Source of the DNA: Antedon bifida
Lineage: Eukaryota; Echinodermata; Crinoidea; Comatulida; Antedonidae
Reading direction: 5' to 3'
Assembly: GCA_963402885.1 (NCBI GenBank)
Contig: OY727096.1
Span: 23,417,820 to 23,481,819, forward strand
Length of the DNA stretch: 64,000 nt
Shown: positions 1 through 64,000 of the stretch, piece after piece
Layout: every line of letters begins with the position of its first letter
Numbering within the stretch: the first letter of the stretch is position 1
Notes under the pieces: generated by a model
What the model was told of the DNA's origin: nothing
The model's database searches: none
Seen by the model: the letters and a program-made list of their open reading frames with translations, nothing else
Position numbers and translations under genes: made by a program

Positions 1-308
1 ATACTATTTCTATGTTTTTGTTGCAGGGGGGGTCAATGGCTTAACCCAACATCAGCGTTATGTTGTGTCCCTTCCTGTAATACCATTTCTATGTTTTTGT
101 TGCAGGGGGGGTCAATGGCTTAACCCAACATCAGCGTTATGTTGTGTCCCTTCCTGTAATACCATTTCTATGTTTTTGTTGCAGGGGGGTCAATGGCTTA
201 ACCCAACATCAGTGTTATGTTGTGTCCCTTCCTGTAATACCATTTCTATGTTTTTGTTGCAGGGGGGTCAATGGCTTAACCCAACATCAGCGTTATGTTG
301 CGTCACTT
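1..308 (+). repeat. Four tandem copies (78-79 bp) spanning a splice acceptor and the start of an ABITRAM exon
   Basis: Four near-identical units begin at 1, 80, 159 and 237. Each holds a pyrimidine tract, a TTTTTGTTGCAG acceptor and then about 46 bp of exon sequence coding GGQWLNPTS and the residues after it. Only the last unit (acceptor AG at 261-262) runs on into the rest of the exon. The first base run of G differs in length between units (six or seven G), which shifts frame. From the third unit the frame stays open into the real exon, so use of that acceptor would add 26 residues. The array is seen directly; which acceptor is used is not known. Confidence 0.9.
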
Positions 309-973
309 GTGATGACGGTTCTAACTATACAATGTATAGCTGTATACGAGGAAAGCTTGCAGAGGTCAATGAGAAACTACTCAAAACACCAAATCTTCTC
401 AAAGAAAAGGTAAAATTATATGAGGATTTGTATTTTACTGTCTTATAATTGCACATTCTGAGCACTGTCACTATCTTAAAATTGTCACATACAGCATTGT
501 CACTTTTTTAGCATTTTCACTGTCTTAGATTTGTCAAATTCTTAGCATTATCACTATCTTAAAATCGTCACATTCTTAGCTCACTTTTTAGCATTGTCTT
601 AGCATTGTCACTGCCTATGAATTATTAACAGAATTGTCACAGTCTTTGCCTTGTCACTGTATTAGCCTTGTCACTGTATTAACATTGCCTAAGTAGTGTG
701 TTATGATCGTCACTTATTTCCCCTTTTGTTTAGTATGACAAGGATGGTTATATTGCTATCATTCTACCAAAGATCTATGAGACAGATGAACAAATGGAAA
801 GCTTATTAACAGAAGAACAATATAATGAGGCCATTGTGAGTAGAGGACTGAGAAACGCTGAGGACACGACAGTTGAACTGAAGGAAGGTACAGAGGAGCA
901 ATTAAATGAAGCTGTTAGGAACAGGACACTGTCAGTTGAACAGAGTGGAGATACTGATCATGTTAATACATGA
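263..973 (+). CDS. ABITRAM: ABITRAM (FAM206A/Simiate), last two coding exons (partial, 5' part outside window)
   Basis: Exons are 263-409 and 734-973 (stop TGA 971-973); the intron is GT-AG and phase 0. The first encodes [20 protein letters not shown] then [20 protein letters not shown], matching the vertebrate ABITRAM stretch around [21 protein letters not shown]. The second encodes [13 protein letters not shown] and [12 protein letters not shown], matching TEGYIAVVLPKFE and LLTQKQYEEVMVKR. The tail after that is longer and acidic and I do not recognise it. ABITRAM is a small lipoyl-like/beta-rich protein described as an actin-binding transcription modulator in nucleus and cytoplasm. The upstream exons (about the first 100 residues) are missing because the window starts here. 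The gene converges on the GDF locus that follows on the other strand. Identity is by remembered family sequence and is strong over about 80 residues. Confidence 0.87.
410..733 (+). repeat. Cryptic simple repeat in the last ABITRAM intron
   Basis: The intron between the two visible exons is largely built from degenerate reiterations of a short phrase, (C/T)TTAGCATTGTCACT, with spacings of roughly 15-25 bp. It looks like replication-slippage sequence. No gene is seen in it. Confidence 0.6.
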
Positions 974-1805
974 CGCAGTAATCATTGATATAGAGGTAAT
1001 GGTTTATACAGGCAATGTATATTTATAGGCTAACTTAACTAACCAGTTATATGACGCAGATTTTATATATATACCGTACCATGATTGGTAGAAGAGTTCA
1101 GTTGAGCATTTCAATATAATTTGTGCGTTTTATGTAAGTGTAATCGCTGAACGATAAGAGTAACTCTATTAAAATGTAAATATTGACATTGATGTGTTTT
1201 AGTAATATGTGTTTTAACTAATACCATATATTATATGCTCAGTTTTCTTTCCCTGTCTTTCATATCTTGTTACATTGGATCTACGGTTTGATGTTTACTC
1301 AATAATGTAGAAAATAATTAGTATAAATACTCAACACACAATACATAAACAAAATATTCCTGAAGTTGATTTTATTAGTAAAAATAACTGGCAATTAAAC
1401 ATTAGAGGCAATTAAACATTAGAGGCAGTTAAACATTAGAGGCAGTTAATCATAAAGCTTGCTTCCCACTTGGACGCAACGCAGTGACGTGCGCGCGCGC
1501 AAGAAGTCAAATGAGTTGACTAATCACAAGCGAGACATTTATGAATGATCCATCATTGCATTGCGTCCTAGTGGGAACCAAGCTTTTAAAAGAGGTAAGT
1601 TTTTAGGTGTTGTACAGTATAATGCAAAGGTAATTGGTATATTTATATAAATTTTATATATTTCTACATGTTTTTCTAATCTGACTTTCTACTTGTCATC
1701 GTTGAAGTCGTTAAAACTATATATTATGGTCTATCATAAAACAAAAAAAAACATTATATTTGCTGTACACAATGGGAATACTGCAGTAGTTGCAATAAAA
1801 CTGTA
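974..1805. other. Intergenic, between converging ABITRAM and GDF copy A
   Basis: AT-rich. It holds one family-A inverted-repeat element (1454-1587) and a short triple direct repeat, GGCA(A/G)TTAAACATTAGA, at about 1390-1450. I see no coding exon. Confidence 0.6.
1454..1587. mobile_element. MITE-like element, family A
   Basis: Ends are imperfect inverted repeats: AAAGCTTGCTTCCCACTTGG at the left, mirrored by CCTAGTGGGAACCAAGCTTT at the right, followed inward by GACGCAACGCA-type sequence. The centre has GACTAATCACAAGCGA, a family hallmark. The same element recurs about ten times in the window. No coding capacity, so non-autonomous. Confidence 0.8.
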
Positions 1806-2168
1806 TTATGCGCAGCCGCATTCCTCAACAATCAGACCATGTATTTGGGCTGGAACAATTTCGGAATTTTCCGTAAAGTACAAAAGTCTGAGATCGGCAT
1901 ATTTACGCGCCGAACAGCAGGGAATTGGACTGTTGTTTAAAATCAATAATTGCGTGTGTCGGTTAAAACGTGAAAAGCTAACAGAACAATCGCCACTACA
2001 ATAATGTGTTTTAAAGGAGCGAGGTGCTAATACCCAATCCCAGCCGATTTCTGCAAAGTCGATAACGATTGGATGACGACAACATGGCTTCCTTCCAACG
2101 TCTGGACATATTCGTTTTGGTGTTGGTCGCACTTTACGTTTTCGTAGGGCAATATCTAGAAGTGGTCT
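1806..2168 (-). CDS. Copy A terminal exon 3b: second mature TGF-beta ligand cassette
   Basis: The acceptor TGTATCTGTTTATATAG precedes codon-aligned sequence (phase 0) of 121 codons ending in a stop. The exon starts RPLLDIALRKRKVRPTPKR, giving basic convertase sites (R-K-R-K and R-x-x-x-K-R). Then comes a nine-cysteine mature domain: ICP, CC in GRKPCCRHP, FAEIGWDWVLAP, YCSGDC, PCCSAR and final C-x-C. Nine cysteines is the activin/TGF-beta/GDF8 pattern. It starts only 49 bp after the stop of exon 3a, so it has no room for its own promoter and must be joined to upstream exons by skipping 3a. Sequence differs strongly from 3a but is nearly the same as 3b of copy B over its first two thirds. Confidence 0.87.
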   Translation of the reverse strand, partial: RPLLDIALRKRKVRPTPKRICPDVGRKPCCRHPIVIDFAEIGWDWVLAPRSFKTHYCSGDCSVSFSRFNRHTQLLILNNSPIPCCSARKYADLRLLYFTENSEIVPAQIHGLIVEECGCA

Positions 2169-5100
2169 CTATATAAACAGATACAAAAATTCTCAACATT
2201 TATGTATTTCATTTTAATCAACGGCAGCTGCAAGATTCAACTATCATATCGTCGACGTTTTGTACAACGAATCGGTCCTGATTGTCGGTGTAATATATGA
2301 TAGTAAGGGGCTTAAAACTGGTTGGGGAACAACACTGGGCGAATGAAGGATCGTGGTGTAGGTACAGAGAACTCCCAGGCGCCACCATTGCACTGATTGG
2401 ACATTGGCCTTTACAGTAGTTTGCATTAAAGGAGGTCGGAGCTATAACCCAGTCCCAACCGAATTTTCGGAAGTCAATTTTCAATTCTTGCATGCAGCAC
2501 ACACTGCTGTTGCCATGACATTTGTGTGTGCGTTTGTTGTGTGATCGGCCATGTCGTCTTTTCTTGGTAAATTCCACAGACAACGCTGGACTCTGTGGGC
2601 AAGAAAATAAATTGATTGACAACATGGCCATTTTTGAATGATAAAATAAAAATGTTTTGTTTTTATTGTCGCACGGTGCAGTGGCCGATCGATTCTAGGC
2701 TCATCTAATCAGTCAAAAATGTATCTACAGATCCCAAAAGTCCAAGCAGCCTGTTGGTGGTGTGGTCAAATTATCCCAGAGAAGAACGTGACAAAGTAAA
2801 AGGGTGTGTCTAAGTTCAATTTACATATGAGTGCATACATTATGCTAATGAGTAAACGTAAATGTTGTTTATGCAGTTGGAGAGACTGACGTAAACGCAA
2901 CATAAGTGATTTGACCAATCACAAGCGATTATTCGAACTGTCGCTTGTTATTCGTAAACTATAGCCTACGTTTGCGCTTACGTCTTTGCGTTGCGGCCTA
3001 GTGGGAACCAAGCTTAAATACGCCATAAGAAACTTTAAGACTGGTTCCACCAGAGAGAAATAAAATATTTTTAAAAATAGTGCATCAAACTTCATAGACA
3101 GAGACAACAGGAGTGTGGAGTGCCCGTGTTCATCAATCACCAGTACCTAAGTGGATCATATATTTCCCTTAGAACACTACATTATACATATTTCACCGCC
3201 GACCTATTGAATAAATATTTAAGGATTTCATTTTAAGTGATAGATAACAAATGTGAACGTGGAATGTGAACAAAAAAAAAGTTTATTATAGAATTAGATA
3301 TATTAACTGGGTTCACGAGTTATTCAATCTGCACAATTTATCAAATTAAATCGATGCTACTCAACCAAATCATTAAACAGCAATCAATTTTCTATCGGTA
3401 AAGCATTAAGTGTCGAATCCAAGATTTTGAAATGGGTTTTTAAAATGGTAAATGAAGTGAGGATGTTATTGTTTTACCGAAATGTAGGCCTAAACAATAA
3501 ATTTGGCTCCACAACCCTTCTGTATTGCTAAAATTTAATGTTGATTAATATTTTCCATGAAACAACACGCACACAACGACCCACAAATCGTTCGCGGCGG
3601 CGTTCAAAGGTTGTTGTAAACTTTTTGTACGCGCGCGCCGTTTCCTTACGCGATGTCGTTAACTATTTTAAAAAAAATGATGTAGTATTATACTTACCCG
3701 TCTGTCGTTTGGCCCGGTAATCACTACATTATTGTCTGCTCCGTCGGTAGCCTCTATTTCAATATATTGGTACTTGGTGTCCGTGTCCTTCATCCATTCC
3801 ATCATCAACGGTTTAGCGTCGAATTGTTCCCAACTTCCGACTGTAGTACTTAAAGAAATTGTTTTTTCTTTGTACAATTTTCTTTTTACTGGGGAGGTGG
3901 GTGTAGCGGGGATGATCATGTACACACGAAGACTGGTCACTGTGCGTTGTACTACGTCCGCTTGGTCTGCGTACATCCACAGATTGGCCGCTGCGATGTC
4001 CTGTCCGTCCAAACCAATATTAAAGCACACCACATTTGGAGACATCATATCTTGTTTAGCTACATAGAAAAAACCACAACTCAGCTCTGTCTACACTATC
4101 ACTTTCTGTGACAAAAACATGCGATGTGCCCATATATGGACACGATGATGTCATATCACTACCATATTTGGGAATACCACTACCATATCAAACTAGTTTG
4201 ATAGTGTAGACAGAGCTTAATGATTTTATAGGTTTGCTAATAACTTCCTTAATTACTCGTTAACATGTTGCTTTTGTCATAACACCAAAATAAAATGTAT
4301 TGGCAGCATCTTTGACTACGTTTCGTACAATAACCGATTAAAGTGAAATAAAAATCATTGACGAAACATGTTGTTTGTCCATCCTAGGAGTGTTGATTTT
4401 TTGCGCCGCGGCTCTAGTCAGCCAAGAGGACATATTCATCAATAAGCTGTTTCATAGCGGTAGCTTTAGTATCTAAGGCTGACAGTTTTGCGAATTTGTA
4501 AACTCGACTATAATTTTTAGGTCCCAGTTGCTGGACTTAAAAAAAGTCTGGGAAATGAGCGTCTAAGAGGGTTCACGGTTCGGTTTTTTTTAATAGCAGA
4601 ATCATTTTGGTGCAGCTTGAAAATGCCATCACTTTATTATAACCAGATATTTAGTCATAATTATAAATTTTAGAATAAATGTACGTCCATTTCATAAATG
4701 TGGAAGAAAATGGCAGTAGAATAATTAAGAACACTCTGACAGACAAGGTTAAGTTTAAGTAACTTATGTCTTCAATAATCAATATCGTAGTAATAACAGA
4801 TTAATAAATTAAAAATTGTTCGGCGTAACAACGAAACATGTTTACAAAAATGTTTTTATCAAGCTCAAGTTTATTTTAATTTTATTATGCTGCCGGAAGT
4901 TCGGCAACATTATTCGCTTAAACAGGTGTCAATAATCAAGGACTTATGAAAGTTGGAAAAGCTCTAAAAAAAATCCGTAAAAGCAGGTAGCTGATATAAA
5001 CTCTTAAAAAAAGGTTAATAAATGTATATATGATGTGATACCGTAAAAGCTAACGTAATCTAATCTGTAAAACGTAATCTATAAGTTTCTAAGATTTGCT

Positions 5101-5874
5101 TTAACACTGTAAATGATTCCATTGTTTTCTTCCTATTTTCTCTATTTTGTGTTCTTTCGAATTAAGAAAGAACAAATAATAAATGTTTGAATCATACTTA
5201 CGTTCCGTTGCCAATATGAGAACTCTTTGAATTGAAGCAGAACCGCTGGTATCATCCATGTCGGTGTATTCGACAGGTTCGTCTGCGAACATTTCTTCGT
5301 TTTGCATCTCTGGAATTTGATGAAGGTGCTCTAAGATCGGTGGGTTGTCTGGTATCGGTCGCTTGGCTATTTTCGGTGGGTGTGTCAGTCCGAGTTTATA
5401 CAGTAAAGATGACTTGATCAGTTCAATTTGCCATTCAGTTACTCGTTCATCCTCACAATTTGAGCAAGTTAATGTTTCGTTAGCAGTAACTTCGATTTCC
5501 TCTTCGTACATTTCGTCGTACAAGGAGCTTTGATCGTCTGTTTCCCGATCAGATGTTTCAGAAGCGCGATTATCTTCTGTTGTACGCTCATCTAACGTTG
5601 TTCGTTCATCTTCTGCTGTGCGTTCATCTTCCGTTGCGCGTGCATCTTCCGGTGAGCGATGATCGTCCGTTTTGCGTTCACCTTCTATTGTGCGTGACTC
5701 TTCCGATGTGCGTTGAACTTCCGGTGCACGTTGATCTTCCGGTTGGCGTTGATTTTCCGTTGCGCGTACATCTTCCGTTGCGCGTACATCTTCCGTTGAA
5801 GTATTGTACGTGCGTGGAGATGCCATCTGCATCGGAACGAGAGAGACGAGCAAAATAAAAATAAAGATTGACAT
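1806..5874 (-). CDS. GDF8/11 (myostatin)-like TGF-beta precursor, copy A, with two alternative mature-ligand exons
   Basis: Coding exons on the minus strand: exon 1 5202-5874 (673 bp, ends phase 1), exon 2 3698-4059 (362 bp, ends phase 0), then 3a (2218-2592) or 3b (1806-2168). Exon 1 gives a signal peptide (hydrophobic residues 2-18), an acidic hexapeptide repeat (27-110) and a prodomain helix region like myostatin: IELIKSSLLYKLGLTHPP, then PPILEHL. Exon 2 gives the arm domain: VCFNIGLDGQDIAAANLWMY, and W-x-x-x-D-x-K-x-x-x-x-x-W as in GDF8. As I recall, vertebrate MSTN has the same three-exon plan with phases 1 and 0. Secreted ligand acting through activin-type receptors is the family role. 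Either 3' exon gives a complete precursor. The hexapeptide block is absent from copy B. A TATA/CCAAT promoter lies just upstream. Confidence 0.88.
2218..2592 (-). CDS. Copy A terminal exon 3a: first mature TGF-beta ligand cassette
   Basis: The acceptor TTATTTTCTTGCCCACAG leads, in phase 0, into 125 codons with a stop. It starts SPALSVEFTKKRRHGRSHNK then R, with candidate cleavage at R-H-G-R or R-x-x-x-K-R. The mature domain follows: C-H-G-N-S-S-V-C-C, FGWDWVIAP, NYCKGQC, QCCSPT, ESCSC. It has nine cysteines, so it is a full cystine-knot ligand. The loop between YCKGQC and the CC pair (the wrist/helix region that contacts type I receptor in this family) differs greatly from copy B. I infer it is an alternative to 3b. 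Confidence 0.88.
   Translation of the reverse strand, partial: SPALSVEFTKKRRHGRSHNKRTHKCHGNSSVCCMQELKIDFRKFGWDWVIAPTSFNANYCKGQCPISAMVAPGSSLYLHHDPSFAQCCSPTSFKPLTIIYYTDNQDRFVVQNVDDMIVESCSCR
2885..3016. mobile_element. MITE-like element, family A (left end decayed)
   Basis: Lies in intron 2 of GDF copy A. The right end GCGGCCTAGTGGGAACCAAG is intact, and the centre has TTGACCAATCACAAGCGA with its inverted partner. The left end lacks the outer TTCCCAC part. Confidence 0.7.
4083..4218. mobile_element. MITE-like element, family B
   Basis: In intron 1 of GDF copy A. The outer inverted repeat AGCTCTGTCTACACTATC is mirrored by GATAGTGTAGACAGAGCT. The middle has the paired phrases CCATATATGGACA, GATGATGTCATATCACTACC and CATATTTGGG. 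Six copies occur in the window. Confidence 0.85.
5545..5796 (-). repeat. 18-bp coding repeat (14 hexapeptides) in the copy A prodomain
   Basis: About fourteen consecutive hexapeptides of the form (T/P/A/S)-E-(D/E)-x-R-(A/T/S) run from residue 27 to 110, for example TEDVRA twice, then PEDQRA, TEDERT and AEDERT. The DNA is a degenerate 18-bp tandem repeat read as a strongly charged, probably disordered stretch just after the signal peptide. Copy B has only a short acidic segment here. Confidence 0.85.
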
Positions 5875-5934
5875 CTTGTTGTTTGGCGTCCTACTATAAA
5901 CTTAGAATGATGTTAAAGCTCATGTGTGTATATA

Positions 5935-5973
5935 CCTTATATAACCTATGCAACCATTTATCATCGACCAATC
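5935..5973 (-). promoter_or_regulatory. Core promoter of GDF copy A: TATA box and CCAAT box
   Basis: On the minus strand GATTGGTCGATG (plus 5962-5973) is followed 17 bp later by TTATATAAGG (plus 5935-5944), about 60 bp upstream of the start codon at 5874. The same CCAAT 12-mer and a TATA box occur at the same place before copy B. Function is inferred. Confidence 0.6.
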
Positions 5974-6559
5974 GAAGGCGAGTTTAACTTTGTGTGGTTG
6001 TAGACATTCAGATACATTATTCATTAAAATATATCTCTAAAAATCTTCATATCTGGATCAGTTGTCAATAATGTCAAAATAACCAACCGTATGTAACGTG
6101 TATCCATAAAATATAGTTCGGTTCATTAGAATTGAATTTGAATGGCTATTGAAATAAGTGTCTCATCCGATAGCAGTCGTTTACCCTTTGCTTGTTGTGA
6201 CCATTTCACCTTTCTCAGTCTACTTTTATGGCATTATAACTCGTTTTATATACAAAAACATCGTTTGTATTAACATTTCAAAGTAACATAAATGTTAATG
6301 TATGTGTTGTTGGACCTAGATTAGTCTGTATCCACCTATTTACTTGAACTTCTGTAGTTCACGTCATTCAAGTCTCCGCAATGTATATTTTCATTTGGCT
6401 GTATAAAAGACCTTTCTGGTCCGATTTTGTCACTGTTTGCCGCCACCATTGGCAGCAGGCGTCATAGTAGTTCTGTAATAAGACGCTCAATAAACCGACG
6501 CGCGCGTGCGCAAGTCGTACAATTTCCATCAGGGTTTAAATGCGTGTAACAAATTCCAG

Positions 6560-6764
6560 CTAATGGGACGCAACGCAAGGACGTCGTACTAGGAACGCAA
6601 GTTATTTGACCATTCACAAGCAAGATTTTTATACATTTATTTTTTTCATACAATAGTTTTTCATCATAAATTCGGATGTATTTTTCTAAGATAAAATTGA
6701 TTGATTTAATGGTCAAATGACTTGCGTTGCGCATACTTCCTTGCTCCGCGTCCGTCGCAATTTG
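6560..6764. mobile_element. MITE-like element, family A, enlarged and decayed
   Basis: Left arm GGGACGCAACGCAAGGACG; right arm GACTTGCGTTGCGCATACTT then CGTCCGTCGC. TTGACCATTCACAAGC and its inverted partner lie between. About 200 bp, with extra AT-rich sequence in the centre. Confidence 0.6.
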
Positions 6765-6998
6765 GCGCGCAGTGAACTCAAGACAAGATTATACGAAAAA
6801 TGAATGATAAACTAAAAATGAATGCTTTGCTAGTATTTATTATTGAAACTGTGAACATTTTAATCAACTCTCTATTATATTAACTAAGCTACTATTTTAT
6901 TCTACGGAGGTATTAAAATACCATAGTCAAAATTCTTAATATACTGGTTACAGTTTTTTTTTAATCAGGTAGGTTGAATGTATTCCGGCAAACAACAA

Positions 6999-7133
6999 CG
7001 CTTGGTTCCACCTTGAACGTAATGCAATGACGCAAGCGTACCGCACGCAATTTTAACAATCACAACGCGATGGATTATCCGAGTCGCTTGTGATTGGTCT
7101 ACTATCTTGCGTTCAAGAAAGAATCAAGCTTTG
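6999..7133. mobile_element. MITE-like element, family A, decayed
   Basis: Starts CGCTTGGTTCCACCTTGAAC, ends GAATCAAGCTTTG. The centre carries CAATCACAACGCGATGG and GTCGCTTGTGATTGG. It sits about 210 bp beyond the 3b stop codon of GDF copy B. Confidence 0.65.
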
Positions 7134-7343
7134 CGGTCCTTTATAACTTAAATGGTGTACGGCGAATCAGAGGATCAAACATAATCATGTTTGTGTTTGA
7201 TCCTGATTCATCGTAAGATCTAATTCATCTAAATGCGAATTTTATATAGCTTAAAATTCCAACATTGGTTTTACAATGAAAACTGAAACAAGACTATGTG
7301 AACAGCATCTATGGCAAAGCGTTTGTGTTTATGATCACGTATG

Positions 7344-7718
7344 TTAGACACAACTACAGTTATTAACAATCAGTCGTGGAATCGTAGCGGAAAGAATTTC
7401 CGCATTTTCCGTAAAAAAAAGTAATTTAAGATCACTAAATTTGCGCGCCGAACAGCAAGGAATGGGACTGTTGTTCAAAATCAATAATTGCGTATGTCGG
7501 TTAAAACGTGAAAAGCTGACAGAACAATCGCCACTACAATAGTGAGATTTAAAGGAGCGAGGTGCTAATACCCAATCCCAGCCGATTTCTGCAAAGTCGA
7601 TAACGATTGGATGACGACAACATGGCTTCCTTCCAGGCCCTTCTGGACACACACGTTTTGACGGTGACCGTGTCATGTGTGATTTTCGACTTGTAAGTTC
7701 AATATCTAGAAGTGGTCT
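7344..7718 (-). CDS. Copy B terminal exon 3b: second mature ligand cassette
   Basis: Acceptor TTATATATTTATAG, then 125 codons in phase 0 with a stop. Starts RPLLDIELTSRKSH as in copy A. Convertase-type R-S-P-S-K-R precedes VCPEGPGRKPCC. The nine-cysteine domain is almost identical to copy A 3b through PCCSAR and then differs (ends NNCSCV against EECGCA). Confidence 0.87.
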   Translation of the reverse strand, partial: RPLLDIELTSRKSHMTRSPSKRVCPEGPGRKPCCRHPIVIDFAEIGWDWVLAPRSFKSHYCSGDCSVSFSRFNRHTQLLILNNSPIPCCSARKFSDLKLLFFTENAEILSATIPRLIVNNCSCV

Positions 7719-10365
7719 CTATAAATATATAACAACAATAATTCTGAAAATAGTAATGTAGCTTATTATTTTGCGATATAAACGGAACTATCTGTCTGTT
7801 GCCAACTTAAGTGATAGAAAGAAGAAACACAAATCTGACGCGCGCGTACATAAGTTAACCATTATAAATATTTGAATGTTGGGAGTCTTAAGCCTCTGTC
7901 TACACTATCAAACTTTATGTGACAAAAAATGTGATGTGCCCATATATGGACATGATGATGTTATATCACTACCATATTTGAGCATATCACTACCATATAT
8001 GGGCACATCACACTTTTTTGTTACAAAACGTTTGATAGTGTAGACAGAGCTTTAGCGTTTGTTACGTTTTTGTGGTGTGTGACTAACGATAACATGGACA
8101 GGTTATTAGTAGACCTATCATGTCCCTTGATCTTAGCATTCTCGTCCTACCCCACCCGTGCCCTATATTCCCCTTTGAGCTAAATGATTGAATATAAAAA
8201 GAATTTTTATTTATTGTAGACAACATACTCGTTTTATTATTTTTAAAAAGCCTAATTATTAAAGTTCACTACAACTAGTTACATAATGAGAACATCAATG
8301 ACAGAGACACGATTCTACAATCATATCTGGGACCTCGTCAACTACAAATCGGAAATTTTTATCCGAATAGATCATAGTCAATGGCTTTAATTTAGTTGGT
8401 GAGCAGCACCGATTAACAGCCGACTCTTTACTTAAAAACCATGACAACTCTGAAACTGACGACGTCATCATCGGACTGATCGGACATTCGCCTTTACAGT
8501 AGTTAGCGTTAAAGGAGGTCGGAGCTATAACCCAGTCCCAACCGAATTTTTTGAAGTCAATTTTCAATTCTTGCATGCAACACACACTGCTGTTGCCATG
8601 ACATTTGAGCGTGCGTTTGTCGTGTGATCGGCCATGTCGACGTTGGTTGTTAAATTCCACAGACAAGACGGGACTCTGTGGGCAAGAAAACAAACAACAT
8701 GGCCTTAATTTTTGCTAATTATTGTTTAATATTGTAATAATCTAAATTTGTACTGAATATAGACACTTAAAAATTACACGACGCGTTGCGCCAAACTCAT
8801 TCTGTGACGTCGTGGCCAAATATAAGCCGAATTATAAAATACGCCTTGAAAATGCAATGAAGCTGTAAATATGCGCATGCACTGTTTGCGCCTGCAATAA
8901 GAAAACATTTCGCAGGGAGGTGGAATAGGTGTCCCTAAGTTGTCATGGTTGGTTGGATATTACGTGTATAGCCGTACAATACTATTTATTGAGCAGGATT
9001 TCTAAGTATTTGCTAATATTAAACATTGAATCAATAATAGAATAGTCTGGACAGAGAGTAGACACAAACTTTGACGTAACGCGTACCTTTAATTCTGATG
9101 AAAATGATACGGCTTTTAGTACGCGCGTGTTAAAATAGTGATGAAAATGATACGCGCGTCAATGTTGTGTATTCTCATTGCGTCACTGACAATTATATAT
9201 TACACTCACCCGCCTATCATTAACTGCAGTGACGATCACATCATTGCCTGAACTATCCTCAGCTTCTATTTCAATATACTGATAGCCGGCGCCTCTATCC
9301 TTTATCCATTCTTTCACTAGTTCTTTAGCGTCAAGTTTTTGCCATTCCCCATCCGTAGTACTCAGTGAAATCGTCTTTCCTGTGTACAATTTCTTTTTCT
9401 GAGGGGAGGTGGGTGTAGCGGGAATGATGTTATAAACGCTGAGACGCGTGGCTGTGCGTTGAACGACCTCCGCTTCGTGCACGTAAACCCATAGATGTGC
9501 TGAAGCGATATCTTTGCCTTGTAAATCAACGTTGAAGCAAACCACGTCTGATGAGTTGATTTCTATGGGAGCTATGTAATAAGAAATAATAAGGCCTATG
9601 TTATTTGTTTTTACATTTTAATATAAGACTATGAAAACAATTACAAAGCAACAGAGTATTTAACAAACGTCAAAGACGTTGTGAAACCTTCGATCCACAA
9701 CTAGCCTATTTCATAATTTGGCGTAGTCACAGAACCTATCACAATTTGATTTGACTTTTACTAATTCTGAGAGAAGACGATTGTGAAATTGCCGATAGCT
9801 CTGTTATTTAAAAAAATCTATAATACACGATGTGTGTGGAGTGGATGACAGCGTGAATAGACATACTTTGACACGCGCGTTCAAATGCTGATAATAATTA
9901 ATACGCGCGCGCGTCTATTGTGCGTCTTTCATACGTCACTGCAGACTATAACTGATACTTACGCTCTGTCGCCATGATTAATATACGTTGTATTGATGCT
10001 GCTACGTGAGAGTCGGTTGTATCTGGATCGTCTGCAAACATCCTTTCCTCTTGAATGTCTTGGAACTGCTGAAGGTGTTGTAACATTGGTGGATTCGTTG
10101 GAAGTGGTTTTGCAGTGAAGGTTGGTGGTTGAGTCATGCCAAGTTTTCTTAATATCGAAGCTTTAATCATTTCGATTTGTAAGTCTTTCCTTCGATCTAT
10201 GTCACAATCTTCACAAGCAGGCGTCGCTGGTGTCGTTGCATTTTCAAAATCAACTTCTGTAATAAGTTTTTCTTCGTTAGAACTACTCTCGTGTGTGTGA
10301 TGCGGACATGCCATAAACAAAGGAACGTTGATAACAACCACTAGAAACATACATGATGGCAGCAT
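7344..10365 (-). CDS. GDF8/11 (myostatin)-like TGF-beta precursor, copy B, with two alternative mature-ligand exons
   Basis: Minus-strand exons: exon 1 9963-10365 (403 bp, phase 1), exon 2 9210-9571 (362 bp, exactly as in copy A, phase 0), then 3a (8295-8675) or 3b (7344-7718). Exon 1 has signal peptide MLPSCMFLVVVINVPLFMA, a short acidic stretch, then IEMIKASILRKLGMTQPP and PPMLQHL, the myostatin-type prodomain helices, ending ASIQRILIMATE. Exon 2 has VVCFNVDLQGKDIASAHLWV and the W-x-x-x-D-x-K motif. Layout, phases and splice sites equal copy A. The gene is a tandem duplicate in the same orientation, with its own TATA/CCAAT promoter. The prodomain has diverged far more than the ligand exons. 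Family role: secreted, convertase-cleaved ligand held latent by its prodomain. Confidence 0.88.
7891..8052. mobile_element. MITE-like element, family B
   Basis: Lies between terminal exons 3a and 3b of GDF copy B and accounts for about 160 of the 576 bp there. Ends CCTCTGTCTACACTATCAAA and its inverse; internal ATATATGG palindromes as in the other copies. Confidence 0.85.
8295..8675 (-). CDS. Copy B terminal exon 3a: first mature ligand cassette
   Basis: Acceptor ending CTTGCCCACAG, then 127 codons in phase 0 with a stop. Starts SPVLSVEFNNQRRHGRSHDK then R. The mature domain has C-H-G-N-S-S-V-C-C, FGWDWVIAP, NYCKGEC, RCCSPT and ESCLC: nine cysteines. It is near-identical to copy A 3a up to YCKG(Q/E)CPIS, then the wrist loop is different in length and sequence. 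At 381 bp it equals, as I recall, the length of vertebrate MSTN exon 3. Confidence 0.88.
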   Translation of the reverse strand, partial: SPVLSVEFNNQRRHGRSHDKRTLKCHGNSSVCCMQELKIDFKKFGWDWVIAPTSFNANYCKGECPISPMMTSSVSELSWFLSKESAVNRCCSPTKLKPLTMIYSDKNFRFVVDEVPDMIVESCLCH

Positions 10366-10425
10366 TTTGTTGTATAGCGGCGTCGACTTCGACCTTGACT
10401 GTATGCATTATACCCCTTGCTGTCT

Positions 10426-10459
10426 ATTTTATAACCCTTGTCGCACCCATCGACCAATC
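10426..10459 (-). promoter_or_regulatory. Core promoter of GDF copy B: TATA box and CCAAT box
   Basis: Minus strand GATTGGTCGATG (plus 10448-10459) and TTATAAAATA (plus 10426-10434), about 60 bp before the start codon. The CCAAT 12-mer is identical to that of copy A and the spacing is similar (13 against 17 bp). Function is inferred from position and conservation. Confidence 0.6.
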
Positions 10460-11106
10460 ACGAGTTTAAATCAAATCAATTAACATTCGGTGATGCTAGG
10501 TAGAAGAGTAAACTTTGTAAGTAGCTCATTGCAATGTAATTAATAAAGTTGTGTAATTTAAATGATTGTTTACCTTTTCACCTTTATGTGTTTCAAACAT
10601 TAAGCAGCAACAGGTAGGCCTATGCATTTTTTCTACCAACTTGGTGGTCTTGAAAACAGCACGGGAATCGAACTACTGAACGAGCCCGCTCACCTGATTC
10701 CGACTACGAATATTTGATTAACACGCTGTTCTATTCATCTCATTACCGTTTCCTCTCCACTACCATTAATGTCACTCACTCTCGTTTATGAGTTATCAAA
10801 TAAAATAAACGTTTATTTCTTTTTGTTTCAAATTAAATTAAACACATTCTTTCGGAATTTTCTTTCTTTTTTTTTCTTTGAGAAATATTCTGGAAAATAA
10901 TAAAAAGTATAATGATATAATGATTATTTTAACCAAATCAAAGTAACAATTATAACAAACATAGGGCTACAGCAAAAAATAAAACAGTAGATTACAATGT
11001 TTGTTACCGAATGCAATATCGATTCGTAACACGGATTTGTCCGAATCGGACCCTCGGTGATTACCCCAGTCTTCTTTCTAATCCCCTCGCCCTGTTTTGT
11101 TTTTGT

Positions 11107-11220
11107 TTGCTTGGATTCCCACGCAACGCAGGGACGCCAGACGCGACATCATAACTGTTGAATGTGACTGCATTATTGCACCGATGTCGTTGAGTTGCGT
11201 CAAGGGGGAACTAAGCTTTA
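11107..11220. mobile_element. MITE-like element, family A, decayed
   Basis: GCTTGGATTCCCACGCAACG at the left; GTTGCGTCAAGGGGGAACTA then AGCTTT at the right. Inner CCAAT-containing core is largely lost. Confidence 0.6.
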
Positions 11221-11589
11221 ACTTTAGATACAGTCGTGATACATTAATTTATTTGAAAAGATATTACGTCTAACCTCTTTGATGGAAGGATCACACGCAA
11301 AGCGTATGATTAATAATTAATATCATTGAAACATGTCAACTTAAGTAAACCTTATGTTCTGCTACAGTTAATGTTTATTACATTCAACTAGATAAAGAAA
11401 TAATATTTATCGAAATAAACTATGAACTAGAAAACCACCAGATGTAACATTTGGATATGATTGTTGGTGGTAGATCAACTATTTTTTATACTCTACATTT
11501 TAACATTTTTTTTTACATTTTTACATTTTTATTCCACATTTATTTAGTCATCAATTACACCATAATTGCAATACAACTGACTTTTACAT

Positions 11590-11800
11590 CTCACTATGTC
11601 GGTCGGTCGCTCGGTCGGTTGATCGGTCGGTCGGTCGGTAAACACTCAAATTTGCGCACGCGACTGCAGCCATGTATATGGGCTTGTTATTAGTCGCGTG
11701 CAAACGCGACTCTACAGCTCACTATGTCGGTCGGTTGGTCTGTCGTTCGGTAAAAACTAACTCAAACTTGCGCACGCGACTGCAACCATGTATATGGCAT
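11590..11800. repeat. Two direct repeats with (GGTC)n tract
   Basis: The phrase CTCACTATGTCGGTCGGT, then a GGTC/GGTTG tract, then GCGCACGCGACTGCA and CCATGTATATGG occurs at 11590-11681 and again at 11719-11797. Confidence 0.75.
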
Positions 11801-12140
11801 TGTTTAATTTAAAACCACAACAATTCGCAAAAATAGGAACATACAATAGAATAATAGGACATTCAATGCGTACACAGAAAAATAGGAAACGACTGAATTT
11901 AAATTTAAAATTTAATATATTACTTGTTACTTATTATTGAGTAGGCCGTCCTTGACTGGTTCAGTTGACATATGCATTGCCTTTAAGTGAGAGAAAGCTG
12001 CCATATATAATATATAATTATATATTATACATAAACACATTAGGCATAGAACATTAATTCTAAACCGCCCCTTGATATACTGAAATTTAATTAAATCATT
12101 TAAAACGATAAGATGAGGAAATCTGTGAGAATGATAAAAA

Positions 12141-12214
12141 GTCCGAGACCGAAGATTCGAACCCGGAACCTTCTGCTTGATATGCAGATGTCCTAACCAT
12201 TAGACAACTGGGGC
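12141..12214 (-). pseudogene. tRNA-like relic
   Basis: Minus strand has GGTTCGAATC-like T-loop sequence (CGGGTTCGAATCTTCG), an A-box-like TCTAATGGTTAGGACA and an anticodon-like stem TCTGC-ATATCAA-GCAGA. The two ends (GCCCCAG and TCTCGGA) cannot pair as an acceptor stem. I read it as a degenerate tRNA or tRNA-derived SINE head. Confidence 0.55.
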
Positions 12215-12897
12215 TTTCATTTTCAAACTCGATTAGATATTCACTATACTAAAAAGTAATTTACTTTATCAATCGTCAACACTATTTTGGCTGGAGAATT
12301 GTTCATTCTATTATAGGGCCTTGTTTAAAACTGTTGGAAAATATTACCCAGAAACATCTCGTATGAGAATATTAAAAATGACGTCAGTGACAAGCTTTGA
12401 TGACGGGTGCATTTAACACGCGGAATATAATTTTTATCACTGACAAATATCAATTAATTTGACATAATAAATTCAAGTACACATAACAGCGGACCCGGTC
12501 GTACAGAGGTTGGACACCCGTCATGAAAGGTCACAAAATAAACATGAATAATTAATTAGTCATATACATAAGTGTGTGACGTATACGTTTTACGTATTAA
12601 CGAAGAAGTGGCATGTTATGTACTTGTATTTGTTTGAAAACCCCTTGTTTGGGCCACACAATAACCATCGCTTGCCAAAGTTATGTGTGCGAATGTTCCT
12701 TTATAACAAGCCGACGATAATCAAATAGTTAATTTGTTACTGTAGGCGGCAGAAAGTTGGCAAGAGTGGTCCGAGTTTTCGGCAGCTCATCTTGGCCATG
12801 TCTCATCGTTTCACTCATAATGAACTGTACTTTCCGACCTCCCTCTCATCACCTCATTGAACATTATCAATATTTTATTCAATGGTTTAAATGAACT

Positions 12898-13412
12898 CAG
12901 GGCCGTAGCCAGGATCTGTCAAGGGGGGATTCGGACACTAAATATTTAGGTCCCCAATTTTGTTAAATGACACCCCTTGATGGCCGGAAATGGTACTCTC
13001 GCACATAACATTCATGATAAATGGCACCTCTATTTGACCTGAAAAAACACTCTCATGAAGCATGCTACCGATCGTACTTTTTTCCTCCTCCTCACACACT
13101 TGGACTATTTAAAGGACGATAACATGTGTTGCCGTATGTTAGATGCGCATGATCTGTGCGGAACCGCCTATTGTTTTATCATTCACTCGGTAAATTCGGT
13201 AATTCATTTACAACTCTTAGAAATGTACAGACACGTATCGCTCGACGTAAGCTCATACAGGGAAGAATGTATGAGTTATTCACGAACGAGTTTACGAATT
13301 TTTAAATTTACGAATAACCTTTTGTACTGTGTATTTGGAGGATTTTCAGAGATGAGGGTGAGGTATTGGGCATGTCGCCCGAACCATAAAACCCCCCTGG
13401 CTACGGGCCTGG
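12898..13412. mobile_element. MITE-like element, family D
   Basis: Ends are inverted repeats: CAGGGCCGTAGCCAGGATC at the left and CCCCCTGGCTACGGGCCTG at the right, each next to a run of G/C. About 515 bp. The open frame at 13055-13456 runs across it and out of it, with no recognisable domain, so I do not count it as a gene. Confidence 0.75.
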
Positions 13413-14540
13413 AACTAAAGGCAAAAGACATACGCAGTAGTATAGCTAAATATTAAAAAATATATTGAATGCATGGATTATTAATTTACCATGAAACATT
13501 TTTTTTAAACAGATTACGAAGTTTTAACTCATAACAATAATAATTACACGTTTTTATTGTGCTTGCAAACATGATCAAAGGCATCCGTTTTATTTTAAAA
13601 CGAATTGAAATTTAGAGTTCGTTCTAAAAGAGAGGGTGCAACGAAAAATGAAATGGTTAGATAAGAAACTTTGATTTCATTTTAAAGTATAATGAATCCA
13701 AAAAAAAGATCTCGGATTTTTCTCTTTTTAACCTAAATAATGTCAAAATCATTACACAACACACATTTTTTTCTATATAAAGAATTCCGATACAAATCAT
13801 GTGAATTCTATTTATCGTTATATTACACCACACACCCTTTTCACCTTTAAGTAATCTGGTTTTTTTTAAACATTCAATTCAAATCAAATAGATATTGTCA
13901 GCATTTTTATATTTCGTTAAATAACAAAAATACATTTTATCGCCACAAAGTCACGATCTTTCGATAGAAATCAAATCAAAGTATTTTAGATTTATTATAT
14001 TTTCTGTACATATAACGCACCTTTATAACCCATTAAAGTGATCTTCGTGAACGTTCAAGATGTAATTGTAACATATCGGGCTTACTCACACACCTGTTCA
14101 TCCATTATATATTTGAGATTTGGTAGGATCCAGGTGTAGCGATACCCCTGATGAAAATATGAACTTTCTCATATATTTCATTTTTTTACAGAATATTAAG
14201 AATTATGTGCAGCAGAATGATTTAACTTATAGTTTAGGTCTACTGTATACTAGCAGTCATTTGGTTCACCAGCAGAATCGCATAACTACAGCAGATACTG
14301 TGTTGATTCGACAAGTTCACAAATTTCGGCAAACTATACTCTCCCAATTTCTGCAAACTAGTTTTCTGCAGTTCCCCGAATTTGTCAACTGATCTACAAG
14401 TTCGAAAAATGTGGGCAAACTTCTGGCCCAACTTCTGCATTAAGTCTTTACACTAGCAAATTACCGATTTCTACACGTTTGCTAGAGTGTAGACTTATGA
14501 AAACTTCTGCAGTTTCCGAAGTTTATCAACTGGTCTAAAA

Positions 14541-14760
14541 TAGCAAACTTTGGAAAACATTTCCTGACAAACTCGGAATTTGCTCGAGTTTGCAAACTTG
14601 TTTTCTGCAGTTTGCCGAAGTTTTCCAACTGGTTACACTAGAAAACTTTGGAAAACATTTCCTGACAAACTCGAAATTTGCTCGAGTATGCAAACTTGTT
14701 TTCTGCAGTTTTCAACTGTTCTACAATGGCAAACTTTGGAAACCCTTTTTCTCGGAGTTT
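14541..14760. repeat. Tandem repeat (about 98 bp) within a larger inverted complex
   Basis: AACTTTGGAAAACATTTCCT, then GACAAACTCG(A/G)AATTTGC and TTGTTTTCTGCAGTTT occur in order twice, starting near 14541 and 14639, with a partial third from 14726. Flanking DNA (14240-14940) repeats the same words in both orientations. Confidence 0.7.
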
Positions 14761-16019
14761 GTAAAACAATGTTTTGTAAAGTGTGTTAACTCATGTCTAG
14801 TCTACACTTGAACACTTTTGTTTGGATATTCATGCAAACTCGAATTTGTAAAGAAAGGTTTTCCAGTTTTCCTAGACCAGTTGATAAACTTTAGCAATTT
14901 CTAGCGAACTTTAGTTTTCAAAGTTTAGTGTTCGAGTGTAGGAAGGTAGTCTAGAGGTAGACTAGGCTAACTAACGCGTGTTTATAATCAATTATTAGGC
15001 CAGTCGTCAATAAGGTGTAACATTTGTTGAATCAAATTTCAATTTATCATCTTTGAAAAAATGTTTATTTACCGATTAGCGATACGTAACCTTTCAAGGA
15101 GTTTTTTAAATAATGTCGTACACACTGCCAATTCTCTTCCACACCTGTTTCTTTAAGTAGGTACTTATCGTAATGATTTACACCTGGTATAAGGTAAACT
15201 TTATTATTAAAAACACTTTACATTTACTTTATACAATTTATTTTTATTTCGTTTGTAAATAATTAGCATTTCTGTTTTAGGTCTTTCTCTCTCATTATCT
15301 TTTTTTGGGGTAAAACTTGCACTGCTAATAAGAAAACCAATTTTCGTTATTTATTTTTTGTTTGTTCATGTTGTTTGGGACAAAAAATCCTAATTTTGTG
15401 AAATAAAATTAAGTTAACAAAGCTAGCAATGCTCCAAACGGCGCCCCGTAGTGACCAATCACATGAGCCTTGGTTGATAATCCGCCGCCGTACGTTTGTG
15501 CGCGTCTTTCAAATTATTTGTGGTGCGTGGGCACAGGGGTAATAAAAATAATGAATGTAATGTTAATGTCATTTTGCACTATGGTTAAAATATAAATAAT
15601 TATTAGCCCATATAAATAACTAGGTGCAATACGTAAAATAAAATAACAAACTAAAAATGGAATTATATCATTATATTATTTTATTCATAACTCCCATCCA
15701 TCCTTATATAAAAAAAATTCATATTGAAAATATATAATTTTTTTATTGAATTATATTATTATTTTATTATATTTCAACATTGGAAAGCACACAGATGAAA
15801 GTTAACAAAATCTAGAAACCAAGGAGAATGAAATACTGCACACGTATTTGTTTAGCATTTAAAAAATTCTATTAATACTTTTTTTCATTTATAAAATATA
15901 TAAAACAAATATAATTATTATATATCATTATACTTTTTAAAAACGTATATCTACAACATGGACTCGCTCATTTAAAAATATAATAAAATGACTTAATTTA
16001 TTTAATTTATTTAGTACAT

Positions 16020-16136
16020 TAAGCATGATTCCCACTTGGACACAACAACAAAACAACGTCAACTGAATTGACCAATCGCAAGAAGGGACAGATCAATGAT
16101 CAAGCATCTAGCAGGACCTAGCAGGAACCAAGCTTT
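16020..16136. mobile_element. MITE-like element, family A
   Basis: Left TAAGCATGATTCCCACTTGG, right CCTAGCAGGAACCAAGCTTT, with TTGACCAATCGCAAG inside. It ends 3 bp from the SUGCT stop codon, so it forms the start of that gene's 3' UTR. Confidence 0.75.
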
Positions 16137-16139
16137 GGT

Positions 16140-19100
16140 CTACTTGTTAATGATTTGTTCCTTTTGAAGTTGAGCTATTGTTGTGTCTTTATAATCTATA
16201 ACTTCTTTTAGTACTTGTTCCGTATGTTGTCCTAGGAGTGGTGGTGCTATGCATTCATTGCTAGAATGTGAACTAAACTTTACCGCTGGACCTGTGGAAA
16301 GAATGACAACTTGTTGACTTGAAATTCTAGGTTTTCATCTTCATCGTCTTACAAACACCTTAACTTTTATCAAAGAACATAATACAAAAATGTCCATCAA
16401 TTTTGTATTCAAAGCCGGATTCTATTATCCTATCTCTTATACAGAATAGAAAAGGCTTTACATAACCTTTCAAACATAATTAATTGACTCAAAATGGCGC
16501 CCATTGGCTCTATTCTATCTCATAGTGCCTTTTCAATTGTTACAACATGTTTTGGATTTTAAATATATATTTCTAAATATCCCTAATCAGGGAAAACGGA
16601 AACTGACTGCAGATAATGATTGAGTTCACTTTTTGGAAATGCTATCTCTACCTGATTTTGTCTTTGGTTTTTTAATTTATTAATTTTTTATGTATTGTAC
16701 TGTATTTTTATGTATCTTTGAAGCAAAATAATGAAATGAACCCTAAAGCTTGGTTCCCACTAGGATGCAACACACAAGGAAACAGTAACTGCAATACAAG
16801 CAAGTTGACCAATCACAAGTGAGAGTTTGGATGATTCATCGCTTGTGATTGGTCAACTCGCTTAAGTAAGCTTAAGCCTCACCTGGTATTCTAATTCTAC
16901 CAGCAACAGGATGGTCTACCTCTTGTATCATCCCGTTGTGAATAACCTGTGGATTGCTAAACGTTTCCTGCATGGAATTGACAGGTCCGTACGGAACACC
17001 CGAACCCTCAAATGCTTCCAGCCAATCTGACATCGTCTTTTCTAAAATTCTATTCATGAAAAAGTAAAAACATTACAAATCAACCCGGGACTGTAGTAGC
17101 CACCTGTGTAATTAGTTAGATCTCAATAGTTTCTTTTTTCCATTAAAAATGTTTTTTCTTTTTTTTTCACTTTTAAAAACTAGCAGTATCAATAGATGAT
17201 TTGTGCTTTTTATATGCAAAATTACACAACCTAATCCAGTTGAAATTGCAGTCTATTGAGTGATACCTGTATTGTAGTGTCTATACAGGTAGGGATCTCA
17301 TGAAATAGACATATGCCTACCTTTTAGTTATAGTAGCTACCAAGGACCGTCTATTTTTAACTCGATCTTTATTACTTGTATACCTCACATCTTTTGACAA
17401 ATTCGTCATTCCTAAAACCTAAAAACAAAAAATAAAGTTGTTTATTCAAGAAGACTAAAGCACTGACAAAATCTTATCATTCAAACTAGTAGGGTATAAG
17501 TCTGTTATTAGAGTAGTATCAACGCAGTTCGCTTGAATTACTGTAAGCTCATCCCTGCTCTGTCTGTCCGTCTGTCTTTCCATCAGTTTATGTGTCTTCC
17601 AGTACCATTCTTATACACACATAATCAAACATGATGACCGAGTTGACCTTTACAACAGAAAACTGACCTTACAGACAGACGAGAACTGTTGATCGTTTCC
17701 GCCACCGACCACCAAGTAGCCATTGTCTGAAGTCTTGAAAGCCTATGAAAAGATAATTACAAATGAATAAATTTGAATTAAAACAATATCCGTAATTGAT
17801 AATGATAAATACTAATGAACTGAATTTTATTTCTTTCTTTCTTTATTCTTTATACTGGGGATAGTTCAGTAGTAAACTACTGTTCTCACACAATGCCGTT
17901 TTGATGTGATAAAATGATATTGAGACACTGGAAAGGAGTCAAAAAAGACAGTTTAAGTGACTACATAGTGACAGTCACAGATGAAATGTTGTACAGGTAT
18001 TGTGTCTATTAATCATTATCTCTTGATGATGATGCTGCTGATGTCATGATTAGTTATATTGAATGGTATCTTACTAATGCTGCCCCATTAACAAACCTGA
18101 TAGGGTACAATACTTTCGTGACCTGTTCCCCATTTGTTAGCCTCTTTTCCAGCAATCAAATAATTACTCCCAATGTGAGATAATACAGCAACCTACGTAC
18201 AAAAAATATTAGTTAATAGGCTACTAAGCCTGGTTCACACTAGATATTTGGTTCATATTGAACAATCATACCCAATCATGTAAACGCTTAATTTGTATTA
18301 CTCCAATTGTGACCATTTTCTATAGCCCAGATGAATGAATTTGCTGTTCGCCTTGATTTTGAATAGAAACCAAAATTGTCAAACCCCGGTCCAAAAGGGG
18401 TCATTAATTGGAGGGTAGCATACTTACTTGAGTTGACAGTAAGTTGCAATCAATTTTCTGTCCTTTTCCTGTTTTTTGTCGTTGTAAAATGGCAGCCATT
18501 ATTGCACCATGGGCATACAAGCCTGTTGCTATATCGGTCATAGCAACACCAACTCTTACTGGTTCCCCATCCTGTAAAAAGCAACAAGCATTATGCATAC
18601 CCCAAGTTTGAAGGTCTATAAACTTGAGTGACAGTTTTAAGATCTGATCACATTAAACCCGGATTTTGATAAAAAAAATCATGAGAAATGGATGTAGTGT
18701 TTAAGAATTTAGAAATAGAATCGTTCATACTAACTCATTCGGGATTCTGTAAAAACCAAAATGTGATCGCAAAACGTAATGCAACCTGGAGATTTCTAAG
18801 GCCGCGCCACCAGACCGAAATATGATATAGTGAGAACATAACTTAAACCGTAGTGTTAATATGTACCTCATGACCAGTGATGTTAAGTAGTCCTCCCATT
18901 GCCGCGGCAACGACATCATACCCAGCCCTCTTAGCTAGAGGCCCATCAGATCCATATCCTATAACCAGAAGATAAGTAAATATCACAAATTTGAGTGAAA
19001 CTTGTTTTTAATTTCATCAATGTCATAAATAGGCAAGGAATGAAATGAATTCTATTATTTATTACAAAAATTACAAAAATAGTTTATATTGTCGATGAGT

Positions 19101-20819
19101 AATAACCAAAAACAGAGAAGATATATTATGGATAGATATATTTCCCGAGTTATTGCTAATTTGAGTCCCTATTTATTGCTACTGTAAGCCTGGTAGTCGT
19201 TTTTATGCCCGGTCCCTCCTCCCTAAAAACCCAGTCACAATTTATTTATCCCAGTCCCTGTTTTAAGCCCATTTCTTATGTGTTTAGCCTATAGCCCCTA
19301 TTTATTAGTAAGTTAAGCCAAGTCCCTATGTGTGTTTAGCGCAGTCTCTATTTATTAAGCCCATGGTTTCAAATAAAAGGTCTACCAGTATGAGCAATGT
19401 ACCTGTGATTGAGCAGTAAATTAGTGAGGGCGCTATTTTCCTTAAATCTTCATAGCCTAGTTGCAGCTTATCTAGACCACCGGGTACAAAGTTTTCAATT
19501 AGAACATCACTTTTCTTTGCAATCTATCAACAAATACACAATATATAAATCTAACTCCTGATCATTTGACCTTATAGCATAGGTTTTTAACTTTTTATGT
19601 CCACTATTTCCTTGTTTGTATTGTTATTTATTGTTGCCATTCTTTCAAACCTCATTCTCCATTATTTTTTTGTTGTACCCAAAATGTTGTTGTAACTGTC
19701 AAACAGAACGCAGAAAATTCAAGGGGTTTTTGTTCGGAATACAGTAGGCGTGTTATATAAAACAAATAATGAAATTTGTTGAATGGAAAAATATTTTCAA
19801 GTTCATTCTTATGAAAATATTCTCCATATTCAACTCATAAACATCATTATATTTATACTATTACATGCCTGGGTGACATTCAATTCTTTTATATTGTTTC
19901 TCACCCAGTTAAATACATACTTCTCTTATGATATCCTTGCCTTTAGGTTGTTTTATATCGACTGCTATACTCTAAAAGCAAGAAAATAACTAACATATTA
20001 TTAATCAATTGTATAGGATGCCATGTCAGACAGAGGGCAGTATTTCAGGTAATTGTTAAAATCGGAGGATGATAAACGCCACTGTATTAGATTGACACCA
20101 ACCACACAATGGAAATAATAAATTGTTTCAGGATGTGGGATGTGATTTTAGACAGAGGGTTGTTGTCATCTCTAACTCTTTCTTAAAAGGTTTTATAGCT
20201 TACTCGTTTGTTTCGATTTACTGCCATAAAATAACAACTTTCACTCTTAACAAATGGTGGACCCCAACTTCTTGTATCGTCCCCACATCCTACACAAAGA
20301 AAAAATGATATTATCGAATATGGTATCAAAGGAATAAAATTACAGAAATTTACAATATATAATAACTGAATCTAAACCTCTAACTAAATACTCCACTCCT
20401 AAAAGTGTTCAGTAATGATTAGAAGAGTAAAAGATAACTGAAGAAAGAATATTCTATTGATATTTTAGGGGTGTTGAGTTCAAATACTGATTTCACACAA
20501 TATAATATAGAAAGACCCTTTATTGTGATTTTTACCTGGTTTTTCAACTTTGATTACGTCAGCTCCCATATCTCCAAGTAACATTGTAGCGTATGGACCT
20601 GCAAGAACCCTAAAAACAGAATGTGATACTACTGCTCAGTGTGCTGTATGTAAATGTTCAGTTCAGATCTATAGTCTAGCCTAGCTAGGTATTTAAAATA
20701 ATTGATAGGCCTAATTAATAATATTAATATATTAATATTAATTAATAACAGGTTGCTTACCTAGTCATATCGAGAACTCTGTAACCACATAATGGACGGA
20801 GGTGATTAACGGCGCTCAT
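16140..20819 (-). CDS. SUGCT: Succinyl-CoA:glutarate CoA-transferase (family III CoA-transferase), complete, 12 coding exons
   Basis: Coding exons, 5' to 3' on minus: 20761-20819, 20536-20609, 20204-20289, 19921-19971, 19403-19523, 18867-18958, 18428-18571, 18097-18192, 17668-17742, 17321-17418, 16883-17049, 16140-16291. All introns are GT-AG, phases join, total 1215 bp (404 aa). The protein reads [83 protein letters not shown] (Asp145 is the expected acyl-accepting aspartate of this family), [22 protein letters not shown] and PPLLGQHT near the end. It matches remembered human SUGCT throughout. The enzyme transfers CoA to glutarate in mitochondria (lysine/tryptophan breakdown). No clear mitochondrial presequence is seen, so an upstream exon may exist. 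The 51-bp exon 4 is easy to miss. AMACR or CaiB relatives fit less well. Confidence 0.93.
16744..16876. mobile_element. MITE-like element, family A, next to a SUGCT splice donor
   Basis: Left TAAAGCTTGGTTCCCACTAG; inner TTGACCAATCACAAGTGAG and its inverse; right end ACTCGCTTAAGTAAGCTTAA. It ends about 6 bp from the donor of SUGCT exon 11 (exon boundary at 16883), in the last intron. Confidence 0.75.
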
Positions 20820-22182
20820 GGTATTAAAAAATGATAAAATAATGTTAAATTATGAGGGTTTTTAATTAATTTTATAGCCAAGAAACTTCGTGTGTGATCA
20901 TTCGGAGTTACTGAGGCATAACGTGTGCACCGCCCTCTACAATTTTGAGATTGGACTTTTGATGCAAACAAAATCAGTGCGTTCTAAATTTAAATTTATA
21001 AATTAAGGCCGCTGCCTATCAATTAAAACAAGTTATTTGTGTTCTATCAAAGTAATCTAAAGATTGCCTTGTATTGGTTTTTTTTAAACAAATCCGAAAA
21101 GTGTAGGCATGAGGGGATTGTGATTCGATTCGAAACTTAGTATTAAGTACTGAGCTTGCCTAGGCTACACATGGAGTTATAAAATTAGTAAATAATTAGT
21201 AAGATCTAATTTTATAACTCCATGGGCTACACTATCAAACTTTATGTGACAAAAAAAATGTGATATTCCCAAATATGGTAGTGATATGCCCAAATATGGT
21301 AGTGATATGACATCATCATGTCCATTATATGGGCACATCACATTTTTTTGTCACATAAAGTTTGATAGTGTAGACAGAGTTAGACTTTATTGGTACCACC
21401 TAAATTTGTATATTGGCGCGCCTATGTTTTATTCCGATCTTGAAAAATTCGAAATATTCAATAAGAATCATGCCTTTTTTAGTAATGTTTGTTTTACATA
21501 TAATATAAAAATTGTCACGACCTTTGATCTGGTTTATTTTTCATGTTTATAAAGTTTGAAAACGGATCTAAAATCCCGTTAATTTTTTAGTAATTCCTGT
21601 AGCATGTAGCCAGCCATTATATTATTTCGAATAAGTAGAAATTATTGTTTTTTAAAAATTTATTAGGCCTACTATCTTTAATGAGGGTGGCGTAATCCCG
21701 GTAAGGACCCTCGATAATACAAACATAAAATATAATTCAGAACAAAGTTAAGTATAAAATCTGTACATTAAAAGTCAAAATCGTTTAAAAAAAACTTAGA
21801 TTAAATTAAAAGTATAAAAATGAGATGTGAACAGCATGCAACTGAGACTCATCTGGGATTAAGATTGAGAAAAGAAGTCAACGTTGTAACGCAATGTATA
21901 GTGACCTCCAGAACAAGGCCAGGGATGATGATAAATGGTTATTGGTCAATAGAATACTTGCGTTGCAAGAAGAGTCCTCCTGGCTATTAAGTTCTTGACC
22001 ACCATGGCATCAGAGTATATTGCAATAAAAGGAAAAATGCATGGACAATTCTGAATCATCATAAAATCGTACGCCATTTGAATATATTGAGCTAAAATAA
22101 GATATTACATCCGAATAGTCGTCAGAAACGCACTGTAAAAAATTACTATGGGTTACCCTGCATTATAAAAAAATAAAAGAAG
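20820..22182. other. Upstream region of SUGCT
   Basis: Holds a family-B element at 21226-21380 and an inverted pair of AAAATTAGTAA/TTATAACTCCATG-type words around 21170-21225. No exon is recognised. Confidence 0.55.
21226..21380. mobile_element. MITE-like element, family B
   Basis: Ends GGCTACACTATCAAACTTTA and TAAAGTTTGATAGTGTAGAC, then AGAG. Two tandem CCAAATATGGTAGTGATATG words lie inside. An open frame overlaps it (21286-21552) but is not a gene. Confidence 0.85.

Positions 22183-22256
<74 letters not shown>
22183..22256 (-). tRNA. tRNA-Asn (anticodon GTT)
   Basis: The 74-nt minus-strand sequence starts GTCTCCGTGGCGCAATCGG and ends CGGGGAC plus discriminator G. The acceptor stem GTCTCCG/CGGGGAC pairs with one G-U. 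The D arm has GCGCAATCGGTTAGCGC, the anticodon loop is CTGTTAA in stem TTCGG/CCGAA, and the T arm has GGTTCAAGCC. An oligo-T tract (CTTCTTTTATTTTTT) directly follows on the minus strand and fits an RNA polymerase III terminator. No intron. This looks functional. Confidence 0.96.
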
Positions 22257-22694
22257 ATCTGGTAATAGGTTTATGATTTTAACAACATGTAGTATGCTTC
22301 AATTTTATTTTGTCAAATTTACTTATATTTTGCAATGTAGGAAACATAATATGTTGATAGATAATGGTCGCTGAAATTTAGCCATAGTATAGTGGATTTA
22401 TTGTCATAGTACATGTATAAAATGATTAAAAGAACACCATATTTTATCCTCGTTCGTAAATATTATGTTTTCGTAGAACGAAATGTATTTATTGTTTTTT
22501 TTTTATTAAATAATATAGATCAATTAAACATTTTAACCACCTCTCTTTAATTTTCAATCAATGGGTTATATTTGTATAGCTTAAACTATGATTTCAATTT
22601 TTAAAATAATTAATTGATATACGACGGACGACGCGCGAGTGAATAAACACCACCACCACACAACCAGCTAGCCCCCCGGCCCAGCGAACGAAAA

Positions 22695-22721
22695 ATGTGT
22701 GATGGCCAACGCTTCGGATAA
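22695..22721 (+). promoter_or_regulatory. Short upstream ORF in the MSL1 leader
   Basis: ATG TGT GAT ... GGA TAA, eight codons and a stop, in the same frame as and ending 6 bp before the predicted MSL1 start. It could lower initiation there. Only relevant if transcription starts upstream of it. Confidence 0.4.
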
Positions 22722-22727
22722 ATTTCG

Positions 22728-25700
22728 ATGTCGCGTTTGGGCCTGTCGGTATTTGGGGACTTTGTAAATGTCTTTTCCTCCTACATGGCGCCTGGAAATC
22801 TAAAGTGTAACTTCATGGGAAAATCAGAGAACAAATCTACTTCAAACCAACTAGTGTCTCGTAAAAATAACGTGCGAAACAACTCATTAAATTCGGACAT
22901 GGCGAACAAGCCCAACCACCATGTTTCAGACGCGATGGGCATCAACAACAACACCGCCAGCGAACCAAAAACTCTAGGCCTAGGCCTACCAATGATGGAA
23001 GCTGGCGGTGATGGTAGGATACGCTTTGATGATCTTGCAAATTGCGGAGATGCATCAGAATCCAAATTAGATTCACAAGTGACTCATCTTAAAGGACTCC
23101 TTATGCTTCATTTAGACCTTATTCAACAGCAACAAAAAGATTTGCAACAAAAAGAAAAAGAAGTAAAAAAATTACGAGATGAAAAAGAAACGGTAATTTA
23201 TTTTTTTTCAATGAAGTTATTACGGGACCGGGCATACCACATAGACAGTAGGGTCAGGGCCCAGGCAGGCATGTAGAAAAGATGGACAAAATGTTTAAAA
23301 TTTCCAAATTCCATCCATCCAAGTAACAGCATGCTGCCTAGGCTAGTTAGTAGTAGTTATTGTACAAAAGGTATTTACTAGATCTATTATTATGATGCCA
23401 TTGTTACATATAATTGGTCACATTTAAAGATTCAAACAAAATGACCCTTGCACCCGATGATAAAGTAAAGACCAAAGGCAACGTATTCAGCAGCATCAAA
23501 CACTTATTTTGTTCTTGCAGTTGTTATGTCGGCTACAACGTATGGAACGTCGAATGTCTCTAGCAAGTAAAAGTGCACCAATCAAAAATAAGAATTATCC
23601 AACCACACAAACGACTCCAGTAACACCAATAAAAACAGAAACGCCTTCAAAACGGTAGGAAAATACTGTGTAAATAATAGAATAATCAGTCCATAACAAG
23701 TTTTTCATGCATTGATTAATAAGTAAAATTGTTTAATAATAATAGATACCAAATTACCAATTAATTATTTATCTTTCTATTTTTTAATAGTGCCCTCTAG
23801 AGTTTGATGTAATTTTCAAAATGTTGTAGCTCCCTCTATAGTTTGGCTTTCTAAAATCCTGCAATTTCATTTTACCATTACCATATCTTTCTATTTTTTA
23901 ATAGTGCCCTCTATAGTTTCATATCATTTTCAAAATGTCTTTTATAATAATAATGGGCTTATATAGCGCATTGAGTGCATTTTAATAATAATAGTATTTA
24001 GTCTGTCAAAATAGATTTCATTTTAGCAGTCAAAAGGTCTTTAGTGCGCCTTGGATCCGCCCCTAAATCTACATAATATTTTAAAACTTTTACAGGAAGG
24101 CTACAAGTACGCCACATACATCTAAAAAAACTTTACTAGATACATTAGACACAAAAACATACAGATGTGGTTCACCTTCAAAAATAACTAAGGACGGAAG
24201 TTCAATACCTGCAAAAAGGCGATATAGACGGTTTAAAAAATACAAAGAACTCGGTGAGGATAAATTCCATCGGACGAAAGTCCTGTACCCCTCTCTGAGA
24301 GATCTTAGAATTCATGATGAGGAGGACGATGACCTTCCTGTGGATTCGGCATATGTAATAGGTATACTATGATTTATTATTTTTTAATTAGTAATATAAA
24401 TTATATTTTATTTAAGTGCCTGAATGTGGAGAGGAAGATATAGAAAATGAATGTAAAAATAGTTGTCCTGACCAAGACTTGAACTCTCCTGTTATATTTG
24501 AAGATACTCTTCCTTTAGACCACTAATAGTGCTTTTTTGTGGATTGGATAGAATCTGCAGACACAGCTACAATAATAACCCTGATAAAATGGTTTATCAA
24601 GGTAATAACTCATGTTCACCAAGAAAATGTTTTCTGTGTTTGTAAAAACAACATTTTACGGTTTATCTATGTTTTTTTTCATCAGTACCAACATGGAGAG
24701 TGTCACATTCTAATACATCGTTAGATGATTCAAATTCCGGTGAAATAGAGGTACAGTAGTATGAAACAATGCTGATATTATTGTATGTCAACTTAACAGT
24801 GGAGGTCCACTCTACAGCTCTGTCTACACTATCAAACTTTATGTTACAAAAAATGTGATGTGCCCATATATGGACATGATGATGTCATATTACTACTATA
24901 TTTAAGCATATCACTGCCATATTTGGGCACATCACACTAGATTGATAGTGTAGGCAGAGTTTTAATGGAATCTTTCTGGCTGTTACCCCAGTGTACTTGT
25001 TTATCTCAGCCACTATCATCATGGACAGAAGATTGAGCGCTATTTTGTGCCATCTCAAAAACAAAGTGACCTTTAAGCTCTGTCTACACTATCAAACTAG
25101 TTTGACAAAATAAATATGGTAGTGATATGTCCAAATATGGTAGTGATGACATCATTTCCACATCACATTTTTTTGTCACATAAAGTTTGATAGTGTAGAC
25201 AGAGCTTTAAGAGATATGAAAATTGTTATATGTCTGGTGCATTTGAGGCAGTTTACGTATGAAGCATATTATAGATATGAATGCATTATGTGTAATGATT
25301 AGCCAACAGAATTTCAAAACAAATAGTAGTGTTTGCCTAGCACTATTAAATTTAATATTTTTTGTTCATTTTATAGAAAACAGACGACCACACAGTAGAA
25401 ATGCGTCACCAAAAAATGGAAATGGATGAGAAGAAAAGAAAAAAGTGGGATGTACAAAGAATTAGACAAATACGAGAACATGAACGTCTGGAGATGAAAC
25501 AGTTAGAACGTGAAATTGCCCACCGAGAAGACGTTATTGAAACATTTGAACCAGATATAGATGATAGTAAGTGATCTAGAAATACATTTATTGGAATATG
25601 CTTAATATGTTATTAGGAAGATTTTCCAATGATCTGGACTTGGTGATGTAAGCGTGCACAAACCTAATTGCATGCAGGTCCAGAAATTTATAAAGAATAA

Positions 25701-26729
25701 ATCAAAGCAATCAACAGTACACTGAGCTTGACTTGTCAAGATAGGAACTCGTAACAGTCTTTTGATCTTATGTCTGGCTGCGACAAATACCAACAGTACT
25801 ACTATGCACATATTCTATGCTGCGCTGTGTGTGTTAAGGGGCTTGGAACTGATCATGTTGCAGCCACAGATTAACCCTTTGATCTCTGGAGCTCAGCATC
25901 CTGTTGTTAGATTGCCTTGGTCACATTCAGTGATGTTTAAAAGACTTGCATTGCATTGTTGAGCCAGCTTTAAATTAAATACTAAGGGAAATATCTCACT
26001 TATGTGTGATGTCAATACAGAGTCCTCACAAAATGAAATGGTTAATATGTCAACTGACCCTCATTCACTTTTAATTACTGTATTGTCAATTGGAATGTAG
26101 ATTTCAAGATTTTTTTATTTCAATTTTTTTTTTTCAGTGTTGAGAATTGAAGTGTGTGATACTGTTCCAGTCTCGGCATTTGGAATGCTTGTGCCTACAA
26201 TATCAGAAAGGTATGTAATGTGAAATACATTTTGAATGCAGTTTGAGTATAATCATACATTTTGTATCTAGGACTGCGATGAAATATACTCAAAAAGAAG
26301 TCTCCTCTTTGGTCTGCAAAAGTAATCTCGAAAAGAAGCCCATCTCGAAATGAAGCCCACTTGGCTCTTTTTCAAGATTTAATTTAAGTTGTCTAAATGT
26401 GTTATCAAGCGCCTTAAGTATCATTGGTTTTATTTGTGCGATACAAATTATTATTATTTAAGTATATTACTATCAATAAAGAAAAATTGATGAAAGATTG
26501 CTGAATCTCAATGGATATAGAAATAAAATATGTAAAAAACTAAATGAAAACATAAAAATGAAATTGCCAAAAAGAAATTGCATTTCACTAACTCCTTTCT
26601 CATAAATAATGTCATAGTTATTTACAATTTTTTTTTCAAAGTGAATTTTCACTCCCTTGGTACACACCAGAGCCAAAAGGTGAGGACCAACAACGGAGAA
26701 GAACACGAAGTCGAGCCATCCGGAAGTAG
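22728..26729 (+). CDS. MSL1: MSL1 (male-specific lethal 1 homologue), complete, 7 coding exons
   Basis: Exons: 22728-23192, 23521-23654, 24096-24361, 24686-24750, 25377-25566, 26138-26210, 26642-26729; 1281 bp, 426 aa, all GT-AG with matching phases. Exons 1-2 carry a coiled coil (about residues 118-170): LLMLHLDLIQQQQ, KEKEVKKLRDEKE, RLQRMERRMSLASK, matching human MSL1 LLLLHLDLIEQQQQ and IERMERRM. Exons 4-7 form the PEHE domain (from about residue 288): VPTWRV, RHQKMEMDEKKRKKWDVQRI then RQIREHERL, and PVSAFGMLVP. The C-terminus is basic (RRRTRSRAIRK), a likely nuclear signal. MSL1 is the scaffold that joins MSL2, MSL3 and the acetyltransferase KAT8/MOF for histone H4K16 acetylation. The first ATG has a poor context; Met20 is a possible second start. 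AATAAA lies at 27165-27170. Confidence 0.92.
23768..23940. repeat. Two-copy direct repeat in MSL1 intron 2
   Basis: TATCTTTCTATTTTTTAATA then GTGCCCTCTA(G/T)AGTTT occurs twice about 114 bp apart. Confidence 0.75.
24418..24529 (+). other. Open segment in MSL1 intron 3: possible poison exon, or tRNA-like relic
   Basis: After an acceptor-like TTTTATTTAAG the sequence joins in phase to exon 3 as VPECGEEDIENEC and so on, and ends in a stop at the codon after LPLDH. If used, it would replace the PEHE domain with a 36-residue tail. On the minus strand the same DNA looks like a decayed tRNA (AGTGGTCTAAAGG and GAGTTCAAGTCTTGGTCAGG). The intact exon 4 at 24686 starts with the same VP, so this may be chance. 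Confidence 0.3.
24816..24960. mobile_element. MITE-like element, family B
   Basis: In MSL1 intron 4. Starts AGCTCTGTCTACACTATCAA, ends GATTGATAGTGTAGGCAGAG. Usual internal ATATATGG and GATGATGTCATAT words. Confidence 0.85.
25075..25206. mobile_element. MITE-like element, family B
   Basis: Second family-B copy in the same MSL1 intron, about 115 bp from the first. Outer 20-bp inverted repeat AGCTCTGTCTACACTATCAA is perfect at both ends, and CTTTAA flanks it on both sides in mirror form. Confidence 0.88.
25706..25916. mobile_element. MITE-like element, family C
   Basis: In MSL1 intron 5. GCAATCAACAGTACACTGAG at the left; CTCAGCATCCTGTTGTTAGA then TTGCC at the right. Internal GTCTGGCTGCGACAAATACC is mirrored by a GCAGCCACAGAT word. 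A second copy lies at 27498-27688. Confidence 0.8.
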
Positions 26730-29700
26730 TAATGACCTGTGACCTCATGACATGGGATTCGGATTACAATGGAAGAACCCAGAGATAGGATTCTTGTGAG
26801 CTATGTTTTAATGAATGGGTGTTATCTGGAATATGTTGTCACACAACATCATTATACACAAGTTAATCAGTTGGTTATTCATGCATTCAACAATGTGATG
26901 TCAAGATTACAGTATATTAATTTAGTATCCAATTCCAAAATCACACGGAAAAAAATCGTCACAAAATTGATTTATAGGATAAAGATGAGGGCGCTAGATT
27001 CAACCGGTTACACACTACATTAAAGTCATCTTTTTTTGCATATAGCAGTGCTCAAGCTGTTGTTTGTGTCTATGGGTAGCCCAGGAGTATAAACTGGTAC
27101 CAGTATGAACTGGAACTAATTGTAGGAACTCAGAATAATCTCCATTTGGCATGAGAAATTTACCAATAAATTGAAAATGAACAATTTAATTTTAAAACAA
27201 AAACGTAAAACATTATTTTACAATCAAACATTCCATTAAAATTATTAACATGTTTTTTAAATGTTTCACTTTCAAATATCACTTTTGGCCAGAAATCATT
27301 ATTGCACACACATTAATATATTTATGAATTACTTAAATTGAGTTTACACACACAGACAATCACATGTTTACATAGTCCCAGGTATAGGATACAGACCTCC
27401 TGTCCTGCTAAGTTGGTTGTGAAATGTAGATGCCCATAATGTGTAAAATCAATCACATCTACACTGATCCTATTACTATTGATAATAGTTTGCCCAAGGC
27501 AATCTAACAACAGGACACTGAGCTTGCCTTTTCAAGATAGGAACAGCCCTTTTGTCTGGCTGCGACAAATACCACAGTACTGTACTATGTACTCTGCACA
27601 GTGTCTGTTAATGGGCGTGGAACTGATTGTCGCAGCCACAGATAAACACTTTGAGCTCCGGAGCTCAGCATCCTGTTGTTAGGTTGCCATTGGTGTAAAG
27701 ATTCTAAATGGAATGTATGAGAAGTAGAGCATATTCTTTCTTATCTAAACTTTACAGACGATGCTTTTTTTCCTATTTTTTTAAATGTTTTCCTTTTTTT
27801 ATCCTACTGAATGTGTAGTTTTCATATCTTATTTCAGTATTTTAAATTTAATTTTTGTCTGTAAAGACATATTGGCTTCATGGACCAATTATCAGTGGGT
27901 AGATAAGCAACTTATTCAGGTAAATTACTAAGCCTGAATATGGCCCTAAGAGAACCCAATAGATTTTATTTTATTGTATCAATTTTATTTCATTTGAATT
28001 GAATTATTAGACGATTGAGAGAAAAATTCCAAATCAATGTGATTTTCATTAAAATGAATTTAAATAATATTCAAAGAATAAAGGATATAACCTTTATATA
28101 TTTATTGTTTAAAAAAAAGAGAATTTCTTGCAGGTAAATTATGACCAAATAATAAAATAAAATTGTTCTAAGTGAATTGTAATTAAATTAATATTATGAG
28201 GAAATTCCCTTAAAATTATTTTGTTAAAATTGAATCCTGTATCTATTATATAGAAAATGAAGAAAGTTGACTATAATGTTGACTTGGTTTACCCAACTTA
28301 ATAAATTGTTTGTTTAAACTGATTTATTTTACTCAAGACAAGAGACTGGATGCTTGAATCCCACACTGATTAAGCCTAGAAGTTCTGCTTTTTAGTATGA
28401 AAAGGCGACTCTAGATTTGTCAAAATATTCAGATGACTCTTATTGAATAGCTTGTAGAGCCAAAGTTTACCAAACGTCTCGGAATAGGTGGCTGATATAA
28501 AACTATGTTAACACCGAGTGCAAGGCCAGTGGTCACATTCAAACGAAATCTTCCATTATTAAACACCACACCCATTTTCAGTATTTATTACCGACGCCCC
28601 AGACTGAAATCATGGCTACATGTGAACATAGCTGTGTGTACGTAAATCTATAACCATTATACACTGGTGGTGCATAAGAAATGAAGTAAAAACAAACATG
28701 GTTAAATATTAAATAAATGATGCAAATAATACAAATTTATTATGGTATTATAACCAATATAAAGTATATTTTCTATATTTTTGATTAAAAATAATGTTAA
28801 TATTTTTGGTCCTAGTAAGTGTAATATTTGAATTAAGGTAAACAAATATTTGACATAGTAGACTCCACCCTCTGCCTTTATTTTTTTGGCCGGGTATGTA
28901 TACCATCTAAAAGTTGGTAAAACTCTATTTATTTATTGAATTTTTTTTTTTTTCAGTTTATCTTTTATCTTATTTATTTTACTTTTGTGTACTTAATTTC
29001 TACTTTATATTCAAAAGTATGTCAGTAAAATGTTTTTATTTTTTTTCACCATGTTCCTTGGCACTAAGTTCAGACAGTGTTCATTATCTCACAACACTAG
29101 TATTTTTTGTGCTCTGAATTTTGACATGACTGTAGCTTGTACTATGAACAAGTTGTACAGTGTCATTACTTTTTCCCAGACTTTGTTGAAGCTAGTAAGA
29201 TGCTTTAAAAATGTAAGCTGCTTCGTTGGCTTGTATTGTTAATAAAACAATTAGACTTGCATTCCTTGTACAGTATAAATAAAGATCATCAGTTGATATA
29301 ACATATTTGAGTCATATTTATTCTGTACCTAGATTTGAACTCGTCACTTTGTCGAGCTAGTTATCCGCACGACAATATGACACACGTCATACATTAGATT
29401 ATTGCGCACAGAAAAATATGCCATTATGACCTACCTGAAGAAAATAAAATGTTGTTAGTGTGCTCTCTATTTTAGAGTATAAAGTATATACAGTATACAC
29501 AATAAATACTGTACATACGACATACAGTGTAGCATAGGTGAAATTATGGGCCTGCCTTTAGATGAGTGCGGTCTCTTTATGGAAGATATTGCACTGCATA
29601 TACTGCCTTAAAACCACATTTATTATGACTAGGACTACAAAAGTCAATTTATGAACAAATTTTATTAAAATTGCTTGGCTCTTTTATGGGTGAAACATTT

Positions 29701-30865
29701 ATATAGGCCTAAATTAAAGATGTATTGTCCCTTTGTCAAATTCCAAAAAAAAAAAAAAAAGATTTCGAAAAAAAGTGGGTCATTTTGAAGTATCATAATA
29801 GTTATTAACTTTCACCAAAAATTAGTCCAAAAAAAAATCATTTAACTGAAATACAGACGTTTTTTGGTTTAAAAAATAACTTTGACTACCAGTCAAAGTT
29901 TTCGATCAAAACATATCTCATAATGCAACGCGCTTGTTTGGCTACTCTGTATGCATAATCATACTTCTTTGCGATCTGTATGAAAACACCTTCTGAACTG
30001 TGACCAGTTGTAAACAATCCTAATTAGCATCATGCATAATGAATACTCATGGTTTGAAATCGTTGTTTACTTTCGCTCGCGACGATTTTACTTATACTGT
30101 ACTTATTTGAATAAATGCCTCAGGGTGTTTATTGTTCAGGAGGATTTTTAGTTTTTTTGGGTGTAATATGGCAACATGTATAATCAAGATATGGTAAATT
30201 GTTTATATCATGTTGTTCGGGGAGTTCATTCAAATTAGGTTATATGGGGGGTGGGGCATTCATTCAAAACAGGAGTTTGTTTGAATAAATATGGTAGGTA
30301 TTTTGGATTGCTTATTAACTTCAATAAGAAATAAACTTTATATTATACAAATTTTTTTTATTGAAATCTTTTCTTTACAGTTTTTCATAAATGCAGATAC
30401 TTCATTCAACTTCCCTAGTTTTGTAGCTGTTTAAAAAAAAAGTGCTAGCATAATTTTATTTCAGTCAATGTTCTATTAATGATCAACGACTGATTATAGT
30501 GTAATACTTTTCAATATGGATAACAAAAAATAATGTAAATATAAGGAGACTTATGGGGCTGGACCTCTAGGGCTAAATATTGAATGACAGGGTGGAGATG
30601 AATCAGTACCTGATCAACCCCCTTAATTAGAAAATCAGCTAAACAGTTAGTTCATGGAGGTTCTCGGTGGTTAGTTGTTATACAATTACTGCAGTAATCC
30701 TATAATACTGTGGTAATAGCAGTAAATTATATACAAATCATGCCATAGATAATACAAATGTATAACAAGAATTGTTTAAACTGATTGTTATCACAAATAA
30801 ATAAATAAGATTGTCAGAAAGTTAGTTTGCAACTCGTCCGCTTTCTTTTTGGTGTGCGTATATGT
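26730..30865. other. Intergenic between MSL1 and SUMO
   Basis: AT-rich. It holds the MSL1 3' UTR, one family-C element and a diffuse repeat beginning TTAAAGATGTATTGTCCC near 29710, related to segments near 33300 and 38795. A tRNA-like decayed segment lies near 29330-29390 (minus GAGTTCAAATCTAGG). No exon is seen. Confidence 0.55.
27498..27688. mobile_element. MITE-like element, family C
   Basis: Inverted ends GGCAATCTAACAACAGGA and TCCTGTTGTTAGGTTGCC. Better preserved than the copy at 25706. Confidence 0.85.
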
Positions 30866-32313
30866 TCATTTGTTTCCTCCAGTCTGTTGTTGGTATACTT
30901 CTATGACGTCATCATCTTCCATTTCAAGCTGGTGATAGAACAACATAGAACAATTATTTATATAAATTCAAAGGCAAATTACTGAAAATAATGACAATGC
31001 TGTGGAAGTGGCTGGATCTCAATTGAGATATAAAATAAAATAAGCAAAAAGCTAAATCAAAACGATAAAGTAAAACAGCCAGAAAAAGTAGCAGAGCTTT
31101 TGGGCAACACTAGCTCTTCATCAGTGCAAGTGCTATTTATATAAACTGTATATACAATTATTACAACTATTTATATATATACAATAATAACAACGCAATT
31201 TCTCACATCTTTTGCTGTTTGATCGTCGCTAATTCGTTGTCCATCAAAGAGGAAACGCAATGTTGGTATTGGAACCCCCTAAAAGTAAAAAAACAAAACA
31301 AAGAAGTTAAGTCTTCAATTCACATAGTTAATATAGTATTAGTATATTGTACAATATGCGATTTCATGGCTCAGTTCTTCTATACTTACAATTCTTGAAC
31401 AATATGATTCTTTGAGTTTTTTCATTGTCGTTGTCATTTTTACTTTGAAATGTACCTCACTGTTATCCTGTAGACATACAATATAAAAACAGCAGATTCA
31501 AATTAAATTGAATCAGCATCAAATTATTAGAAAGACATATTTAATAAATATCAATACTGTATTTATTCAAATAAACACCCCAAGGATTTTCTTTTTTTCA
31601 TTTGTTTTTAGGGGTGGGGGAAGAGTTTATTTGAGGGAGGCGTTTATTCATAACGATGAACATTATAGGGAAGTGGGGGGGGGGGGGGGAGATATTATTC
31701 TAAACGATGTTCTTTTAAATAAATACGGTTAATTAAAAGTTTGCTTATTTTCACCTGTGATGTAACTTTAAGTGTAATGTATTCACTGTTGTTAGTGCCT
31801 GTTGTGTTGCTTGTGGTTGTCGTAGTAGTTGTTGAGTTCTCTTCATTAGTTTCAGATTGGTTTGTCTGTATGCAAATTCAAAAATAGATATCACATAGAT
31901 AGACATATTGATAGGTCTATTTTATTCTAATTAATTGATTAAAATGTGCTAAAATAGAATTTAGAAATAACATTTAACAAACAATGAACAATTGTTCTAG
32001 GTCTTAATACTTCAGTTCAGTAAAATGTATGAATATATATATAAAAGGAGTTTTGTAGGTTAAGGGTCTAGGGTCATCACTCCAGAACTGAGCCTCATCA
32101 AGACATGAGAGACATCGTTAGGTCTCCCTCAAACATCTGCCGCACACAACCATTGATTGCACGCAGTGTTTATCATGCCACAGCATGGCCTAGCATTTTG
32201 ACACAATAAGCATTTAAAGCATGCCTAAAACAAGCTGATATTTACAAACGTATTGAATTATAAGATAAAAGTACGCAAGAGATTACCTGTGGTTCACTGG
32301 TATTGTCTGACAT
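30866..32313 (-). CDS. SUMO1-type small ubiquitin-like modifier, complete, 5 exons
   Basis: Exons on minus: 32287-32313 (MSDNTSEPQ), 31755-31865, 31390-31467, 31207-31278, 30866-30928; 351 bp, 116 aa, all phase 0 with GT-AG sites. The fold region reads [29 protein letters not shown] then [26 protein letters not shown] and [16 protein letters not shown], a close match to human SUMO1, including the five-exon split. The diglycine is at residues 113-114, followed by N-K, so SENP-type processing must remove two residues before conjugation to lysines of nuclear targets. The N-terminal tail is odd: seven threonines in a row in a T/N/S-rich stretch, longer than in SUMO1. The start of transcription probably lies just below the tandem family-A elements at 32489-32854. 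Confidence 0.95.
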
Positions 32314-32488
32314 GATGATTTGAAATAAATATTACCGGATCTATGTAGGCCTACCTCTCAAACAACATAAAACAAAATCCTTGGTGGTTGTTGTGTGTAT
32401 GAATGAACTATGACCCAACATGTTGATGCAACGATGTTCAACGAAGCAGAGAATATCGCGCCAAAACATAATACGCATGCTCACTGGT

Positions 32489-32671
32489 AAAGCGTGTTTC
32501 CCACTAGCGACGCAACGCAAGGACGTAACGCAACGCAAGTGAACTGACCAATCACAAGCGATGGCTTATTCGCTTGTGATTGCTAACTGTCTATAACTTC
32601 GCTTGTCATTGGTTAAAACGCTTGCGTTGCGTTTACGTCCTTGCGTTACGTTCTAGTGGGAACCAAGCTTT
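32489..32671. mobile_element. MITE-like element, family A, first of a tandem pair
   Basis: AAGCGTGTTTCCCACTAGCG at the left, CTAGTGGGAACCAAGCTTTA at the right. Inside are ACCAATCACAAGCGATGG and TCGCTTGTGATTG. It is the longest and best-kept form of the family, about 183 bp. Confidence 0.88.
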
Positions 32672-32854
32672 AAGCGTGGTTCCCACTTGCGACGCAACAC
32701 AAGGACGTAACGCAACGCAAGTGAATTGACCAATCACAAGCGATGGCTTATTCGCTTGTGATTGCTAACTGTCTATAACTTCGCTTGTCATTGGTTAAAA
32801 CGCTTGCGTTGCGTTTACGTCCTTGCGTTACGTTCTAGTGGGAACCAAGCTTTA
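32672..32854. mobile_element. MITE-like element, family A, second of a tandem pair
   Basis: Almost base-for-base copy of 32489-32671 joined head to tail. The pair lies about 180 bp upstream of the SUMO start codon (minus strand). Confidence 0.88.
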
Positions 32855-33611
32855 ATACAGTTTCGAAAGCGCAACATTTATTTAGAAAATCCTGAAATTG
32901 AGCTGGAATGTAATTATTTATTTATTTTCAAACTCTATTTTATCTTTTATTATTTATCTTTTTAGTTTTTTGTAAAGACGGTGGCTGGTGTCATTTTATA
33001 GATTGAAATAAATAAATACAAATACTGTAAATAGATCTGTACTATAATAATTATAGGTAATTTTGATAAATCATTGATAAATATTTATCCATATTATAAC
33101 TTAATCCGACTAGGCAGAAGAGTGATTTTGATTGACAACTCGGAACTTAGAACGAGACTCACATTGGATTATAAATGAATGATGACAAACAAGAGGTTGT
33201 TGCTTAGAAACTAGTGAATATAATAAATGTATGGGCTTTCGAGTGGACTCCTCTTTTACACCAATTATATAAAGTGTTATTTAAATATGAAAAATGAAGA
33301 TTAATTAAATCAGACTTTGAATAGGTTATTTTATAGTTTTAATATAATAAAGTTTATCCCTTCCGTAAAAAAACAAATAGTGTTTTCTCATATAAATGAT
33401 AAAATAAATGGTCAAATTCAGCCAAAGATTGGCTGCAAATTTGACTATTATTTGCTTTAAATTATCAATGTTTTCAGTTAAATACATTTTTTTTCGATTC
33501 AATATTTGTGGATAACTATTATATGTGACATTAAAATGACATATTCAACAAAAAAATGTTAATTATTTTTTCAGGCGGACAGTATCAAATAAAACATGAT
33601 AAAAAGCGTCC

Positions 33612-33640
33612 CACCAATCAGCTGATGGGTCAGTGACGTG
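33612..33640 (+). promoter_or_regulatory. Cluster of promoter-like motifs upstream of ACLY
   Basis: CCACCAATCAGCTGATGG then GTCAGTGACGTG combines a CCAAT box, an E-box-like CAGCTG and a CRE-like TGACGTG in 29 bp. Which gene it serves is not proven; ACLY (+) and SUMO (-) diverge from this region. Confidence 0.35.
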
Positions 33641-33996
33641 TTTTGCGTGTGTTTTTTCGACACGCGAGCTAGCTCTCTTGCAGCAAAATCAATGATGCAT
33701 GACCGATCTTCATATTCATCCATCATACGATCACACATTGCATTGTTGGTTGTGCGTGTGGAAGTTGCAGTTCTTCTTCTGTTCTTTATTTAGGCCTAAG
33801 TGTATTTTTTTACATCGATTAATTGAGGTAATACTTAAAATATTATTATATTAAACATGTACATGTAGCTTGCTTTAGTTTATTATGAACACTAAACATT
33901 TTACAACCAAGGGAAACCTCCGCAAAGTTAGGCCTACCTGCTGAGCTGCTGAGAGCATGTATTGACCGTTGACGGAGATTCCAGACGCCTCCTATC

Positions 33997-34008
33997 GGGG
34001 ATTTCCCC
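33997..34008. promoter_or_regulatory. Perfect palindromic NF-kappaB-type site
   Basis: GGGGATTTCCCC fits the consensus GGGRNNYYCC on both strands. It stands alone in a locally GC-rich patch between SUMO and ACLY. Confidence 0.4.
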
Positions 34009-37000
34009 TATAACTCGTCAGTGGCGTTTCCGTTCAACACCGGCCGGTGTCGGGGGCCTGGTTTTACATGAACAGACGCAAATGCCTCCCTTTTCAGCGT
34101 TGATTAATTTGTCGAGGCTACTTTATTAATTAATGATAGCTCTAGGCCTAACATAGGCTGAATTATTAATTAGTCTTATTTAATACTGTGTAACTAGGCC
34201 TAGTATTTGTTATTATTAATATGATTTATTTTATATAAAAAAAATGTGTTGTTTTTGTTGTTGATTGTATTAATTATATTCTAAAGAAAGGTGCATCAGC
34301 AGCAGGAGCTTTTTCATGACGATTGTGACTCATTTTTTAGTTCTGTTTGCATGATAAAAACTACATTATTTTTATTTAAATGATTATGGGACCATAAAAT
34401 GTTATTTTATTTATTGGTGTGTGATTACTGTCCCAGGGAAATATTTCAACTTAAAAATTTGTTTAGCAATATTGCTAATCAAACTGTTTTGTGAGTCGAG
34501 AAACATACTTTTGTATTGTAATTTTTGCTACACTTGGGACGTGTGACGGCGGAGAAAATTTGTAGAGCATTTAAGTTTTTCTTTTGTTTAATCCTGTCAC
34601 CGTCATGGGTTTTGTTATGTTTAATTGTATTGTTTTATCATGTTTTTAAATGAAATGAAAATGCACAATTTTATAAATGTGTAGCAATAAGGTTGTTTTG
34701 TATAGCTTTTTTCTATCCTACACTGGCGAAATTATTCCCTGTGTCCAGCATTTGAGATCCAACACACTATATTGCGTTCACTATACGTCGCTGAGAAGAT
34801 CTGCCTTCGAAACCTAGAAGAAGAAAAATCCCTATAATTGGTAGATAAAGATGATGATGACTGGAATTTCCATCATTTGCTCCCTGTAGCCACAATGCTA
34901 CACCACTTCACACTACACCAACCAACCGGGAAAATTACATTAAAACTTAAAATTACAGATTCACTTTGTTATATTGTAAGGTTCTATATATTTTTGTTTG
35001 TACCTTTAAATAGTTATCACTAATATGTTTATGAGGTTAATACATTTGTTGTGGCATAGCATCTTCTGGGCATTCTGCTTCTAACCATTTGGAGTGAGTA
35101 AAGTGATTACTCTACATGTGATTTACAATCCATTTCAATTTGTTTTCGTAATGACATTTTGTGCAAATCGTAAAAGATGTTTACACTAATGACCAAGCAT
35201 ACAGCAGTACTGCATACAACAGTGTATTAGATAGAATGAATAATAATTGTACACTTGATTACTGACAATAAAATGTTTAATCTTAGGGAAACCTGAACGC
35301 TATTCTCCTGCCGTATTGTTTCAGTATGTTATGCAACATCCATCCATTGGATGAGCAGCGCCTGCTAATGACACTTATTATACAGTATTTAAAAACTGTA
35401 TGAAATTCACCTACTAAAGAAAGTCGCTAGCTAGAATTGAACTGAATCTGAATTATAAATTTGATATAATTATACTAGTGTACTAGTCTTGCGTCTGAAG
35501 TATGTATATTGCGTTGTGTCATACTTTAACGTTTAACTAACGCTACTTCACTACAGTATATTCACCAACCTTCATTTATTAAATTTGTATAATCTCATCA
35601 AAATGAGTGAATGAACGAATACACTAATGATACTACGTAACATTGGATAGTTGGATATTTTTCAATTAACTTTTACTTGATAGAATGGCTTACTATTTAT
35701 ATACAGTTTATCTCAAGATCATTGACTAAAATAATAGGACAATATGTGTGTACACACAACTATATATAACTACTGATATGTTTGTTAACTTTATATCTAT
35801 CAACTACCCAATTATATATACAGAACTTTGACTTTATAGTGAAATCTTAGTAGATTAAACGTATCATACGATACTACTACTGTAGATGTTGCAACATATT
35901 ATCTGTGTACTGCACACACAAAATAATGCTCAACATATTTTAAATTATAACCATTTGATTCAATATTAATTCTATCATAAAATAAACAGATATTTGTAAT
36001 GCATAAATATCTAAAAATATGCATTGATAGGTGAATATGTGGGTAGTGTAGGGATTTACAAACAAAAGATATTGATAACTGTTCATTGAACATATTTACT
36101 TGAAGTTTATTTTTAGTTTCTTTCGGGTCACGGACAGGTCAATCATCAAACCATTAATATCATCTTTTGTAAACTTTATCAAATTAGAAAGTTCTATTTT
36201 AAGATAGATTTTGTTAGCGTATAGTTATTTTTCTTCTGTGTGAATGTACAAATTTGTGTAGTATATCATATCATAGTAGATAAATTTATTCATACAGTAT
36301 TGAGTGTGCTGCAGGTACCTGCATGTTGAAGGAAAAGTCCATGCCTGTACAATTGACAATTTATATATTCATTTTGTATTTGTATTCTGGCAGGGAAGCA
36401 CTGTCTTCATAGGCGCAAGTTTAGTCAGTAGATTTAGTTTTTAGTTTATTCATATCAAGGTAAGTTAACTGTAATTAATTAAGTAACCTATGCCACGTCA
36501 TTTTTATTTAATTATTAATTATGTTTTATTATTGAGTTTTTTAATGTCTTCTGACACAGAGTTATAATTGATTTATTGGTGAAATAGGTATAACCGATCT
36601 CTTGTGTGAAATGTGTTGTCATTTTTGTTAACTTTGTCTATTTAAACATCCTTCAAATTGGATGTTAAGCTGTTCATCTTGTGTTAAATGGGATATTGGT
36701 ACAGTAGTTATTTACTACATTTTAGGGCTATTTAAACATAATCATGTAACGTTTCTAAACTATTACATGTTAATTACATACCTGCATCTGTATGACTTCT
36801 CTAACGGCAGTCCTGCTTTAATTTCCTTACAATTTATGAATGAATCGAGTGAGATAAAAGCGAGGGTATGACAATTGCATAATTTTATATTTTTAATATT
36901 CAATTGTTTTATCAGTCTTTAGTAACTCACAATAATTGTACAGGCGAGATATAAAGATTCTACAGCTGTTTGCATAATTAATTTGCAAAATAATTTAAAT

Positions 37001-37305
37001 AAATGAATATAAAAAAAAAGAATAGAAGAAAATTAACGTCCTAAAAGCATAGTAAACTGCCATCCATTTTATATTGATGGTTTGCAAAACCTGACATTTT
37101 TATGGCTTTTTGTAGCAGATAGCTTAATTATATGCTGGCTGAAGAAATCTCTGACATACAGTCAGCTCTGTGCATTCGATACTTATATCCAGTCCTTTAC
37201 AAGTGTTTTATGCTAATAACTGTTTTATTTCTCAGGTGAATGATTCATGTTTGTTTTTTTTTAACTCTTGAACAGTTGATAATATATCAAAATTGTTTCG
37301 TGTAT

Positions 37306-37720
37306 TTAATCATCATCATCATCAAGATCATTGCGATCTTTATTATTTAATCTTTGTCAGTCTTTTATCATTATCATCATCATTATCATCATCATTATCA
37401 TTCATGTCATATCATCATTATCATCATCATTATATCAGTTTTCATCATCATTCTTGTTATTGTTATTATTATCAGCATCATTATCAGCATCATCATCATT
37501 CTTATCATTATTATCATTATCAGCATCATCATCATTCTTATCATGATCATCATTATCAGTATCATTATCAGCATCATCATCATTCTTATCATTATTTGCA
37601 TATAATCTTGCATCCTGTCATTTTTATCAGCATTTTAATAATCATTATCATTATTAATCATATCATCAATTATAATCATTATTAACATTATCATAATTAT
37701 TATGGTTATTATTATCATCA
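37306..37720. repeat. (ATC)n-type microsatellite
   Basis: About 400 bp of ATC/ATT triplets with interspersed TCAGC and TTCT. It gives long but meaningless open frames on both strands. Confidence 0.92.
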
Positions 37721-38039
37721 TCAACAATACAATGTTATTTAACAATCATTCCATTTGTCTCATTTCATAATGTACATCTATTTGTTCCTACAGCATTCCA
37801 TGTTGTTAATAACTGAAATAAATTTATTTGATATTATATCTATGGCTCTAGTGTGATATATTTTTTTCTGATGTGTAATTATTATTTATGTCTTCCTTAA
37901 ATGTGTTTTTTTGCATTGATATGTATTGTTGGAATGTTGGCATCAATTTTGATAATTGTACTGATTGCTTCTCATGTGTTAATTACATTAAAGGAGGTCA
38001 TTTTGTGAGACGTAAACGCTCTTCATCCAATTATTGAAA

Positions 38040-41000
38040 ATGTCGGCCAAAGCCATTTATGAAGCGACTGGTAAAGAACTGATTACAAATAGTATAGAGA
38101 ACGCTGATGTAGCCAAGAACAGATATGCGACAATTACGCCAGATTGCGATTGGGACAAGATAACTGCTGAAAATCCATGGCTTTTAACTGAGGTAACATT
38201 TATTACTACTGTCTATTTTGCCAACCAATTCTTTTCACAAAAATTAAATATTGTAAGCGATCCAATGACAAAGTTCTGCAGTATTTAGAAATGTTACTCT
38301 AAATTCATCCTGATAAAAGGACAGCCAACTTCAAATACAAAGAGAATATTTTTGCAAATTTATTCATGCTAAGTAACAGTATAAGAAATTTGTTTCACCT
38401 ATACCATGAGAGTTAAGCTTGGTTTCCATTGGACGCAACACAAGGACGTGATTTGACCAATCATAATTAGATGCTTGTGATAAACCGTCGCATGTGATTG
38501 GTCAACTCGCTATGTTGTTGCGTTGCGTCCAAGCTTTATGGAAAGCTCTTTAACAGTAGATAAAATAAACAATATCATACTGACTGTAGGTGATGTTTTC
38601 ACCTTATAAAATAAGGAATTAACATTAATTGAAATTATTGAAATTTCTAAGAAACTTGTGGTGAAACCTGATCAACTGATAAAGCGTCGAGGTAAGCTAG
38701 GACTGATCAAGGTAAACGTTGACCTAGCTGGAGTGAAGGAGTGGCTCTCAACACGGCTCAACCAAGAAATCAAGGTACAGTATTCCTTCAACTTAAAGAT
38801 GTATGTCCCCCCAAACACATAAAAATGAAGATTAATAAAAAAAAAAAAGGACTTTGAATAGGCCATTTTGCAGTTTTAATCAAGTTAATCACTTCCATAT
38901 AAAAAAAAAACCTGAAAAGAATGTTTTCACTTGTAAAAAGACAAAATATGAGATTAAATTCAACCAAAAACCTGTTGACTTCTAGTTGACTATTTTTTTG
39001 TTTAAAATTACAGTTTTTTCTGTATATTTTTTTGTTTTTATCTTAAATTTTATGAATAAAATAAATGAAAAAAGACTTAACTAATCCACAACTTGGATCA
39101 AGTATTATTGACATACTTTATGGATTTAATCTTATTGTTGAAAAGAAATTATAACAGGTTTTTGTCATTATGCAAATGAGCGTTTCAGGGATCAATGTTA
39201 TTGTAAGAATGATAATGAAACCTTATCACATCACTTAACCTTTTATTAGATTTTACAATTATAGAAAATATTTTGTTTACGATTACGAAAAAAAGATATA
39301 GTACTACTATAATAAGGGCCAAAATCAAACCGAGGTACATGGCATTAGAGAGTACAAACCAAATATTGCATTACCACTTTGTTATTTTATTCTTACTGAA
39401 CTATTTATGCTATAGAGAATAAAACAAAATTTAACTGAAATTTCCATTTAATATTTTAAAATAACTTACTTCTAATAATTGTTCGTGAGTAAGATTACTT
39501 CGTGGATCCAACTCAAATATAAGTACATGATTGACACCAGCCTTAAAAAGACAATAACTATAAAATTTAGGCAAGGCTAACTTATGCCACACATCGGATT
39601 ACAATTATACAAGAATAGAAGAAATGTATTTATTTACCATCTTAAGAATAACCTGTGCAGATTCTTCATTAGAAATAACAAATTCTTCAAATAACAGTCA
39701 ACTGTACTCTGTAGTGTTAGAGCTATCCTCATGAAACAAAGTTAAATACATTTTTTTTTAAACTGATTATATTAAGGTGATCCTCTATATTAGTATTATG
39801 TACAACTACAAATCAATATAAAATTTGTACATATACAGTACATTTTTATGCAATTTAAGCTGTTTTCACACAGCTGGTCTCTGCCATGGATAGAAATATA
39901 GGATAATGTTAATTAAGTTATCTAATGCTCTCAGTAAATGAACACTTTGTATCCTATTGTATTGATTAATGCCTCCAGACATTGCACAAATTTGCATATA
40001 TAATATCAATACATTTATTCCTACAGTCGTTCAGCTATTATATGCCACAGTCTTTTTTTTAAATGCATGGCATTGTTGTAAATCTAAACATTAGTACACC
40101 TGGAAAATATGAATACACAATATGTCTAGTTTCCTATTAAGGGTATGTTCAAATCCATGGAGTTATGCTTTCGTATCTCAAGCAATGTCAATTATATTTA
40201 GCGTCGTAACAGTGTTCAGACTCGCATAACTAGTGTCACCGATTTGGGCGAACTTCTGGTATGCAGGAGTAAATTTGATGGGTTGGAGAACAAAATCATT
40301 GATGCATGACTTTCGTATCATAAGTTTCGCTCACTAATTATGTACCTTGAGATGTTGTAACGGAAAAAAGATCAGTGCCGTTAGAGGTGGCTTCCACTAA
40401 TCTTTTCCTGGTTCAGACCTATGGTGTTACACGCCGTGTACGATACGATACGATAGCATAACTTCGTAGGTGTGAACAGACCCTTAAATAGACTGGAAGA
40501 CAATGTTTTTGAATAAATACCAGTTGTTCCAAATTTGATTCAAGGTTAACTTTAATATTAATATGTCTGCTGGTCCTAAATTCACATATTGATTATTAAT
40601 AATTATAATAATATGTTAATATAAATACTGTAAGCTATAATTTTTTTGAAAATATGTTTTTTTTCATTATAAATATAATAATATTTTAATATACTAAGAA
40701 AACAGTAATTGTGGGTTGATAAATCATAATTCCTTGCAAAGTTACTATGTACATACTACTAGTGTAAGTGTTCTCAGTACATTTTTTTCCACTGTAATAA
40801 ATTTAACCAATATAAATAATGGCTTATTATACTATACCTTCATAGGTATAGTAGGCATAATAATTTGATAGACTCAAAATAATATATCAAATCTCTTATT
40901 TTATGTAGATTGGAGAAGCAAGTGGCCTTCTGAAAAATTTTATAATCGAACCGTTCGTTGCTCACAAGGACGCGGATGAAGTGTACGTTTGCATCTACTG

Positions 41001-44000
41001 TCAACGAAACTGTGATGTAATCCTCTTCCATCATGAGGGCGGTGTTGATATTGGAGATGTAGACGCGAAGGTAAAATTATGCTTTCTGACCGTAGTAAAC
41101 ATTTCCACTATACAGTACTACACTCTATGTTGCTTTAATAAGACAGAATCTTGAAATACAGGAATTGTGTATATTAATATATTCTATTACTTTTCACAGG
41201 CTGTTAAAATGGAAGTTGAATTAGGTTCAAAGGTCACAGCTGCTCAGATCAAAGAAAAGCTTATGTCAAAGGTTATAGCGTCAAAACAAGAGTAAGTGTA
41301 AATCAACTTTTATCTTATACCATGATTTATTTGAAATGAATTTGAATACTATACTAAACAAAAATATGTTTTCTTTTCAGCATGATTGCAAAGTTTGTGG
41401 CCCAGTTGTACGAGCAGTTCCAGGCCTTGTACTTCACCTACCTTGAAATCAACCCTCTAGGTAAAGTATTATGGATTTTTTCTTTAAAAAATTTAGGAGT
41501 TATCAACATTGTTTATTACCGATCAAAAATATTAGTTATTATTTAAAAATCTTTGTTAATATTCAGTTGTAACCGACAAGATTTACATCCTGGACATGGC
41601 AGCCAAACTAGATGCCACAGCTGAGTACCTATGTAAGAGCAAGTGGGGTGAAATTGAATTCCCTCCCCCATTTGGAAGAGAAGCTTTCCCCGAGGTAAGA
41701 CTAAATTTACTCTTCTTGACGTGAAACAGCATTTTAAAATTAGTATTACAAAGTTCTTTATTTCACCAAGTTAAATTGATGATGTTAATTTGAATTTCTT
41801 CTCCCCCATTTGGAAGAGAAGCTTTCCCCGTAGTAAGACTAAATTTACTTTTTTTTATGTGAAACATTTTAAAATTAGTTAAAATTTACAATGTTCTTTA
41901 TTTTCACTAAGGTAAATTGACAATGTTAATTTATGTATGTTTTATAACAAGTTAGATAGTTTACTGACTCCATATGTAATTAATGGCCCACTACAGTTTT
42001 ATCCTCAGTTATAAGCCTACTACTGTATTAACTTTAATTGGGTTGGCCACATGGCTCAAGATACTAAATAATTATTATATTTAATTATGTTATTGCAGGA
42101 GGCATACATAGCAGACTTAGATGCTAAGAGCGGTGCTTCCCTCAAACTGACCATTCTCAACCCCAAGGGCCGTATCTGGACAATGGTAGCCGGGGGAGGG
42201 GCATCCGTCATATACAGTGATACCATTTGTGATCTGGGTGGAGCTAAGGAGCTCGCGAATTACGGAGAGTATTCTGGTGCGCCGACCGAGCAACAAACGT
42301 TTGAGTATGCCAAGACGTTACTTAGCATGATGACCAAGGGAGACGTACGTCCTGATGGAAAAGTTTTGATCATTGGGGGCGGTATTGCAAATTTCACCAA
42401 TGTGGCATCTACATTTAAGGTAAGATTCTAATTTTCTATTTGCTCTTCACTTTAACTTTAATCCTCCAATATTCTGTGTGAACTCCTGTCTCCTATTAAA
42501 TTAACTAAAAATGAAAAACACACACAGCCTATGGTGGACATGCACTGAATGTGCCTGGTATACAGTATAGCATTTATTTAATGTAGTTGCCCAAGATTTT
42601 TAAATAACACCCTCTATGGTGGTTGTTTTTTTTTTTTTTTGGAAAAATTAAAATCCGGGAGACGTCACAAATGTTTGTGATGACAAGATATTTTTTTTAA
42701 TAGCAATTGTTTTTTTTAAGAAAAACTTTGTAAAGTGTCCCGTTTTTAAAAAATAAAGTTGGAACAGAAATACCACAACTTTTACTGATCTATAATAAGT
42801 ATTTTTATAATTATTTTCATTTTGTAGGGAATTGTACGTGCGCTAAGACAGTACAAAGCCAAACTACAAGAATATGGAGTGTCAATATTTGTGAGAAGAG
42901 GTGGACCTAACTACCAAGAGGGATTGAGGGTTATGAGAGAACTTGGTAAGTTAATTCATATTAAATTCATTGAAATACTAATAGGTATGTTAGAGGGAAG
43001 TAAGGACCAATGAAAAATAGCCTGGGCTAAAGCTGTATGTGGTTACCTTGTTCTCTGAGGTGAAAATCTGTTTTATTTACAGCATTATAGAATCAGTCTT
43101 CCTCTTCAAATCCCTTTAGCTAATGAATGGTTTTGTGTATATAACTTGTGTAGCAAAATTAATAACATTCCGATATTATATTTCTGTCTTTGTTTAGGAA
43201 GCAGTCTTGGTGTACCCATCCACGTGTACGGTACCGAGACCCACATGACAGCGATCGTTGGGATGGCGCTAGGTACCCGCGCAATCGAGGATGAAAACAA
43301 AGGAGACCAAATGACTGCTAGTTTCTTATTGGCTGGAAGTGCTGTAAGGTTTTTTTCTTGTTATAAGTAATGTCAATTCAAATCCATTTATCCTTTTTCT
43401 TACTACACACTCCCTCTATATTACCTTATGTACCATAGAGTTTGTCCCGTAATACCTCAAATAGGTCACTAACATACTTTAGAACATAATAGTAGTTTTT
43501 TACATGATTTAAAGTAATGTAAAGTAAGTATTTAAGTAATGTTCCAAAAACAAAGAAATAATGTAAACATGAGTATATTCATTTAATTTTCTTGAAAACA
43601 TATGGTGTACTGCAAGTTTTACTTAACTTGTGTTTATTCACCATACAAACCTTAAACACTATTGAAATATTCTACAGAATATTCTAAATCTACTATACTA
43701 TAATAAATTCTACTATTCTAAAGATTTTTGTCATTTGATTTCATTATAGAAAGACTCTTCGAAATCTACAACCAGCAAGGAGCAAAGTAAAAGCAGCGTG
43801 GCCTGTAAAGAACCTTGTTCTCCTACACAGACTGATGCACCAGTCAAGACACAACCATGTGCAGGAGCAAGCGATAAAAAGCCTTTATTCACTAATGAAA
43901 CATGTGTAAGTACACTAACATAAGTTGTGTTCACACACTAGTGTTAAGCGTGCATAGAATGGATTTTAGCTAAACTGACATAATTGCTTGTGTGAACAGT

Positions 44001-47000
44001 TAACTCTCTTTAGCTTTGTCTCATTAACTCCGATATAACTCTGATGTACCTCCAATTCAGAGAAATATTTGATGAAACCTTTGGAAAATAAACAGATTTA
44101 TCCTGTATAAATGTGTTTTTAAATAAATGAACGCAGAATAAGCTAAACCCCCAAGATTTACTGTATTTAACTCTGATGGCGATAAGAGCGTGTAAACGTA
44201 GCTTTAATTCAGTGTTATTATTATTATTACAACTAGTGCTGTTTCACAACATTTAATGACTTACAAATTGTTTCTTTTGACAGTCTTTGATCTGGGGACT
44301 TCAACCAAGAGCTGTACAGGGTATGCTTGACTTTGACCATTCTTGCCGTCGAAGAACGCCCTCAGTTGTTGGAATGATATACCCATTTACGTAAGTCAAC
44401 TTTTATTGCAACAATTGTTGGACAAATTTTCTATTTCATAGAATCCCTTTTTCATCTTTCAAAATGAAGATTGTCTTCTCATTTAAGCACTAAATTAAAA
44501 TACACCATTTGTATATAATTTCACTATTTTTAATTACTATCTAGTGGTGACCACAAGCAGAAGTTTTACTGGGGTCATAAGGAGATCTTAGTTCCTGTTT
44601 ACAAGTCGATGGAAAAGGCGATGCAAGCCCACCCAGAGGCTGATGTACTCATCAGTTTTGCATCGTTGAGATCGGCCTACGAAAGTACACTTGAAACACT
44701 ACAATATAAACAGGTAGGTCAAGTGAACCATTAAGGGTTATGAGTTGTTTTTGTATGAAGTAGTAGTAGTTTGTATGTAATTTTAACATTGCATATTGTA
44801 TGTTTATATAACTTTTTACATAAATGTTATGTCTTTTATATATACTGTAAATTTTAGTGTTGCCTTGAGGTAAACAAATTTTAAAAAAAAACTATTATCA
44901 ATTTGACAAAGTAATCTTGAATGAGAGATTTATATGTTTCAATTTGACATGCTTGTTTGCAAACCAAAGCCTATACAAATAAAAGCAGGCTACGTGTACC
45001 TTCTCCCTCGCATATTTTCTATTCCCAGCTGGCTCCATTTAGGCTGCTACATCCACAAAATCACACTTTTGATAGAAATATGATTTTAAAATAGCATTAG
45101 TACAGGTGAAACTATTTTCCAGTTTATTCACCATCATCATGAACGCTGAACGTGTTGTGAAATAGCGCACTAATAACAAGACTTCTCCAATGAGAGCGAT
45201 GCCAAAGTGTTTATATTTTATTCATAAACTGTACAAATATTGTTCTTTTTCTTCAGATCCGTACAATAGCAATAATAGCAGAAGGTATTCCAGAGAACAT
45301 GACTCGTCACCTGATAACATTAGCCAATAAACAAGATGTAACAATCATTGGGCCTGCTACCGTAAGTATTCTCTGTATATGCATAAATTCAAAACCTTTA
45401 ATTTATCACGCAGTGGGATGCACTTTCACGCAATGTGGCACCTTCCATTACATATACACTGTGTACTCTTCCATATAGTATTTTAAAAAATGAAATCAAA
45501 TTCTTTTTCTTGCAGGTTGGCGGTATCAAACCAGGTTGCTTCAAAATCGGTAACACTGGTGGTATGTTGGACAACATCCTCGCATCAAAACTATACCGCC
45601 CCGGAAGCGTAGCATACGTATCGCGCTCAGGAGGTATGTCAAATGAACTCAATAACATTGTATCCCGACATACCAATGGCGTATTTGAAGGCGTGGCCAT
45701 TGGTGGTGATCGATACCCTGGAACAACCTTTATGGATCACATAATACGTTATCATGATGACCCAAATGTTAAGATGCTTGTTATGTTAGGAGAGGTAATG
45801 TACTATTTTTGTCTTTTTTAAAGTTAAAACTGTAGTATTGTAGTTTCTCTGTAGTGGATAGAATACTGTAAGCACCTGTGATTTTGAGGCTCTGTCTACA
45901 CTATTAAACTTGTTTGACAAAAAAAGTGTTATTTGTCCAAATATGGTAGTGATATGCCAAAATATGGTAGTGATATGACATCATCATGTCCATAATGAAC
46001 ACATCACGTTTTTTGTCACATAAAGTTTGATAGTGTAGACAGAGCTTTAGAGGAGAAGGTTAAGGAATATTATTATTTCACATATTTCCATCTAATGTAT
46101 TTGATATGACAACAAAGAAACAAATGCTTTATAAAGCTACAGTCAGACTTGCTCTGTTTCATGGAACGGAAGACTTCTGTGAAACGAAACAAGTCTGAAT
46201 GTACCTTTAGTTAAAACGTTATTTATAAATTTGTTTTAGGTTGGTGGCGTCGAGGAATACCAGGTCTGTTCTGCTATTCGTGAAAAACGACTCACAAAAC
46301 CATTAGTAGCGTGGTGTATAGGAACGTGTGCCAGTATGTTCACATCGGAGGTTCAGTTCGGACACGCAGGAGCGTGTGCCAATGGTGAAGAAGAAACAGC
46401 ACGCGCCAAAAATAAAGCTCTGAAGGAAGTTGGGGCGCACGTACCAAATAGCTTTGATGACCTGGGAGAGAAAATTGGGTATGTTTGAAATGAATGGTGT
46501 ACAAAAACACAATCAAACGTTTTATTTCAATTATAAACTTCCAATTGTACACAAAATATCATTGCTAATTGCTTTGTTTATTTATGTAGAGCATCTTGTG
46601 TATATATTTGTGAACAGGATTGCCACCTTTAAGAAGAATAGTGAATGATTACGCTTATGGCTATCCTTGGCAATTTGCCTAAATATATATAAACAAAATA
46701 ATAAACAGATATAAATATATTCTTTACCTTTTGACATAAACATTGCTGTTTAAAATTGACGTCATCTGACCATATTTTTTAAACCCTCATACAGTACATC
46801 ATCTTATTATTCTTTTTGCAGTGAAGTGTACAATAAACTTGTTGAGGAAGGAGTTGTTGTTCCAAGTGAAGAAGTTCCACCCCCTACAGTACCAATGGAC
46901 TATTCCTGGGCACGAGTAAGCTATGTTATGTTTAATTCAATGAGGGTGACTAAATATATATATATATAACACAGGATCAAGAGTTGTGATAAAGAACTGT

Positions 47001-50000
47001 CTTGTAGTTTTGACGTATGGCCTAAAATTAGTAAAATGATAAAAAGTTATCTAGATTTAGAATCCTGGTACAGATTGCCTCCAAAATCGAATGGAGTCTT
47101 CCATGACCACCTATCTATCTGTGGTCTAAATTTGGTAAAGATCCATCATGTAGTTTTGATGGTGTCCTGCCAACAGACAGACCGCTTTGGGATGGTATTA
47201 AAATGTAAAAAAGCACATTATTAATATACAAATCTATCTAGACCTAACAAATGTATCTATGTCTAACTAGCCTAAATTTTAAAGACAATTGTTCTTGTTT
47301 GTATCTAGGAATTAGGATTAATCCGCAAGCCTGCATCTTTCATGACGAGTATTGTGGATGAGCGTGGTCAAGAGTTAATCTACGCCGGTATGCCGATTAC
47401 GCAGATTATGAAAGAAGAGATGGGCATTGGTGGCGTGCTCAGTTTACTTTGGTTCCAACGAAGGTAACATAATTGTCATTAATAATAATGCTCTCAATGT
47501 GCCACATTCCTGGTACAGAAAGTGATTTTAGAAAATAATAAATAAAACAAGCTTATAATGTTTTGCTACAACTTTCTTGTGGAGTAATTCGATCTGTTCT
47601 CATTACAACTCAAATATGGAGACATTATCAACTTTACTTTAGTTCCTTTTTGTGTGTCTGCCATGCAAACATTTAATCAGTACAGTCAAATACCGGACAC
47701 TCTTTAGTCTTGGCTAATATCTCTTTTTTTTCCTTTTTCTTCAGTGATGTAAAGAGTGAGTGAGTTAAAATGTGTAAGGGTTGCCTCTTCTCTTAGTGTT
47801 TGTTATGAGCTGTTGAATGAGTTGATTGATGTACTAAGAACAACATAGTTAGGTAGAGAGTCCGGTATTGACCGTATTACTGTTTTAAAAATTAGTTTTC
47901 AATAATGTTTGTTTACAGACTGCCGTCCTATGCTACAAAGTTCATTGAGATGTGCCTGATGGTAACGGCTGATCATGGCCCAGCAGTATCTGGAGCTCAT
48001 AATACTATCATCACAGCAAGAGCTGGCAAAGATCTAGTCTCCTCTCTATGCTCTGGACTTCTAACAATTGTAAGTTTGCTGTTTTAGTTATATCTAACAT
48101 ATGCCATGTATGTAGTTCACACACACACTAGTGTTAAGCAGCATGCATAGAATGGATTTAAGGTGATCCAATCACATCAGAGTTACAACTGACGCACTGC
48201 TCGCATTGATCAATTAAACTCTTTATGCCTCTATGTCATTAACTCTAATAACATTTAATATACCTTGATTTTATTTTTGTTTAAATGGAAATATAGATTG
48301 ACTGATTTAATATACTGTATGTACCACTCTTAATATTACAAATAATATTTAGACCTTTTTAAAAATCCCACTAGCTAGATGGCTCTGTTACCGTATATCC
48401 TCTGGTATTATACCCCCCTCCCACCTTATAACACGAAATTGGGCCGACTTTGGGGGGTGGGACTATACCCGAAGAAACCCTAGTTCAGGAAAAAAAATTT
48501 CTTGTAAAAACTTATCTGAACTGGCTAGAGAAAGGCCTACATGCAGACCAAAAGTCAATACTGGGACTATACCCGGGGACATAAAGTAGGGGGTGAGATT
48601 AGACCCGAAGTGGGATTAGACCAGAAGTAGGATTAGAGCAGAAGTAGGATTAAACCCATAGTGGGATTATACTCAAGGATATTCGGTATATGTACCTCAT
48701 CTTATTTTTCTTGCTTTGCTTTCTTCTAAAGGGTGAGCGATTTGGAGGTGCTCTGGATATGGCAGCAAAGCAATTTAGTGAAGCTTATGATTCGAACCTA
48801 ATCCCCAACGAGTTTGTGAATGAGATGAGGAAACAACATAAACTCATCATGGGCATTGGCCACAGGGTTAAATCGGTGAGCTTATTTTGACTTTAATCAT
48901 TTAAATTTCAGACAACAGGATATCTGTTTTCGAATGCTGGTATCCAAATATAATATGTGTATTTTGAACAAGCTTACAGCACAAAGTCAACATACCTTGA
49001 ATTTTCGACGCATGTCACATGTCTTTATCAGAAGAATCCAATGATGTTATGAGGATATCTACTGAACCCCTTTGGAAATCAATGCCTTAGCACTGAAAGT
49101 GTCATTCAGTATAAAGACAGGATAAATAAATATCTGTGATTATGAGATTCATATATATTCACTTTGTTGTCCTTCTCACTGTCAACAGGGATGTGCAGAA
49201 TGACTTTTATACTCGACAACAGTGTAATCGAGTAGTGCGTGCCGTCATTACAAACAAAACAAAATTAGCGGGAAAAGAAAACCCAGTTGGGATTCCATGT
49301 ATAGAAAATAATTGTTTGTTTACCCTACTCTGACATAATTTTACTTTCATTCATTCATTCATCAGTGGAAAATTATTTCCATTTTTATCATTTGCATATA
49401 AAATATACATAGAAATTATGTATATTCATTTTATGCTAAGTAGTACATTTGAGCATACTTACCAAGAAATTATTAGGGGTTATCCCTAACTACAGTATAC
49501 GTATCTATGTTTCACTGTTTGTATTGCTTTTTATTATTTGCTTTGGGCTGCCTGAAAACAAATATGTTAATAATTGTTTTGTTTCTTGGAAAATATAATA
49601 AGCCGATATTGTCACGCAACCTTTCACTTAAAAAAATTAGTGTACTAAAAATTATACTGTACAAAAGAGAAAATGAAATGATGTATGCTAATTAAATTGA
49701 ATTGTTAGCTGAAGTGATTGTATCGAAATGAGTAATAATTAATCACAAAGTATAATTAATAATATTTGAAGCAAAGGAAGATTTTGTTTTATATCATAAT
49801 GATTATTAGGTATTATTGATGATTACCAAATTTAAATATGTTATTGCCACTGAGACAATTCTTTTTCACAAATTTGTTCACTTCATTTTGATGAGTGTTT
49901 TAAAATGTGAATAAAGTTGAATCATATATTGTGTCACCTACTGTATGCTACGCTATTGTTTTGTTTGACCTCTGTATGGTAACTGTTTTTAACTCAAATG

Positions 50001-53000
50001 CCAAATAAATTCAATTCAATAAATATCTTGTTATAGAATGCTGTGCACATATTTTAACCTGCATGTTACATTTAGTTCATGCTGATCACCTCTTATCGTA
50101 GTTTTTGTATTTCATTTATATATTATTTTATTTTGTTCTAGATCAACAATCCAGACATGAGGGTGGTGCTTCTTAAAGATTTTGCACAGAAGAACTTTCC
50201 AGCCACACCATTGTTGGACTATGCATTGAAGGTGGAGAAGATTACCACTGCTAAGGTATGATTGTTACCATCACTATGTGTTCTAGCAGCTAAGGTATGA
50301 TTGTTACCATCACACTATGTGTTCTAGCAGCTAAGTATGATTGTTACCATCACACTATGTGTTCTAGAAGCTAAGGTATGATTGTTACCATCACACTATG
50401 TGTTCTAGCAGCTAAGGTATGATTGTTACCATCACACTATGTGTTCTAGCAGCTAAGGTGTGATTGTTACCATCACACTATGTGTTCTAGCAGCTAAGGT
50501 ATGATTGTTACCATCACACTATGTGTTCTAGCAGCTAAGGTATGATTGTTACCATCACACTATGTGTTCTAGCAGCTAAGGTATGATTGTTACCATCACA
50601 CTATGTGTTCTAGCAGCTAAGGTATGATTGTTACCATCACACTATGTGTTCTAGCAGCTAAGGTATGATTGTTACCATCACACTATGTGTTCTAGCAGCT
50701 AAGGTATGATTGTTACCATCACACTATGTGTTCTAGCAGCTAAGGTATGATTGTTACCATCACACTATGTGTTCTAGCAGCTAAGGTATGATTGTTACCA
50801 TCACACTATGTATTCTAGCAGCTAAGGTGTGATTGTTACCATCACACTATGTGTTCTAGCAGCTAAGGTATGATTGTTACCATCACACTATGTGTTCTAG
50901 CAGCTAAGGTATGATTGTTACCATCACACTATATGTTCTATACATATTATACATACAGTAGAGAGAGCGGTTTTGGAAAAGTTTACAGTACTTACGGAGT
51001 GTACTTTTAGGAGTGTTTGGTATTTAGTGAATGTGGTTGTGGAATATTTCCAGTATTTAGAGAGGAGCAGTTTTGAAACAATTTCCTGGTGTTTAGGGAG
51101 TGTAGCAATCATGAAGGAGAAAAGTATAAATATTTGATACATACAGAGTACACTGAGTATACTGATATAAAATATTATAAAACCATTCGTAAGTGAAAGT
51201 CTGTTGAACTCAATGAATGTTTATGTTATACGAAACCAAACATTAATATGTTTTATATTGTCGATGTAAATTAATTTCTAGCATTTGTCTTTCACTTGTG
51301 TTTTATTGACCGTAATAAATACTATAATGCTTTAAACAGGCCATAGAGATATTTTATAGTGATAATATAATATCTCTATGAACAGGCTGGTTATGTTTAT
51401 ATTTAACATAAGGTATTTAATGTTTAAACACTTAATTGATAGTTCCTCGTATTTGATTAATGATGAGTTCCCTTTGACTAGTGTTTGCCTATATGTAAAC
51501 TCATTAACTGTAAAATACAAAATACAAAAACTAAATGTAGTGTCTATTTGTCCTGCTATTATATGATTAATTTGCACTATTTGCAATTATTTGGCAATAC
51601 AACACAAGACTTCCAAAAACCTTTTATTTAGTTATGTAGTGTCTATTTGTCCTGCCAAAGGCCTATGCACAACAAATCATTTTTTTTTCAAAGCAGCAAA
51701 AGAAATGTTTGAATAAAAAATGGTAAAAATTAATTACCAATTCTTATCTTTAATTTGTTATCTTTATATTTTACAGAAACCTAACTTAATTTTGAACGTG
51801 GATGGATTCATCGGAGTTGCATTTGTTGATCTATTGCGCAACTGTGGAGCATTTACTCCGTACGTATTTAAATTTCAACATTATAGTATTTTATATGTTA
51901 TGATACTGATCATTTAATTACACAGTAGATCCCTTATTTAGGGGACATCCCACGAAATGAATTCACACATTTGCTTGTCACGAGATGACACTTAAAAATA
52001 AATTAATAAAATATTTAAATTTAATTAGTAATAATTAGTATCAGTAATAGTATATTTAATTTTTACTTTCTATGAACCAGAGATTCCAAAATAAAAGATT
52101 GAATGAATATATAGCATCAGCCATCTCATGCTTTAGACTCATGGTCTATTCAAGGGACACCTCTATTAAGGGGACACTTTGTTGGTCCCTTAATAGAGGT
52201 TTTACTGTATAATTACAAATTAAAATAGGAGTCTAACCAAGAGTTCCGCTGGAAATAGAAATATCTAGTTTACCTCCTCAGTGGTGCTATTACATGCAAA
52301 CACCATATGTATCATTATGTATTAGGAAATTGATGTTTTGTAACAACTGTAACATGCATATTATGTTGCATATTATGTTTTTTTTTTAATGTATAAAACT
52401 GTCAAAGTAGTTCCCTCTCTGATTTATGTATTGCAGTTGTCAATATTTGTCCTAAGTGATTGTGTTTCAGTGGGATTTACCCAGTTTCGCAAGAAAATTG
52501 TTGATACTATACGTACATATGACCTGTGACCTAAAAAAAATCTTCATATAAACAAAGGCTTATGTCGATAGCAAATTATTCATTATTCCAGATTATACGC
52601 GAGGATTTTAAAAGCAAAAAAGAAAACAAATTCTTTACTTGCATTGAAGCATTATGATTTATTTCCGTGTGTGACATCTTGTATGTTGAAGGGAAAGATA
52701 CAAGTAGTATTAAATAAGAATACAATCCACAAAGTAACCCCTTTTCAATAAAAAGAATCAATTCAAGTTTAAGTTCTGTATCCGGGTGCCTGCTATTTTG
52801 CTCTTAAGCGCTAATGTTTATATTTAGTGCCATCTTGTGTGTGTATCTTGTGGAGGGATTAAACATACCTACAATATTAGGAAGTGTGTCATATTATTCA
52901 TTGCATGCTGGGATATTGGGACATGTTTCCCCTCTCCCCACCTAGACACTGTTTTGATGGTGTCCAGGTGACGCCCGACGACACATCTATTAGCCTGACC

Positions 53001-53783
53001 TGGTTGGTCATCGGCCGTCGCAAATTAAAAGTGCCCCCCTATTTATCGATTGATTACCTTTACTCATAAGATGCTTTCCACATTGTGATGGTAGTCCTGG
53101 GTTGAAATCTAACACGAGTCCATTATTGTTTCTGTTATGAGCTTTAGATTGGCATGTGTGAAAGGACACTAACCTAGGTGTAAATCTTAGGGTCCTGGGT
53201 CCAAATCCTGTATGAGTCTAATGGCACCATTGAATATTTGTCTTTGTGACCTAGATTAATGAATTATCACAATTTGGTATAAATTCCAAGGTCTTGGGTT
53301 CGAATCCTCTATGAATCAATTGGAACCATGTAAATATTTGTCTTTGGTATAAATAATGAGGATAAAATGTATTGATAATGATATATTGTTGTTTACAGTG
53401 AAGAGGCTAATGAATATGTCGAAATTGGTGCCCTCAACGGCTTATTTGTACTCGGCAGAAGTATGGGATTTATTGGTAAGTGTATATTTCCTCCACTGTA
53501 TCAGAGAATAGTTGGCTCAGAGAAAAGTTTAGGCGGTCCTCAAATAATTATTCTAATCAAGATATTGCTAACCAAGATATTTATATGTACACACATATAT
53601 CAAACCACTATTCATTATTACTAACTAAATATGTACAAAATAGATATATTGTTTACATACTTTAAAACTTGTTTCTTTGTAGGCCACTATCTTGATCAAA
53701 AGCGATTGAAGCAGGGCCTGTACAGACATCCATGGGATGACATCTCATACATTCTGCCTGAAAATCTACCAGACATGCAATAA
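38040..53783 (+). CDS. ACLY: ATP-citrate lyase, complete, 23 coding exons
   Basis: Exons: 38040-38192, 38652-38774, 40909-41070, 41200-41291, 41381-41460, 41567-41694, 42099-42419, 42828-42945, 43198-43343, 43750-43905, 44284-44390, 44545-44713, 45257-45361, 45516-45794, 46240-46478, 46822-46915, 47309-47463, 47919-48069, 48732-48875, 50142-50255, 51777-51859, 53399-53475, 53683-53783. Phases join throughout; 3297 bp, 1098 aa (human about 1101). Starts [17 protein letters not shown]-grasp half: [37 protein letters not shown]. Citrate/CoA-binding part: [11 protein letters not shown] and [13 protein letters not shown]. Ligase part: the phosphorylated histidine in [10 protein letters not shown] is His755. 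Citrate-synthase-like end: [31 protein letters not shown]. The enzyme makes cytosolic acetyl-CoA and oxaloacetate from citrate, CoA and ATP. The linker exon (43750-43905) lacks the RTASFS phosphosite known from mammals. AATAAA lies at 54023. Confidence 0.97.
38414..38538. mobile_element. MITE-like element, family A
   Basis: In ACLY intron 1. Left TTAAGCTTGGTTTCCATTGG, right TTGCGTTGCGTCCAAGCTTT, with TTGACCAATCATAATTAG and a GTGATTGGTCAA partner. Confidence 0.8.
39470..39541 (-). pseudogene. Isolated XPR1-like exon, antisense in ACLY intron 2
   Basis: On the minus strand CTTTTTAAG precedes 24 in-phase codons, [17 protein letters not shown] then THEQLLE, followed by a donor GTAAGT. It matches the XPR1 (phosphate exporter, EXS domain) segment after [21 protein letters not shown], where it begins. 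Both splice sites look intact, phase 0 at each end, and codon choice seems unbroken, yet I find no other XPR1 exon within several kb on this strand. It may be a duplicated or shuffled exon, or part of a gene with very long introns. Assigned as a relic because of isolation. Confidence 0.5.
41672..41890 (+). repeat. Partial duplication of the ACLY exon 6 end and its donor
   Basis: CCATTTGGAAGAGAAGCTTT then CCCCGAGGTAAGACTAAATT at the exon/intron border recurs at about 41808-41850 as CCCCGTAGTAAGACTAAATT. The duplicate includes about 90 bp of intron. Its splice donor is spoiled (GAGGTAAG to TAGTAAG). Confidence 0.85.
45889..46048. mobile_element. MITE-like element, family B
   Basis: In ACLY intron 14. 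Ends GCTCTGTCTACACTATTAAA and its inverse near 46028-46047. Two internal CCAAATATGGTAGTGATATG-type words. Confidence 0.85.
48388..48690. repeat. GGATTATACCCGAAG-type interspersed element in ACLY intron 18
   Basis: Flanked by mirrored words CCGTATATCCTCTGGTATTA and TACTCAAGGATATTCGGTAT. In between, GGGA(C/T)TATACCCG(A/G) and GGATTAGACC words are reiterated six or more times. No coding. Confidence 0.65.
50250..50942 (+). repeat. 41-bp minisatellite (about 17 copies) that starts on the ACLY exon 20 splice donor
   Basis: The unit is CTAAGGTATGATTGTTACCA then TCACACTATGTGTTCTAGCAG. The first unit contains the true exon end and donor (GCTAAG|GTATGA, exon end 50255). Each later unit repeats GC(T)AAG|GTATGA, so about 16 donor-like copies follow the real one. 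Copies are nearly identical (a few G/A or T/C changes, one unit lacking a G). Confidence 0.93.
53178..53345 (+). repeat. Two direct repeats with tRNA-like B-box in ACLY intron 21
   Basis: Two units about 99 bp apart hold CTGGGTCCAAATCCTGTATG and TTGGGTTCGAATCCTCTATG, then AATATTTGTCTTTG. The GGTTCGAATCC word is a polymerase III B-box. Possible SINE fragments. Confidence 0.5.
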
Positions 53784-55400
53784 AAAGCTGGCCTAGATCG
53801 TGCATCAGTACAGCGATAATAATAGTATAACAATTAAAGATTAAATTAATGATGTTGCTTTTCACAATTTACTTATTTATAAAATCTGTCTATTTAAATT
53901 AAATATCTAGATTCAGTATTTTAATTTTCATTAATCAAGATTTCCATTATATTATATATATAAATACTGTATGAATTATGTTCATGTCAATATGAACATA
54001 GTATGACCATATATGAACATAAAATAAACCATATGAACATAGTACAACCATAATATGAACATAATATGAACATATCATATCCAATATGAACATAGTATGA
54101 CCATATAGGAATGATCATAATATGAACATAGTATAACCATAATATGAACATAGTATATTCCATATGAACATATTATGGCCATTGAGAATAATTTTTTTTT
54201 AATGTGAAAATTCCATGACAAATGTTGAAAATGTTAAAAATTATAATGTTCAGGAAGTAAGGAGGATTATAACATTATTATGTGAACAAAACTAATATTT
54301 GTTCGTAGTGTTGATATTCTAAAAATACCAAAACATAAAATGTGTAACCTTTTTTCCAAGTTTGTTTTTTTTATACTGAATTAATTCATTAATTTTTTAT
54401 TTTTGTCGAGAGTGGAATAAATAAGACAACTTCCCATGTTGTAATAGCAGCTGATAATATGATGACCACAGTCTGTTTCTGATTTAAAATTAATTCTTTC
54501 AAATTACGATCGAAAATGGTAGTCCCATGGGCCTATTATCGATGAAGTTTTTGCAAATATTTCTCTTGACAATATGCTGTTTTTGTTTTTATATTAAGTA
54601 ACTATAACTATTTCTACAGCAATAGATTGTAAGGACAGAAAGTTCTTAGATACATGGGCTTACTTTTGAGAATATGTATACCCCACTGGGCATATACAGT
54701 GCTTACTTAAATACAAAAATGAGTGATTATTCGTGGTGGTAGAAAGAGTTTAATGTATTTTAGTGCTATGGAATATTTATTATATATTTTTCAAATTGTG
54801 TTATTAATTGATTAATTACCAAAAGAATAATTAAGTAAAAACACCCAATTGTTGATGTAATTATAGAGTTCGATTTGAGAAGTAACATGTAAAATAAAGT
54901 AGGTCGGTGCCCTTTGATCTTATCGTCTGCCAGTCCTTAACATTAAATGTGTAAACTATACCGATGCACTTACTGTGTGTTCTGCCGAAAATAAAAAGGG
55001 GAATAACCTTACTGCTCTTTGGTGGTAATATGTAAACGACAAACGAACAGGTTGTTAAGGATAATTAATACTTACAAACAGTAAATAGGATAGCTCTATT
55101 CTTGTTGTGTTATGGTTATTTTCTGACAATACTATGATTGATTAAAGGGCAAACCAGTGTCCAGTGAAAAAATTATAAAAAGAATGTTTCGACCCTTTAA
55201 TTTTTCGACAAAGCTGCCGATTATAAGATGATGATAACGCAAGGTATGCATATAGTGCAATATTATCGCATAATTGATATTTGCATGACTTTCTATTAGA
55301 TGATATAAATAACGAAAAATGGTCATTTCGAACCTTTTTTGACACTTGTTACTATATAATGTGATATGCGCATAATCAAATAATGTTGTCTGTGCATGTT
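53784..55400. other. ACLY 3' flank
   Basis: AT-rich. At about 53975-54180 the word ATATGAACATA(G/A)TATGACCATA is reiterated in a loose tandem repeat. AATAAA occurs at 54023 and 54417. No gene seen. Confidence 0.55.
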
Positions 55401-55409
55401 ACCTCAATA

Positions 55410-56262
55410 TGGCCGTTTTCGGAAAGAATTGCCAAAAACTACATTTTATAATATGTATTGAGGTTACATGCGCACACCAGTATGTTATTCTGTGCAAGTT
55501 ATTATGTCAACAACAAATAAAAGAGTCGAAATTTAGCCATTTTCGAAGATTTTCCTGTACAGTACTACAGGGATTGTTTCGGAAAATGGCAAAAAAAAAA
55601 CGACTTTTATAATATGGATTAAGATAACATGCGCACACCACATTATGAGATTCTGCGCATGCTATTATGTCAACAAATAAAAGGATCGAAATTTAGCCAT
55701 TTTCGAAGATTTTCCTGTACTATAGTACAGGGATTGTTTCGAAAAATGGCCAAAAAAAAACCACTTTTATAATATGGATTGAAAAAACATGCGCAGACCG
55801 CATTGTGTGATTCTGCGCATGTTATTATGTCAACAAATATAAGGATCGAAATTTAGCCATTTTCGAAGATTTTCCTGTACTATAGAGTACAGGGATTGCT
55901 TCGGAAAATGGTTAAAAAACGTCTTTTATAATATGGATTGCGATAACATGCGCAACACCACACTGTGTGATTCTGCGCATGTCGGTTGAAATTTAGGCAG
56001 TTTTCGAAGATTTTCCTGTACTATAGTACAGGGATTGTTTCGGAAAATGGCCAATAAACAAGTTTTTAAAATATGGATTGAGATAACATGCGCACACCAC
56101 ATTATGAGATTCTGCGCATGCTATTATGTCAAAAATGAAATGATAGAAATTTAGGCAGTTTTCGAAGATTTTCCTGTACTATAGTACGGGATTGTTTCGG
56201 ATGTGCAGACCACATTGTGTGTTCTGCGCATGAAATTATGTCAACAAATAACAGGATTGAAT
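55410..56262. repeat. Tandem array of about 140-160 bp units, 5 copies
   Basis: Each unit has ATTTAG(C/G)CA(T/G)TTTTCGAAG, then the palindrome CCTGTACTATAGTACAGG (one copy expanded by GA), GATTGTTTCGGAAAATGG, and ACATGCGCACACCACAT with TTCTGCGCATG. The last unit is shortened. Confidence 0.85.
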
Positions 56263-56559
56263 AGGATTTAAAATCGAAAATGAACTTTGAAAATACAAAT
56301 CAATTTAGCATAACAATTATTTATTTAAAAAGAAAGAGGATAGGCCTATGAAACAGAAATAAAAACTATTTATATGGCTCAGTGAATACTAATGGTTTTC
56401 ATGGTACATTAACAAAACTTAAAAGAACGCTACTTCCTTCCTGATGTCTGTTTTTTCACAAACTTCTTAATTCCCTGTTATATCTTGCTAGATTTCAAAC
56501 TAAAGTGTTCTTATTTTAGATTTTAAAACGGTGTTTTAAAAGATTTACATTTCATCAGT

Positions 56560-57165
56560 TTTAAAAGTTCATCTAAACGGTGATATACTCATCTTTATCC
56601 TCCTTTCAAAAACATTTCTAGCCTATAGTACTCAAATCTTCCTTTAAGTTCTTCTAAACAGTGATATGCTCATCCGTATCCTCCTTTCAAGAACCTTTCT
56701 AGCCTACTCCAATCTTCCTTTAAGTTCATCCATACGTTGGTACTTAGTCGGATCATCTTTTTAGGAACCTTTCTAGGCTACTCCAATCTTCCTTTAAGTT
56801 CATCTATACTGTGGTACTCATCTGTATCATCCTTTTAGGAACCTTTCTAGCCTATTCCAATCTTCCTTTAAGTTCATCTATACGTTGGTACTCATCTGTA
56901 TCATTCTTTTAGGAACCTTTCTAGCCTATTCCAATCTTCCTTTAAGTTCATCTATACTGTGGTACTCATCTTTATCATCCTTTTAGGAACCTTTCTAGCC
57001 TTCCAATCTTCCATTAAGTTCCTCTATACTGTGGTATTCATCTGTATCATCCTTTTAGGAACCTTTCTAGCCTATTCCAATCTTCCTTTAAGTTCATCCA
57101 TACTGTGGTATTCATCTGTATCATCCTTTTAAGAACCTTTCTAGTCTATTCCAATCTTCCTTTAA
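56560..57165 (-). repeat. Tandem array (about 73 bp, 7-8 copies) derived from the 3' end of the TPR-TIR gene
   Basis: Read on the minus strand each unit is GGAAGATTGGAATAGGCTAG, then AAAGGTTCCTAAAAGGATGA and TACAGATGA. The first unit overlaps the last coding codons of the TIR gene (DWNRLERFLKG and stop at 57121-57123). The rest lie in its 3' UTR and are increasingly diverged away from the gene. Confidence 0.85.
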
Positions 57166-59022
57166 AAATTGACCTCTGAACAAACGAATATTTGAAAGAT
57201 GTTCAATTTCTCTGGGAACACAAGCTTGTCTGAGGATTATGGGTGCGATGCAACTTCTTGTAATCATTTCTTCCATTGACTTCATCAGTTCAAATTGCCA
57301 CAGCTTATCCGTCACAGACTCTGGACTGATGATGGTAATGATCTTGAAAGAGTTCTGAATGGCATTGGTGACGTCTGCTGCCATTGATTCCTCAGCGTCA
57401 TAGTCCCGATATCTTACACAGCACCGCATTTTAAAATCTTTCTCCAGTTTTCTTATCAACTCTAAACACCACTTGTAATCGTCATGGCAAAAGCTTATAA
57501 AGAAATCGTATTTATAAGTCTTATTTAACGTTTGATTTTGGTGTGAAATGGGAGGCGATGGCAGCGTCATCTCAGAGAGAACGTTTACATAGCCGGGGAC
57601 ATAACTAAGACAGAATTTAAACTGTGAAATATCACAATCTATACCATTGCATCGTTCATAACGTGACGACTGGAAAGCCTCACCAAGAGTCAAGGTTGAG
57701 CGGTTTAACTGACTACGCGTCTGTTTGTGCAAATGAAGTTGTCTAAGCGCTCCTTCCGGTTCATCAATGGCATACAGACATTCTGCCCAGCGGCAGTAAG
57801 TAATCGAAGGATCAAAATTGTCATTCTGTTCACAATTCACAGCGGCAACAAACTGATTTATTGCCAGGTTGTAGTCACCGAGTAGATAAAGTGTGTAGCC
57901 TAAATCAGAGTGGTCTGCGTGAACCTCTTTCAGGTTTATAGCTTGTTCAAAGTCATTCTTAGCATCTAGTAAAATCTGTCTTTTCTGTACAGTGTCCGTG
58001 ATATAGTCTTTATCTTTGAACATTTCCAGTCGTAGAAGTCCACGATAACGGTACGCAAACCAAGACTCTTCCTGTTTAAGCGAATCGTCGAGGAGGCAAA
58101 GAGCTTCGCTGTATCTTTTCAGATAGATGTACTCAGATGCGGCACGACGCTGAACAATTCTATCGTCAGAATTCACCTTCAACGCTTGCTCAAGACAATC
58201 TTGCGCAGTCATATTTCGCATGTCCTCGTCGTCCACAACTTCACATAAAGTACGACCTTTGACATGACGCAATAGAATACTGATAAAAATCCACGATAAA
58301 GCTTTGTAGCTGAGGGGTCCGTTTTGAACACGAATCACTTTGTTGAAATAAGAAACAGCATTTTTGAAATAATGGTAGGTTTCACTTGGTTTAGCCCCGG
58401 TTGACGTCAATTGAGCGTCTTTTCTATACAAAGCCAGCGCGTAATCAAATAACCATTCAGCTCTCTCTGGTATGGACGTCACGCGTTCTGCCAACTCTGC
58501 AGATTTGATCAAAATATCCATGTACGTGAAATCACGTTTGTCCTGTTGGAAATGGCGAATTGCGTGAGCTTTATCGATCATCGCTCTAACCTTTGCTTTA
58601 GTATCGTCTACCTGCATTATCCTCATTAACGCATTTCTGTATTCTCTGTATTTGCTAAGTTTTGATTGTCTGAAATATATTACAGCCAAATTTGATATTG
58701 CATTGTAATTGCCTGAATCACGCGCCAAAATTTCCTCCCAGACGCTGACGCTAAGTTGTGTCTGCCCAGCAGTGTACAGTACATACGCTAATAAGTTATT
58801 TATACTGAGGTAATATGTTGGAAGTTCATTGTAATTAACGTTTCTACTAGATAATAATTGTATCTCTGTTTCAAAATGTTTAATTTTAATCTTTTTCAAA
58901 TCAGTCCATGTCAAATGACAAGAAAGTTCCTCTCCATTCGATGTGTTAAGTTGAGGTGATGTTTCGGTAGTACTGGTGGGGCAAGTGCGCCACTTCTCGC
59001 ATGACGTCAGTTGTATGTCCAT
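57121..59022 (-). CDS. TPR-repeat protein with C-terminal TIR domain
   Basis: One long minus-strand coding exon of 633 codons (ATG at 59022). An acceptor ATTGTTATAG just upstream (exon boundary 59025) shows at least one earlier, probably noncoding, exon. Residues about 60-480 are helical repeats of TPR type (for example AQTQ then LGYTLYLLGDYNLAINQF and CRWAECLYAIDEPEGALRQL). Residues about 503-633 are a TIR domain: YDFFISFCHDD (box 1), CVRYRDYDAEESMAADV (BB-loop region), IITIISPESV, a conserved E in WQFEL, and LFRGQF near box 3. The BB loop lacks the usual proline-glycine of Toll-type TIRs. TIR domains either scaffold immune signalling or cleave NAD; which applies here is not shown. TPR-TIR proteins are part of expanded innate repertoires in some invertebrates. 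AATAAA on minus at 56320-56325. Confidence 0.85.
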   Translation of the reverse strand: MDIQLTSCEKWRTCPTSTTETSPQLNTSNGEELSCHLTWTDLKKIKIKHFETEIQLLSSRNVNYNELPTYYLSINNLLAYVLYTAGQTQLSVSVWEEILARDSGNYNAISNLAVIYFRQSKLSKYREYRNALMRIMQVDDTKAKVRAMIDKAHAIRHFQQDKRDFTYMDILIKSAELAERVTSIPERAEWLFDYALALYRKDAQLTSTGAKPSETYHYFKNAVSYFNKVIRVQNGPLSYKALSWIFISILLRHVKGRTLCEVVDDEDMRNMTAQDCLEQALKVNSDDRIVQRRAASEYIYLKRYSEALCLLDDSLKQEESWFAYRYRGLLRLEMFKDKDYITDTVQKRQILLDAKNDFEQAINLKEVHADHSDLGYTLYLLGDYNLAINQFVAAVNCEQNDNFDPSITYCRWAECLYAIDEPEGALRQLHLHKQTRSQLNRSTLTLGEAFQSSRYERCNGIDCDISQFKFCLSYVPGYVNVLSEMTLPSPPISHQNQTLNKTYKYDFFISFCHDDYKWCLELIRKLEKDFKMRCCVRYRDYDAEESMAADVTNAIQNSFKIITIISPESVTDKLWQFELMKSMEEMITRSCIAPIILRQACVPREIEHLSNIRLFRGQFLKEDWNRLERFLKG

Positions 59023-59187
59023 CACCTATAACAATAAAAAAATAATAATTTAAGATTTAAATTTATCATTGTGAAATTTCATTCTTCCTCTTATTTCTTT
59101 TAGTAGGATTGATACAGTGGCCGCACTTTGGGTGAAAGAGATTGGAAGAAACACCAACCTTTTTAAAAAATAAAAACTTAATCCACT

Positions 59188-59286
59188 TAAAGCTTCTTTC
59201 CCACTAGGACGCAACGCAACAACGTACGCGCAACGCAAGCGAGTCGACCAATCGCATGCGAGACATTTCGGATGATCTATCGCGCT
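59188..59286. mobile_element. MITE-like element, family A, right half missing
   Basis: TAAAGCTTCTTTCCCACTAG then GACGCAACGCAACAACG, with GTCGACCAATCGCATGCGAG. No matching right end. It sits about 165 bp upstream of the TPR-TIR acceptor. Confidence 0.65.
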
Positions 59287-62200
59287 TACATCTTCCTTTT
59301 AAGCGAGATATTTATCGACTAACGTAACTCTTTTATAATTTAACACAATGTGAAAATGCGTTAGTGACTATAACTACTTCATATACGCTAATGTTACAAT
59401 ATAATAACGAAAATAAACAAAAACAGCATAATAATAATTATAACAATTTATTAAAAAGTATCTATAACACCCAAAAATAGTGTTACAGACAATAATAAAC
59501 TTATAGTATATATATATTAAGATTATTATAACTGGTAAGATTTTTTGCTAAAATGTAATTGTTTAATTAAAAATGACATAAATTATCAGAATTAACAACA
59601 AGTATCATACAAAAAAATCATAATAATATACCTAAAAGAGAACATAACATACTTCAAATAGAATAACATAACATAAAAACTAAACAATAAAAACAAAACA
59701 AAAATAATTAAAAAATATAAACAAGGCTCTAAAAAATGAAAAACAAATATATATATAAAAGATAAAAATGTATCATACCTCCTAAAACTGAAATTGAAAA
59801 ATAGAAACGCTTTAGTAGTTTTTACAGTAGTCTATGAGCATACATACAAAATCCAAGTTTATATACCGTAGTAGGCCTATACTTTTTCTCTAGTTTATAA
59901 ATAGTATCGCGGTAATAGGCCTACGTGCATTTGATTTTGTTAAGTCGTAATGAAACTACATAGCAATTGGCCTTGGTTGGAGAAACACCAATCATGACTC
60001 AAGAAGTAAGTGACGTAACGGTTAGTTTGCGCGTATTCATGTTCATCCATGCATAAAACACTGTAACATCATAAATGTAGCATAAAGGAATTTATCCGGA
60101 ATATTTAGTTACACAATAGTACTGTATTCATTTCTTTCATTTACTTTTAACTGATATACTTAACACAACTAAGCTACCGGTACTGTATATCGTAAGGATT
60201 TAATCGTTGAACTCTTTCCACATTGTGTATTATTTAATGTTATACAAAATGTAACATTACCATTGTATAGCTTATTGACTTGTTTATTCTAGCCTCTTTA
60301 GTAAAATAGACAGTTGTCACAGCAGAAGGCCCAGTACATCACTCACAAAACAATTAACACAGAGAAAAACACAAATAGTTATTGACCATGGCATCGAGAT
60401 TTATGTTTGCTGTAATCATAAGTTGTATTATTTTATTAAAGATGGTGTTTATTTATTTTTTACTTTTTTTTGCGCACATGCTTCTTTCGACCATATTTAT
60501 GACAGGATTCAAGTCAGGAATACGCACTAAATTTTCTGTGCAGACACATAATGAATGTCGTTAACGATATCTAACCTTTCCGCCTGAAGATATTTAGTGT
60601 TTTTGAGAAAGCACAATAGACAATTTGGACGCCACCAAAATATTTGTCGTAAACTTCAAACGGCGCCCCGTACCTTACAACGAAAGCAATTGCTTACGTC
60701 ATCATATTCAGCCGATGCAGATGACTGATTTCGAAAGGCTGGCGCCAAAAATGGTAATGTATCCAAGTTATCAGGATACAGATATTGTATGATTTTTTTT
60801 CCGGGTTTTAAAAAATCCGGTAGCAACATTGTTTACAAACAAAGCTTGAACTGTAGAGTTCGGTATAAAACTATACAATAAAAAGAATTAGGTTCCGTGA
60901 AAAAAGGATTTAAAGTTGGTTTTTTAACGGGGTTACACCTTCTTTACCGTACCCTCCTATACTGATGACATCATTGTTTGATTTTGATTTTTAATATACA
61001 TTTCATGGAAATTACAAACGTTACATAAAATCACCAAAACGTTGAAAATGTAAATTTGAAAATCCGACATTAATATTTATACCGTTCATTAAATTTACCT
61101 TTCACGAATGACGTTAGAACATCATTATTAGTAGGCCGTACATATTAATTAATGAAGTACTTAGGCCTACTAATATTATATTAGTAAATAATAATGTTAG
61201 TAAATAATATTAGTTCATTGGGATTAGTGTACTAAAGGTTCATTACCTATTCAGTTTTCACTAAACTGACGTGACATTTTCTTTATTATAGTGTTAATGA
61301 TAAAAGGGTTTCATTACATCAAAATGCAATAGTCTGGAGTAATACATATCTTAGATCTTTATCTATACTTTCAAAATGAAATGTTAAAACATCATCAAGT
61401 TAAAAAGTGCTGACACTGCCGGCAAAAACACCTTGAAAATATCCTATATGAGTAACTATTCATCATAGCAATAAGCGGTGTTTTAGATCAAACTGTATGG
61501 TATACAAAACCTCGACTTCATCAGCGGTACTTTGACCGATACTCTATTTCCCTGTATAAACCATACGGGAACTAATTATAATATAAAATACATATTTTGT
61601 TATGGTTGTGGTCGGTTGGAAGTGTAAACGCAGTACACTCCTCATTTCCGTTTATGGCTTAAACACGTGTTATTCGTTACGAATTCATTTGCGGAAACAT
61701 TTCTGTTAAATTTCCCTTTTTTCGTTTTTAAACACTATACCGAACTTAATATCCAGGAAACTTTGCACTTATTTAACCCAAACCGAATTAAAGCCAACAT
61801 ACTTGTTAGGTCAGTATTTTCAGAATGATGTTAATAATTATCGTGGATTCATTCTCTCTTTCACAGGAGGAAATCATTGCTAAAATGATACCTTATTGTT
61901 TCGTAAGGCCCTATTGTATTTTGTTTTGTTTTTATATTGATTTTATTGTTTTTCTTCCTCCCTCTCAATTTAATACATTGAATTTTAATAAAATGGTATA
62001 CGGTATTGGCATTGTAATTAAAATTTCAATTTCTGTACATTATAAACAGTACATAATATGTACAACAACAACGCCCACCTTACCACACTCAAAGGTCACT
62101 GCGTATATTAGGGAAATTCCCTTCTTCCTGAGATTCACGCTTTGGTGATTTTTATATTGCGTATTCTATTTTTATTTTTTCAAACAAATCCAAATCCAAA

Positions 62201-62990
62201 TAATAACCGTAATGTTTACCGTAATAGTAGTAGGCCTATGGTAACTTCGAAACGTAAGGCCATATATTCTATAGGCCTAAACATTGTTTCGTTCTTCATT
62301 AAAAAAATGTAAACGGCTCTTAATTTCTTTATTTCTCCAGACCGAGTTATCGCCCTGCTGGATTTTCAGTGCTGTATCTCCACATATGACAATACTTTTT
62401 TTTATTTTTTACAGTTTTGTACAGTATCATAAGAAAATGCCTTTCATCATCTCATGTGTATATATGTGGTGCCTGTATCATGTAAGAGAGATTATTGGTT
62501 AGGTTATCTATGATAGCTTACATGTGAAACATATGTGATGCTGTATATTATTGAATAAAATTCCCTGTGGACAATTAAACGAAGTACCGGGGAAATGATA
62601 TGTCAAATATATTGTACTTAATCTATCCAATTAACTATAGCCTCTGATTATTACACTTAATGTTTGTAATGGTAGACCTAAAACCTACCATCACCAGTCA
62701 CTATTTTATGTACAAGTGTGTTACATCATTAATGTGCATATACTCTTCAATTTTATATTTCATACTCCTATTGATAATGCCAGGCATTTATTTCATTTTA
62801 TGTAACTTTACTTTTCTCTATTCTCAGAAATGACATACGTTCTACTTTAAGTCTAAACTAGTCAAAACTAGATAAGCGAAAGCTTTTTGTTTTGATATGT
62901 TGTCTTAAGTTATGCTTTTTTGTATTTGAGAAAGAAAGACAGTAAAGATTATTAGTAATAATTCCGGTACCTATTTGCTGACGAACCTGC
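59287..62990. other. Intergenic between TPR-TIR and GPCR
   Basis: AT-rich. Short open frames (60382-60564, 61825-62148, 62284-62502) show no domain or splice pattern. A word CAAACGGCGCCCCGTA at about 60658 also occurs near 15435; I cannot say what it is. Confidence 0.5.
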
Positions 62991-62992
62991 TT

Positions 62993-63522
62993 CGGGAGAA
63001 CACTCGTCAGAATTATATCGGTACTGTAACTTGACTCATTTAATACGGGAGAACACTCGTCAGAATTATATCGGTACCGTAACTTGACTCATTTAATACG
63101 GGAGAACACTCGTCAGAATTATATCGGTACCGTAACTTGACTCATTTAATACGGGAGAACACTCGTCAGAATTATATCGGTACCGTAACTTGACTCATTT
63201 ATTACGGGAGAACACTCGTCAGAATTATATCGGTACCGTAACTTGACTCATTTAATACGGGAGAACACTCGTCAGAATTATATCGGTACCGTAACTTGAC
63301 TCATTTAATACGGGAGAACACTCGTCAGAATTATATCAGTAGCGTAACTTGACTCATTTAATACGGGAGAACACTCGTCAGAATTATATCGGTACCGTAA
63401 CTTGACTCATTTAACACGGGAGAACACTCGTCAGAATTATATCAGTAGCGTAACTTGACTCATTTAATACGAGAGAACACTCGTCAGAATTATATCGGTA
63501 CCGTAACTTGACTCATTTAATA
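62993..63522 (+). repeat. Ten-copy 53-bp tandem array with an AP-1 motif in each unit
   Basis: Units start at 62993, 63046, 63099, 63152, 63205, 63258, 63311, 63364, 63417 and 63470. Each is CGGGAGAACACTCGTCAGAA, TTATATCGGTACCGTAACTT, GACTCATTTAATA. Copies 7 and 9 share the change CAGTAGCG for CGGTACCG. TGACTCA, the AP-1 consensus, is present in all ten. Confidence 0.93.
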
Positions 63523-63802
63523 AATGCCATGAATGAACTAACCTTAGATCAGGCAGGCAGGCAATATTTGTCTTTAAAAAATTAAATAAATACCTTGAAA
63601 AATATAATTAGTTTCCAATTAAAATGAAAATGTTTGACATTTTGGAGAGTGGAATTCTTAATAGTCTGTTTGTACAACAGGTGCACACACGCAGGCAGGT
63701 TATTGGATCTGGATATTGACAAGCAAACGACATACAGAAACGAGGTGGTAACAGACACGTACACATGAAACGAGTAGGCTGAGATTGTTGTTCTTGTTGA
63801 AA

Positions 63803-64000
63803 ATGGAAACAAACTATACAGATACTGCGGCGTCTCCACATATCGCCATTATCTTCCTACGAACATTCGCCATCATAGTCTGTACTTGTCTTGTAATTGG
63901 CGGGAACATTATAAGTATTCTTGTTCTTAGACGACTGAAAATCTTGCCTGACGTCACCAGGATCTTTCTTCTGTCACTTGCACTAGCAGATCTGTTCACC
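63803..64000 (+). CDS. Rhodopsin-family (class A) G-protein-coupled receptor, N-terminal part, cut by window end
   Basis: Open from ATG at 63803 through the end of the window (66 codons). A short extracellular tail METNYTDTAASPH has an N-glycosylation site (N-Y-T). TM1 is IAIIFLRTFAIIVCTCLVIG then GNIISILVL, with the class A GN motif. An intracellular basic turn RRLKILPDVTR follows, then TM2 IFLLSLALADLFT with the LAxAD motif. The ligand class cannot be told from two helices; peptide or amine-type receptors are both possible. The 53-bp AP-1 array ends about 280 bp upstream. Confidence 0.85.
   Translation, partial: METNYTDTAASPHIAIIFLRTFAIIVCTCLVIGGNIISILVLRRLKILPDVTRIFLLSLALADLFT

Follow-up and report, generated by a model that had tools for sequence, protein, structure and literature searches.

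Two tandem GDF8/11-type genes in the crinoid Antedon bifida, each with two candidate alternative ligand exons behind one prodomain

Two tandem genes with the same exon layout

The window analysed here, a 64-kb stretch of the Antedon bifida genome (contig OY727096.1, positions 23417820-23481819), carries two tandem GDF8/11-type genes on the minus strand, gene B (10365-7344) and then gene A (5874-1806). Both genes have the same build, and each consists of exons 1, 2, 3a and 3b (Table 1). Exon 1 is joined to exon 2 in phase 1 and exon 2 to either 3a or 3b in phase 0, and all four spliced coding sequences run uninterrupted to a stop of their own (A3a 469, A3b 465, B3a 381 and B3b 379 residues). 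The coordinates of the initial annotation, which had described two tandem myostatin-type genes with two ligand exons each, hold. In gene B, the donor GTAAGT follows exon 1 after 9963 in phase 1, and exon 1 of gene A includes an acidic/Arg-rich repeat stretch. The 12-mer GATTGGTCGATG has two matches in the window, one upstream of each exon 1, and none in 100 shuffles; by eye, it is followed by a TATA-like TTATATAA in gene A and by a TATA-like TTATAAAA in gene B.

Table 1. Positions in the window of the exons, spacers, similar blocks and upstream elements of genes B and A.
Feature	Positions	Strand	Evidence or remark
Gene B, 12-mer GATTGGTCGATG upstream of ATG	10448-10459	-	also upstream of A
Gene B, exon 1, N-terminal part of the prodomain behind a signal-like N-terminus (by eye)	9963-10365	-	ATG 10365
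Gene B, exon 2, remaining prodomain, NDRR at end, phase 0	9210-9571	-	PF00688 1.2e-07
Gene B, exon 3a, proximal ligand of 126 aa with its own stop	8295-8675	-	PF00019 1.2e-25
Gene B, 3a-3b spacer, AATAAA at 8238, 8215 and 8211, MITE-like insert	7719-8294	-	
Gene B, exon 3b, distal ligand of 124 aa with its own stop	7344-7718	-	PF00019 2.7e-21
Gene A, 12-mer GATTGGTCGATG upstream of ATG	5962-5973	-	also upstream of B
Gene A, exon 1, N-terminal part of the prodomain behind a signal-like N-terminus (by eye)	5202-5874	-	spliced-protein PDB matches
Gene A, exon 2, remaining prodomain, NDRR at end, phase 0	3698-4059	-	PF00688 3.6e-06
Gene A, 3a block, similar to B 8463-8714	2380-2636	-	86.9% identity, 260 columns
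Gene A, exon 3a, proximal ligand of 124 aa with its own stop	2218-2592	-	PF00019 2.2e-24
Gene A, gap from 3a stop to 3b acceptor, 49 nt, without poly(A) hexamer	2169-2217	-	
Gene A, 3b block, similar to B 7392-7751	1854-2199	-	81.9% identity, 360 columns
Gene A, exon 3b, distal ligand of 120 aa with zero methionines and its own stop	1806-2168	-	PF00019 3.9e-23

The third exons carry the ligands. In all four, the Pfam TGF_beta profile (PF00019) is spanned from position 2 to 104 of 104, and the translations show nine cysteines in each ligand and an R-x-x-x-K-R motif before it (RSHNKR, RPTPKR, RSHDKR and RSPSKR). The form with arginine at P6 counts as a convertase site. In none of the four cassettes does the basic site nearest to the ligand have the canonical furin form R-x-K/R-R, and 3a also has RHGR farther upstream. 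Thus, the claim of a full nine-cysteine TGF-beta domain with an R-x-x-x-K-R site was confirmed for every cassette, and the ligand fold is predicted from these sequence profiles. The exon-2 reading frames of both genes score above the cut-off of TGFb_propeptide (PF00688), and those of exon 1 match it below the cut-off.

When the spliced proteins were searched against the PDB, pro-GDF8 6umx was the best match over prodomain and ligand (A3a 3e-33, A3b 2.2e-35, B3a 2.6e-40, B3b 1.2e-42), and three pro-GDF8 sequences were the top three matches of each of the four proteins. Such agreement across all four argues that the gene structure is not a product of chance. The prodomain part in exon 1 of gene B is matched to pro-GDF8 in both the B3a and the B3b search. 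Several features are shared with GDF8/11 genes: the colinear prodomain and ligand across the protein, the GWDW..AP motif with the CC pair, and a coding sequence of three exons, the final one encoding the nine-cysteine ligand after a phase-0 boundary. Vertebrate MSTN is likewise divided into three coding exons, encodes its ligand in the final one and has the same exon boundary. In contrast, the crinoid genes carry two alternative complete ligand exons each instead of one ligand per gene, stand in tandem, and use R-x-x-x-K-R where pro-GDF8 5nxs has RSRR.

The two ligand types differ in their best PDB matches. For A 3b, GDF11 and GDF8 came out on top of the PDB search (GDF11 5.5e-26), and for A 3a, activin A (1.4e-22) and GDF11 (4.8e-22) were nearly tied. 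FastTree grouped 3b with GDF8/11 (0.77), whereas 3a fell into a larger set that includes the activins (0.87; nearest join 0.24). In the full ligand tree, neither the grouping of 3b with GDF8/11 (79/69) nor that of all four cassettes with GDF8/11 (64/15) was starred, and neither 3a with activins (p 0.171) nor a single clade of the four cassettes (p 0.342) was rejected. From sequence, 3b most closely resembles vertebrate GDF8/11, with a tree placement that lacks strong support, and 3a appears to be the odd ligand, which may have arisen as a copy of 3b or from an activin-like gene.

The window was also scanned in six frames using stop-to-stop fragments of at least 20 aa and E values up to 10. A four-ligand profile found no ligand exon beyond these four, and a profile built from both prodomains recovered only the four known prodomain exons, none of them between 3a and 3b, in agreement with the earlier claim that no second prodomain lies there. 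Genome searches covered the 315.6-Mb assembly of 27 contigs, and the counts are lower bounds because the best candidates were scored. Exon 2 of gene A (E<=1, best candidates) found only genes A and B and no third myostatin-type gene, so no other precursor for 3b is seen. With PF00019, at least 20 places were obtained, namely the four cassettes and 16 others, which correspond to 15 ligand loci since two neighbours cover two parts of one domain; by eye, some of this set are presumably TGF-beta proper, nodal and lefty, as would suit a deuterostome. Among these matches, no other ligand pair was as close as 3a and 3b, the split domain excepted. At least 15 places were obtained with PF00688, one being exon 2 of gene B and 14 lying outside the window. 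Viral contigs searched with A 3b and with an alignment yielded no relatives.

Splice sites, 3' ends and the routes to 3b

The two genes have different geometries at their 3' ends. None of five poly(A)-type hexamers occurs in the gap between 3a and 3b of gene A, and the first AATAAA after 3b starts at 1376 (500 nt scanned). This points to competing acceptors on one 3' end, and the 3a mRNA of gene A should therefore carry 3b within its 3' UTR. In gene B, the spacer is 576 nt long, the three AATAAA begin no more than 85 nt after the 3a stop, and poly(A)-type hexamers are also present after 3b. With hexamers between them, 3a and 3b of gene B are, as far as sequence tells, true alternative last exons, and splicing to 3b could face competition from cleavage at the poly(A) signals that follow 3a. 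The initial annotation had called the cassettes mutually exclusive terminal exons, which fits gene B, whereas in gene A they are better described as competing 3' splice sites.

Acceptors were ranked among the 3261 AGs on the minus strand by an approximate weight matrix. The 3a acceptors ranked 29 (A) and 10 (B) and the 3b acceptors 227 (A) and 495 (B); those of exon 2, which is needed by both products, ranked 116 (A) and 330 (B). Within the same stretch, 7 of 71 AGs outscore the 3b acceptor in gene A, and in gene B the 3b acceptor falls outside the best 10 of 87. Good acceptors had been claimed for both cassettes; they are good for 3a and weak for 3b. These ranks suggest 3a as the default product and 3b as the regulated choice, and a more sober alternative is that 3b is used at a low level. 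When genes A and B were compared by blastn, no conserved intronic switch element was found beyond the exon-adjacent sequence. The same comparison also matched 3a against 3b, a shared MITE-like element and two short stretches in inverted orientation.

How could 3b be translated? In both genes, the in-frame codon just before 3b is TAG, which is made by the acceptor AG itself. A search for a translation start in or just before 3b gave none, the sole exception being Met at residue 15 of B 3b, the first in that exon and without a leader; in A 3b, methionine is absent across the exon. Likewise, no donor scoring at least 7 of 9 lies inside 3a or between 3a and 3b in either gene, and joining of an internal 3a donor to 3b was rejected at that threshold. 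Because of the in-frame TAG, the missing start and donor, and the 49-nt gap in gene A, a 3b protein needs an upstream phase-0 exon, for which exon 2 is the one candidate found. Joining to exon 2 is thus the sole evident route to a 3b protein in these sequences, barring unlikely devices such as non-AUG starts or trans-splicing.

These data also bear on the possibility that 3b is a separate gene or transcript downstream of 3a, with its own promoter and leader, which the initial annotation had named as the counter-case to its reading. The 576-nt spacer of gene B, with poly(A) hexamers after 3a, offers a place where a new unit could begin. Against this, only 49 nt separate the cassettes in gene A, where 3b has no methionine, an in-frame stop directly precedes 3b in both genes, no prodomain exon intervenes, and the only places in the window where the shared 12-mer stands are upstream of exon 1 in each gene. 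We consider such a unit the least probable of the alternatives discussed here. Splicing across genes, in which exon 2 of gene B would also reach the cassettes of gene A and up to four ligands would be served by the B prodomain at one locus, is hardly more probable. The genes share orientation and phase and have compatible acceptors, and only about 1.5 kb on the same strand lies between the B 3b stop and the A start codon; however, gene A owns its exons 1 and 2 and an upstream element in common with B, and poly(A)-type hexamers follow B 3b. Splicing within each gene is accordingly preferred here as the route to 3b.

Selection, gene conversion and age of the cassettes

Between genes A and B, synonymous sites are saturated in exon 1 (pS 0.81) and near saturation in exon 2 (dS 2.26, dN/dS 0.12). 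In the cassettes, divergence is uneven. For 3a, pS is 0.22 at residues 9-68 versus 0.83 beyond (Fisher p 8e-7), and for 3b it is 0.20 at residues 25-88 versus 0.73 beyond (Fisher p 8e-5). The similar 3a block of Table 1 contains the 3a acceptor and a probable gene-conversion tract in the first half of ligand 3a, and the core of the 3b block (residues 25-88 of A 3b) is also a probable conversion tract. Judged from these values, the first halves of both cassettes look as if they were homogenised between the two genes. The low pS there is most simply put down to gene conversion, RNA-level constraint may be another cause, and conversion itself could have helped to hold the cassette frames open.

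Purifying selection is strongest in the 3b core (pN 0.007; pN/pS 0.03, p 1.8e-5), and pN/pS is 0.30 in the 3a tract (p 0.009). Past the tracts, the C-terminal parts give 0.38 for 3a (p 5.4e-8) and 0.38 for 3b (p 2.7e-4), whereas clear constraint is absent from the first 24 codons of 3b, where the prodomain tail and the cleavage site lie (pN/pS 0.78, p 0.78). In neutral simulations, in which indels were ignored, the 56 codons of 3b outside the core were open in both copies in 371/5000, 127/5000 and 53/5000 cases at distances of 0.5, 1.0 and 1.4 per site, respectively. The excess of silent over replacement change in both C-terminal parts, together with the very low pN of the 3b core, indicates that both ligands are kept for their protein. 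The arrangement had been called likely functional, and purifying selection in both ligands between two old paralogues bears this out.

The same measurements weigh on the possibility that one cassette, 3b or 3a, is a relic, that is, a decaying exon duplicate which remains readable by chance and gene conversion. The weak 3b acceptors, the unconstrained prodomain-tail part of 3b and the probable conversion tracts speak for a relic. However, the cassettes are intact in both genes despite saturated or nearly saturated synonymous sites in the prodomain, selection is significant in the C-terminal parts of 3a and 3b and strongest in the 3b core, and neither copy of either cassette has lost any of its nine cysteines or its K-R site. 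A relic is therefore improbable in our judgement, although it deserves more weight than a separate 3b unit or cross-gene splicing.

Since the first cassette halves look converted, only the C-terminal halves inform on age. Over 31 C-terminal columns, A3a and B3a share 19 residues and A3b and B3b 17, and the cross pairs share 7-9. Identity is higher within than across types, so the cassettes most likely split before the genes did, a point for which a tree on 31 columns is too weak as proof. In that tree, A3a joins B3a (86/78); the best topology does not pair A3b with B3b, although forcing these two together carries only a small penalty (p 0.436). An origin of 3a and 3b inside gene A alone was rejected by the full ligand tree with a p-AU of 1.1e-40, a value inflated by conversion, and gave p 0.063 on the C-terminal columns only. 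The earlier claim that the arrangement predates the duplication is thus favoured by C-terminal identity, with a marginal tree test and uninformative first halves on the other side.

A proposed ligand choice and its relation to known systems

Taken together, we propose, with a probability of roughly 0.83, that in each gene one prodomain delivers either of two ligands through alternative 3' splicing. One prodomain feeding either ligand was also the initial reading, and the routes to 3b and the selection on both cassettes make it the best-supported one. Exons 1 and 2, encoding the signal peptide and prodomain, would be joined to 3a or to 3b; 3a, which is proximal and has the strong acceptor, would be the expected default, and skipping of its acceptor would give 3b, the more myostatin-like ligand. 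Each precursor would be cut after K-R and then held by the same prodomain, and 3a/3b heterodimers would be possible in cells making both isoforms. What we infer for these genes is that both junctions are used and which is the default, as well as how the products are secreted, processed, kept latent, dimerised and matched to receptors. The C-terminal halves of such ligands hold the wrist helix and fingers 3-4, and because the A and B ligands differ in these halves, receptor choice may differ among the four. A more tentative proposal, which we hold at somewhat less than even odds, is a ligand switch in which a latent prodomain carries either a GDF8/11-like 3b or an activin-like 3a, with 3a/3b heterodimers, conversion of the finger-1 half and distinct C-terminal halves, giving four ligands from two genes. 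If so, 3a would have a different receptor preference or act as an antagonist.

To our knowledge, TGF-beta ligands follow the rule of one gene, one prodomain and one ligand. Outside this family, calcitonin/CGRP is a hormone switch by alternative exons behind one leader, and its layout is similar in having shared 5' coding exons and two in-phase 3' exons, each with a stop. A poly(A) signal between the terminal exons, as in calcitonin/CGRP, is represented by the hexamers of gene B and is absent from gene A. Among echinoderms, the excerpt of a study on the sea cucumber A. japonicus describes AjCTP1/2, in which alternative exons behind one front part give different hormones; by exon skipping, AjCTP1 carries both peptides and AjCTP2 one (PMC12638048). 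Those products are short peptides, whereas here a cystine-knot ligand comes with a TGF-beta-type prodomain, and, unlike in AjCTP1, each cassette ends in its own stop, so that one product excludes the other. For myostatin itself, the sheep splice variant MSV keeps the 256-residue N-terminal part, has a changed C-terminus and antagonises myostatin, according to the excerpt of its report (PMC3846833). There, removal of a cryptic intron yields a unique 65-residue tail, whereas the crinoid genes offer a second complete nine-cysteine ligand.

The initial annotation knew of no described GDF8/11 gene built this way, and we also found no TGF-beta gene with alternative complete ligand exons among the matches listed from open-licence TGF-beta and myostatin titles and abstract starts. 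A gene with two ligand exons goes unmentioned in the excerpts of papers on brittle star Gdf8 (PMC11310086), sea cucumber TGF-beta proteins (PMC12295056), sea urchin 'Myostatin-like C' (PMC11239237), Capitella (PMC7522025) and myostatin promoters including that of A. japonicus (PMC6477727), and in that of a 24-species survey (PMC5979292). If our reading is true, the secretion and latency module is kept while the whole ligand is swapped, which would be a natural prodomain-ligand exchange experiment; in addition, tissue-specific splicing could be coupled to myostatin-type signalling, and ligand heterodimers would have a new source. For annotation, two of the four ligands would be lost in a pipeline that retains a single transcript for each gene, with A 3b passing for 3' UTR.

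Repeats in the tandem ligand genes

When genes A and B (two tandem GDF8/11-type genes) were compared by blastn, each was found to contain one copy of a MITE-like sequence bounded by terminal inverted repeats (CTCTGTCTACACTATCAAA...). Within its coding sequence, exon 1 of gene A also carries 12.6 copies of an 18-base degenerate repeat. They encode an acidic/Arg-rich stretch placed between the signal-like peptide and the prodomain, and this stretch is absent from gene B.

Locations of the features described (w, window; C8, C11 and C14, other contigs of the assembly)
Feature	Location	Detail
78-base tandem array	w 1-308	left edge
MITE-like copy, gene A	w 4083-4220	within intron 1; 23 nt from its end to exon 2 start
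18-base repeat, gene A	w 5572-5800	exon 1
MITE-like copy, gene B	w 7888-8052	within spacer between alternative ligand exons 3a and 3b
tRNA gene	w 22183-22256	
Exon with MSL1 dimerisation domain	w 22722-23273	2e-06
ATP-citrate lyase exons	w 42072-45818	Citrate_bind 3.5e-59, Ligase_CoA 6.9e-12
634-codon open frame	w 57124-59025	minus strand; TIR_2 3e-09
L009, BMP-like ligand copy	C14:760822	C-terminal end CGCR
L012, BMP-like ligand copy	C8:29292534	C-terminal end CGFR
L013, BMP-like ligand copy	C8:29308379	C-terminal end CGFR
L021, ligand locus	C11:25427447, 25428179	profile 2-56, 46-104

Other features of the window

The array at the window edge comprises 3.9 copies with 97% matches. The long open frame contains a TIR domain, and TPR matches were also detected in it, below threshold.

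Ligand loci elsewhere in the genome

Among the loci from the TGF_beta profile search (PF00019, 104 positions), three near-identical BMP-like copies are spread over two contigs, and the last knot cysteine is missing from both C8 copies, since these finish in CGFR and the C14 copy in CGCR. At L021, a single ligand domain is apparently divided between two exons.
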